Shown here: positions 1 to 42,669 of the stretch, one piece after another
How the letters are laid out: the number at the start of each line of letters is the position of its first letter
Numbering within the stretch: the stretch's first letter is position 1
Source: a virus
Direction: 5' to 3' (one strand)
Length of the DNA: 42,669 nucleotides
Virus record (IMG/VR): IMGVR_UViG_3300035698_031681
Location: 1 to 42,669 of that record
Position numbers and translations under genes: made by a program
The notes under the pieces: model-generated
Seen by the model: only the letters and a program-made list of their open reading frames with translations
Told to the model about the DNA's origin: nothing
Databases searched by the model: none

Positions 1-117
1 AAAATTACTTAGACAGTATATCTTATCTAAGTAGGGCTGTTGTCAATCAGCCCATTGTAGTGCCTGACTCTGTTAGGTAATTACAAGCCTCCTCCTTTAT
101 GGGGGAGGTAATTGACA
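1..117. repeat. left copy of 117-bp terminal inverted repeat
   Basis: Bases 1..117 are the exact reverse complement of 42546..42662; the match stops at base 118. The repeat holds three small inverted repeats: ACTTAGA/TCTAAGT (12-base loop), GGGCTG/CAGCCC (8-base loop), and CCTCC/GGAGG flanked by AATTA/TAATT. On the minus strand it encodes the last 23 codons of the lipoprotein gene at 47..469. It could be a true end of a linear element, an internal inverted repeat that ended assembly, or an artefact. Confidence 0.9.
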
Positions 118-469
118 ATTCATCCTCCACCCACTTGAACCGCTTCCAACCATTATCAATATACCTATATAATTTACCTTGTTGCCCTATCCTGAGTTCT
201 GAGTTTGAAGGATATAGTAATCCACTAACTGATATTACTTGACCATTATCAAATGTGAATTGTAAGTAGCCTCGACCATGATAGTCCAGATCTATCATTT
301 CCCCTTCGGCAACAAGTTCCCAACCCTCATGAGATACATCATTGCTATGATCAGTCCCATCGGGTTTATCATCGCAACCAACCATTACTATGAAGGAAGA
401 TATAGTAGCAACCAAACAAAACAAAATTACAGGATGGAAGTTTTTTAATTCTCTAATTATTGCATTCAT
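47..469 (-). CDS. putative small lipoprotein
   Basis: The 140-residue product starts with a charged N-terminus and a hydrophobic segment (about residues 13-31), followed by VMVGC with Cys32 as a plausible lipidation site, so it is probably exported and membrane-anchored. The mature part (WELVAEGEMIDLDY, then short beta-rich stretches) is not a family I recognise. It is the last gene of the minus-strand series; its final 23 codons lie inside the terminal repeat. The start follows an AAGAGG site, and a strong sigma70-type promoter lies just upstream (511..539), so it is probably transcribed alone. Confidence 0.65.
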   Translation of the reverse strand: MNAIIRELKNFHPVILFCLVATISSFIVMVGCDDKPDGTDHSNDVSHEGWELVAEGEMIDLDYHGRGYLQFTFDNGQVISVSGLLYPSNSELRIGQQGKLYRYIDNGWKRFKWVEDELSITSPIKEEACNYLTESGTTMG

Positions 470-510
470 AACTGCCTCTTTTCCACTTTTATCACTTCTC
501 TCACTATCGA

Positions 511-539
511 ATTATACCACATTGTAGATTAGCAGTCAA
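511..539 (-). promoter_or_regulatory. sigma70-type promoter for the lipoprotein gene
   Basis: Minus strand: -35 TTGACT (534..539), 17-bp spacer, -10 TATAAT (511..516). The start codon at 469 is about 40 bases downstream. A GATAAAAGTGG element, resembling that of the element's other promoters, sits between promoter and gene. Confidence 0.75.
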
Positions 540-563
540 AGGGAATTTTTGAAAAATCAACAA

Positions 564-607
564 TTAAAAAAAATAGTGTAAGCCTCTAAAGATAAGAGAC
601 TTACACT
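564..607 (-). terminator. intrinsic terminator after the methyltransferase operon
   Basis: On the minus strand a 13-bp stem (AGTGTAAG, a U-G wobble, CTCT; loop TATCTTT) is followed by TATTTTTTTT. It lies just downstream of the methyltransferase stop at 640 and ends the long minus-strand operon before the lipoprotein promoter. Confidence 0.9.
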
Positions 608-639
608 TCCGGGATCCGGACTTGGCACTCAGTTTTTAT

Positions 640-1719
640 TCAAAAATCACGTTTTACTAGTAAATCAGATATGTTTTCTACTTCTTCTGAAAAGCCCTGA
701 AGAGGCTCAAATTCATCAAATCTGTCCCTAGTTATTTTCATATAATCGGGGTTCAACTCAATACCCACATACTTCCTTCCCAGACTCCAACAAGTGATAC
801 CTGTTGTACCTGCTCCATTGAACGGATCTAACACCAAGCATTCCTCTGTCGATGAATCTTTACGCTCACATTTACAAGGGAAAAACCAATCTGATTTATT
901 ATCTTTGAATCTCTGTGTAGGAGTTTGGCATACAGGGCAGCACCCACCTTCTGATGTCCCTGCCAATATGCATGGGCCTATTAACTCTTCGGGGTAGACA
1001 GCGAAATGAGCTTCAGGTAGAGAGGCAGTTGCCGTACACCATATGTCTCTTATGTTCATCGTTATTTCTTCGCCATGCTCTATTTTCGTCAGCATTTTTT
1101 TATAAGTTTTATCTTGAGATGCACCACTTAATGCATACTGAGGGTTGTGAAAATCTTTTCTTTCTTCTATATGATTAACGGAACTTGCTCTCTTCACAGA
1201 AATTTCTTTCTGTGGCACTTGGAGCATATCTATATCATAGAAATAGTTAGGAGTTTTTGTCAGTAAAAATAGATGCTCGTATGACTTGGCCGGCCTGTCT
1301 TTTGCACTATCGGGTTGTGGATTAGTTTTGGCCCAGATAATATCACTTCTAATATACCATCCATCTGCTCTTAATGCCAATGCTACCATCCACGGGATCC
1401 CCACCAACTCTTTTCTTTTAATACTGGATCCTTTGATAGTCTTCGTGCTGTAGCTGTCTCCGATGTTCAGCCAGAATGTCCCATCTTCTCTCAACACTCT
1501 TTTTACTTCACTAAGGATCTTCACTAAGTTATATACATATTCTTGAGGAGTCTCTTCTTGGCCTAGTTGCATAACATCGTTATAATCTCTTTGCTTCCAG
1601 TAAGGAGGAGACGTTACACAGCCATGAAAGATATTTGGATCAAACTGTTCTAATATCTTTGTCGCTGCCCCACAAAATAATTTGTATTGAAAAACTCTAC
1701 GTTTGATTGGTCTAGGCAT
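640..1719 (-). CDS. DNA methyltransferase, beta class (N4-cytosine/N6-adenine type), with zinc-ribbon insert
   Basis: This 359-residue protein has the catalytic motif TSPPYW near residues 36-41 and the AdoMet-binding motif LDPFNGAGTTG near 297-307. That order (catalytic first) marks the beta class. SPPY is common in N4-cytosine enzymes but also occurs in N6-adenine ones. Between them is a cysteine insert (GGCCPVCQTP...CKCE, about 258-284) that looks like a zinc ribbon. It is a paralogue of 40422..41519, which has the same insert. No nuclease gene adjoins it, so it is probably an orphan methylase that marks or protects the element's DNA. It follows 1729..2271 by 9 bases and ends at a terminator. 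Confidence 0.88.
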   Translation of the reverse strand: MPRPIKRRVFQYKLFCGAATKILEQFDPNIFHGCVTSPPYWKQRDYNDVMQLGQEETPQEYVYNLVKILSEVKRVLREDGTFWLNIGDSYSTKTIKGSSIKRKELVGIPWMVALALRADGWYIRSDIIWAKTNPQPDSAKDRPAKSYEHLFLLTKTPNYFYDIDMLQVPQKEISVKRASSVNHIEERKDFHNPQYALSGASQDKTYKKMLTKIEHGEEITMNIRDIWCTATASLPEAHFAVYPEELIGPCILAGTSEGGCCPVCQTPTQRFKDNKSDWFFPCKCERKDSSTEECLVLDPFNGAGTTGITCWSLGRKYVGIELNPDYMKITRDRFDEFEPLQGFSEEVENISDLLVKRDF

Positions 1720-1728
1720 GTGTCACCA

Positions 1729-2271
1729 CTATAACAAATAAATTAACAACAAATACATTCCATATCCCATACCCCCTAATAAGGCTACACTTAACGAAAA
1801 CATCAAAGAAAATAATCCCAGAACCTCCATCAGTTTATATTTCCTCTTCTTCAACTCACGTTCTACAAAATGATATAACTCCAAAACCTCTTTATCATCC
1901 CTACCTTCAGGCATTTGTCTTGTAACAGCTTGCATCAAAGGGCCTGAATGCAGAAAATCTTGTGGTATGTTCTCAGCTATTTTCTTCTTTATTTCTTCGG
2001 GAGGATCATTGTAGATATTAAACTCATGGATAGTTTTCTCTAATTCTGCAATCTGAGCCGGAGACCATTCAAAATACTCCAACAATATCATTTTTAAGCT
2101 TTGTAGGCTGTGGTCGATACTTATAAAATTCATACCCTTAGAATGTTTAATCTTCTTAATCCCATGGTACAGAGCTATGGCCAGTTTAAGAGGATCTTTC
2201 TCTTGGGCTATTTTCCCAAGATCCATGCCTCCCATAGGATCTTGTCCCGAATTGCTATTTTGTTCAGACAT
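1729..2271 (-). CDS. hypothetical protein with C-terminal membrane hairpin
   Basis: 180 residues. The N-terminal 140 are charged and helical with no motif I know. The C-terminus (after KLMEVLGLF) has about 30 hydrophobic residues rich in Gly, Leu and Met, enough for one long or two short membrane segments, so the bulk of the protein probably faces the cytoplasm as a tail-anchored domain. AAGGA precedes the start. It sits between another membrane protein (2279..2716) and the methyltransferase. Function unknown. Confidence 0.6.
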   Translation of the reverse strand: MSEQNSNSGQDPMGGMDLGKIAQEKDPLKLAIALYHGIKKIKHSKGMNFISIDHSLQSLKMILLEYFEWSPAQIAELEKTIHEFNIYNDPPEEIKKKIAENIPQDFLHSGPLMQAVTRQMPEGRDDKEVLELYHFVERELKKRKYKLMEVLGLFSLMFSLSVALLGGMGYGMYLLLIYLL

Positions 2272-2278
2272 ATCTTCC

Positions 2279-2716
2279 TTAATAAACTACAATAACGATA
2301 GTCTCAACCATTAGGTCATTTTTATCGTAAAAGTCTATATCCCATTTGCCAGTAGCATCAAAAACTGCACTAACCCATCTTTTAGTAATTTTACAAGATC
2401 TCTCCGAATCATCGGGGGCCACAGCCAGTGCCTTAACTGCCTGGTCGATTAAACTAAATCTAACAGGCTTACCCACTGAAGCTTCTCCCCTGCGTTCCAC
2501 TATCTCTATAGTGGTTACACCACCTGAGTCCGATGAGGGCATCGCCTGTGTCGGAGGGTTGTTTGTGTTAACTGCCTGCACTTCAGGAGTTGAATAGCTT
2601 CCTTCACTGTCACTATCCCCTTCTCCTACCAATAGTTTAATAGCGGGGAGGATAACGAATACACATATCAAAAAAATCCAAAACCCATCAATTTCTATTT
2701 TACCTGCTCGTCTCAT
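2279..2716 (-). CDS. hypothetical single-pass membrane protein
   Basis: 145 residues with one N-terminal hydrophobic segment (about 11-29, FWIFLICVFVILPAIKLLV) preceded by basic residues. A Ser/Asp/Pro-rich linker (about 33-68) and a small domain ending in hydrophobic strands (VETIVIVVY) follow, probably outside the cytoplasmic membrane. ATG overlaps the upstream stop (ATGA), with AAGGAG seven bases before it, so translation is coupled to 2713..3231. No family recognised. Confidence 0.6.
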   Translation of the reverse strand: MRRAGKIEIDGFWIFLICVFVILPAIKLLVGEGDSDSEGSYSTPEVQAVNTNNPPTQAMPSSDSGGVTTIEIVERRGEASVGKPVRFSLIDQAVKALAVAPDDSERSCKITKRWVSAVFDATGKWDIDFYDKNDLMVETIVIVVY

Positions 2717-3231
2717 TGAAAATCTCCTTCCAAAATACTAATTTCTACATCTCTGATTTCTAACTCAAACAATACTACAGTTACACATTGGAACAACAAC
2801 ACCATATCTCTTTTTGATTCGGCATGAGGGAATTTCAAAACCAACGCTTTAATCGCTTGCTGTTTATAAAGCAAATTGGCCCATATGATCTTCCTCAATC
2901 TTGCCAATACTACTTCTTTACTTTCTACACTTGCTTTAAGATCGTTTACCACGTCCCAACATTCTAGTTCACAACCTATTCTTAAAATAACTCCTGCCAA
3001 AGTTTCATCTTCGCAGAGCCTTTTTGTTTCCAGATCTATACTACTAAACTCTTGCCTGTATAACTTAAGTTCTCCCAACACTAGCACTAAACACTGAAAG
3101 AATAATATTACATCGAAATCTTCTTCATCAATTCCTTTTAGGATGCCATTGATGCGATCTTTATACTGTCTTATATCGACCCAACTTTTGTCTCTTTCAG
3201 CTTCTCTCAATATTTGCTTATTATCAACCAA
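2713..3231 (-). CDS. hypothetical helical protein
   Basis: 172 residues, soluble and largely alpha-helical by composition, with two similar Leu-rich stretches (VILFFQCLVLVLGELKLYR and VLLFQCVTVVLFELEIRDV) that suggest an internal duplication of a roughly 80-residue unit. No catalytic motif seen. The reading frame begins at TTG with only a distant AAGG, so the start is uncertain. It overlaps the next gene by 4 bases. Confidence 0.55.
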   Translation of the reverse strand: MVDNKQILREAERDKSWVDIRQYKDRINGILKGIDEEDFDVILFFQCLVLVLGELKLYRQEFSSIDLETKRLCEDETLAGVILRIGCELECWDVVNDLKASVESKEVVLARLRKIIWANLLYKQQAIKALVLKFPHAESKRDMVLLFQCVTVVLFELEIRDVEISILEGDFQ

Positions 3232-3239
3232 AATACTTA

Positions 3240-3653
3240 TTAACCTTCTTTGAACATATGTGGGTGGTGTTCTCTATTATACTCATCGACTTTTAAGTTA
3301 TGTTCTTTAGCACTCTCACTCAACCATCCTACCAAATGCTGCATTTCGGTTCCGTTAAGAGGGGAGCCATCTGTATGAGAAGGGAATATAGGAATTAAAT
3401 TTTCTGGTTTCTTCTGCATAACAAAAGGTTCTTTCCACAACTTATGCAGTTCCTCTTCTACCTTATCTCCCTCTTCTATACCTAATGCAGCTATTAGAGA
3501 GTAATACCATTCTGTATCTATAGGAGGATGAATATAACCACGCTCAAGATCACACAAACTAATAGGAGAGATCTTCATTTTATCAGCAAAATTTCTCAAA
3601 CCCATCTGTGCCTTTAAGAGACGCAACTCTTTTAATTTTTTCCCGAAAAACAT
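3240..3653 (-). CDS. XRE-family HTH regulator
   Basis: 137 residues. Residues 5-58 form a Cro/CI-type helix-turn-helix: LKELRLLKAQMGLRNFADKM, then ISPISLCDLERG, then the terminal helices around LIAALGI. The rest lacks a recognised domain. Probably a DNA-binding transcription regulator. The start has AAGGA a few bases upstream and follows the metallophosphoesterase stop by one base, so it belongs to the same operon. Confidence 0.75.
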   Translation of the reverse strand: MFFGKKLKELRLLKAQMGLRNFADKMKISPISLCDLERGYIHPPIDTEWYYSLIAALGIEEGDKVEEELHKLWKEPFVMQKKPENLIPIFPSHTDGSPLNGTEMQHLVGWLSESAKEHNLKVDEYNREHHPHMFKEG

Positions 3654-3654
3654 C

Positions 3655-4341
3655 TTATCCTTCTTTCCCTATCACATCGACCACTATCCCTGGTCGGCAT
3701 AGTTGATAAGACTCGTTTAACAAAGAGGCATTAACAAACTTAATCCCATCTTTGGTAAGCATCCCATATTGACCATGATTGTGGCCAAAGACAACTAACT
3801 TAGGTTGGATCTTCATGATCCTTCTCATTAAAGAACTCGACCCTATCTTCTTTTGAACTCTTTTGCCAGTTTGGGGGTCAGTGTAATCTACCTGATCCAT
3901 CATATTGTGAGGTGGAGAATGACATAGTAAAATATCAGTATCTTCGGGGATATGCTCCCAATATTTTTTAAGACTATCCCGATCCATATTGAATGCCCAG
4001 TTATTAAATGGTAGCTGCCATGGAGTCCCATAGATTTTCAATCCCATTATCTCGATTGCTTCATCTTGGAGGTAATGGAAATTAGCATTCATTTTAGGAA
4101 CGGCCTCTGGCTCCCTTTCCCATATCCAATCATGGTTTCCTGCAATAGCCACACATTCTTTGATAGGTTGATCGGCCAACCAATCTCTAAAATCATTATC
4201 TAACCAATCTATTTGCATCTCCAAACACAATAAAGCTTCGTGTGTGGCAGGACAAAGATCACCTGCTATTAAAAGAAGATCACATTCGGGGGTAGTATAT
4301 TCCAACTGACCATGAAAATCTGCTGTGCATCCTACTCTCAT
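3655..4341 (-). CDS. calcineurin-like metallophosphoesterase
   Basis: 228 residues with the full metallophosphoesterase signature: Asp8-x-His10 (TADFHG), GDLC with Asp28, GNHDW (about 71-75), HSPPH, and the C-terminal FGHNHG. These residues hold a two-metal centre that hydrolyses phosphomono- or diesters. The substrate cannot be read from sequence; nucleic-acid ends, cyclic nucleotides and phosphoproteins are all possible. ATG overlaps the upstream TAA (TAATG). A second, divergent member of the family is two genes upstream at 4619..5308. Confidence 0.85.
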   Translation of the reverse strand: MRVGCTADFHGQLEYTTPECDLLLIAGDLCPATHEALLCLEMQIDWLDNDFRDWLADQPIKECVAIAGNHDWIWEREPEAVPKMNANFHYLQDEAIEIMGLKIYGTPWQLPFNNWAFNMDRDSLKKYWEHIPEDTDILLCHSPPHNMMDQVDYTDPQTGKRVQKKIGSSSLMRRIMKIQPKLVVFGHNHGQYGMLTKDGIKFVNASLLNESYQLCRPGIVVDVIGKEG

Positions 4342-4619
4342 TATTTTACCTCATCTATTTTACTGACAGGACCATTCTCTCTTATTTTTTTATCTTCGTA
4401 TGGTCCAGCTACCACTCTATAAAATTCTGCTTTAACACAGTTAATAATCCCCATTATAGTGTTCAACGTTTCGTATGACAATCCTTTTCTTTCTATAATT
4501 GTATGTAGTATACGAGTGATGATATAGTTATATTCTCCTGTGCTTAACTCTCTTGATCTAGTCAAGTTGATAATTTTTTCTTCCAGATCTTTTCTCAACG
4601 CCGGTTTGATATAAGGCAT
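4341..4619 (-). CDS. hypothetical small helical protein
   Basis: About 92 residues if translation begins at the ATG overlapping the upstream stop (TAATG at 4619), which has AAGGA eight bases before it. An upstream ATG would add six residues. The sequence (MPYIKPALRKDLEEKI...) resembles short helical proteins common in large phages, but no function can be given. It lies between two metallophosphoesterase genes and is probably translationally coupled to both. Confidence 0.6.
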   Translation of the reverse strand: MPYIKPALRKDLEEKIINLTRSRELSTGEYNYIITRILHTIIERKGLSYETLNTIMGIINCVKAEFYRVVAGPYEDKKIRENGPVSKIDEVK

Positions 4620-5308
4620 TACATCCATCCTTCCCATGTCAATTCAGGTATGATAAAAGTCGCATCTATTTTAGTTCCATAGGCCAACTCCCCCAAACAT
4701 ATAAATCTTGTGATCCCTTCTTCTGTAGCAATAGTAAAGTCTTTCTTATTATGATAATGACCAAATATCCAATACTCAGGATGATGGATATGATATAACT
4801 GTTCCAACAACCTCTCTGTTCTACTTATTACTTTTATCTTGGCCATATTATTAGGCTTAACAACTTGTAGTTTTACCACTGAAGGACATTCATGTGACAC
4901 AACTATGCGAGGTTTGGATTTTTTATACAATTCTATTGCCGACAGCATATCAATTTCAGGTAGCTCTTCTGCTGCCCACCAAGTTTTTTCGACAATTCTA
5001 AAAGCCTTATCTATAGAATAACCACCAGAGATATAAAATATCCCTGTTGCTTCATGGTATCCGAAGTCTCCTAAATAATTAGGATGTGGTTTAGACAGTT
5101 CGGGGTTATCATGATTCCCCCGGATCCACTTATGATTAGGAGATAGATCTGGCACTATAAAACTAGCCAAAGTTTCTTTATCTTCAACATAATCATATGG
5201 GCTACCACAGCCTACACACATATCACCTAACTGCAAAGAACAATCAGTGTCTTGGGTGATCTCTACATATTTTTTGAAATTAGCATGTACGTCACCGATA
5301 AATAACAT
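4619..5308 (-). CDS. calcineurin-like metallophosphoesterase (second copy)
   Basis: 229 residues with all metallophosphoesterase motifs: IGDVH (Asp6, His8), LGDMC (Asp near 29), RGNHDN (about 64-69), VSHECPS and FGHYH. It is a two-metal hydrolase of unknown substrate. Similarity to the neighbour at 3655..4341 is limited to motifs, so they are not a recent duplication. AGAGGA precedes the ATG, which overlaps the end of 5292..5747. Confidence 0.85.
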   Translation of the reverse strand: MLFIGDVHANFKKYVEITQDTDCSLQLGDMCVGCGSPYDYVEDKETLASFIVPDLSPNHKWIRGNHDNPELSKPHPNYLGDFGYHEATGIFYISGGYSIDKAFRIVEKTWWAAEELPEIDMLSAIELYKKSKPRIVVSHECPSVVKLQVVKPNNMAKIKVISRTERLLEQLYHIHHPEYWIFGHYHNKKDFTIATEEGITRFICLGELAYGTKIDATFIIPELTWEGWM

Positions 5309-5747
5309 TATTTGTCCTCTCGCATTCTTTCAACCATTCAGGAGTCCCAGCTATTTCCTCATCTTGGATCCATTGTACTTCATCGGGGTAGGCTTGTCTG
5401 GGGTCATCTTTATTATCGACAATATATTGGCCTGCTCCTTGCAACTTCCCGGCATAAACTACATATCCTCGCCTGAATTTTATTCTATTATGAAACTCAT
5501 CAATTGCTATTATTTCTTCACTTGCTTCTATTTTAACAATTAACCAATATCCTTTATACTGCGATTCATATGGTAGGTAATATGTTTTACCCCATGGAAT
5601 CCCATATAGACCACTCATAATATCTTTATCAAAAACAAATCTTTTTGCCTCTACGTATCCTGTCGTGGGGTATCGGTTCCCCCCAATATCCATCCAATCA
5701 TCGTCGATATAAACTAATATCAACAAATACCTATTATTAGAAACCAT
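5292..5747 (-). CDS. hypothetical protein
   Basis: About 151 residues starting at the ATG preceded by GAGGATCAGA; the frame opens six codons earlier without a good ribosome site. It is rich in aromatic residues and short beta-type stretches (YWLIVKIEASEEIIAIDEF, RRGYVVYAGKL), suggesting a compact beta fold. No domain recognised. It is the first gene after promoter 5794..5821 and so heads the operon that runs to the terminator at 564..607. Confidence 0.6.
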   Translation of the reverse strand: MVSNNRYLLILVYIDDDWMDIGGNRYPTTGYVEAKRFVFDKDIMSGLYGIPWGKTYYLPYESQYKGYWLIVKIEASEEIIAIDEFHNRIKFRRGYVVYAGKLQGAGQYIVDNKDDPRQAYPDEVQWIQDEEIAGTPEWLKECERTNNVIYR

Positions 5748-5793
5748 TCTGATCCTCACTATCATAGTAGTATAACTTGCCTTCTAAGGATCA

Positions 5794-5821
5794 ATTATAA
5801 TCTAATTTATTCACTTTTCAA
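5794..5821 (-). promoter_or_regulatory. promoter of the shared TTGAAAAGTG class
   Basis: Minus strand: -35 TTGAAA (5816..5821), 16-bp spacer beginning AGTG, -10 TATAAT (5794..5799). Three other promoters here (10590..10617, 33684..33711, 37836..37863) have the same spacing and the same AGTG after the -35 box. It drives 5292..5747 and the genes after it. Confidence 0.75.
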
Positions 5822-5822
5822 T

Positions 5823-5864
5823 AAAAAAAATATCCCTCCTATATTTTATAAGTATAAGAGGGAT
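5823..5864 (-). terminator. intrinsic terminator after 5897..6367
   Basis: On the minus strand a 12-bp stem (ATCCCTCTTATA pairing TATAGGAGGGAT with one wobble, 9-base loop) is followed by a run of eight T. It ends the Ro60-ankyrin operon immediately before the next promoter. Confidence 0.88.
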
Positions 5865-5896
5865 AAATGTTTATAACCACTTTTTTACGCAAGTTT

Positions 5897-6367
5897 TTAC
5901 ACTTTTACAGGTTGTTCCTGTTCTGCCGGTTCTACACTTTTAACCAACTCTGGTTGGTTCCGTTTGAAACGACATATCTTCTTCATTTCTTCCCAGAATA
6001 GCATACGATTCGCTTCATTTGGGACAGCTTGTTCTAAAGCCCTACCAAAAGAAATACTTCTTCCTACCATTTTACTAAATCTGTCTTTACGACTTTGATG
6101 GGCAACGCCGATCCCTATCACATTCTCACTTTCACGGGTATAACCCTCAATTTTGAGGATTGTACATCCGACATGAGTGGTGAATAAGTAATCTCTAGCA
6201 GGAGCATATGGCACTTTTACCTCTCCTCTGCCTTCGACCTCAACAAGAAGATATCCTGCCTTATTTTGCTTAACCATCTCTTTTCCAGAGGGAAATCTGT
6301 GCCCGTATTTTAACTTATGATACCGAAAAAATACCTTATACTCTCGTCCGTTTACTTTAAATCTCAT
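5897..6367 (-). CDS. hypothetical phage-type protein
   Basis: 156 residues, basic in the first half (RFKVNGREYKVFFRYHKLKYG) with a later segment SKMVGRSISFGRALEQAV. The tail of about 20 residues is rich in Glu, Gln, Pro and Val and probably disordered. Similar 'K..GR.I..GRAL' segments are found in uncharacterised phage proteins, but I cannot name a function. GGAG lies seven bases before the ATG. It is the last gene before a terminator. Confidence 0.6.
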   Translation of the reverse strand: MRFKVNGREYKVFFRYHKLKYGHRFPSGKEMVKQNKAGYLLVEVEGRGEVKVPYAPARDYLFTTHVGCTILKIEGYTRESENVIGIGVAHQSRKDRFSKMVGRSISFGRALEQAVPNEANRMLFWEEMKKICRFKRNQPELVKSVEPAEQEQPVKV

Positions 6368-6380
6368 TTGTGAACTCCTT

Positions 6381-6923
6381 CTATACTTTGACTAATTTCT
6401 TCTTCCTGTTCGACTTGTCATGTTCCTCGAACAGGTTTAACGCAAATTGATTGCCTTCATAAAAGGCCATTTCTTTTGGGGTATTGCCGTTGTTGTCGGT
6501 ATAATCAAGATACAATCCTGCTTCTATGTATTCTTTGATTTTTTCATTGTCCCGCATAGCAATAGCTTCGTGCAACGGAGATCTACCGAATCTTGTTGCC
6601 GATTGCAGCTTGGGTTTTGTGTCTGTCCTGATCCTTCTTCTCACGACCGGAGGTTCTACAACTTCACCACTCTCAGTAATTTCACTTTCTTTTTTCTTAA
6701 TTAGATCCAACATAAAATCTTTCCTGATCTCTTTTTTAGCATTAATATATTGTGATGTTTCGTTGGAGCCTGCCTCTACTTCTTGTAAATAATCTTCGGG
6801 TTCAGCATCGAAATCTAAGAACCCCTCTTTTCTCCACTTGTTGAAAATCTTATTGATGTGATCTCTGGGGACTTCGTTTCGATGAAAAATTTGTAACATG
6901 CGGTTCTTTAACATCTTATCCAC
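6381..6923 (-). CDS. ankyrin-repeat protein
   Basis: 180 residues. Residues about 112-165 hold at least one clear ankyrin unit with part of a second (GRSPLHEAIAMRDNEKIKEY, DNNGNTPKEMAF). The N-terminal 100 residues are charged and helical. Ankyrin repeats bind other proteins; the partner is unknown. Translation starts at GTG with AAGGGA six bases upstream, and that ribosome site lies inside a small hairpin (6931..6944). It directly follows the Ro60 gene. Confidence 0.7.
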   Translation of the reverse strand: MDKMLKNRMLQIFHRNEVPRDHINKIFNKWRKEGFLDFDAEPEDYLQEVEAGSNETSQYINAKKEIRKDFMLDLIKKKESEITESGEVVEPPVVRRRIRTDTKPKLQSATRFGRSPLHEAIAMRDNEKIKEYIEAGLYLDYTDNNGNTPKEMAFYEGNQFALNLFEEHDKSNRKKKLVKV

Positions 6924-6930
6924 ATCAGGT

Positions 6931-6973
6931 CCCTTAATGAAGGGCAGGAGTGGCAGGGAATGACCCTACCACT
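6931..6973 (-). promoter_or_regulatory. two hairpins between Ro60 and ankyrin genes
   Basis: On the minus strand the first hairpin is a 10-bp stem (AGTGGTAGGG/CCCTGCCACT, one wobble, loop TCATT; 6949..6973) with no T-run, so not a normal terminator. The second (CCCTT/AAGGG, loop CATT on the minus strand; 6931..6944) includes the AAGGG of the ankyrin gene's ribosome site. They may protect the Ro60 message end, restrain ankyrin translation, or bind a protein. Confidence 0.5.
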
Positions 6974-6987
6974 CTTACCACAACTTA

Positions 6988-8721
6988 TTACAAATTACCT
7001 TGAGCGAACTCGGCCAAGACTCTTGGGATATTACTATCCAGGCCAACCATATCCATCATTCCTGCATCAGTTGGATCTGCGATGCTAATGTCAGTAGCAG
7101 TGAATGCCAATACAGCCAACTTCGCCTCTTTGTTCATCGTTTGGCGATAACTCTTCAAAGCCTCGAAAGGATGCATATGACCGGCCCACGTCTCGTTGTC
7201 TGTCAGAACAACAAAAACGTCAACCATCATTTTCTTCCTCTCAGCATAGATCATAGGCAATGAGCAGTCAGTTCCACCGAAAGTCAAGTTGGCAGTCCTT
7301 CTTACAATGGTGTCCAAGCTATCCGAAGGAGTGATACCCAGATCTTCAAGCTGATCTCGGAACGCCATTATATGATACTGCTTTTCTGTTCTTGCGATTG
7401 CCATAGCAACCACGGCCGCAGCCTCAGCAGGAGTAATAGAAGTATTAGGAATAGGTTCCCATCCCATAGAACCACTTACATCAAGACCAAATAGGTATTT
7501 CTTACCAGTTGGCTCTACGTATTTGAATGCCTTGTAGAATGCCTGATCCATAGCATCTATCACAGCAGGGACAGGTGTCCAATTTGTTCTCATGCCTGCA
7601 CCTTTAGCATAGGTCTTCATCGCTAAGATGATTGTCATTGGATGGATTCTTGCCTTCTGCAAATTTTCCTCATCAGTGATCTTATCAATCACCAATGCAG
7701 TCTCATCGGCCAAAGGCTTAATCAAACCAGAAGCAGTCATTTGACCCAAGTTACGGATCAAAGCTGTCATAGGCATCTTAGGAAGCAAAGCACGTTGAAT
7801 GTCAGGGTTCTTCTGCAAATCAGGTCTTACAGATTCTCTGGTCAAATTATGATTTTTGATCAACTGCACAATATCTTTAACACTATCACTGGCTTTGCAC
7901 TGCTCATGTGCCCAGATATATTTCAATCCAGTTTCTTTCAAACCAGCAATCTCAGCGGGAGCCATCCCGATAGCTTTTTGCTTCTTATCGGTCAATGCCT
8001 CTGCTTCTTTCCTCTTAGCAACTTCCTCATCAGAAGCAACTCCATGGACCATGTAGTTAAACACAGTTGCATGTTCCTCTGATGGGATAGTCAATGCCTT
8101 ACCTGCTTTAGCAGGTCTTCCATTGGCTTGAGGAGGAGCAGGACGAGCCAAACGCAGCAAGTCTCTATGTGATAATTTCTTACCACCAACTGATCTCTCA
8201 GGATACTTGCAAGCTTGGTAAGCCAATTGCTCAGCTTTCTTTTGAGTGTACCATCTTCCGATAGCCCTCAAAATACCTGACGATCTCTTACCATCTTTCA
8301 GTTTGCTCACATTGTCAAACCACTCGAACATATCAGTAGCATACCTAGCCACTTTAGGCATCATCCTGTTGGCATAAGTTTTGGCAGCACGATCTCCGTG
8401 GACACTGCATACAGCCATTGCAAACACAGCAGGTCTGTTCTTCACAGCCCTACCCTCATCACTAATTGACACGATTGTATCAATAGTGCGTTTCCAATCT
8501 TTCTTCAAGCATCTTGTGATAACGTCATAGTTCTCAACCGCCAACTCTCTTGCCGATGCGTAGTATGTTCCACCTTCCGAACCGATAATCAAGAAACGAT
8601 TTAGACGAGTCCAGTCATCTACCTTAAAAACAAAACCACCGGCTCTGTTTTTCTTTTGACCATCTTTGGCCTTTGCCTTTTGAGGGGTCTTTCTTTTAGT
8701 TACATGATTCGCGTAAGTCAT
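6988..8721 (-). CDS. rsr: Ro60/TROVE-domain RNA-binding protein (Rsr type)
   Basis: 577 residues, close to bacterial Rsr length. Residues about 20-370 match the helical-repeat TROVE ring that binds single-stranded 3' ends of misfolded RNA and Y RNAs; the C-terminal third is a von Willebrand A fold with the metal site DVSGSMG near 412 and TFGGTDCS further on. Known Rsr proteins work with Y RNA and exonucleases in RNA quality control, and in Salmonella share an operon with RtcBA; RtcB lies about 9 kb upstream here. The Lys/Gln-rich N-terminus (about 1-30) is extra. AGGAG precedes ATG; a strong promoter with phased A-tracts is upstream. I saw no convincing Y RNA beside it. Confidence 0.92.
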   Translation of the reverse strand: MTYANHVTKRKTPQKAKAKDGQKKNRAGGFVFKVDDWTRLNRFLIIGSEGGTYYASARELAVENYDVITRCLKKDWKRTIDTIVSISDEGRAVKNRPAVFAMAVCSVHGDRAAKTYANRMMPKVARYATDMFEWFDNVSKLKDGKRSSGILRAIGRWYTQKKAEQLAYQACKYPERSVGGKKLSHRDLLRLARPAPPQANGRPAKAGKALTIPSEEHATVFNYMVHGVASDEEVAKRKEAEALTDKKQKAIGMAPAEIAGLKETGLKYIWAHEQCKASDSVKDIVQLIKNHNLTRESVRPDLQKNPDIQRALLPKMPMTALIRNLGQMTASGLIKPLADETALVIDKITDEENLQKARIHPMTIILAMKTYAKGAGMRTNWTPVPAVIDAMDQAFYKAFKYVEPTGKKYLFGLDVSGSMGWEPIPNTSITPAEAAAVVAMAIARTEKQYHIMAFRDQLEDLGITPSDSLDTIVRRTANLTFGGTDCSLPMIYAERKKMMVDVFVVLTDNETWAGHMHPFEALKSYRQTMNKEAKLAVLAFTATDISIADPTDAGMMDMVGLDSNIPRVLAEFAQGNL

Positions 8722-8766
8722 CTTGGGTCTCCTTTCTACAATTTCACTTCTATCCTACATTCGTCT

Positions 8767-8794
8767 ATATTAGTAGTTATACGTTTTATGTCAA
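8767..8794 (-). promoter_or_regulatory. sigma70-type promoter for Ro60
   Basis: Minus strand: consensus -35 TTGACA (8789..8794), 16-bp spacer, -10 TAATAT (8767..8772). It lacks the AGTGG element of the element's own promoter class, so it may answer to host sigma70. Phased A-tracts lie immediately upstream at 8801..8830. Confidence 0.75.
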
Positions 8795-8800
8795 CACTTT

Positions 8801-8830
8801 ATTTCTACTTTTTTCTACTTTTTTTCTACA
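8801..8830 (-). repeat. three phased GTAGAAA repeats upstream of the Ro60 promoter
   Basis: On the minus strand GTAGAA occurs three times at 10- and 11-base spacing, each followed by an A-tract. The block ends just upstream of the -35 box. Helically phased A-tracts here could act as an UP element or bend the DNA. Confidence 0.6.
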
Positions 8831-8872
8831 TTTTTATAAATGTCTATTAAACAAGACGTTACGAAACAAAGT

Positions 8873-10537
8873 TTATTTCTTTTTCCCGGCATACCCTTTC
8901 TCTTCCTTTTTATTGAAACCGAAGGATGAGCTAATCTCTCCCACCCCAAATTCCTCAATAATTGCCAACACTTCATCCACTAATCCTTTTGTCAACTTTT
9001 TACTTCTACTCTTACTTTCTATATGTTTTAGATTCAGACTGTTAATAAACTCTTGTGATTCTGCTCCTGTCCAATCATCGGTTTTACTAACAATATGATC
9101 TAATACTGGCTCTCCAAATTTCCATTCTCCCAACCTAGAAGCAAACATTTTTTTCCTCAAACTTGTTTCTAAGGCAGGAACTTCTATAACTCTATCAAAC
9201 CGACCAGGCCTTTGTTTTAAAGCAACTTCAATTGTTTCAAGACGATTAGTAGTTCCTATTGTTACGGCATTAGTGATGCTATTAACTCCATCTAGCACAT
9301 TCATCAACGCACCTAGATTCATCATGTCACCCCCACCACTCCTGTTCCTATCTTGCCCAAACAAATCCATATCTTCTAGAATAACGACACAGGGAGAAAG
9401 ATAGTCGGCCAGCTCATAAAGAAACTTGATTGAAGAAACTGCTCGGCCAGAATTCTCAGCGATAATCTCAGGAGTAATCCATATTACAGTTTGATCAACA
9501 AGATAGTGACATATAATATGACCAGCCGTTGTTTTGCCGGTACCGGGTTTGCCATGTAATAGCAATCCTCTTTTTGTGATGCCATGACTGTTGTATCTTT
9601 TTACATTTTGAATAAAACCGAATACTTCCAATTGAAAAAGCTTTTTGATACTCTCAGGAAAATAATAATTATCCCAAGTGTAGTTCTTCTCTGTGTTAAT
9701 CTCTGAGAATGATGCTTGGAACATATTAATGTCCTTCAGCTTAGATCCTCTCAGGCAGTTGTTGTCTTTAGTATATTTCTTCAACCCACCGATAATGGCT
9801 TTAGATTTCTTCACACTGGTAGTAAAACAAGTAATAGATGATCCCGCTGTTTCCAAATCAGTATACAAATATATTACTACATTGTCGTTTTTATTGCCGC
9901 TTTCATGCTCAAAATATAAGAATCCTCCTGTGCTGAAAGAAGCTTCTTTCCCCTGTATTATCCACGGATTTTTCGTTACAGGGATAGAACGACCATGCTG
10001 ATCAAAATTTAATTCACCGGCAAAACTATACCCGTTTTGTTCCATATAGGATGGCAAAGTTTCCATCAGTAACAGAGTAATCAGAGGCAACGCCGTGAAG
10101 GGATGATTTTTTACATCGTTAACAGTAGTTATCCCCAAAAATCGGCACATAATCCTATAATCAACAGAACAAATAAAATCAACTTTTATATCCTCAGAGA
10201 AAGTTACTGCGGAACTATTCTCCTTTTCTCTCTTCTTATTCTTATAATACTCTTCGGCCATAGGTTTTAATCTTCCGCCGAAACCAGCAGTCTTTTCCAT
10301 TGGGTCCCCCGGCTGAGCAACCTCACAATCGTCAAAAGTTTCCACTTCTTCTTTTACTTGTTGCAGAACTGATAAATCTCCGGGAACACCTTTTCCGGGA
10401 ATGCCATCCTGACTTGCGGTAGTCGGACTATTCCTATTATGTTCACCATTAAAGAATTTGTCCCACTTGTCAGGATCGTCGCTATTACTTACCCGTATTG
10501 GAGGCCATGAAGGGTTCTCTGACTTAGATTCGTGCAT
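8873..10537 (-). CDS. AAA-family ATPase (BCS1-like core)
   Basis: 554 residues. The N-terminal 110 are acidic and disordered-looking; a middle domain (about 110-310) is unassigned. The AAA core has Walker A GKPGTGKTT (about 328-336), Walker B VVILEDMD (about 382-389), sensor 1 IGTTNR and arginine fingers in RPGRFDR (about 441-447), as in classical AAA unfoldases such as BCS1. It probably remodels a protein or nucleoprotein complex; substrate unknown. It heads the operon with Ro60 downstream (though Ro60 has its own promoter). AGGAGA precedes the ATG; promoter 10590..10617 lies about 55 bases upstream. Confidence 0.85.
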   Translation of the reverse strand: MHESKSENPSWPPIRVSNSDDPDKWDKFFNGEHNRNSPTTASQDGIPGKGVPGDLSVLQQVKEEVETFDDCEVAQPGDPMEKTAGFGGRLKPMAEEYYKNKKREKENSSAVTFSEDIKVDFICSVDYRIMCRFLGITTVNDVKNHPFTALPLITLLLMETLPSYMEQNGYSFAGELNFDQHGRSIPVTKNPWIIQGKEASFSTGGFLYFEHESGNKNDNVVIYLYTDLETAGSSITCFTTSVKKSKAIIGGLKKYTKDNNCLRGSKLKDINMFQASFSEINTEKNYTWDNYYFPESIKKLFQLEVFGFIQNVKRYNSHGITKRGLLLHGKPGTGKTTAGHIICHYLVDQTVIWITPEIIAENSGRAVSSIKFLYELADYLSPCVVILEDMDLFGQDRNRSGGGDMMNLGALMNVLDGVNSITNAVTIGTTNRLETIEVALKQRPGRFDRVIEVPALETSLRKKMFASRLGEWKFGEPVLDHIVSKTDDWTGAESQEFINSLNLKHIESKSRSKKLTKGLVDEVLAIIEEFGVGEISSSFGFNKKEEKGYAGKKK

Positions 10538-10589
10538 CTCATTCTCCTAATAACCACTTTTTTAATTATACAATTATCACTATGATACT

Positions 10590-10617
10590 ATAATATCGTC
10601 AAATAACCACTTTTCAA
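10590..10617 (-). promoter_or_regulatory. promoter of the shared TTGAAAAGTG class for the AAA gene
   Basis: Minus strand: -35 TTGAAA (10612..10617), 16-bp spacer beginning AGTGG, -10 TATTAT (10590..10595). A further AAAAGTGGTTAT copy sits in the leader next to the ribosome site (about 10551..10562), and the divergent plus-strand gene has TTAAAAGTGG at about 10645..10654, so the element may also be an operator. Confidence 0.75.
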
Positions 10618-10686
10618 ATATTATTTTCGAGGTTTTCCCCCTTAAAAGTGGAACATTGTATAGTAGCAAACAGTAAAGGAAATAAT

Positions 10687-11751
10687 ATGATTACAATAAA
10701 TATAGATAATAACACAGTTAGAATGGGAAGTTCTCAGGTATTAGTGATAAACAGAAAACGTCTTCCCAATGCAGCTTCTACACTTTCTGTGATGTATGCC
10801 CCTGAAGAGCAGAGAAGCGATATTGCTGCTACTGCTTCTTATAGCCAACATGTCATGATCGGTGGGATACCTATTGCCACCACTTTATATAATAGTCAAT
10901 ATAACGCCATAAATGTGATCAGAGACGTAGGCACTCCAACAGGCACAACAGCCCACCGTACCACAACAGTTGCCACTAATCCCGATAACAAAACTGTCAC
11001 TTTTGAAGGGAACCGCTTATCTGCCACTGAAAGAAATGACCGACATTGCTTAAATGTCGTAGAACAATGGGGGAGTCCGATATTTCGGACTGTTAATACC
11101 CTTACTCTTCGAGGGGTTACAATGGCCAGAGACAATAATAATAGATTCATCATAAGAGACTCTGGTTTCAATACCTCTGATATTGATGAGTATGTAGACA
11201 TGGTGACAGGTGGCTCTTCTCTTACGGCCGGTAGAGTCGGTAATAATTATTATCTCTTAGTATCTCCTATACAAGAAGATGAAACAACAATTGTCTTAGG
11301 AGAAGAGTTACAGACGAATGGAGGCATGGAACTAATTGAACCTTTATCATGGGTTTTAGTAAGCTCGACCTCCGGGCAATCACAAGATCAAGTGCATTCA
11401 GGCAACTATAGTTGGAAATTTACAGTAACCGGAGCAAATCAAGGTATTAAACAAGGCTCAGGAGCATGGCGTTATACTACCATCACAGGCCGCATATATA
11501 GAGTAGTTTTCTGGATCTATCCAACAAATGGGACTATATGCACTTATACAGTTAGATATGGTGATTCATCAGGAAATATACTAGCTAACATACCAGTTAC
11601 TGGACTTACTACGGATGCATGGAATCGTGTTACTTTCGATTATACTGAAACTAGAGGAGGGGGTCTTGCTCACCTAATGATGTTCTCTGGGGCAACCACT
11701 TCTGGCATTTTTTATGTAGATGATGCATCTGTTAGAGAAGTGCTATACTAG
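10687..11751 (+). CDS. surface/fibre-like protein with C-terminal carbohydrate-binding-type domain
   Basis: 354 residues from the ATG preceded by AAAGGAAAT; the frame is open 13 codons further upstream but without a ribosome site. The first 230 residues are Thr/Asn/Val-rich beta sequence, as in fibre or adhesin proteins. Residues about 240-354 look like a CBM4/9-type jelly roll: ELQTNGGMELIEPLSW, HSGNYSWKFTVTG, then FYVDDASVREV at the end. It could bind cell-surface or matrix glycans; no signal peptide is seen, so a virion or cell-lysis-released protein is likely. It is the only plus-strand gene in the window. Confidence 0.7.
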   Translation: MITINIDNNTVRMGSSQVLVINRKRLPNAASTLSVMYAPEEQRSDIAATASYSQHVMIGGIPIATTLYNSQYNAINVIRDVGTPTGTTAHRTTTVATNPDNKTVTFEGNRLSATERNDRHCLNVVEQWGSPIFRTVNTLTLRGVTMARDNNNRFIIRDSGFNTSDIDEYVDMVTGGSSLTAGRVGNNYYLLVSPIQEDETTIVLGEELQTNGGMELIEPLSWVLVSSTSGQSQDQVHSGNYSWKFTVTGANQGIKQGSGAWRYTTITGRIYRVVFWIYPTNGTICTYTVRYGDSSGNILANIPVTGLTTDAWNRVTFDYTETRGGGLAHLMMFSGATTSGIFYVDDASVREVLY

Positions 11752-11757
11752 TCATAA

Positions 11758-12543
11758 TTACACAGGTTCTATACGAGCATAAAATTTAATTGCTTCTTCT
11801 ATTAATTGGGCTGCTTCTTGTGCCGGTAAAATATCGTCCCAATTTTCTAGAAACTGTTTATACACCACTTTATCAGGCATACCAGGGGCCACGTTATAAT
11901 CCATATAGAATGGAGAATAAACTGCTCCCCAATCATTGATGTTATCTTTATCATGACAGGGAACCTGTATATAATCTAGTGCATACAGAGGGATGGCAAA
12001 GAAATCGTCACTATCCAACTCCCGCTCTCCCATATTCTCCAACACTATATTGACCACACCACAGTTAGATCTCCAATCAGTTAGTGACTGATAAACGAAA
12101 TTAAAGACCTTCCTGCCTACTACCAGGATCCTGTGAGATATAGCAAAATGGTCTAAGGTATGAAGATATACAGAAGCATAATGGTTATGATACTTAGCTG
12201 CCTCATCCATATCTACTATTATTTTGCCCTCTCCCCTATGCATAGTCTCATCCAGAAACACAACTAACTCTATTATGTCCTGGCAAGTGTCATAGTCCCT
12301 ATGCCATTTACATTCCTTTTCTATTGTCCCATAATACTTATCACGTAGATCATGCACTCTGCCATGAGGTATAACTGATCGTTCTGGGATTACCTCACTT
12401 CGGCTCATGAATTTGAGCATATCACTACGTAACATCCCTCCTCGACTCATTCTGATAAACCTGTTAAACTGCTCGGATGGATCATTGAGATACTTATCAT
12501 AATATTGCACAAAATCAGATTGAATTGTAATACCAGTTCCCAT
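11758..12543 (-). CDS. hypothetical protein
   Basis: 261 residues, soluble, rich in His, Tyr and Asp, with no motif I can assign. The middle (LHTLDHFAISHRILVVGRKV) and the end (PAQEAAQLIEEAIKFYARIE) suggest a mixed alpha/beta fold. AAGGAAGA precedes the ATG. It is the last gene of the minus-strand series that includes RtcB and faces the end of the plus-strand gene with six bases between them; no terminator is visible there. Confidence 0.6.
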   Translation of the reverse strand: MGTGITIQSDFVQYYDKYLNDPSEQFNRFIRMSRGGMLRSDMLKFMSRSEVIPERSVIPHGRVHDLRDKYYGTIEKECKWHRDYDTCQDIIELVVFLDETMHRGEGKIIVDMDEAAKYHNHYASVYLHTLDHFAISHRILVVGRKVFNFVYQSLTDWRSNCGVVNIVLENMGERELDSDDFFAIPLYALDYIQVPCHDKDNINDWGAVYSPFYMDYNVAPGMPDKVVYKQFLENWDDILPAQEAAQLIEEAIKFYARIEPV

Positions 12544-12545
12544 GT

Positions 12546-12950
12546 CTATCTTCCTTTGTTATATACTTCAAACCTTTGGATGAGTTTTTTAAGATAATTA
12601 TATAAAGCATTCTCTGCAACTATCTGTGCATCTATGCGAGTCTTAAAAAGCCCTCTCTGGGGCAAAGGGATATAAATCTCTTTTTTACCAATGCTAAGAT
12701 AATTTTCACTGCCATGATCGTTCCTGTTCCTTAACTGAATAGACGGATAATAATCTTTATTACCAAGGCCAGTGGATACGGATAAATCAAATGTTCCCAA
12801 TGAGGCATGACTAGCATGGTGCTTATCTCCGGGGACATCATCCCAACGCCACTTGAGACGCAGCCTATCCTTCCTCTTCCCCAGACGATTTCTACCTTTA
12901 TCTTCTAATTTATTCACGTCACCAGTTTTAAAAAATGGAGAAAACAGCAT
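12546..12950 (-). CDS. hypothetical basic protein
   Basis: 134 residues, strongly basic in the N-terminal third (KLEDKGRNRLGKRKDRLRLKW), suggesting nucleic-acid or membrane contact. No known domain. The start lies one base after the previous stop, so it is in the same operon as 12952..13902. The ribosome site is weak. Confidence 0.55.
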   Translation of the reverse strand: MLFSPFFKTGDVNKLEDKGRNRLGKRKDRLRLKWRWDDVPGDKHHASHASLGTFDLSVSTGLGNKDYYPSIQLRNRNDHGSENYLSIGKKEIYIPLPQRGLFKTRIDAQIVAENALYNYLKKLIQRFEVYNKGR

Positions 12951-12951
12951 C

Positions 12952-13902
12952 TTAGTAATCCGTAGTAACAGTCAAATGGAACGGATCTTTACATTCTTTT
13001 CTATTTTCCCACAAAAAAGTATCGACATCAATCATCCTACAACCAGCTCTTTCTGCCAGCATCCTACATGCCAATATGGAGACTGCTCTAATCTCACATT
13101 CCATACGAGATCCGGCAGGGATAATATCTCCTCTTTCGATCATATCGAATAATCCAACTTCATAATCAATACATCCAAAATGTTTTAACATCTTAGGAAT
13201 TTGATAATCAGCCGGGATAGGAACCAAATCTATTTGGCTTTTAAAAAAACCAACTCTCCGATGCATTTGGATAAGGAACAGGAATATCCTTTTCAGGAAT
13301 AAATCAGAGGATAGACCATGAAAGCTAGTTATCAGAAAAGATATCACTTTATAGATATGGTAATCATCATTCATCATATCGTATTGCAAATGGTTCAGAT
13401 CTGTTAGCTTATTAAATATTTCATTTAGATGTTTAATCCTATTTTCTAACTGAGTAAACCTAGCACTTTTTAGAGTAAGAATATAATTGCCAATTATCTG
13501 CTGATAAAAATAATGAAGATCAGAGATATCATGCCACGCATTGACTTTATAAGCTGCCTCAAAATTAGAGTCCAAGAGTTTATACATTAAAGTGGAACTA
13601 GCATCGTTGTGACGTATATCATAATCTCCATACCAATACTGATAATTAATTGATGCCGCTATCAACTCATATAATATCAAATCATATCTCTGTTGCCACT
13701 CTTCCATTCCTGACTCAGCTATTGATTTAGGCATTCCGATGAAACTATTTTGAGTGAAATCTCTCTCTTTTAACTTATCACCAACATGGTCAATTTCAGA
13801 TTCTTTAATAAATACATGCTGTAGAGAATTTGTAAATTTATATACTAGTTCCCATACATTATCTATATAGTTAGTTCCCGTATCTATGTAATTAATTGCC
13901 AT
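12952..13902 (-). CDS. queuosine-salvage (Qng1/DUF2419)-like protein
   Basis: 316 residues. Features recalling the queuosine-salvage family are YELIAASINYQYWYGDYD (about 85-102), LKHFGCIDYEVGLFDMIERG with PAGS, and the ending ECEIRAVSILACR...IDVDTFLWENRK. Known members are ribonucleosidases that free queuine from queuosine monophosphate for reuse in tRNA. That role fits the adjacent nucleoside hydrolase gene (4-codon overlap). The match is by recalled family pattern only; it could be another member of the helix-rich glycosidase superfamily. No signal peptide. Confidence 0.5.
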   Translation of the reverse strand: MAINYIDTGTNYIDNVWELVYKFTNSLQHVFIKESEIDHVGDKLKERDFTQNSFIGMPKSIAESGMEEWQQRYDLILYELIAASINYQYWYGDYDIRHNDASSTLMYKLLDSNFEAAYKVNAWHDISDLHYFYQQIIGNYILTLKSARFTQLENRIKHLNEIFNKLTDLNHLQYDMMNDDYHIYKVISFLITSFHGLSSDLFLKRIFLFLIQMHRRVGFFKSQIDLVPIPADYQIPKMLKHFGCIDYEVGLFDMIERGDIIPAGSRMECEIRAVSILACRMLAERAGCRMIDVDTFLWENRKECKDPFHLTVTTDY

Positions 13903-14773
13903 TAGCGATATACTCCCATAACTTATCAGTGTCTACATCAATACAGATATTATCATCATCTGCTCTATTTTCCATCAACGCTCCGAACTTCCCATCCTTG
14001 TAATGTATTTTACCTTTAACCCACTTTGCCATTTCAGGGTGTAACATACAGACGGCAGCAGTAGGATCGTGAAACTTCTTTAATGGACGCTTCTTTAGGT
14101 ATATACTCATACCTTCCCTCAACAACTCTCCTGCTCTAGTTTTGGGAGGCACTGACATAACTTGTTGGTGAACATCTTGATTATACTCTATTGTATGACA
14201 TATATTTTTCCCGACAAAATTTCTTTCTCCAATATTTATAGCATTGATAAAGCTCAAAGCACCTTCTTTATTGCCTCTCATGTTGTAAGTAGCACAATAA
14301 GTCAATCCTTCAAATTTTTCTAAGCGAGGAACTTCTTGACCATGAACATCATAACCTATAAACCCACCTTGCATAGTGGCTCTTTTAATAGGAAAATCAT
14401 TGTAATCGCAATAATGCCCTACACTTGTTGCAGGGCCTATAATAAACAATTCAGCATCAGGATATTGACGATGTACTTGATCTATAACGGATGCTCCCGG
14501 CACTGCACTCTCTTCTTTTTCTAACCATCCATACTTATTCGCCATATCTAAATAAGTTCCATGCACAGCATTTCTAGTTCTATTTACATCTCCAACACCA
14601 ATGGGGGCATGTATCCTCATCTCTTTCAACATACCTTTGACTACAGCCACTTGATCAGGACCGCCGGGGTGTAGAGTAATAGCTACTATGTTAACTCCTG
14701 CCTCGACTAAATAGCACAACGCACAGAAGTCATCAAAGTCTCCACCAAAATCTGTTTCAACTATTAAATTCAT
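13892..14773 (-). CDS. nucleoside hydrolase (IUNH family)
   Basis: 293 residues, a usual length for the family. The N-terminal TDFGGDFDDFCAL (about 7-19) is the calcium-binding aspartate cluster (Asp8, Asp12, Asp14, Asp15), with one residue more than the textbook DTDPGxDD form. Later features include IIGPATSVG and the substrate region HDPTAAVCML (about 241-250). Family members cleave the N-glycosidic bond of ribonucleosides to base and ribose. Next to a queuosine-salvage-like gene it may recycle bases from degraded RNA. It follows 14775..15098 by one base. Confidence 0.87.
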   Translation of the reverse strand: MNLIVETDFGGDFDDFCALCYLVEAGVNIVAITLHPGGPDQVAVVKGMLKEMRIHAPIGVGDVNRTRNAVHGTYLDMANKYGWLEKEESAVPGASVIDQVHRQYPDAELFIIGPATSVGHYCDYNDFPIKRATMQGGFIGYDVHGQEVPRLEKFEGLTYCATYNMRGNKEGALSFINAINIGERNFVGKNICHTIEYNQDVHQQVMSVPPKTRAGELLREGMSIYLKKRPLKKFHDPTAAVCMLHPEMAKWVKGKIHYKDGKFGALMENRADDDNICIDVDTDKLWEYIANGN

Positions 14774-14774
14774 T

Positions 14775-15098
14775 TTATGTCTCTATGACAGGATTTGAGG
14801 GCATAGCAGCGGCAGTAATAATGTTGCTCCTATGAGCTACATATGCTTGTTCTATACCCTTGTTAGGAGTAGTATCATACATCACTTTATCTCTTGATAT
14901 TGTGATTACATCATCGCTAGAAAAATGAGATAAAGGCATAAAACCTAATCTCATTCGACCAGGATCTTGTGGGGACTCAGGGTCCGCTTGTACGATTATC
15001 ACATGTGGTTTAGTGAGAGTGCATATCCCTTCTGCCTCTTCATAGTCACAAATCACATCTCTCGTATCTGTTAATGTCACGACTCTAATTGCACTCAT
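14775..15098 (-). CDS. small Sm-like/phage-type beta protein
   Basis: 107 residues if started at the ATG overlapping the upstream TGA (ATGA), with GAAAGAGGT before it; the frame is open 22 codons further but that part overlaps the upstream gene. The pattern (regulatory-like beta strands, LTKPHVIIVQ, MRLGFMPLSHFSSDDVITIS, then a Thr/Pro stretch) resembles small Sm-fold proteins common in cyanophage and other large-phage genomes. Such folds often bind RNA, but this is a resemblance of pattern, not a firm match. Confidence 0.55.
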   Translation of the reverse strand: MSAIRVVTLTDTRDVICDYEEAEGICTLTKPHVIIVQADPESPQDPGRMRLGFMPLSHFSSDDVITISRDKVMYDTTPNKGIEQAYVAHRSNIITAAAMPSNPVIET

Positions 15099-15682
15099 GT
15101 CTTTACCTCTTTCTTTTTCAAATCTTCCATTGCTAGTTTTAAACCTTTGAGATGAGCATGGCAACGAAGGCTAACAACGTCTCCAACTCCCGGTGCCCAT
15201 TCGGAAAAATCTTCTCCAAACACATCATATCCGTTATCATGTAACCATTGATGCCATTCATCTTTATTATGTAAAATGCGATCCCCGCCTGCTTCTACCA
15301 AATCTTGCCATGTTTGGCCATCTTTATATTCCGATAAATGATATTTAACCTGCTTCTCTGCTTCTTCTTCATCCCACTCTCTATACCCACGACCGTTTTC
15401 TGAGGCAGTACATTTCCCCGCAAAATAATGTAAATCACACATAGACATTCTATCCAGACTGTCCATACCTCCATTACCTGGCCATGCGTAAACTGCTTCT
15501 CCCACATCTCCTGCTACAAATAACATTGTCCCCATTCTAATATATACGATGTAGTATGTGTAAGATTTAGGTTGTTTCCAAATTATTTTTTCGATCAATT
15601 CTAATCTGTCTTTATGTTCAAACTTAATGTATTCTGCTGCGTGATCTTTAAACCACATCTTCGTATAATCTTCATAATTCAT
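15095..15682 (-). CDS. hypothetical phage-type protein
   Basis: 195 residues. Features: FVAGDVGEAVYAWPGNGG (about 55-72), MCDLHYFAGKCTASENGRG, a WDEEEAEKQV helix and a C-terminal lysine-rich tail. Uncharacterised phage proteins share this 'GDVGEAVY...LHYFAGKC' pattern; function unknown. AGGAGG lies nine bases before the ATG, which overlaps the upstream stop (ATGA). Confidence 0.65.
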   Translation of the reverse strand: MNYEDYTKMWFKDHAAEYIKFEHKDRLELIEKIIWKQPKSYTYYIVYIRMGTMLFVAGDVGEAVYAWPGNGGMDSLDRMSMCDLHYFAGKCTASENGRGYREWDEEEAEKQVKYHLSEYKDGQTWQDLVEAGGDRILHNKDEWHQWLHDNGYDVFGEDFSEWAPGVGDVVSLRCHAHLKGLKLAMEDLKKKEVKT

Positions 15683-15924
15683 GACTGGATGCCTCCTTTA
15701 TTAAGATGAACCCCGGAATTACCTTTTTGTTCATCTACTATCTTATTTGTTTCTGCATCAACTAACCTAACGTCATAACCGGGGTAAAATTCTCTTAGGC
15801 AACTAAACCACCCCTTACCACAAGATCTACTAATAAATTGACCTGCAACAGGCCGATACCAAAAATCTTTTAACCCTTCACCTGGTTTGTTTACCTCTAC
15901 GTGATAGTATTTTCTCTTGGCCAT
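15679..15924 (-). CDS. hypothetical small basic protein
   Basis: 81 residues from the ATG at 15924, which has AAGGAG ten bases upstream. A TTG three codons earlier is unlikely because the ribosome site would abut it. The sequence (MAKRKYYHVEVNKPGEGL...) is basic and Gly-rich; no family recognised. Overlaps both neighbours. Confidence 0.6.
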   Translation of the reverse strand: MAKRKYYHVEVNKPGEGLKDFWYRPVAGQFISRSCGKGWFSCLREFYPGYDVRLVDAETNKIVDEQKGNSGVHLNKGGIQS

Positions 15925-16124
15925 TTTGAACAATCTCCTTCTTCCTCATCAACAGGTACACCCATAGCCATAAATTTCATTTCTACAGGCTCAAAAGACA
16001 GTTCCCCTTCTTCTGCCATTCTGATAGCTTCTTGAACGGCTGCATCAGCATTCATATCTAATACTACCTCTGATTGAGCAGTAACTTTATATACTTCAAC
16101 TCTAGTTCTAGGTGGATTTTCCAT
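15897..16124 (-). CDS. hypothetical small acidic protein
   Basis: 75 residues. A beta-type start (RVEVYKVTAQSEVVLDM) and an acidic helix (AAVQEAIRMAEEGELSFEP) look like a compact domain. Its stop lies inside the next gene. Function unknown; part of a run of short overlapping genes between the PEP-CTERM gene and the nucleoside hydrolase gene. Confidence 0.55.
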   Translation of the reverse strand: MENPPRTRVEVYKVTAQSEVVLDMNADAAVQEAIRMAEEGELSFEPVEMKFMAMGVPVDEEEGDCSKWPRENTIT

Positions 16125-16125
16125 T

Positions 16126-16431
16126 TTATATATCTTCTCCTGCCTTGGCTAGTCTGATGCCCTGCTCCATTCCTACCCTTACTGCAAATCCTAGAAGTTG
16201 GTCCAGAGCATCTCGGCTACATTCTGTCAAATATCTCTGCATTCTCTCTGGAGTAAAAACTTTTTTTAACTCATTATCTTTGAAGCAGTCTCCGATGCAT
16301 TCTAGCTCCAGTCCCTCCTGATAAACTTTATCTCCTTTAGCCATGATTTCTCTTTTGGCAAAAAGAATAGGGTCCATTATTGCGTCCAACCAAAGAGGCT
16401 CTTTCTCAAAATATATTTTAGTATCGGGCAT
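16126..16431 (-). CDS. hypothetical small protein
   Basis: 101 residues, alpha-helical, with no recognised domain (MPDTKIYFEKEPLWLDAIM...). AGGAG precedes the ATG by eight bases. Overlaps the end of 16418..16654 by 14 bases, so translation is probably coupled. Confidence 0.6.
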   Translation of the reverse strand: MPDTKIYFEKEPLWLDAIMDPILFAKREIMAKGDKVYQEGLELECIGDCFKDNELKKVFTPERMQRYLTECSRDALDQLLGFAVRVGMEQGIRLAKAGEDI

Positions 16432-16654
16432 TTTTTTTACTCCTGTTTCTTTTATAGGGTCCGCCTTCTACGTCTTCTAAATATTTAAGCTCCCATACAG
16501 CCCACTCTAGACACTCTTTAACCACCCGATGATCAGCATCAGTATGTGCCCCATTCTTTATTACTTTTTTTAGATGATCTATATGCCTCAATAGAGTATC
16601 TTGCTTTGCCTTATGCTCTAGTGATTTCATCTTCTTTTTCTCTGGTGACTTCAT
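16418..16654 (-). CDS. small helical protein, paralogue of 17250..17441
   Basis: 78 residues. The core (LRHIDHLKKVIKNGAHTDAD, then VVKECLEWAVWELKYLED) aligns with that of 17250..17441 (MIKYIDRLDKI..., IVAQCLKWAVLELKFIKE). A basic 'KKKMKS' repeat leads it. The two copies flank the PEP-CTERM gene in the same operon. ATGA overlap with the PEP-CTERM stop. Function unknown. Confidence 0.6.
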   Translation of the reverse strand: MKSPEKKKMKSLEHKAKQDTLLRHIDHLKKVIKNGAHTDADHRVVKECLEWAVWELKYLEDVEGGPYKRNRSKKNARY

Positions 16655-17253
16655 CTTCTCTTTCTCCTACGCAGTAACCCTACTCCACCCAACCCCAACA
16701 GTAAAATAGTAGCAGGTTCAGGGGTAACTGCTGGGCCTGGGACACCACCTAGTATGTGAAAATAGATAGGCTCACTATATCCATAGCCTATCACTTCTCC
16801 CACTAATTTATGTTCTCCCGGAGGAATCTCCCAACCTCCCATCAACCAATCGTCATATTGATCTCCCCATATTCTCCCAGTTCGAGGAGGCAACGATAAA
16901 TAACTTTTAATACGAGAACCAGGAAAAATATCTGCGGCACGATATATATCATCTATAATAAAGGTTGACTGCACACTCCGTTCAAACCCTAAATTCACTG
17001 TTTTGTTTTTATGAGGATTGTAGACACTAATCTGTATATCTATAAACTCCCCATCAAAATACCAATAATCTCCGGTAGATACGGTAATATTTAACTTTGG
17101 ATTTTTAGTCAGTTTGAAGTTATCAGGCTTATCCAAAATTAAGTTAGCCTCTGCTGCATTACACAGCAGGGCTGTTATCAACAGAAAGACGATACTCGCT
17201 ATTGTTATCATTAGTTTAAACTGCCATGTCATTTCTTTTCGAGATCGTTTCAT
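16651..17253 (-). CDS. PEP-CTERM sorted exported protein
   Basis: 200 residues: a basic N-terminus and hydrophobic signal (about 11-30) ending near CNAAEA, a beta-rich middle domain, and a C-terminal sorting signal PEPATILLLGLGGVGLL followed by RRRKRR. PEP-CTERM proteins are exported by Gram-negative hosts and processed by exosortase. Finding one inside a tight viral-style operon (4-base overlaps on both sides) suggests the element sends a protein to the host envelope using host exosortase. The middle domain is unassigned. Confidence 0.85.
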   Translation of the reverse strand: MKRSRKEMTWQFKLMITIASIVFLLITALLCNAAEANLILDKPDNFKLTKNPKLNITVSTGDYWYFDGEFIDIQISVYNPHKNKTVNLGFERSVQSTFIIDDIYRAADIFPGSRIKSYLSLPPRTGRIWGDQYDDWLMGGWEIPPGEHKLVGEVIGYGYSEPIYFHILGGVPGPAVTPEPATILLLGLGGVGLLRRRKRR

Positions 17254-17441
17254 GATTTATCTTTTTCTTTTTGCTCTTTGATAAACTTTAATTCTAAGAC
17301 AGCCCATTTAAGACATTGGGCAACGATTAACATATCCGTATCTTCTTTAGGGCCTTCTTCAGATATCTTATCCAGACGATCTATGTATTTTATCATGGCG
17401 TCTTCTAAAGATTGCTTCACTACTAAATCTGTTATCTTCAT
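17250..17441 (-). CDS. small helical protein, paralogue of 16418..16654
   Basis: 63 residues from the ATG at 17441 (AAGGGA upstream; a GTG one codon earlier is also in frame). The core IVAQCLKWAVLELKF matches VVKECLEWAVWELKY of 16418..16654. It lies between RtcB and the PEP-CTERM gene with a 4-base overlap to the latter. Function unknown. Confidence 0.6.
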   Translation of the reverse strand: MKITDLVVKQSLEDAMIKYIDRLDKISEEGPKEDTDMLIVAQCLKWAVLELKFIKEQKEKDKS

Positions 17442-17444
17442 CAC

Positions 17445-18299
17445 TTATCCCTTCAACACTGCTAAGGGCGTTAATCTCATAACTGGCTCTACTAAATCTG
17501 ACTGAGCCTTGATTACCATATCAATATCTTTGTAAGCTTGTGGAGCTTCTCCAAGATCCATCAAACCTGTATCTTTATTCTTCTTCCTGCTCTTCAACTT
17601 CTTGAATCCGTCGAAAACTATACCTTCCATGTCCTTATCGCAGTCTTCCTTTGATAAGCTTCTTGAAGCGTTCATTCTTCCCATCTTTCTTCCTGCTCCA
17701 TGAGAGCAAGAGTTAAAAGAATCAGCGTTACCTAATCCCCTTACGATGTAAGAAGCAGTTCCCATAGATCCAGGGATAATTCCTAACTCACCTTTTCTAG
17801 CTGAAGTTGCACCTTTCCTATGCACCCATACATCTTGTCCGAAGTGGTGTTCTAAAGAAGCAAAGTTGTGATGAATGTTGATCTCGTTAGAGAAATCTAC
17901 ACCTTCTATCACTGAACATACAGATAGCTTGAAAGCGTCCATCATTCTCTTTCTATTTTCTGCTGCATACTCTAATGCCAATTGCATATCTTGCAAATAG
18001 TCTTTCCCTTCTTGACTATTAGTAGGCAAAAATGAAGAATCTTCGTTAGGAATATTTGAGTGCCACTTCTTATTTAATCCAACTGCTATTTTATGGTGAT
18101 ACTCAGCAGTCTTATATCCTAAATTTCTAGAACCAGAGTGAACCATAAGACAAAGAACTCCCTCAGCATCTTTTTGAATTTCCTGGAAGTGGTTGCCTGT
18201 CCCGAGAGTCCCAAGCCCATCAGCCATATAACCTACCAGCTCTTCTTTAGTTTCTACTCCTATCATTTCTTTTAATCTACTAAATGGTATTTTTGACAT
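17445..18299 (-). CDS. rtcB: RtcB RNA ligase, C-terminal piece
   Basis: 284 residues holding most of the RtcB active site: GTGNHF (His37), VHSGSRNLG (His54), NIHHNF (His143/144), HRKGATSARKG, PGSMGTASYIV and CSHGAGR with His200, the residue guanylylated in RtcB. RtcB joins 2',3'-cyclic phosphate or 3'-phosphate RNA ends to 5'-OH ends. The metal ligands Asp and Cys lie on the separate piece at 19145..19576. This piece has its own ATG with GGAG eight bases upstream, inside the end of the endonuclease gene. Removing MSK leaves IPFSRLKEM, which would follow the other piece's last residues VDFDK directly. Confidence 0.9.
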   Translation of the reverse strand: MSKIPFSRLKEMIGVETKEELVGYMADGLGTLGTGNHFQEIQKDAEGVLCLMVHSGSRNLGYKTAEYHHKIAVGLNKKWHSNIPNEDSSFLPTNSQEGKDYLQDMQLALEYAAENRKRMMDAFKLSVCSVIEGVDFSNEINIHHNFASLEHHFGQDVWVHRKGATSARKGELGIIPGSMGTASYIVRGLGNADSFNSCSHGAGRKMGRMNASRSLSKEDCDKDMEGIVFDGFKKLKSRKKNKDTGLMDLGEAPQAYKDIDMVIKAQSDLVEPVMRLTPLAVLKG

Positions 18300-19071
18300 T
18301 ACTCAATCTCCAAAAACGATTTTTAATCGAACTAATACTTCTATTTAAATACTGTGATGAATATTCAATAGTGTGATTTAGAACAAATTTATCTTGTTCT
18401 TCATTCCATGGTACTTTTCTAACTATCTTTCTCATATTTTTAGGTCTCTTCCATTTTAACGCTTCCTTAGCTTTCAACATCTTCCTATCTAAGCATAAGC
18501 AAAACTTATAATATAACTTTTTGATAACCAGTTGAGCATCTTCTTTATATAAACAAATGTTATAAATATTGTCTCTTTTGTTTCGTTTTGTTCTTTTAAC
18601 TTCTCCCGTTATTTTTTCCAGAAATAACATATATTCCTGAGCTAAAATTTCACTATCTGTAGTCAAAGATAAAAAAGGAAATTTTTGGGAAGTTGTTCCT
18701 AATGAACCATCTCCATCAATAATACCTCTCCAGTAATCAATGACAGAATGCCTGTCTGATGGTGGTTTAATAATTTTACTCTTTTTACCAACTGGCACAT
18801 AAGGCTTAATCCACTCTCGAAAATCTTTGTTATATATTCTTATATAAATAGACTCATATATCTGTCCATTGGTATAATTAGTTATAGTTTCTCGACTCTT
18901 TATAGTATAATTGCAAGTTAATAAATCAGCAACTTTTTTAATTATATCTTTATCCTTTTCACTAATTTCTAAAGATACTCTTCCTCTGTTTCTAGTACTA
19001 GCACTATGATGTCCATCTGTTTGTAACAATCCTACCATATACGAGATTAACGGATCTTCTAAATTATACAT
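18280..19071 (-). CDS. LAGLIDADG homing endonuclease inserted in rtcB
   Basis: 263 residues with two LAGLIDADG motifs, YMVGLLQTDGH (about 10-20) and YWRGIIDGDGSLG (about 113-125), so a monomeric homing endonuclease that cuts an unsplit rtcB allele and copies itself in. The C-terminal 55 residues (KVPWNEEQDKFVLNHTIEYS...) look like a SANT/Myb-type DNA-binding tail. It has its own AAGGAG site, and its stop overlaps the downstream rtcB piece by 20 bases. Only about 75 bases lie between the upstream rtcB stop and this gene, too few for a group I intron core unless the core overlaps the coding sequence. Confidence 0.92.
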   Translation of the reverse strand: MYNLEDPLISYMVGLLQTDGHHSASTRNRGRVSLEISEKDKDIIKKVADLLTCNYTIKSRETITNYTNGQIYESIYIRIYNKDFREWIKPYVPVGKKSKIIKPPSDRHSVIDYWRGIIDGDGSLGTTSQKFPFLSLTTDSEILAQEYMLFLEKITGEVKRTKRNKRDNIYNICLYKEDAQLVIKKLYYKFCLCLDRKMLKAKEALKWKRPKNMRKIVRKVPWNEEQDKFVLNHTIEYSSQYLNRSISSIKNRFWRLSNVKNTI

Positions 19072-19085
19072 TTGTATCTCCTTAA

Positions 19086-19118
19086 AAATGATTTAATGTA
19101 TTTCACATACTATCATTT
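19086..19118 (-). promoter_or_regulatory. hairpin in the homing-endonuclease leader
   Basis: On the minus strand AAATGAT/ATCATTT (7 bp) encloses a GTAT/ATAC stem and is followed by TTTTAAGGAG, the endonuclease ribosome site. It could be a weak terminator or a brake on endonuclease expression. Confidence 0.45.
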
Positions 19119-19144
19119 CTAAGAAAAATACGTAATTCCTCTAT

Positions 19145-19576
19145 TTATTTATCAAAATCTACATTTTTTTCTAACCACTCTTCTACCCACTCTTTATTAC
19201 TCTGGAACTCCTTGCTATTATGTTGATGATGAGCAAATCCTACAGGAGTAGTAGTTTTTACTATAGAAATAATTTTTTGCAAATCTTGCTTCGATACTTC
19301 GTCTGCTAAAATGTTACTTCTAATAGACCCCATTCCACAACCAATATCCACTCCGACAAAAAATGGACAAATAGCATCTTTTAACGCACACACTCCACCA
19401 ATAGGTAATGCGTACCCTGTATGTGTATCAGGCATTAAAGATACATGGTGAAATATAGCAGGATGATTAGAAGCATTTACGGCCTGAGATAGGCAGCTTT
19501 CCTCTACATCCTCTATCTTATCCAACCAAATTTTGATAGGTACTTTTTGCTTTGCTTCGTCATTTATTATAAACAT
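19145..19576 (-). CDS. rtcB: RtcB RNA ligase, N-terminal piece
   Basis: 143 residues matching the start of RtcB: HHVSLMPDTHTGYALPIGG (about 43-61) and VGVDIGCGMGS (about 75-84), in which Asp77 and Cys80 are manganese ligands. It stops with VDFDK at a TAA created where the homing endonuclease gene was inserted. The two pieces sum to 427 residues, a normal RtcB length, and together carry every catalytic residue I can check. AAGGA precedes the ATG. It follows the ATPase-peptidase gene by 26 bases. Confidence 0.9.
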   Translation of the reverse strand: MFIINDEAKQKVPIKIWLDKIEDVEESCLSQAVNASNHPAIFHHVSLMPDTHTGYALPIGGVCALKDAICPFFVGVDIGCGMGSIRSNILADEVSKQDLQKIISIVKTTTPVGFAHHQHNSKEFQSNKEWVEEWLEKNVDFDK

Positions 19577-19602
19577 AGTTATTCCTTCTTCCTACTCTAC
19601 CC

Positions 19603-21621
19603 CTATCCAATTTGTTTCTTTTTTCGATCTATTACGCTTTGTTTAATCTTTTTATATGCTTTTTCCCCCGCAAATTTCTGATATATTTCTTCATAACCAG
19701 GGTAAAGAGTATTTTCTGTGTCATGTACTTCAATCATAATACTACTACTTTTAGCTAATTCTTGAAACTTTTCTGGATTAATAGTTTCATGTTCAATAAT
19801 ATAATTAGATACTTTTCGTAGGAAATCTAAATTTTGCCTGAGAATCTCCGAAGCTGCATCTTTACATTCTACTAATAAATTTTCCATCTTTTCATGAGTT
19901 TTGTCAACATCAAAAAATACGTTTCTCCCAGTAAGAGTATTAGCAGGATTTTGAATAAGTCCATTGTACCCATCAAAACCCCATTCTCTTACATAATTAC
20001 TAACAACAGTAGTGGCCTGTTTTATATCGCTGGCCGCACCATTGGTTTTATTAATGTCTCCAAATACAGATTCTTCAGCAACCATTCCTGCCATAAGAAC
20101 CGTTATTTTTTTCTTAAGTAATTCTTTAGAACCAACCAGAGAATGCATTCCAACATAACCACCCACTCTTTCCAAAGATGCATTCCCCACCACTTGAGAA
20201 GGAGCAAGATTAAAACAAATAGCATATGCCACGCCATGACCTGCTTCATGAACAGCAGTAACAACTCTTTGATTAAAAGATGTTTCTGATCTAATTTTAT
20301 CAAGAGTTCCTTCTACCGGGTATTTAACTTCTTTCTCCCCCAAAGACGCTACAAAATTACCATCTCTGTAAGAGACCATTATTTGTACAATATTATTTAT
20401 TAGACAAAACATTACTACATTGGGAATGGCATTTCCTACAGTGGCAGAAATAGTGGAAAGTACTGGCCTAACTCCCTGAGAAGGGAATACTCCATTACGA
20501 TAAATAAAATCATATACTCCCTGATCTAAATCTATTTTTATCTTATTATCCTTAAAAGTTATATCCAGCATTTCTTGTGTTTTTCGTTTAATAATCTCTT
20601 CGTAACTCCTCCTGCTCAAAGATGGATAAACAAGATGAACATTCCCAAAACGAGATATTTGTTCCGGTTTAAATCTATTGCCTAAAGCCTCCTTAATGGA
20701 AATCATATTGATTCTTTTAGAAGCTGCATGGAAAATATCAGCATCAATATCGGCATCATCAGCAGTGTCGGCCATAGGATAAGCTTCATCTAAATTACCT
20801 GATACGAAAATTAATAAACGAGAATACGCCTCTCCTTCAAATGTAGTTTGATCATGCATAGCATCTAAAATAAGTTGCTGCTTTTTAGAAGCGTCCCATT
20901 GCATAATCTTAACTATATCCTCTTTTAAACGCAAAGCTTTCTTAAGATATCTGGATTCATAATAAGTCTGTTTATATTTTGAATCCTTTATCATAATTTT
21001 CTCTTCTTCTTTTTTTTTCTTGCTCTTCCGTTTCTTTCTTTTTGTTTCTTCTTTTTTTTCTTCTTCTTCTCTCTCCTGCTTATCTTCTTCCAACATGGAT
21101 TCAATATAAAACTGCATTAATCTACTTTTTTGATAACCATCTGGCCCAAATTTACCATCACTTAATAAAGCCCATAAATCTTGAAATTTCACATCGGGAA
21201 TATCGATTTTATGCTCATCAATGGTTCTAAATTTTTGAATCTCATCAAGTAGCAATATCCCTGGTTCATCAGTTTCAAGACTAGAATAATCAAGCACAGT
21301 TTTAATCGATGTGTCCCCCCATATATTGCCTCCTTTTGTACTCAAATCACTTTCTACAAACTTATCTCCAAAATTTAATTCTCTCACTAAATTTCTAACT
21401 AAATCAGTCTTCCCAACTCCGGTTAATCCCCATAAGCAAATAATAACGGGCCGACATATAACTTCTGGCATAATGTACCATACCTGAATATTGTCAATAA
21501 TCCTATCAATAATATCATCAATCCCTATAAATTTCTTCTTCAAATTCAAAGCAACATTTACTAATTTTTTCTTACCTTCTTCTATCCTATTGATTATTTT
21601 TTCGTGTTTTATCTTTGCCAT
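19603..21621 (-). CDS. Clp-type AAA+ ATPase fused to FtsH-type M41 peptidase
   Basis: 672 residues. The N-terminal half is a Clp/ClpB-type AAA+ domain: Walker A GLTGVGKT (65-72), Walker B GILLLDE (121-127), and RFGNVHLVYPSLSRRSYEEI, typical of the end of a Clp D2 ATPase. A highly charged Lys/Glu insert lies near 185-215. The C-terminal third is an M41 zinc peptidase: HEAGH (about 457-461) and the third ligand Asp in AASDIKQAT (about 531). FtsH normally carries M41 on a classical AAA domain with membrane anchors; here there are none, so this would be a soluble protease with a different motor. It probably degrades host or viral proteins. Confidence 0.85.
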   Translation of the reverse strand: MAKIKHEKIINRIEEGKKKLVNVALNLKKKFIGIDDIIDRIIDNIQVWYIMPEVICRPVIICLWGLTGVGKTDLVRNLVRELNFGDKFVESDLSTKGGNIWGDTSIKTVLDYSSLETDEPGILLLDEIQKFRTIDEHKIDIPDVKFQDLWALLSDGKFGPDGYQKSRLMQFYIESMLEEDKQEREEEEKKEETKRKKRKSKKKKEEEKIMIKDSKYKQTYYESRYLKKALRLKEDIVKIMQWDASKKQQLILDAMHDQTTFEGEAYSRLLIFVSGNLDEAYPMADTADDADIDADIFHAASKRINMISIKEALGNRFKPEQISRFGNVHLVYPSLSRRSYEEIIKRKTQEMLDITFKDNKIKIDLDQGVYDFIYRNGVFPSQGVRPVLSTISATVGNAIPNVVMFCLINNIVQIMVSYRDGNFVASLGEKEVKYPVEGTLDKIRSETSFNQRVVTAVHEAGHGVAYAICFNLAPSQVVGNASLERVGGYVGMHSLVGSKELLKKKITVLMAGMVAEESVFGDINKTNGAASDIKQATTVVSNYVREWGFDGYNGLIQNPANTLTGRNVFFDVDKTHEKMENLLVECKDAASEILRQNLDFLRKVSNYIIEHETINPEKFQELAKSSSIMIEVHDTENTLYPGYEEIYQKFAGEKAYKKIKQSVIDRKKKQIG

Positions 21622-21667
21622 ATTACATCTGACCTTCTATATATATTTACACAACATTACTTCAACA

Positions 21668-22084
21668 TTACTTCATTGATTCATTCATAAAGTCGGCCGC
21701 TGCCTCCAAACTATCAAACACCTTGGCTCCGTTACCTTCTACCATTGTAGACACTGCACCCAGAGACTTCCATTGTCCCTCTGTGAATTTTTCTTCTCCG
21801 TCTTTTTCTATACAGACAAAAATAGTTTTATCAGGACGTTTATTTGAATCATCTACCACCTCTGCAATAGAGTAAACTCCGGTCATTTTCGGAGTAATGG
21901 TATAGAGACAAAAATCACATGTTTCTCGTTCCTGTATTTCCTGCTCCATACACTCTGAAGTCCAATCATCGACAACAGGATTAAAGTAATCAATATCTAA
22001 CGAATCGATAATTGTGTCTCTCCATGTCGATTCGTTGCACGTGCCCATTAATGCTACTCTCTTATTTTTTGCTTTTTCTTGCAT
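21668..22084 (-). CDS. nucleoside 2-deoxyribosyltransferase-like protein
   Basis: 138 residues. Pattern: VALMGTCNESTWRD (about 10-23), YFNPVVDDWT, a helix QEIQERETCDFCLYTITPKM and SIAEVVDDSNKRP, as in the short nucleoside deoxyribosyltransferase-like family common in phages and bacteria. Family members cleave or exchange bases of nucleosides or nucleotides. The protein may act in nucleotide salvage. AGAGG lies seven bases before ATG; the start overlaps the GIY-YIG gene end by 23 bases. Confidence 0.75.
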   Translation of the reverse strand: MQEKAKNKRVALMGTCNESTWRDTIIDSLDIDYFNPVVDDWTSECMEQEIQERETCDFCLYTITPKMTGVYSIAEVVDDSNKRPDKTIFVCIEKDGEEKFTEGQWKSLGAVSTMVEGNGAKVFDSLEAAADFMNESMK

Positions 22085-22658
22085 CTCTGTACCTCTTTCT
22101 AATACTGTTAATAGTGGTTAACTTAACGTTATATATTTTGGATATTTTTCTTAAAGAAAAACCATAATTAAACAAATCCATCATTTCTCTTTCTGTCTGA
22201 TCATCTAATTTTCTACATGACTTAGATCTATTTGCTATTGCCTCTTTGGAGTGAGATCGGCCTGTCAAAGTTTTACTTATTTTTCTTTTTTGCTCCTCAC
22301 TGATAGTCCCTCCCTTTAACCTTTCTGAATATCTTTTATAAATATCATCATGCAACCTACCGAATTCCCCACCATAGGTTTTATTATACCCAAAAGACCT
22401 ATCATACGTATTCTTGTCTTTTATCCAGTATTTCTCTCTTTCTGACAAAGCCTCTTCTGCACATTCTTCAATAATATAAAATTCAAATGATTGAGAACCA
22501 TATTTATTAAAAGAAGATTGTAAATGTCTATTCTTATGAGTCCCGTCTCTTAGCCTTCTTTTATGAAATAAAAAACGATATTCGATATCTTTGCTTAAAC
22601 CTATATACATCTTATTACTTACCGTATTTTTAATAATATATATCCCTGTTGTTCCCAT
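22062..22658 (-). CDS. GIY-YIG homing endonuclease with NUMOD3-like repeat
   Basis: 198 residues from the ATG with GGAG six bases upstream; an in-frame TTG 11 codons earlier is less likely. The N-terminal domain has GIYIIKN...MYIGLS (the GIY and YIG strands), and a catalytic Glu probably in EREKYWIKDKN. GRSHSKEAIANRS is a NUMOD3-type DNA-binding segment, and the end (SLRKISKIYNVKLTTINSIR) is a helix-turn-helix. It is a freestanding mobile endonuclease gene; I see no split gene around it. Confidence 0.88.
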   Translation of the reverse strand: MGTTGIYIIKNTVSNKMYIGLSKDIEYRFLFHKRRLRDGTHKNRHLQSSFNKYGSQSFEFYIIEECAEEALSEREKYWIKDKNTYDRSFGYNKTYGGEFGRLHDDIYKRYSERLKGGTISEEQKRKISKTLTGRSHSKEAIANRSKSCRKLDDQTEREMMDLFNYGFSLRKISKIYNVKLTTINSIRKRYRDARKSKK

Positions 22659-22695
22659 ATCTAACTCCATAAAAAAAGAGCAAATCCTCAATCCT

Positions 22696-22774
22696 GAACG
22701 CCCGTAAAGGAAAGAAAAAATACTCTTTAATATATAATCTAATTTTTCTGTTAGAATACTTTAATCGGGCGTCC
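22696..22774 (-). other. long-range stem-loop upstream of GIY-YIG gene
   Basis: On the minus strand GGACGCCCG (22766..22774) pairs with CGGGCGTTC (22696..22704) with one wobble, and an inner AAAG/CTTT helix closes a 49-base loop. The stem is GC-rich in an otherwise AT-rich gap. It could be an mRNA leader structure, a small RNA, or the scar of the endonuclease's insertion. The rest of 22659..22869 shows no gene. Confidence 0.4.
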
Positions 22775-22869
22775 AAGTATCCTAACTATAATTATATATT
22801 ATGTAATTAGAGTAATGTTCCTTCTTTATTCTTGGGAACTATAAATATCTATTAAATTTTCAAAGAACA

Positions 22870-23223
22870 TCAAATATCAAACTGTTCTGCTCTGATCATC
22901 GCACTGCAATGCGATTCTACCATATGTTCTACATCTTCTAGCTCTTTCTTCATCTCCGCCAAATCTTTTTTTGCTTTTTCTACTGCACTTACTAATTTTA
23001 TTTTTTCTTCTCTTAGTAATAATGCGTCATCCTCTAGTCTTTTTATTTCCGCTTTAGTATCAGCAGTTGGGCCTTCAGGATGACCAAAAATTAGATCTTG
23101 GTTCTCAAAGTTACCAACTACCCAACCTACCATATTTTTTATACACTTTTCCGAAAGATACTCTTTATCCTCTTGAAGGCACTCACGGATTGCTTCTTCA
23201 GTTACATCATCCATATCATACAT
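22870..23223 (-). CDS. hypothetical coiled-coil protein
   Basis: 117 residues. Residues about 50-105 are a heptad-like coiled coil (KAEIKRLEDDALLLREEKIK...AKKDLAEMKKELEDVE). The acidic N-terminus and the short ending RAEQFDI recall the coiled-coil genes at 27.7-29.2 kb. The start follows the glycosyltransferase stop directly and has no clear ribosome site. Function unknown. Confidence 0.6.
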   Translation of the reverse strand: MYDMDDVTEEAIRECLQEDKEYLSEKCIKNMVGWVVGNFENQDLIFGHPEGPTADTKAEIKRLEDDALLLREEKIKLVSAVEKAKKDLAEMKKELEDVEHMVESHCSAMIRAEQFDI

Positions 23224-23964
23224 TTAGGCCCACTGTAATATCTCTTTTATCTCTGCCTCAAGTTCTTCGTCTGTGTATGACTCTACCACATCTAATCTTT
23301 TATCTGATACTTTATCTCCTATTATCCATAACTGATTTAGTAAATTTCTACCATCTACTTCTGTATTATGGCATAGGACACTTGGTATAGAAGTGTCATG
23401 CCTCTCTTCTACGTAAGCTCCTGGCATAATAAACGGCATAAAACCAGCTGAAAGAAATCTTAACGCCAGATCTATATCTGCCAACTGACCAGAAAATCTT
23501 CTGTCTATCCCTCCTAATTCATCCCATGTCTGCCTATTAAAGATTGTTCCCATAGACATAACAGGAGAATTATCCTTAGTATGATCGGCTACCAGAAGAT
23601 TATCCCAAAATTGCCCATGAGATTTAAACCTGGTCCCGATAAGGGAGTTTTTCATATATAGCTTATCCACATAATAACTGAACCAGTCTAAATACCCCGA
23701 AGAATAAAGACAATCATCAGAGGTTATTACTAAATATTCCCCTATTGCTTGACGAGAAGCCATTTCCACTGCCATAGGCTGCTTCGCATCCGTTACTATA
23801 TATTTAAAATTAGAAGGCATAAGCCCATCAGGGGGGTTAAAACCTGCAAAGATTACTTCATATTTACTATTTCCTTCATTATTTAATAGGGAGTTATAAG
23901 TGGCCAGATATTCATCTTTGCCTCTTATACCTCCTCCAACAAAACTAATCTTCACATCTGACAC
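23224..23964 (-). CDS. family 2-type glycosyltransferase
   Basis: 246 residues with a GT-A layout: a beta-alpha nucleotide-binding start (KISFVGGGIRGKDEYLATYN), VEMASRQAIGEYLVITSDDC in which SDD is the probable metal-binding DxD equivalent (about 82-84), then MGTIFNRQTWDELGGIDRRF and a DIDLALRFLSAG acceptor region. It would move a sugar from an activated donor, perhaps to DNA, glycan or a surface protein. The start is GTG with AGGAG eight bases before it. Confidence 0.8.
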   Translation of the reverse strand: MSDVKISFVGGGIRGKDEYLATYNSLLNNEGNSKYEVIFAGFNPPDGLMPSNFKYIVTDAKQPMAVEMASRQAIGEYLVITSDDCLYSSGYLDWFSYYVDKLYMKNSLIGTRFKSHGQFWDNLLVADHTKDNSPVMSMGTIFNRQTWDELGGIDRRFSGQLADIDLALRFLSAGFMPFIMPGAYVEERHDTSIPSVLCHNTEVDGRNLLNQLWIIGDKVSDKRLDVVESYTDEELEAEIKEILQWA

Positions 23965-23981
23965 AAATCTATCTCCTATGC

Positions 23982-24809
23982 CTACTCGTCGGTATAATCT
24001 ACCACCTCATCTTTATTCTTCTCTAGTCTCTTTTCTTTCATTAGTAGATATTCATCATTAAGCATCTTCAATGTTTTTCTACCGACTGACCTATGTTCGC
24101 CTTCTTCAACAGAGGTAACAACCACACCTTCTCTAATATGCACAGTATTATTCTCGGTAGCAACTAAAGATGGCCCTTCTGACAACTTCTTTATAAGGTC
24201 AAAATCAAATTCCGTTTCGGCAATTACAGGGGCCATAGGGATACCATGAGTTTCACAAAATACTTTGAAGAACGGCCATGACACATAGTTACCATCTATC
24301 TTCAAAGCAAAAGCTGCGTAGCATAACTCATTAGGTTTGCCATAGTTCATACTCTTTAGTCCACCTGTAACACTACCGTACAACTCTCCATACAGAGTAA
24401 CGATCTTCACCTTGCTCAGAAGCAGCCTATTGTGTCTGCCTCCATTTCTTTTATAACCGGCAAAGAACTTCATCAAACTTTGAACACCTTCCAGAGTATG
24501 AGGATGCCAATAGATATTCTTCTTGGTATCTTCTTTTTTAGGTTTCTTCCTTTTTACATTATGAGATCCGGCTTTGTAAATAATCCTTGGGCCGAACCAT
24601 TTAGGGAACCACTTGCCTAACCAGGTACCAGTCACCCATCTATCCTGTATCTCGATACCGACTCTGCTGTTGCTCCCATCAATTTTCTCAGTGATTATTA
24701 CCTTTTCTCCCTGTTCAAATATATCAGGGAAATTTCTCATATTCTCTATATTATTGAATCTCTCGAATAGAGGATCCTCTGGGGCCGCATTACCACCAGT
24801 ACCTCTCAC
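23982..24809 (-). CDS. RNA ligase (DRB0094/Rnl5-like), nucleotidyltransferase part
   Basis: 275 residues from a GTG just after an in-frame TAA. All ligase motifs are present: motif I EKIDGSN with nucleophile Lys42, motif III YGELYG (about 130-135), motif IV EGVVVTS, and motif V around RKTLKMLNDEYL. The enzyme would adenylylate and seal RNA 3'-OH/5'-PO4 ends. In DRB0094-type ligases this domain is continuous with an N-terminal OB-type domain, here 24819..25157 in the same frame. The GTG has no ribosome site before it, so expression may need readthrough of the TAA. Confidence 0.85.
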   Translation of the reverse strand: MRGTGGNAAPEDPLFERFNNIENMRNFPDIFEQGEKVIITEKIDGSNSRVGIEIQDRWVTGTWLGKWFPKWFGPRIIYKAGSHNVKRKKPKKEDTKKNIYWHPHTLEGVQSLMKFFAGYKRNGGRHNRLLLSKVKIVTLYGELYGSVTGGLKSMNYGKPNELCYAAFALKIDGNYVSWPFFKVFCETHGIPMAPVIAETEFDFDLIKKLSEGPSLVATENNTVHIREGVVVTSVEEGEHRSVGRKTLKMLNDEYLLMKEKRLEKNKDEVVDYTDE

Positions 24810-24818
24810 AGGAGGTTC

Positions 24819-25157
24819 TTATTTAGTAATACCATAATGTTCTGCTACATCAGTTCCTACTTTCCAACTCTTTTCATTGGCAACGATCAAACCAGCAGAC
24901 ACTTCGCCTCTTAGTCTGATCCTCTTAACCCTGTCATGGTTCTTACCAACCAAGTAATTCTTAACTCCCCATCTCTCAGCCAGAGCATCAGGGATCAAAG
25001 AGTCCGGTGGGATATAGACTATAGCATCTCCTGCCTTAAATTCATTAAGCTTAACCACACACTCCCAACCTTTGATGACGGCCATTTCCAGAGCATCAGC
25101 GTTTTTGTGATCCTTTATTTCTTCAATTTTACATACTTCTACTATTAAACTACTCAT
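24819..25157 (-). CDS. RNA ligase (DRB0094/Rnl5-like), N-terminal OB-type domain
   Basis: 112 residues matching the N-terminal domain of DRB0094-type ligases: VCKIEEIKDHKNADALEMAV (about 7-26), YIPPDSLIPD, and RIRLRGEVSAGLIV. It ends GITK-TAA, and the next codons read EPPVRG. In this family the linker commonly runs 'ITKYEPP', so the TAA stands where Tyr is expected (TAT or TAC changed in the last base). The next ORF is in the same frame. AAGGAG lies ten bases before the ATG. Confidence 0.82.
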   Translation of the reverse strand: MSSLIVEVCKIEEIKDHKNADALEMAVIKGWECVVKLNEFKAGDAIVYIPPDSLIPDALAERWGVKNYLVGKNHDRVKRIRLRGEVSAGLIVANEKSWKVGTDVAEHYGITK

Positions 25158-26094
25158 CTTTTTCTAACTCCTTCTTTAAATCTTCCCAATCCACTCCTTC
25201 TTCCGCTGCTTCTTTATCCAGTTCTTCCTGAGCTTTGTCGTGTTCCTCTGGAGATCCATACTCAGAAATCCCTTCACACAGGGCAGAGAAAAACTCATAC
25301 ACACTCATGCATGTCTCTGCTTCAAAAATAATACTGGTATCCGAATCAAAATCCATTAGTTTATCAGATTTTTTACGGAAGACAGTTTTTTCGACTTCCA
25401 CTTTTTCCTTCATTTTCACAAGAAGGTTTTTAATCTCACAAAGAGGAACGAAAGCAAGAGCAACACCAGGGCCAGGAGCTTCGGGATCCTCATTGATTCC
25501 TCCGAAATCAAAACCTACTGTTATATCTTTTTCTCCATCCCATTCTCCATGATCGAAACATTCAACAAATTGCATTGCCTGCAAATAGTCAATGCCTTGC
25601 CATTTTTCATCACTAGTTGGTTCAGATTCAAGACCATCAATCCAAAGTTGGATGTCGTAGCCATACAACGCACTACTGAACACAATATTAAATACTTCCT
25701 TCTCTGCTTTAATCAGACGGAACACATCTCCCAAAGTAGTATCCTCAGCAAATCCGATAGCATCGTTCAGAGAATAACGGAAAACAGTTTTTTTATCTTT
25801 ATCTATTGCTTTCTTAATAACGACTTCTGGTTTCTCACCTTTTACTTCTTTAACAGAAGTAGGGAAATGTCCCATAGCACGAATTTTCCTTGCAGCTTCC
25901 TGAGTGTCGGCAGCGGTGATGATAATGCCGTTAAGTTCTTGCCCCATCGCATCAAGTGCTTCACAAGTGAATACAGGGCCAGAATAAATTTCAGGTTCTC
26001 CCTGCTCATTCCAGTCCCAAATCACTATTTCATCAGACTCTTTGGGGGTATCCTGATCTGTATATATAACTCTATTTTTTTCTATAACAATCAC
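25150..26094 (-). CDS. hypothetical acidic protein with GspF-N-like segment
   Basis: 314 residues, strongly acidic, especially the last 60. A segment near 60-85 (TQEAARKIRAMGHFPTSVKE) resembles the short N-terminal repeat of type II secretion GspF proteins, but no membrane segments follow. The rest (LNDAIGFAEDTTLGDVFRLI...) is unassigned. Start is GTG with AAGGAG nine bases upstream. It overlaps the RNA ligase N-terminal gene by 8 bases, so it is co-translated with it. Confidence 0.6.
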   Translation of the reverse strand: MIVIEKNRVIYTDQDTPKESDEIVIWDWNEQGEPEIYSGPVFTCEALDAMGQELNGIIITAADTQEAARKIRAMGHFPTSVKEVKGEKPEVVIKKAIDKDKKTVFRYSLNDAIGFAEDTTLGDVFRLIKAEKEVFNIVFSSALYGYDIQLWIDGLESEPTSDEKWQGIDYLQAMQFVECFDHGEWDGEKDITVGFDFGGINEDPEAPGPGVALAFVPLCEIKNLLVKMKEKVEVEKTVFRKKSDKLMDFDSDTSIIFEAETCMSVYEFFSALCEGISEYGSPEEHDKAQEELDKEAAEEGVDWEDLKKELEKDE

Positions 26095-26149
26095 TTTTTA
26101 TAACTCCTTGCTATATCAACACTTAGGAAATATACTTCCATTAACAGTC

Positions 26150-27205
26150 TTATAGTAACCTATTTTTTGCTATATTACAATAACTATTTTCTAAATCTAT
26201 ACCTAAATATTGTCTGTTTAGAGTTTTGGCTGCCAGACAGGTCTGCCCTGAGCCACAGAAGGGGTCCACCACCAAATCCCCCTCTTTCGACAGTAATAAT
26301 ATTAACTCACTTACCACTTTTAAGGGATATACGGCAGGATGGTCAATGCCTTTGGTATCAGCCACAGAAGTTTCTATAATGTCTCTTTTAAGCTTCTTAC
26401 CATACATTCTTATAATGGTATATCCTTGCTTGTCTATTTGGCTGTTCCTGCCTCCAGGTTGGCCCCCAAAGGCTTTTTTATGTATCCCTCGTATCTTCAT
26501 CCTAAAATCAGTTATTTTGCCTTCATAGAGGTCTCTGAGAGTTTTATCAAGATTAATAATGGCGTTATGTTTCTCTTGTATAGTAAGGGAAGATCCAAAA
26601 ACTAACTGCTTATAATGCGTATTTCTTTCAGAGGCAGTAACCTCAATATCCTCTTCTGCAAATATATCAATATCTTCTACCCTGGAGTTGTATTTATTCC
26701 TATCTTCTTTATTAGTTCGGGATAGGAAACTATGAAGATCATAATAATAATCATCACTTTTAACAAAGTGGAAAAATGGCTCTGTAGCACTAACTAATCT
26801 TTTTTGGTGAGGTTTGGGAGTTGGGTTAGTTTTGGCCCATGTGATGTTGTTTATCAGTTTCACAGGGAAATTATCTAACATTCTAATAGCAAATTTATAG
26901 GGTATCAACCGAAGTGATTTGTCTATATGTTTATCCCCTAAGTTAAAAACAATATTGCCTGTATCTTTGGTTATTCTAACACATGATTGAAAGACATTAT
27001 ATAGACGATCCAGATACCGATCAATAGAGCGTTCCTGCCCTATCTCCCAACCGGCTTCTGGATCATCCGCATCTCTCCTCTGAGCGAGATTATATTTACG
27101 TTGTTGAAAGTAAGGTGGAGAACTGAGTATCAAATCAACAGAAGAACTGTCTAATAAAGATAATTCCTCTGAAGCATTCCCACATATAATTTTATTCATC
27201 ATCAC
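26150..27205 (-). CDS. DNA methyltransferase, beta class
   Basis: 351 residues with catalytic SSPPYF (about 28-33) and AdoMet motif VVDPFCGSGQT (about 310-320), in beta-class order. It lacks the cysteine insert of the other two methyltransferases and carries instead a long middle region (about 170-270, KTLRDLYEGKITDFRMKI...). GGQPGGRNSQ and GIDHPAVYPLKV match the target-recognition end seen in N4-cytosine and N6-adenine enzymes. No nuclease gene is beside it. Start is GTG/ATG in GTGATGATG, overlapping the upstream gene's end by 14 bases. Confidence 0.85.
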   Translation of the reverse strand: MMMNKIICGNASEELSLLDSSSVDLILSSPPYFQQRKYNLAQRRDADDPEAGWEIGQERSIDRYLDRLYNVFQSCVRITKDTGNIVFNLGDKHIDKSLRLIPYKFAIRMLDNFPVKLINNITWAKTNPTPKPHQKRLVSATEPFFHFVKSDDYYYDLHSFLSRTNKEDRNKYNSRVEDIDIFAEEDIEVTASERNTHYKQLVFGSSLTIQEKHNAIINLDKTLRDLYEGKITDFRMKIRGIHKKAFGGQPGGRNSQIDKQGYTIIRMYGKKLKRDIIETSVADTKGIDHPAVYPLKVVSELILLLSKEGDLVVDPFCGSGQTCLAAKTLNRQYLGIDLENSYCNIAKNRLL

Positions 27206-27701
27206 TGTCCATACCCATATTCTTATCTAGATCCAGATTCTTATCCAGATCTAGATCCCTATCCATATCTAGATCCATTCCAGTTGAGCGGAAAAAAGTA
27301 GTAAAATGTTCTGACATCATGTTTTTCAACGAAACTAGATCTGCTCTAGTATTGAACATTAATGCTCTTGTCTTTTTATTATCTTGTTTGGCCTTCTTCA
27401 CTTCACTCTGCAACTCTTTATTTTTTCTTCTCAACGACTTTATATCTTCAAGCAGATCCTTCATCTCTTTTTCTATCATCTGCCTTAGATTCCCCTCCAA
27501 CACCATCTTGATATCTGCTCTAATATCTTTTTTATATCGTTCTTTAAGTGCTTCTTCGATAGCCTGACGATGTAACTCTTCTCCTCCTGTACCTTCATAC
27601 TGAGTCACATGATAAGGCTCTCCTATCCAACTTGCATTTGTGCTTACATACGATCCCACTCCATCACCTGCTATTCTTTCTTCCAACTCTTCTATCGCCA
27701 T
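27192..27701 (-). CDS. coiled-coil protein with Asp-Leu-Asp repeat tail
   Basis: 169 residues: a central coiled coil (about 60-120, LRRKNKELQSEVKKAKQDNK) and a tail of about 28 residues built from repeated MDLDMD/RDLDLDKN units. The DNA coding the tail repeats GATCTAGAT, so it probably grew by tandem duplication. An acidic repeat could bind calcium or a basic partner. AGGAGG lies 11 bases before ATG. Similar in style to the next three coiled-coil genes. Confidence 0.65.
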   Translation of the reverse strand: MAIEELEERIAGDGVGSYVSTNASWIGEPYHVTQYEGTGGEELHRQAIEEALKERYKKDIRADIKMVLEGNLRQMIEKEMKDLLEDIKSLRRKNKELQSEVKKAKQDNKKTRALMFNTRADLVSLKNMMSEHFTTFFRSTGMDLDMDRDLDLDKNLDLDKNMGMDSDDE

Positions 27702-27716
27702 GGATTATCCAACCTC

Positions 27717-28355
27717 CTATAACCCATCAATTATTTCCCATTTAGTATATTTTTCCAACAACTCTCTCATACTTTCCCCAAGCTCTTGCACAACTTTTTT
27801 AGTGTCCTCAAGATCTGACCCTATATTCTCTACTGCTTTTTCTGCCTTAAGCAGTTGATCTGATTTTGTAGTTTCTAACTTCTCCACTTTATCCTCTAGC
27901 AAACTAATCCTAGTTTTCATAGATTCAACTTCTCTACTTTGTTCCATAACTCTGTTAGCCTCTTCATATGTCACCTCACCATGACTCTTCATCTCTTCTA
28001 AGATCCCCTCTGCTTTATCGTCACCTCGGAATCGACTCATTAACCCTTCTAGTACCTTCTGCTGGAAATTAGGATCATTATATATGTCCGGGAGTGGTTT
28101 GGTCTCATCATCACGATGAGCAGCACCTTGCTCTACTACCTGATCTACCAACGGCTCTAATATCTTTTTCCACGATGACTTTTCCTGTTCTTCGATAGCT
28201 CTCTTATTCGCTTCTTCTTGAGTTTCATATCTCATTCTTGCAGAGTCTATCCGACTCTGATTGTGTTTTGCTTCATTGTGTCGCATAAAATTTTCATAGC
28301 TGCCGAAGGTTCGGTCCCCACCTTCATAATTATAGTCATCAAATAACGTTGTCAT
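27717..28355 (-). CDS. coiled-coil protein with C-terminal KWEIIDGL
   Basis: 212 residues: charged helical N-half (RMRYETQEEANKRAIEEQEK) and a long coiled coil (about 135-200). It ends YTKWEIIDGL, close to the ends of 28339..28794 (FTKFDIIDW) and 28784..29230 (YDKWDILGVD). Overlaps the upstream gene by 17 bases. It could be a structural or scaffold subunit; function unknown. Confidence 0.65.
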   Translation of the reverse strand: MTTLFDDYNYEGGDRTFGSYENFMRHNEAKHNQSRIDSARMRYETQEEANKRAIEEQEKSSWKKILEPLVDQVVEQGAAHRDDETKPLPDIYNDPNFQQKVLEGLMSRFRGDDKAEGILEEMKSHGEVTYEEANRVMEQSREVESMKTRISLLEDKVEKLETTKSDQLLKAEKAVENIGSDLEDTKKVVQELGESMRELLEKYTKWEIIDGL

Positions 28356-28794
28356 ATTCCCAATCTATTATATCAAATTTTGTAAAATTAGTTTCCCAGT
28401 CTATCCCAGCTTTACGTAAGTTAGATTCCCATTCTACCTGTATTTCATGCTCGACCAACCACTGCTGTTGTTGCCTCATCATTAAATTATATTTTCTCTG
28501 TTCCTTAATAATATATCTAGCTTCTTGCTCACAACCTCTGACTATACAATCTTCTAATATATGTCGAAAAAGTTTTTTACTTTTCCCATTAGCATAACGA
28601 TGTGGGGCATAACCATATCTCTGTCCTGGCAATGTGCCTTTCCACTCATTCATTTCTTGTTGCATCCTTTTGTTGTGATCTAATATTGCTTTATATTCTA
28701 CTGTCATCATGGAAGCACGGGCTTCAAACCTACATATATTAGCTTCTCTGCTTAGCCCATCTATCCAGCTAAAATATTTCTCTTTATTCTTCAT
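28339..28794 (-). CDS. helical protein with C-terminal KFDIIDW
   Basis: 151 residues, mostly charged helix with several Trp and Arg, Gln/Met-rich near residue 110 (NLMMRQQQQWLVEHEIQ). The end reads FTKFDIIDWEYDNVI, sharing the K[WF][DE]I motif of its two neighbours. The middle (LPGQRYGYAPHRYANGKSKK) is probably unstructured. ATG overlaps the upstream gene's end. No family recognised. Confidence 0.6.
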   Translation of the reverse strand: MKNKEKYFSWIDGLSREANICRFEARASMMTVEYKAILDHNKRMQQEMNEWKGTLPGQRYGYAPHRYANGKSKKLFRHILEDCIVRGCEQEARYIIKEQRKYNLMMRQQQQWLVEHEIQVEWESNLRKAGIDWETNFTKFDIIDWEYDNVI

Positions 28795-29230
28795 CTACTC
28801 CCAGTATATCCCATTTATCATAATCATCTTCAAGATCTTTAATCTGCTTCTTTTGTCCCTTAATAACCTCTTTAGCGACCATAAGATCTTTCTCTGCTTT
28901 TTTTGTCCGTTTGACATATGCCCCCATCTCTAATTCTCTTTTTTGAATTTTCGAGACAGCAGATTTTAATTTTTTGCGTAAATCTCTTAACTCGGTTATT
29001 AGATCCTGTTTAGTCATCCCTGCCGTAGAAACAGTTTTATCTTTCTTCTTAGTAACACTAGACACTATTAGACCTTGTAGGAAATCTTGTGTGACTCGTT
29101 TTCCTTTTTTATTCATACCTTCGTAATCTACCCAATATAATCCTGGCCCAGATTCTTCTGCTGTAATTGTAAGGCTTTTACCTACTTGCTCCCATACGTC
29201 ATCAATAATTTCATTAACTTGGACGACCAT
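28784..29230 (-). CDS. coiled-coil protein with C-terminal KWDIL
   Basis: 148 residues: an N-terminal beta-type domain (SLTITAEESGPGLYWVDYEG) with MNKKGKRVTQDFLQG, then a coiled coil from about 72 (ELRDLRKKLKSAVSKIQKRE) to 140, ending YDKWDILGVDEE. First of three consecutive genes with this ending. No clear ribosome site; it follows the previous stop by 3 bases. Function unknown. Confidence 0.6.
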   Translation of the reverse strand: MVVQVNEIIDDVWEQVGKSLTITAEESGPGLYWVDYEGMNKKGKRVTQDFLQGLIVSSVTKKKDKTVSTAGMTKQDLITELRDLRKKLKSAVSKIQKRELEMGAYVKRTKKAEKDLMVAKEVIKGQKKQIKDLEDDYDKWDILGVDEE

Positions 29231-29233
29231 GCT

Positions 29234-29848
29234 TTATACATCATCTATTAAAGGGTCGGGAGCAATAATAATAGGAGTAGTATTGGGACGTTTATATATG
29301 CTCCTCCACAACTCATAAAATGTCTTGGAGTTCAGGATATTACCCCGGAACACTGATTCTGCTTTCCGCTCAGATTGGTAACATCGTTGAGCATGTCTCA
29401 TTCTCTGAGAATCGGTCCACACTTCATTCCATAACCTTACATCCTCTGCATCCACCATACCACTCAAATCGATATCACCATAAGGATGATCTGTGCCTAG
29501 AAAAATAGATACATCAAACATATGAGTAGTATCTAATAACTCTATATTAAAACTTTTAATCATAGAAGGATATTCTTTGACAGCATTAGGGTCTTCCTGT
29601 AAAGGAGTGACAATATAGAATTGCATAGATGCTAACTGCATAGCTATATCATTCGCATCGGAAATCGGGAAGTCTTCCATATCAGGATCAACTATTGGAT
29701 TAGATTTCGATTGTTGCCGATCATCTGAATTACTCCACTCTACCGTACGATCTGCATAAGCCAAACAAAAATGGTATGCACCAATAACTCCAACTAATAA
29801 CAGTATCACAAAAATTAACAGATCATTTTTTCCTTTGAACAACTTCAT
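29234..29848 (-). CDS. membrane-anchored protein with dockerin-type motif
   Basis: 204 residues from the ATG at 29848 (AGGAG six bases upstream; a GTG lies one codon earlier). A hydrophobic segment (about 10-29, LLIFVILLLVGVIGAYHFCL) anchors or exports it. GDIDLSGMVDAEDVRLWNEVW (about 124-144) is one half of a dockerin-type calcium-binding repeat as found in planctomycete exported proteins; only one repeat is seen. The C-terminus ends in an acidic stretch. Likely external or periplasmic, of unknown role. Confidence 0.65.
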   Translation of the reverse strand: MKLFKGKNDLLIFVILLLVGVIGAYHFCLAYADRTVEWSNSDDRQQSKSNPIVDPDMEDFPISDANDIAMQLASMQFYIVTPLQEDPNAVKEYPSMIKSFNIELLDTTHMFDVSIFLGTDHPYGDIDLSGMVDAEDVRLWNEVWTDSQRMRHAQRCYQSERKAESVFRGNILNSKTFYELWRSIYKRPNTTPIIIAPDPLIDDV

Positions 29849-29862
29849 CACTTACTCCTGTA

Positions 29863-30357
29863 TTAATATAAAACGGGTTTTCTATTTCTATGGGCCAATT
29901 CTACTTTCACCCATTCATCATTTTGACTATCAGACAACTTGTTTTCTGGATTTATTGTAGAAGATAATCCTTGATCGTCTGTAACCTTTAAAGCGAAATA
30001 ATACAGACCGACTTCCATAGTTGTAGAGTAGAATGGGTTCTTAAATATTCCTACTACCTCACCAGTTGCTCTTCTGCTAACATATTGAAAGGGAGCAGGA
30101 AGAGAGGGATCATATTCTATCGTTGCGAATAAGGCTAGGTTGTTTGGATCTGTACTATTGGGATCTCCCAGATCTATAAACCATTCATACAACATAATTT
30201 CTCCATCAACATCATTAGAGCCACCTGCATTAATACCCATACCCACCACATAAATATTAGGATCAGTGACATGCTGATAGACAGTTATTTGTATACCACC
30301 GAAAGCTGTGGAAGTTAAAATACACACTAACATTATTACTACTAAATTCTTCAACAT
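29863..30357 (-). CDS. exported PKD/cadherin-like beta protein
   Basis: 164 residues from the ATG preceded by GGAGATTAAGA. A signal peptide covers about 1-20 (LVVIMLVCILTSTAFGG). The mature part is beta-rich and looks PKD-like: EIMLYEWFIDLGDPNSTDP, then GLYYFALKVTDDQGLSS. Such domains mediate surface binding in secreted planctomycete proteins. The adjacent 29234..29848 and 31721..33268 are of the same exported type. Confidence 0.65.
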   Translation of the reverse strand: MLKNLVVIMLVCILTSTAFGGIQITVYQHVTDPNIYVVGMGINAGGSNDVDGEIMLYEWFIDLGDPNSTDPNNLALFATIEYDPSLPAPFQYVSRRATGEVVGIFKNPFYSTTMEVGLYYFALKVTDDQGLSSTINPENKLSDSQNDEWVKVELAHRNRKPVLY

Positions 30358-30374
30358 TCTTAATCTCCTTGGCT

Positions 30375-30578
30375 CTAAAGCCATGCATTAAAAAACGGGA
30401 CTTGTGCCCACCATTGTTCCATCAGTCTATCATCCTGAATAACTACATTTAGGAAATGATCTTTTTCCTTTTCATAGGCAGCTTTGCATTTTTCATTGCA
30501 TGCAAAGTCACCATCACAATTAAGCAACTTCATATCTAATTCGTTTTCAATCTTCTTTTTGCAGAATTGGCATTTCAT
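30375..30578 (-). CDS. small zinc-finger protein
   Basis: 67 residues from the ATG that gives MKCQFCKKKIEN; the frame is open 15 codons earlier. CQFC at the start and CDGDFACNEKC later give four cysteines spaced as in a treble-clef zinc site. Such small proteins often bind nucleic acid or protein. Overlaps the previous gene. Confidence 0.6.
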   Translation of the reverse strand: MKCQFCKKKIENELDMKLLNCDGDFACNEKCKAAYEKEKDHFLNVVIQDDRLMEQWWAQVPFFNAWL

Positions 30579-30795
30579 CTTTATCAACTCTTTTTCCAAT
30601 TTCTTTTTCTGAGACTCGTTCATAATGTATGCAATGTTTTGCTAAGATACGTTTTAGATCACGGTCGGCAGCAGAGACATGGCCACAGATAAATTCAATG
30701 TTACTTGATGAATGCAATACATCTAGCATCGCATCAGGCAAATTACATGAATAAAAATTATCACATATAGCACAACTTTTATGTATCATTATCAT
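30547..30795 (-). CDS. hypothetical small cysteine-rich protein
   Basis: 82 residues (or 80 from the third codon). Cysteines and His cluster in the N-half (HKSCAICDNFYSC...CGH), suggesting a metal site. It overlaps both neighbours, by 17 and 32 bases. Function unknown. Confidence 0.55.
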   Translation of the reverse strand: MIMIHKSCAICDNFYSCNLPDAMLDVLHSSSNIEFICGHVSAADRDLKRILAKHCIHYERVSEKEIGKRVDKDEMPILQKED

Positions 30796-31234
30796 CTTCC
30801 TCTATCTGTATTAATGCCGCTCTATTAGTCTCCTCCTCTTCTTCCTCCTTCGGAGCGACTTCTTGACCATCATTCACTAACAACTCTCGATCACAAGCAA
30901 AATTCATGAACCATGGCTTATTTAAATCAAACAACACTGCCCACCCAATATCGTCATATGCCTGCTGTATCTTAATACAAAAATAGGCATATATTTTTGA
31001 ATGCCATGTGTCTACAGTTGTTATATGGTTCTTGATATATGCATCAATATCAAAACTATTATCTCCATTTCGACAAATTGAAATAAGATTAAAAGCTATA
31101 ATTTTGTTGCCTGGTCCTAACAAAGCATAGGCTTTCCCTGTTAGGTACTCATCGATTTTGACCATAACACTTGGTATTACATGGCTATGTTGGTTCTCAA
31201 ATTCTGCCAGAGCTTCTTCAGGGCTTACGGGCAT
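30779..31234 (-). CDS. hypothetical protein
   Basis: 151 residues if begun at the ATG at 31234; a TTG nine codons earlier is also open. Features: YLTGKAYALLGPGNKIIAFN and INKPWFMNFA-like hydrophobic segments, and a Glu-rich end (KEEEEEETNR). No family recognised. It overlaps the preceding gene 31218..31712 by 17 bases. Confidence 0.55.
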   Translation of the reverse strand: MPVSPEEALAEFENQHSHVIPSVMVKIDEYLTGKAYALLGPGNKIIAFNLISICRNGDNSFDIDAYIKNHITTVDTWHSKIYAYFCIKIQQAYDDIGWAVLFDLNKPWFMNFACDRELLVNDGQEVAPKEEEEEETNRAALIQIEEDDNDT

Positions 31235-31712
31235 TCCTACGTTTCCAATACTTTTTAGCAATCCTATTCAATAGTGGATCTTTAGGAGAAAAACATCTAT
31301 CCTCTTTCACAATCGATCCCCATCCATTTACCAATATATCCTTATGATATTCCACTCTCTTAAATCCATATAACTCTACCATTATATCGGCAGTTTCTTC
31401 ATAAATCTGATTAAAAGTTGTATATCTAGCACCATGTATCCCCCAGTTCAGTAGATATTTATCAAAGCCTTTTTGTACGAACTTGGTAACTACTTTTAAG
31501 TACTCTTCTTTGGCTCTCTTTAGATCTTCCTCCCACCACTCTCCTTCATCTACATCAAGCCAATGAAAACGATCTCTCCTATTCAACAGCAACTCTAACA
31601 CAGATTCTATAAATATGTTGTTAAACTGTTGGGTGGTGAATGCTTTTTTATGCTGCAACTCTACTGAGCCACTGTCTTCCATAGAATCATAACCTATTCG
31701 ATAGATATACAT
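31218..31712 (-). CDS. hypothetical helical protein
   Basis: 164 residues, alpha-helical, with many Trp, Tyr and charged residues (FHWLDVDEGEWWEEDLKRAK). AAGGT lies five bases before the ATG, which follows the dockerin-protein stop by 8 bases. Not recognised; the gene appears to be one of a run of element-specific small genes. Confidence 0.55.
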   Translation of the reverse strand: MYIYRIGYDSMEDSGSVELQHKKAFTTQQFNNIFIESVLELLLNRRDRFHWLDVDEGEWWEEDLKRAKEEYLKVVTKFVQKGFDKYLLNWGIHGARYTTFNQIYEETADIMVELYGFKRVEYHKDILVNGWGSIVKEDRCFSPKDPLLNRIAKKYWKRRNARKP

Positions 31713-31720
31713 TTTTTACC

Positions 31721-33268
31721 TTATATAATGTAAGCGTCACATATCCGTTTGATATGATTGAAGAGATTTTGATAGATAATCCTACGTCCAATGGTAAACC
31801 TATCATCTGAATCTGTGATGTCTGGATTTTGCAATTCTTGATACAGGACTGTCCATTGCCCATCGAGACACCAACTCAGGAAATCATTAGCCAAATCATT
31901 TTTAGCTTGAGATGTTTCTCGCGGGAAAGGGGCACCCTCAAAAGAGTTATCTATAACCAACTGAAATAACATTTTAGTCATGCCTCGTTTATTTTCTAGA
32001 GCAGGATCTTCAATATTATTTAATCCTTCTATCACATTGTTCATTTGTCCTTCTACAATCATCTTCGTAAGCTCTTCTGCTAGATCAGTCTGGAAGGGGA
32101 ACAATGCATCTCTTCTCATCCTCAAATCTTCCAGCCTTTGCATCTCTATCATTTCTTCTTCAAACCTTAGCGTGTCTAGCCTATCCCTCTCCCTCTCCAT
32201 CTCTGCTATCCTTACTAACTCCATCTCTCTCTCTAAAGCGAATGGATCCTCTCCCGTAAAATCTATTCCAAACATCTCTGCTCCAAACATCATTTCAGGT
32301 GGAGCAGAATCTAAAAGAACATCTTCTGCGGCAGGTTCATTTACTACAGGAGGGATATACACAGGATAACCGCCGAAGTTAATCTCTTCAGGTTGGCATC
32401 GGGAGCAAGGAGTTAAACCTAGACTCGTTGCTCGTAAAATAGTCATTCCCGAAATATCTTCACTATGGCTTAAATAACTGCAATCTTGTTTATGATATTT
32501 AGTTCCACTAACCGTAGCATAAACAAGCACTGATTGTAATGCTTCTGCCACATAGCCGTTAGGATCACTGGGAGGGAACCCTGCCAACCAATGATTAGAG
32601 AACTCAGCAAAATCTATGAGATTAACTACCATATCTCCATTAGTATCGAACGCTAGATCCCCATATTCTAAGTATGAAACTTTCAACGTCAGATATTGAG
32701 TATCATATAAAGCCGAACCAACAGGAGGAGCATCTACTGCTACTATCCTTACAATATGATCACCAAGTTGATCAGGTCTTGGAGTCCAAGAAAATAACTG
32801 AGGCCCATATTGAGTTCCCTCGAAATATGCTCCATCAGGCAAATTCTCTACTTTAATTTCTACTGGATCTCCATCAGGGTCAGTTGCTCCAAAGACATGC
32901 TCCCATGGCTGATTAACAGTTAAAGAATGGATTGTATCAGAAACGGTAATTCTCACACTATTATACTCAATCACATTATTTGGATCGATGGTATAAAACC
33001 AAACACTGTATGCACCATCTTGCTCATCTTGGGGAGTCCAAGAAAATACGTTACTTCCAAATTGAGCATTCAGAGGCAAGTTCTTCACATACAAAGGTAG
33101 GTTTGCAACAGACCCTACTTTGAAAGTGATATTCTCACCTTCATCTACTTTGTATACCGGGGATTTATCAATAGATCCACCTACTATATCGGTGATCTCC
33201 ACGTCTTGAGCTATTGCTGGTGAAACCAGCATAACTACTGCCAACATCATGAGAGTCTTTTTGAACAT
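31721..33268 (-). CDS. multidomain exported protein: cadherin-like, dockerin and Ada-like zinc domains
   Basis: 515 residues with a signal peptide (about 1-20, ending AIAQD). Two cadherin-like Ig repeats follow (about 25-190; each ends in an FSWTP motif). A dockerin-type repeat (GDLAFDTNGDMVVNLIDFAE, about 203-222) is next, then a small domain with GTKYHKQDC...PCSRCQPE (about 255-295) resembling an Ada-type zinc site. The rest is a charged coiled coil (ALEREMELVRIAEMERERDR) and a helical end. The architecture is typical of planctomycete secreted proteins. AAGGAG seven bases before ATG. Confidence 0.75.
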   Translation of the reverse strand: MFKKTLMMLAVVMLVSPAIAQDVEITDIVGGSIDKSPVYKVDEGENITFKVGSVANLPLYVKNLPLNAQFGSNVFSWTPQDEQDGAYSVWFYTIDPNNVIEYNSVRITVSDTIHSLTVNQPWEHVFGATDPDGDPVEIKVENLPDGAYFEGTQYGPQLFSWTPRPDQLGDHIVRIVAVDAPPVGSALYDTQYLTLKVSYLEYGDLAFDTNGDMVVNLIDFAEFSNHWLAGFPPSDPNGYVAEALQSVLVYATVSGTKYHKQDCSYLSHSEDISGMTILRATSLGLTPCSRCQPEEINFGGYPVYIPPVVNEPAAEDVLLDSAPPEMMFGAEMFGIDFTGEDPFALEREMELVRIAEMERERDRLDTLRFEEEMIEMQRLEDLRMRRDALFPFQTDLAEELTKMIVEGQMNNVIEGLNNIEDPALENKRGMTKMLFQLVIDNSFEGAPFPRETSQAKNDLANDFLSWCLDGQWTVLYQELQNPDITDSDDRFTIGRRIIYQNLFNHIKRICDAYII

Positions 33269-33282
33269 CTCTGGTCTCCTTA

Positions 33283-33666
33283 CTACTTCGTTAATTGTTT
33301 CAGTTCTTTCGTATCAGATTTGATACTCTCTTTTAAATATTTAATACGTTCTCTTTTTCTGATTTTTGCTTTAGTCTCATCATTCTCGAAATGGAAAAAT
33401 ATACTATATAAACCATCATTGCGACTGAACGGAAGATACTCCCCTCTCTTACCATCACAGATCTTTGTCCAATGTTTATCCCCCTTCTTCCATATCCATA
33501 ATTTATATGCATTATCTACTATATTGGCCCAATCATCACCAGAGTTACGGTCCCACACTATATAAACAAGTGCTTTAATGGTAGAATGTCTTTTAGGGAC
33601 AAAAGCCATAGTTTTACAACCACAGCCAGGATCCACTTCTTTTTCTTCATAATTATACTTTGGCAT
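33283..33666 (-). CDS. hypothetical small basic protein
   Basis: 127 residues: N-terminal YNYEEKEVDPGCGCKTM has a CGC pair, the middle is beta-rich with many Trp (LWIWKKGDKHWTKICDGKRG), and the tail is a lysine-rich helix. First gene behind promoter 33684..33711. GAGGTGA precedes ATG. Function unknown. Confidence 0.6.
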   Translation of the reverse strand: MPKYNYEEKEVDPGCGCKTMAFVPKRHSTIKALVYIVWDRNSGDDWANIVDNAYKLWIWKKGDKHWTKICDGKRGEYLPFSRNDGLYSIFFHFENDETKAKIRKRERIKYLKESIKSDTKELKQLTK

Positions 33667-33683
33667 ATTTCACCTCGACTCAC

Positions 33684-33711
33684 ATTATAACCGCTTTTTT
33701 CCACTTTTAAA
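33684..33711 (-). promoter_or_regulatory. promoter of the shared TTGAAAAGTG class
   Basis: Minus strand: -35 TTTAAA (33706..33711), 16-bp spacer beginning AGTGG, -10 TATAAT (33684..33689). Same spacing and AGTGG as the promoters at 5794, 10590 and 37836. It drives 33283..33666 and the exported-protein genes that follow. Confidence 0.7.
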
Positions 33712-33720
33712 TCTAATTTT

Positions 33721-34398
33721 TTACACTTTTAACGATTCCGGATCATAGAACGGTCTAAAGATGGTAGGGGTGATAATACTAAATTCAATACCATATTTGG
33801 CCAATTTCCGTAAATCTACCATATTCGCCATAACTTTACTATATGATGTGCGGTAATAAGTAGCTGCACCATATTCTTCTGGATCAGATAATTTTCTCCT
33901 ATCTGTGTACCCTTGCCCATACCAATGTTGCCCCTCTTTTTTCTTAGCTAACTGCTTTCTAGAATAAAATGTCAAACCATCCAGTCCCACTGCCTCTATC
34001 CGGGCTGCCCCGTTGAAATGAGCAAATAGAATAGCACCTAGTCCCACATTTCTAGGATAGCCATGAATCACTCCCCCCTTCAAATAAAATTTATCATTTA
34101 TATGGGATAATTTCATTTTTAGATATGGTTTGTCCCATTTCGTTCTAATTCTAAGTCTTAAAAAGCCTGTAGGGAATATCGGCATAGAATCTTTGTGGAT
34201 ATGATGACCAAATTCTTCATATCTAAAGTGATCTATAAACATATGATAATCTGGTTTTTCTATTATTCCCTTTACATAGTTGCAACCGATAGTTACTAGA
34301 TTATTTTTCTCTATATAGGTAGCAATTGCATCTTTGTATTTAAAAGCATTGGGACCTGTGGCAATAACCAGAACATGTCGTCCTGCTAAGTCTTTGAT
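33721..34398 (-). CDS. MptE-like/DUF115-type protein (non-canonical start)
   Basis: 225 residues if it starts at ATC (34398); the ATG at 34242 would give 173. The upstream frame clearly codes: KDLAGRHVLVIATGPNAFKY and IEKNNLVTIGCNYVKG continue into YHMFIDHF. 'IATGPNAFKY...IGCN' resembles the nucleotide-binding start of MptE-like/glycosyltransferase-type proteins. No ATG, GTG or TTG lies between the in-frame stop upstream and 34242; ATC has AAGGA six bases before it. Alternatives are an ATT start or frameshifting from the zinc-ribbon gene, which overlaps it by 13 bases. Function unproven. Confidence 0.6.
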   Translation of the reverse strand: MKDLAGRHVLVIATGPNAFKYKDAIATYIEKNNLVTIGCNYVKGIIEKPDYHMFIDHFRYEEFGHHIHKDSMPIFPTGFLRLRIRTKWDKPYLKMKLSHINDKFYLKGGVIHGYPRNVGLGAILFAHFNGAARIEAVGLDGLTFYSRKQLAKKKEGQHWYGQGYTDRRKLSDPEEYGAATYYRTSYSKVMANMVDLRKLAKYGIEFSIITPTIFRPFYDPESLKV

Positions 34399-34658
34399 GG
34401 TTTTTCCTTTTTGGCCGGACCTTTTTTAATCTCTCCGCTATCTACTTTAGATTTGGCTGCATAGTCTTCACTTCTGCCATAGTCCGTTTGATAAAAACCA
34501 CTGCCCTTAAATATTAAACCCCCGCCCATCCCTATTAACCTTTTAAGTTTAGACTTCTTACATTTAGGACATTTCTTTTTAACTTTGTCATTTATAAACT
34601 GGAATTCCTCAAACTGATGGTCACAAGCATCGCACTTATAATCGTAGGTAGGACTCAC
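34386..34658 (-). CDS. FmdB-type zinc-ribbon protein
   Basis: 90 residues. PTYDYKCDACDHQFEEFQ with CPKCKKSKLKRLIG gives the CxxC...CxxC zinc ribbon of the FmdB putative regulator family, followed by GGLIFKGSGFYQTDY, which is usual in that family. The Lys-rich tail (KKGPAKKEKPSKT) is disordered. Start GTG overlaps the Nudix stop (GTGA) with GGAG eight bases before it. Role in the host is unknown. Confidence 0.8.
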   Translation of the reverse strand: MSPTYDYKCDACDHQFEEFQFINDKVKKKCPKCKKSKLKRLIGMGGGLIFKGSGFYQTDYGRSEDYAAKSKVDSGEIKKGPAKKEKPSKT

Positions 34659-35239
34659 GGTTCAATCTCCCCCATCTCTGTGTAATAATAAAATATACCC
34701 CATGCCTTTGCTCCTATTTTTACATGAGGGTTATATAATATGCTTGCAATCTCATCTACTCCCATCTCGAATGCTTTAATCTCTTCTGAGGCTTCTAGAT
34801 GCTCATCACTAATCTTCCCCTTCGCCTCTACAAACATTATACGGCATACTTCATCTGACAAGCCTGGAGAAGAATAGACATTGTTACTGGCTTTAATAAC
34901 TTTCACCAGATCCAACCCTGTTTCTTCTTTCAATTCTGCTCTAACAGTATCTACTATATCTTTTCCTTCTAAAAGGCCAGCAGGGAACCCATACTCATAG
35001 TCATTTAATACTACTCGGAATTCTTTTGTAACTATTAGCTTCCATTCACCAACTCTCTTAACAAAAGGAACAATCACTACGGCATCTACACTTTGATCGT
35101 TGATCGGATCTTTCTTACGACTAGCGAAAACCCACTCAACCATCTTCGATTTGGCATTTCTATATTTAATCCTAAAAAGGTTAAGCCATTTAGTATCAGT
35201 AATTTGTTCGATTTCGATAATTTTATTCTTCGACAACAT
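34655..35239 (-). CDS. Nudix hydrolase
   Basis: 194 residues, ADP-ribose pyrophosphatase-like length. The Nudix box is GLLEGKDIVDTVRAELKEET(GL) at about 88-109; the usual Arg before the first catalytic Glu is Ala here, while the EExxE core is present. The family cleaves nucleoside diphosphates linked to another group, such as ADP-ribose, NAD or capped RNA ends. In an operon with sigma factors it might manage RNA caps or NAD pools, but the substrate is not readable. AAGGA lies before ATG, which overlaps the previous gene. Confidence 0.82.
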   Translation of the reverse strand: MLSKNKIIEIEQITDTKWLNLFRIKYRNAKSKMVEWVFASRKKDPINDQSVDAVVIVPFVKRVGEWKLIVTKEFRVVLNDYEYGFPAGLLEGKDIVDTVRAELKEETGLDLVKVIKASNNVYSSPGLSDEVCRIMFVEAKGKISDEHLEASEEIKAFEMGVDEIASILYNPHVKIGAKAWGIFYYYTEMGEIEP

Positions 35240-36587
35240 TAGCTAAATCCTTATTTAACAGTTTTTTATAGTTATTTCTATATACTTTAATACAATTTTC
35301 TATATTCTCTTTTAGCATAATTTCAAACAAAATGCAAGGATCAAATTCGGCTAATTTAGCCAATTTATACATTAATGGGATATTCGGGCAGCCCCCTTCT
35401 TCCACTATCGCGAATCGTTGTGGGTTAAAACCCGTTTGTTTGCAAAATGTATTACGATTTATCCCCAATGATTTCATCTTCTCTTTAATAAACTTATTTG
35501 ATTCTGGGAATAGTATTTTATCTGATATAATACCATCTGTTTTCGGAGCAAATATCGCCGTCCATTTGTGCTGGGCCGGTTGGAAATTTTTAAAGTTGTC
35601 TCTATAGTTCTTTTCAAATCTATGCCGCCTGTCTTGCAAAGTCATTTCAAGTGCCTCTTCGACATCATAAAGTAAATATTTGGACATTTGTATAACAACT
35701 TTTTGAGAAGGTATATGTGCCCCAGAAGAATAATGTCCCATACGAGAAGTAGAGGTTCCGATTGCTCTAGATAAATCAGTCTTTGTAAAGTCCGATGCAG
35801 CGATACACTTACTTAAGAATACTGAAAATTCAGATTGGTCTATTTTACTTGCGGCAGATTCTCTCTTAGCAACTCGAACCTCGAACTGCTCATGGAGTAC
35901 GGCGTCCTCTTTCTTCAGGTTTCGAGGAATCTCTTTTATTTTGTCTGAGGTTTTTTGAAGATACGTTTCTACTTTTTTGTCCATATAGGCTAAAAGAATT
36001 TTTATCCTCTCTTGTACCAGCATATCAAACAACTTATCAGGGACGAATTCTAATATCTCCGACAACAACAGTATACGCTTAATAGTAGGAACCAGTTCTC
36101 CTCTCTCCAACTTACCCACTTCACTTGCCTCTGTCCCTAATAATGCCCCCACATCCTTTTGTAATAAATTTCGCTTTTCCCTCTTCAACTTAATAAAAAC
36201 ACCACATCGAGGAGTATAAAATCTAAGACGCACAATCATATCCTTATGATGTCTCTCAAAATTAACTCTTAAATCGCCGGGAACTTCATGATAATCTTCA
36301 AACTTTTTATATTTATTAAATATCTCTCTTTGCTTTTTAATATAAAGAAGCAGCTTGTCCTTATGCACTATGCCGCATATTTGATATGGGTCAATTCCCA
36401 ACCAACGAGAAATATCACAAGTGAATTCTGTTGATGGAGGTTGGACATTCTCTTCTACTTTCCTTAATGCACTTGTCGTATAACCTGTTATTTTATATAT
36501 GTCTAAACGAGATAACCCCCTAAACTCTCTCTGGCTCTTGATTATATCCCCCGCAGTAGCATTTTTTGTTTTTCTTCTTTCTTTCAT
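35223..36587 (-). CDS. protein with four XRE-type HTH domains
   Basis: 454 residues. Four Cro/CI-like units are visible: about 13-70 (IIKSQREFRGLSRLDIYKI), 130-190 (LKREKRNLLQKDVGALLG), 254-316 (DFTKTDLSRAIGTSTSRMG) and 364-425 (GINRNTFCKQTGFNPQRFA), with helical linkers. HTH1 and HTH2 also carry the usual 'E.G..P' after the recognition helix. A single chain with four domains could read repeated DNA sites or bridge operators. It follows two sigma factors in the same operon (4-base ATGA overlap), so it is probably a viral transcription regulator. Confidence 0.75.
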   Translation of the reverse strand: MKERRKTKNATAGDIIKSQREFRGLSRLDIYKITGYTTSALRKVEENVQPPSTEFTCDISRWLGIDPYQICGIVHKDKLLLYIKKQREIFNKYKKFEDYHEVPGDLRVNFERHHKDMIVRLRFYTPRCGVFIKLKREKRNLLQKDVGALLGTEASEVGKLERGELVPTIKRILLLSEILEFVPDKLFDMLVQERIKILLAYMDKKVETYLQKTSDKIKEIPRNLKKEDAVLHEQFEVRVAKRESAASKIDQSEFSVFLSKCIAASDFTKTDLSRAIGTSTSRMGHYSSGAHIPSQKVVIQMSKYLLYDVEEALEMTLQDRRHRFEKNYRDNFKNFQPAQHKWTAIFAPKTDGIISDKILFPESNKFIKEKMKSLGINRNTFCKQTGFNPQRFAIVEEGGCPNIPLMYKLAKLAEFDPCILFEIMLKENIENCIKVYRNNYKKLLNKDLANVVEE

Positions 36588-37192
36588 AAATACATCAAAT
36601 CATCAAATGTGAGATCTTTCCTGTTAGTATATCCTTTTAACTTTCTTAAAGCCCCATTTATTAATTGTTCCGTCCGTTGACGAGTGGTCCCATACATCAG
36701 AGAGATATCATCCATTTTACAACCTCTCTTGTAAAAAAGTTCAAGCACCTGTTGCTCCTGCTCTGTCATAAAGGCAGATGTAAACATATTTTGTAGTTCA
36801 CTCCAATCGGTCAAAACATCTCCCATTTCTTCTTCAAAAATTGGGTCAAAAAAATTATCAACATCTGACTCCCCACCATCATGTGTAAACCCGAAGTCAA
36901 CAGTTACATATCTATCGTAATATGTATTTCTAACTCTAATATAATGAGTTAGAGCAGAATTGAGGGCAAAAGCAGCATAAGTAGAAAATTTATTTCCCCG
37001 CTCTGGTTCAAACCTTTCTGCTGCCATGCATAAGTAATAACACATATAACTCTTTAGTTCATCTCCTTCATGATACTGAACTTTCTTTTGTCTCATAAAC
37101 TTCATGAATAGATTAAGCATCAGAGGGAAATTATCTGATGCTAACTTTTTCTGCTCTTCCGTTAAATTATGAGGGCCATATCTTCTACCCAT
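36584..37192 (-). CDS. sigma-70 family RNA polymerase sigma factor
   Basis: 202 residues. Region 2 is RFEPERGNKFSTYAAFALNS (about 60-79), in which the F.P.RG.KFSTYA pattern is diagnostic. Region 4 is MTEQEQQVLELFYKRGCKMD...GTTRQRTEQLINGALRKLKG (about 142-188). No region 1.1 or 3. It would direct host RNA polymerase to element promoters, plausibly the TTGAAAAGTG class. AAGGGA before ATG; follows the other sigma factor by one base. Confidence 0.85.
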   Translation of the reverse strand: MGRRYGPHNLTEEQKKLASDNFPLMLNLFMKFMRQKKVQYHEGDELKSYMCYYLCMAAERFEPERGNKFSTYAAFALNSALTHYIRVRNTYYDRYVTVDFGFTHDGGESDVDNFFDPIFEEEMGDVLTDWSELQNMFTSAFMTEQEQQVLELFYKRGCKMDDISLMYGTTRQRTEQLINGALRKLKGYTNRKDLTFDDLMYL

Positions 37193-37193
37193 C

Positions 37194-37787
37194 TCATCCC
37201 TTCTCTTTCACAAAAAAATCCTCTAGTTGATAGTCGCCCTTTTGTATTGTCTCTCTTATTTTTTCCAGGGATCTTCTAACAGTACTTTGGATACTAGCTG
37301 TTGATCTCTTATATTTTTTACCCAAAATCCTATATGTATTACCATTGTAATAGTAATCATACATAATGGTTTCTTCTCGTTTGGTCAGCCCAGAATTATA
37401 TAAAAAATGATCTAAATGCTCCTTGTCAATTTTTATCTCACGATCAGAATTAACTTGATCTTCACCCTCCCCCATTTCTGTCACATCATAAGGGCAAAAA
37501 GTAAGTTTTAGTTTGCTCCGTTGTTGACCGAACAAATGAGAATAAACTTTTCTTGTCTTGAAGATAAAGCCGTTATATACAAAACTACTAAGTTTCGACC
37601 CTTTACCCTCTTCGTGGTTCAGAACTGACCTGCAAAACGACATATGCAATTCCCCTATCAACTCCTCTATCTCCAATAGGGGTAATTCATTGTTATTTCT
37701 CAAACGAGAAATATACGCTCTTAAAAGTGGGTAATTATCAGTGATCCACTGTTTCTGCTCATCTGTAAGTTTTACACTATTACTCAT
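37194..37787 (-). CDS. sigma-70 family RNA polymerase sigma factor (divergent)
   Basis: 197 residues. Region 2 is degenerate (NHEEGKGSKLSSFVYNGFIF, about 57-76; GKGSKLSSFVYN replaces the usual RG.FSTYA), and region 4 reads LTKREETIMYDYYYNGNTYRILGKKYKRSTASIQS (split here only by description; about 134-170). The two sigma factors lie in tandem and share the N-terminal pattern 'LT.EQK', so they are probably an old duplication. First gene after promoter 37836..37863; no clear ribosome site before ATG. Confidence 0.75.
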   Translation of the reverse strand: MSNSVKLTDEQKQWITDNYPLLRAYISRLRNNNELPLLEIEELIGELHMSFCRSVLNHEEGKGSKLSSFVYNGFIFKTRKVYSHLFGQQRSKLKLTFCPYDVTEMGEGEDQVNSDREIKIDKEHLDHFLYNSGLTKREETIMYDYYYNGNTYRILGKKYKRSTASIQSTVRRSLEKIRETIQKGDYQLEDFFVKEKG

Positions 37788-37835
37788 TACTACATAACGA
37801 CTTATAAAAATTCACTAGTTATTCCATATACTTAT

Positions 37836-37863
37836 ATAATATAGTGATTTTACCACTTTTCAA
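37836..37863 (-). promoter_or_regulatory. promoter of the shared TTGAAAAGTG class for the sigma-factor operon
   Basis: Minus strand: -35 TTGAAA (37858..37863), 16-bp spacer beginning AGTGG, -10 TATTAT (37836..37841). It overlaps the end of the preceding terminator's T-run and lies about 50 bases before the first sigma gene. If a sigma factor from this operon reads this class, the operon controls itself. Confidence 0.8.
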
Positions 37864-37864
37864 G

Positions 37865-37897
37865 AAAAAAAGCCATAGTGATAGTCACTATAGCTTT
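37865..37897 (-). terminator. intrinsic terminator after the C1-type protease
   Basis: On the minus strand a 12-bp stem (AAAGCTATAGTG/CACTATGGCTTT, one wobble, loop ACTAT) is followed by a T-run, 25 bases past the protease stop at 37922. The sigma-operon promoter begins inside its T-run. Confidence 0.9.
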
Positions 37898-37921
37898 AGT
37901 TATCGACAATATAGACAGGCT

Positions 37922-38791
37922 CTATTCAACTAGACTTCGAGTTCCCTCTAGCATATCCGGGGTAACACTAATATCAGTAGCGGCCCAAGCATCTTTCAGG
38001 AACTCCATTATATACTTATACGACAAATATCCATATCCTGCTTGCCCCCAAAATTTACTCCAACTATTCTTAATTTTTAGCAACTCTTTATCGTCGTCGT
38101 ATCCCACTACACAAATCGCATGATATGAATAGACCGTATCAGGATCCTGGGGATAAGGCACAACTCCATTAACTAAATTACCATACATCTCTGCAAAACA
38201 AGGGATACCGATTACAACAGGACCAATCCATAAAGCTCTCTTCATTTCTTCCAAACTAGTTATTCTATAATAAGAGCCAATAGTTGTCCACCTAGCTATG
38301 AGATGTGCCCAAGCTTCGGGCTTACCAATGTCTTTAGTAGTGGCTTTATAAGGCCATGCTTGTTCAGTAGGGACTCCTATCTTACTCAGTACTTTCATCG
38401 CTGACCTGATATTAGTTCCTTGTTGATTTGGCCATGGATCAATTTTTTTACAATTCCAGTAAAGCCATTGCTCTGAAAGATTATAATGTGGTTCATCCCT
38501 TCTGTATGACTTCCCTGCTGCTACTTCTGCATCATGTTCTTTTTTCTCTTGACACTCTTTCATGGCTACGGTAGCAAATGCGACACAACTACCAAGTTGA
38601 CCTTGGAATTTAACTGATGCCATATCTGCGACATGATCTACTTTCTTAGGGAAAGCATCTGAGACATCAGCAGTAATAATCACAGGGCCTGTGCCTGCTT
38701 CTCCCATCTTTACATACGTATCAAGAGTATAATCTCTCTCGTCGATAGGATCTTGCTCAAGGCCACCGGCCATATATTTAAACTGTTTCAT
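37922..38791 (-). CDS. papain-like (C1) cysteine protease
   Basis: 289 residues. Catalytic Cys69 lies in FQGQLGSCVAFATVAMKE with the oxyanion Gln63; the catalytic His is in YSYHAICVVGYDDD (about 220-233) and Asn in IKNSWSKFWG (about 240-249). The start contains DPIDERDY, usual in the bacterial C1-like group. No signal peptide is visible. It may cut host proteins or process viral ones. AGAGG eight bases before ATG; a terminator follows. Confidence 0.88.
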   Translation of the reverse strand: MKQFKYMAGGLEQDPIDERDYTLDTYVKMGEAGTGPVIITADVSDAFPKKVDHVADMASVKFQGQLGSCVAFATVAMKECQEKKEHDAEVAAGKSYRRDEPHYNLSEQWLYWNCKKIDPWPNQQGTNIRSAMKVLSKIGVPTEQAWPYKATTKDIGKPEAWAHLIARWTTIGSYYRITSLEEMKRALWIGPVVIGIPCFAEMYGNLVNGVVPYPQDPDTVYSYHAICVVGYDDDKELLKIKNSWSKFWGQAGYGYLSYKYIMEFLKDAWAATDISVTPDMLEGTRSLVE

Positions 38792-38804
38792 AGTTATAAC
38801 CTCT

Positions 38805-38960
38805 TTAATATATCTTCTCCTTTTCGTGCATTTTCCCTTTTATTTTCTTATTCCATCTTTCGTTCTCTTTCTCGATTCTTTTTCTTAGTTTATGTTGCCT
38901 GTAACCATCTAGAAAATGAACGATCCAATCCACAGGAGACCATTTACGTGTTTTTACCAT
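38805..38960 (-). CDS. small basic protein
   Basis: 51 residues, shorter than the usual cut-off. Starts MVKTRKWSPVDWIVHFLDGY and continues as a highly charged helix (KRIEKENERWNKK). AAGGT precedes ATG, and the stop is 13 bases before the protease start, whose ribosome site it overlaps nearly. Likely real from spacing and codon pattern; function unknown. Confidence 0.5.
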   Translation of the reverse strand: MVKTRKWSPVDWIVHFLDGYRQHKLRKRIEKENERWNKKIKGKMHEKEKIY

Positions 38961-38994
38961 TACAAAATTACCTTATATGATGGCCCGTACCCCC

Positions 38995-39036
38995 ATAATA
39001 AAAGAAATTTGATCACGCCATCGGATGACCAAATTT
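38995..39036 (-). terminator. intrinsic terminator after dCMP deaminase operon
   Basis: On the minus strand an 11-bp stem (AAATTTGGTCA/TGATCAAATTT, one wobble, 10-base loop) is followed by CTTTTATTAT. It ends the right-hand operon (42.6-39.1 kb). Confidence 0.75.
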
Positions 39037-39094
39037 ATACTATGGTTTTATATTGTAAACAGTAATTTCTACATAACTATTTGAAATCCTTCAT

Positions 39095-39649
39095 CTAATT
39101 CCAAGTAAAATTGATATCGGCTACTGGACGCTCTGCAATAAGTTTTTTGACTCTAGGATTGAATATATATAGCCCCTCATCATAAGCGAATCTTTCTATT
39201 ATTATGCTCTGACCCTTTAGCAAAATAGGGAACCTTTTCATGTATTCCTCACTATCAGTCATAATAGAGTTATAAGGGCCATACACGATTTTCCTCACCT
39301 TTACCTGAAGCATGGCTCTCACACAGTCAGAGCAAGGAAAACCAGTTATATAGAAAACAGATCCAATCAACGAAGTATTATGCCGTGACGATAAATAAAT
39401 ACAATTACGTTCACTATGCTCCATATATATATACTTCTCAGGACGAGTTGTAGGGATTACTTCATCATCTGAACCTTGGGGTGGGCTATTGTACCCCGCA
39501 GAAATTATTCCTCCCTCCGGATCTATTGCTATACAACCATGCTTAGTAGAAGGATCAAGAGACTTTCTTGCTATTTCAAAAGCTAAGTTCATACAGTATA
39601 AATCAGTACAAGGGCGGCCTAATTGATCTAAACCTAACCTGTTGGCCAT
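39095..39649 (-). CDS. deoxycytidylate deaminase-like protein
   Basis: 184 residues with the zinc-binding signature HSE (His78-Glu80 in YMEHSERN) and PCSDC (105-109 in TGFPCSDCVRAML). The start contains TKHGCIAIDPEGGIISAGYN as in dCMP deaminases. It would convert dCMP to dUMP for thymidylate synthesis. AAGGAG eight bases before the ATG; overlaps the nuclease gene end by 16 bases. Phages often carry this enzyme to alter nucleotide pools. Confidence 0.85.
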   Translation of the reverse strand: MANRLGLDQLGRPCTDLYCMNLAFEIARKSLDPSTKHGCIAIDPEGGIISAGYNSPPQGSDDEVIPTTRPEKYIYMEHSERNCIYLSSRHNTSLIGSVFYITGFPCSDCVRAMLQVKVRKIVYGPYNSIMTDSEEYMKRFPILLKGQSIIIERFAYDEGLYIFNPRVKKLIAERPVADINFTWN

Positions 39650-40422
39650 GGCAGAGTCTCCTTAATAATCCTACATACACCTTTTTTTATCAAATCCGAC
39701 AACACAAAGTTACAAGTTCCATACCCAGGAATATGAGCGGCTTCTTTAATTCCTACAGTAATACATGACTTATCACTTACTGGCCCATCTTGCACTTCCG
39801 CCCATTTAGATAAAAGAAAGTCAAAAGCTGTTGGGTAGTATAAAAGATAATGTTCTGGCGTTTTAACCAGCATATAAATATCGTTATCCTCATTATATTT
39901 AGCATAATATTCTAAATTATAATCTTTAAAATATTGTGGCCCTGTAAAATTTTTCACCTCTAAATAACTAATATCGTCCCTATAAGTAATTTTATAATCA
40001 GGGTAAGCAAGTTCTTTTTTCCTTTCGGAAAAATTACCTATTACCAACAGCCCTTTAAGATCACTACCACAACTTTCCCATTTAACAGACCCTCCGAAAG
40101 CCATACATGTCTTCTCAAAGTCCTTATAACAATTCAAAAAAGTTCGGTGTTCATTATAATGATGCACGACCGACATATTCGTAAAGTTTGCGGGGTTTCT
40201 ACCATCTATCCTTGTGTTAAAACTGCGTCTGTCTCGCTCAGAGAAGATTCCCTCTCCCACACAAAAATCTATATATTTACACATCTTTACGCTTACCGAT
40301 TCCTCCAATGCTCTATTTTTACTTGCTTTGGCAGCCATCTCCATCAACTTTTTTTCTGCTTCTAACTGTTGGTCAGTTGCCAAATTACCTTTTGGCAAAA
40401 AATGTTCCCGTGCTTTCATCAT
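39634..40422 (-). CDS. putative PD-(D/E)XK nuclease, partner of methyltransferase
   Basis: 262 residues. A PD-(D/E)XK-type core is visible: PD at 141-142 and EVK at 155-157 (PDYKITYRDDISYLEVKNFT), preceded by a candidate Glu/Asp helix. The rest lacks a known family. Its ATG shares one base with the methyltransferase's stop (TAATG), so the two are co-translated as in type II restriction-modification gene pairs. The assignment as restriction enzyme is inference; another nuclease role, or none, is possible. Confidence 0.6.
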   Translation of the reverse strand: MMKAREHFLPKGNLATDQQLEAEKKLMEMAAKASKNRALEESVSVKMCKYIDFCVGEGIFSERDRRSFNTRIDGRNPANFTNMSVVHHYNEHRTFLNCYKDFEKTCMAFGGSVKWESCGSDLKGLLVIGNFSERKKELAYPDYKITYRDDISYLEVKNFTGPQYFKDYNLEYYAKYNEDNDIYMLVKTPEHYLLYYPTAFDFLLSKWAEVQDGPVSDKSCITVGIKEAAHIPGYGTCNFVLSDLIKKGVCRIIKETLPWPTG

Positions 40423-41519
40423 TAAAAATCCTTAATATCCCACACTTCTTCTACCCTTAACATATCTTCAGATAACTCCCCCCTTGCTATCTCTAAATAT
40501 TCCTTATTCACATCTATCCCCACATAATCCTGGTTATAAACAAAAGCAGCTTGGCCAGTCCTACCTGTTCCATTAAAAGGATCCAACACCAAACAACGAC
40601 TACTCTCTTTAACATCAGGCTTAGGTTTGCATTCGCATTTTAATTGCCACCCTGTCACTGCTAATCTTAAAGCATAACCCTTTTTATTATCTGCTGGCTC
40701 TTTCACTTTCTCTATTGTTCTCTCCCAAGGTTTTTTACAAACAGGGCAGCATCCCTTCTCTGACGTAGAGGCTTGTATGCAAGGAGTAATAAGTGGAATA
40801 GGGAATGTAGCATAATGACCTCCCTTGAAACTTGATACCGCAGTAGTCCAAACTGCTCTTTTGTTCCTCTTCCCATAATGCTCGAAAGTTCTACCCTGGT
40901 CCATACGAAATGTTCCTTGTTGTTCATTAGCACCAAATTTTCGTGCTTTACCAGTGTGACTATTTGTGTCCTCCAGTACCGCATAATAATCATAAAAATA
41001 TTTAGAGGATTTGCTAAACATAAAGACATACTCATGTCCACGAGTTGGTCTATCCTTGGCTCCATCAGGCATAGGATCTGTCTTGTTCCAAATTATATCA
41101 CACCTCAAGTACCATCCATCTTTTCTCATTGCCAAAGCAAACATCCATGGGATACCTATTAAATCTTTTTGTTTGATCTCAGGGTGCTTAAATGCTTTCC
41201 TATCTGCCGATCCCTTACTCCTACCTTTTCTCGCAAACCCTTTTGTGGCCCTGCAAAATCCAGCATTGTTATTATACCCATCACCAATCACTACCCAGAG
41301 AGTCCCATCTTTTCTCAATGTTCTCTTTACTTCTTTGAATATATTTACCAAATTCTCTATATATTCTTCAGGAGTGGTCTCTTGACCTAATTGATCATCT
41401 GCACAATAGTCTCTTAACTGCCAATAGGGAGGAGATGTAACGCAAGTATGAAAAGTATTATCAGAGATACCTTGCAATTTTTCTGCTGCGTCACCATGTA
41501 ACAACATAAATTTATTCAT
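40422..41519 (-). CDS. DNA methyltransferase, beta class, with zinc-ribbon insert
   Basis: 365 residues with TSPPYWQLRDY (about 28-38) and DPFNGTGRTGQ (about 312-322). It has the same cysteine insert as 640..1719 (GCCPVCKKPW...CECKP, about 255-285) and is its paralogue. The target-recognition region differs from its paralogue's, so it may have another target. The adjacent, overlapping nuclease candidate suggests a type II restriction-modification pair. TAATG overlap with the P-loop gene, AGGGA before ATG. Confidence 0.88.
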   Translation of the reverse strand: MNKFMLLHGDAAEKLQGISDNTFHTCVTSPPYWQLRDYCADDQLGQETTPEEYIENLVNIFKEVKRTLRKDGTLWVVIGDGYNNNAGFCRATKGFARKGRSKGSADRKAFKHPEIKQKDLIGIPWMFALAMRKDGWYLRCDIIWNKTDPMPDGAKDRPTRGHEYVFMFSKSSKYFYDYYAVLEDTNSHTGKARKFGANEQQGTFRMDQGRTFEHYGKRNKRAVWTTAVSSFKGGHYATFPIPLITPCIQASTSEKGCCPVCKKPWERTIEKVKEPADNKKGYALRLAVTGWQLKCECKPKPDVKESSRCLVLDPFNGTGRTGQAAFVYNQDYVGIDVNKEYLEIARGELSEDMLRVEEVWDIKDF

Positions 41520-42133
41520 TAAGGCTTCCCTACTTGCTCTACAATATAATCCATTATCTTATCTTCTTCATTACAATAAAAACACTTATATTTAAGAGAC
41601 AATGCATCTAACATTCTCATTATCTCTTTGTCTATTTGCTTGGACTCTACCAAAGTGTGATATCTTCCTTCCTCTCGGTAGTATTTTTCTCTCCGCTTAA
41701 TAAATATATTCAAAGAGGGAAAGTGTTCTTCAAATGCAATGCAGATATCAAGCATCGAGGGACTCAGCCATTCTCCACGAATATTGGCATAATAATAGTT
41801 AAGCAAAAGAGGATTGTCGGTTGTAATAAGATCCACCCCAGATCTCAGGAACACATCTTCCTGCCTCACTTGCTTAGACATTAGATAGGAAGAGTCTAAA
41901 CCTCCTAGAGTGATAGGGATGTAAGTCCATAACTTAATAGACTCTAAAACTAATTCTACATCATACCCCTTCATTTTTAATTTGGAGAAGGCATACCCGT
42001 TCAGAGTGCTTTTCCCTGAAGCCGGTCCACCGTATAAATTTATTCTTCTTATCTCTCCCTTAGAAGGGGATGTCGTCAGGGGCAGGGCCTGGGTTAAGGG
42101 ATTGGCCGCCGGAGATGGGGTGGTTTGTTTCAT
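41519..42133 (-). CDS. P-loop NTPase, nucleotide-kinase-like
   Basis: 204 residues from the ATG with AAGGAG six bases before it; two upstream ATGs are less suited. Walker A is NLYGGPASGKST (about 32-43). SKQVRQEDVFLRSGVDLITTDNP (split here: about 85-107) and the LID-type FIKRREKYYREEGR with EES...LVE are as in phage P-loop kinases. Likely a nucleoside/nucleotide kinase, substrate unknown. Overlaps the end of 42060..42551 by 74 bases. Confidence 0.7.
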   Translation of the reverse strand: MKQTTPSPAANPLTQALPLTTSPSKGEIRRINLYGGPASGKSTLNGYAFSKLKMKGYDVELVLESIKLWTYIPITLGGLDSSYLMSKQVRQEDVFLRSGVDLITTDNPLLLNYYYANIRGEWLSPSMLDICIAFEEHFPSLNIFIKRREKYYREEGRYHTLVESKQIDKEIMRMLDALSLKYKCFYCNEEDKIMDYIVEQVGKP

Positions 42134-42551
42134 AACTTGCTCCTTCATCTGTATCACTCATTAATAAATTATTACCTATTGCATCATTGATCTTGATCCC
42201 CAACATTTTAGTAAAAACCTTCATTGATGCCTGTCTTAACTTTTCATTTTCGGGAACATACATGCAGAATTTCATCCTCTTCCCATTGACATTGGAGAAT
42301 AAAATCAAACAATCGGGATAAGAAGGCTGCATAGTGAAGAACAGAGGTAAGTCGAAATAATCTAGAATACCTGCACGTCCATAATATAGGATATCTTCAT
42401 ATGGTTCTTCTCCGAAATATATTTTAGACAGATGGTGCCCTAGTCTTTCTCCCACACATAACCACCCTTGAGTTTCAAATCCCAAACCATCAATAACGAA
42501 TCTTCCTGCATTAACATCAGATTGTACAACAGTGGTATCAGAAGATGTCAA
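42060..42551 (-). CDS. protein with SSB-like C-terminal tail
   Basis: 163 residues. It ends NPGPAPDDIPF; the acidic 'DDIPF' tip is the hallmark of SSB proteins, which use it to recruit partners. The N-terminal 120 residues have beta-type segments (YPDCLILFSNVNGKRMKFCM) but I cannot confirm an OB fold. Start is TTG right after an in-frame TAA, with GGAGG three bases before it; both lie in the terminal repeat, so the natural start may be elsewhere. Confidence 0.5.
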   Translation of the reverse strand: MTSSDTTVVQSDVNAGRFVIDGLGFETQGWLCVGERLGHHLSKIYFGEEPYEDILYYGRAGILDYFDLPLFFTMQPSYPDCLILFSNVNGKRMKFCMYVPENEKLRQASMKVFTKMLGIKINDAIGNNLLMSDTDEGASYETNHPISGGQSLNPGPAPDDIPF

Positions 42552-42662
42552 TTACCTCCCCCATAAAGGAGGAGGCTTGTAATTACCTAACAGAGTCAGG
42601 CACTACAATGGGCTGATTGACAACAGCCCTACTTAGATAAGATATACTGTCTAAGTAATTTT
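42546..42662. repeat. right copy of 117-bp terminal inverted repeat
   Basis: Exact reverse complement of 1..117. Seven further bases (42663..42669) follow with no counterpart at the left end. Read on the minus strand, it supplies the ribosome site and TTG start of 42060..42551. Confidence 0.9.
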
Positions 42663-42669
42663 GCTTAAT

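Follow-up and report, generated by a model that had tools for sequence, protein, structure and literature searches.

An in-frame TAA in the linker of a phage Rnl5-type RNA ligase gene, most likely a simple gene defect or an erroneous base

Gene layout and the interrupting stop

Does an in-frame stop codon inside an otherwise open phage RNA ligase gene mark a broken copy, an error in the sequence, or a special way of making the enzyme? The gene is located on the minus strand of virus record IMGVR_UViG_3300035698_031681, analysed here over its whole length of 42,669 bases (the window); nearly all window genes are on this strand. Its OB-fold half (24819..25157, minus strand) starts with ATG at 25157 behind a strong Shine-Dalgarno sequence (AAGGAG, -8.3 kcal/mol) and ends with TAA after 112 aa. 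The stop (24821..24819, minus strand) is codon 113, where the linker motif ITKYEPP has its Tyr, and the interrupted linker reads YGITK-stop-EPPVRG. As assembled, TAA is a single base away from a Tyr codon. Past the stop the frame runs GAA CCT CCT GTG and is open down to 23982 (275 aa). This nucleotidyltransferase half (23982..24818, minus strand; PF09414) is in the same frame as the OB half. The first GTG after TAA is at 24809, three codons on, and a candidate ATG restart is at 24740. Inspection of ORFs and frame confirms what an earlier, sequence-only reading had described, namely two domains in one frame with TAA and three codons between them. The upstream neighbour ORF (25150..26094, minus strand) shares 8 nt with the beginning of the OB half; the downstream neighbour ORF (23224..23964, minus strand) is intact. 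Neither neighbour gave a match in Pfam or PHROG.

Family assignment

The OB half matches PF21189 (63 bits on 24819-25157), the N-terminal OB fold of the TIGR02306 family. The downstream half matches PF09414 RNA_ligase (57.2 bits). The read-through frame scores 160.7 bits against TIGR02306 RNA_lig_DRB0094 over residues 10-372 (cut-off 151); taken separately, the halves score 79.8 (OB) and 53.8 bits (nucleotidyltransferase), and the cut-off is passed by the read-through frame only. This frame is also a full-length match to PHROG 968 (167.6 bits), with the OB half at phrog_968 positions 10-136. Identity of the read-through ligase to phage members is 25-35%. The nearest solved relative is the Naegleria gruberi RNA ligase (NgrRnl), with the linker ITKWEPP. 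The predicted model of the read-through protein (pLDDT 87.9, pTM 0.87) is closest to NgrRnl 6VTD and 6VTF (TM 0.68-0.79), with T4 Rnl2 next. Judged by profile and model matches, the protein that the read-through frame would encode is a phage Rnl5-type (DraRnl/NgrRnl-like) ATP-dependent RNA ligase. The RNA-ligase identity and domain order first read from the letters are right, according to the PF21189, PF09414 and TIGR02306 matches.

The predicted protein shares with Rnl5 / DraRnl (TIGR02306; NgrRnl PDB 5COT, 6VTD) the N-terminal OB fold, the linker ITK-aromatic-EPP, and a nucleotidyltransferase domain with KxDG and motifs III, IV and V. It differs by TAA at the linker Tyr, by changes at Q268 and motif IIIa D284, and by its layout in two ORFs with a restart that lacks support; the two domains of Rnl5 / DraRnl are carried by one polypeptide, and here they are parted by TAA. 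The PHROG 968 phage RNA ligases (Caulobacter CcrPW, Pseudomonas JG004, Aeromonas 44RR2.8t and others) share the full-length match, and the phage and viral relatives examined are all open across the linker. T4 RNA ligase 2 (Rnl2) shares the nucleotidyltransferase fold (2HVR, 1S68) but is without the N-terminal OB domain, and the window protein aligns to it by the downstream half only.

The stop column among relatives

The gene was compared with 89 relatives, 9 from annotated phage records and 80 from IMG/VR loci. The codon-113 column is always aromatic (Tyr in 84, Trp in 3, Phe in 2) and is a stop in none of the 89. Relatives were picked with patterns that included the Tyr-containing stretch, which biases the figure of 84 of 89 toward Tyr; a separate stop-pattern scan of viral contigs was therefore run. 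GITK-stop-EPP (TAA or TAG) was found in 0 viral contigs and GITK-Tyr-EPP in at least 120, in a scan that may omit the window's own record. The alignment with relatives, proposed earlier as a check, thus bears out a stop where Tyr is expected and leaves all 89 relatives intact at this column. As far as could be tested with these relatives and contigs, the stop appears private to the window's record. Single-protein scans (the ligase, an FtsH-like ORF, the upstream ORF and a methyltransferase) gave no usable close kin of the virus, and neither did a GTDB genome scan or a megablast of phages and plasmids.

Intactness of all relatives at the stop column would be expected if the population ligase were intact and the contig carried one wrong or rare base, whether from a mistake in consensus or assembly or from a minority haplotype. 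The one-base distance to a Tyr codon and the fully open remainder of the gene are consistent with this. However, none of the window's other family-recognised genes seemed damaged by a point change, and the mild divergence of the downstream half (below) is unexpected from an error alone. An error or rare haplotype is rated as less likely than a true mutation, yet as a realistic possibility.

One viral relative is broken elsewhere. At locus L061 (4965-7418 of IMGVR_UViG_3300028377_000003) the Rnl5 ligase is split within catalytic motif I (EKIHG, then C...HN, then S). The N-intein ends at a stop at about 5747; the ORF between the intein halves is of DUF7487/HTH type, a possible endonuclease; a separate C-intein ORF (TIGR01443, 34 bits) bears the remaining ligase. 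This ligase looks like one interrupted by a naturally split intein, in which case protein splicing would rejoin both pieces. Unlike L061, the window has no intein-like element at its stop.

Decoding signals at the stop

TAA, which terminates 30 of the 58 ORFs, is the window's most frequent stop, and a TAA-reassigned genetic code is therefore rejected. TAA terminators in the window precede A, T and G alike. No tRNA genes are present in the 42,669 bases, and an Rfam scan of the window gave no family at gathering score and no known RNA element at the stop. The small hairpin after the stop pointed out earlier (ACCTC-CTGTGA-GAGGT, 24798..24816, minus strand) does exist, but it is not significant: z is -0.73 over 52 nt and -1.21 over 122 nt, no better than shuffled sequence, which rules out a structured readthrough element. 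Two marks of programmed readthrough are thus lacking here, a stimulatory structure after the stop and a stop conserved with both sides kept (0 of 89 relatives, 0 viral contigs).

Readthrough of TAA by a near-cognate tRNA or a suppressor could yield some full-length ligase. The frame is kept on both sides, and such decoding could place an aromatic residue at the codon-113 column. Among bacterial stops, UAA generally leaks least. Readthrough, one of the options raised by the sequence-only reading, found no support: TAA is the main stop of the window whatever base follows, and tRNA genes, significant structure and relatives with the stop are all absent. It is regarded as very improbable.

Restart is likewise without a signal. 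A Shine-Dalgarno sequence is absent before GTG 24809 (-1.5 kcal/mol) and before ATG 24740 (-1.7 kcal/mol); the median for window genes is -5.9 and the mean for random positions -2.5 kcal/mol. The remark that the downstream GTG has no ribosome site therefore holds. There is no evidence of programmed decoding at the stop, nor any mark of restart.

A two-chain ligase would need stop-restart at GTG 24809 or ATG 24740 to give two separate halves, which would then assemble. The position of the stop is compatible with this: the linker in which it falls joins two domains that are predicted to be compact (model pLDDT 97 before residue 110, 76 at 111-120, 93-97 after 130). The downstream frame is open for its 275 codons, and PHROG 548 includes standalone NTase-type RNA ligases. 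Against it, neither restart has a Shine-Dalgarno sequence, GTG is a weak start, no relative shares such a split, and of the two halves it is the downstream one that has diverged more. Separate chains, also proposed at first sight of the sequence, gain a little from the domain layout and nothing from a ribosome site, and are considered rather improbable. A bolder form, a naturally split Rnl5 with chains made by coupled stop-restart and acting in trans, the motif IIIa change being adaptive, is thought quite improbable. If the halves do function as separate chains, the gene would be a natural test of the independence of OB domain and catalytic core in Rnl5.

Condition of the downstream half

The downstream half keeps the nucleotidyltransferase signature of Rnl5: the catalytic lysine of KxDG (KIDGS in the window), motif III Glu, motif IV Glu-Gly and motif V Lys. 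The motif IIIa F-D and conserved Gln of Rnl5 are replaced by F-A and K. Gln268, in the motif III region, is Lys in the window (Gln in 82 of 84 relatives). Motif IIIa Asp284 is Ala (Asp in 78 of 84 relatives, Ala in none). NgrRnl retains the equivalents of both Gln268 and Asp284. The earlier statement that all downstream motifs are intact is thus correct for the lysine and motifs III, IV and V, and fails at Q268K and at motif IIIa D284A.

No further stop or frameshift occurs across the 275 downstream codons, and codon usage of this half is similar to that of other genes; any decay is therefore of short standing. Conserved positions were defined by at least 90% agreement among 36 clade members. 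After the stop the window departs from this consensus at 5 of 27 such positions, more than any other member (mean of the others 1.3, highest 4); ahead of the stop it does so at 0 of 9. Among the five, H160D and T162S produce the common KxDGS form and may be harmless. On the downstream half the window has the lowest score of 11 with both PF09414 (57.2 bits; ten relatives 59.5-91.9) and TIGR02306 (53.8 bits; ten relatives 54.7-97.6). The identity ratio between halves is extreme (0.79 vs 1.01 +/- 0.05). The branch-length ratio between halves on a fixed tree is high but not extreme, and because it ranks only fourth of 30, the identity ratio is not given much weight as a sign of decay. In sum, the comparisons weakly suggest a downstream half under relaxed constraint and not a brand-new event. 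The first inference, that intact motifs speak against long decay, keeps the open frame on its side; it is weakened by the downstream half, which has diverged further than any other in the comparison.

The extreme identity ratio could also come from domain exchange, with halves from different ligase lineages and the stop marking their junction. The OB half is closest to L013, L014 and L036, and the other half to L015, L012 and L033. The OB data nevertheless fit the clade of the other half equally well (p-AU 0.56), and a domain swap is not required by the AU test. Such an exchange is hardly credible.

Interpretation of the stop

Most likely the gene copy is simply broken or the sequence is wrong at this base; nothing points to a special decoding trick. 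The particular account given slightly better than an even chance is a plain nonsense mutation at the linker Tyr codon of a dispensable phage Rnl5-type RNA ligase. A single nonsense change would end an otherwise ordinary Rnl5 ligase. From the good start of the OB half the ribosome would make this domain of 112 aa and halt at TAA, so that little or none of the nucleotidyltransferase half would be produced; the RNA ligase is on this ground probably off in this genome. The gene was perhaps already dispensable before the stop arose, since the downstream half appears mildly relaxed though its frame is open. Unless the halves work as separate chains, this would suggest that a phage can manage without some of its RNA repair genes.

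Other genes of the window

This uncultured phage carries three RNA-repair-related genes (Ro60, RtcB and Rnl5), two of them interrupted, in different ways. The Ro60 homologue (6988-8721, minus strand) has TROVE and Ro60-type vWA domains and belongs to the same phage as RtcB and Rnl5. RtcB (17445-19576, minus strand) is cut by about 0.85 kb that holds a LAGLIDADG ORF (18280-19071). Between them the two RtcB pieces account for the protein, the pattern expected of an intron, but none of the Rfam intron families gives a match.

A PEP-CTERM-like tail in the translation of 16651-17253 hints at a planctomycete host. The gene at 19603-21621 (minus strand) encodes a protein of 672 aa that combines an AAA/Clp-type ATPase part with an FtsH-type M41 peptidase at its C-terminus; a peptide scan gave no relatives of this FtsH-like protein. 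A GIY-YIG endonuclease ORF (22062-22691, minus strand) overlaps the next gene, a nucleoside deoxyribosyltransferase-like ORF. Three similar DNA-methyltransferase-like genes are present on the minus strand (640-1719, 26150-27205 and 40422-41519). The first of them matches PHROG methyltransferases, and all three match the same loci, L020 and L079.
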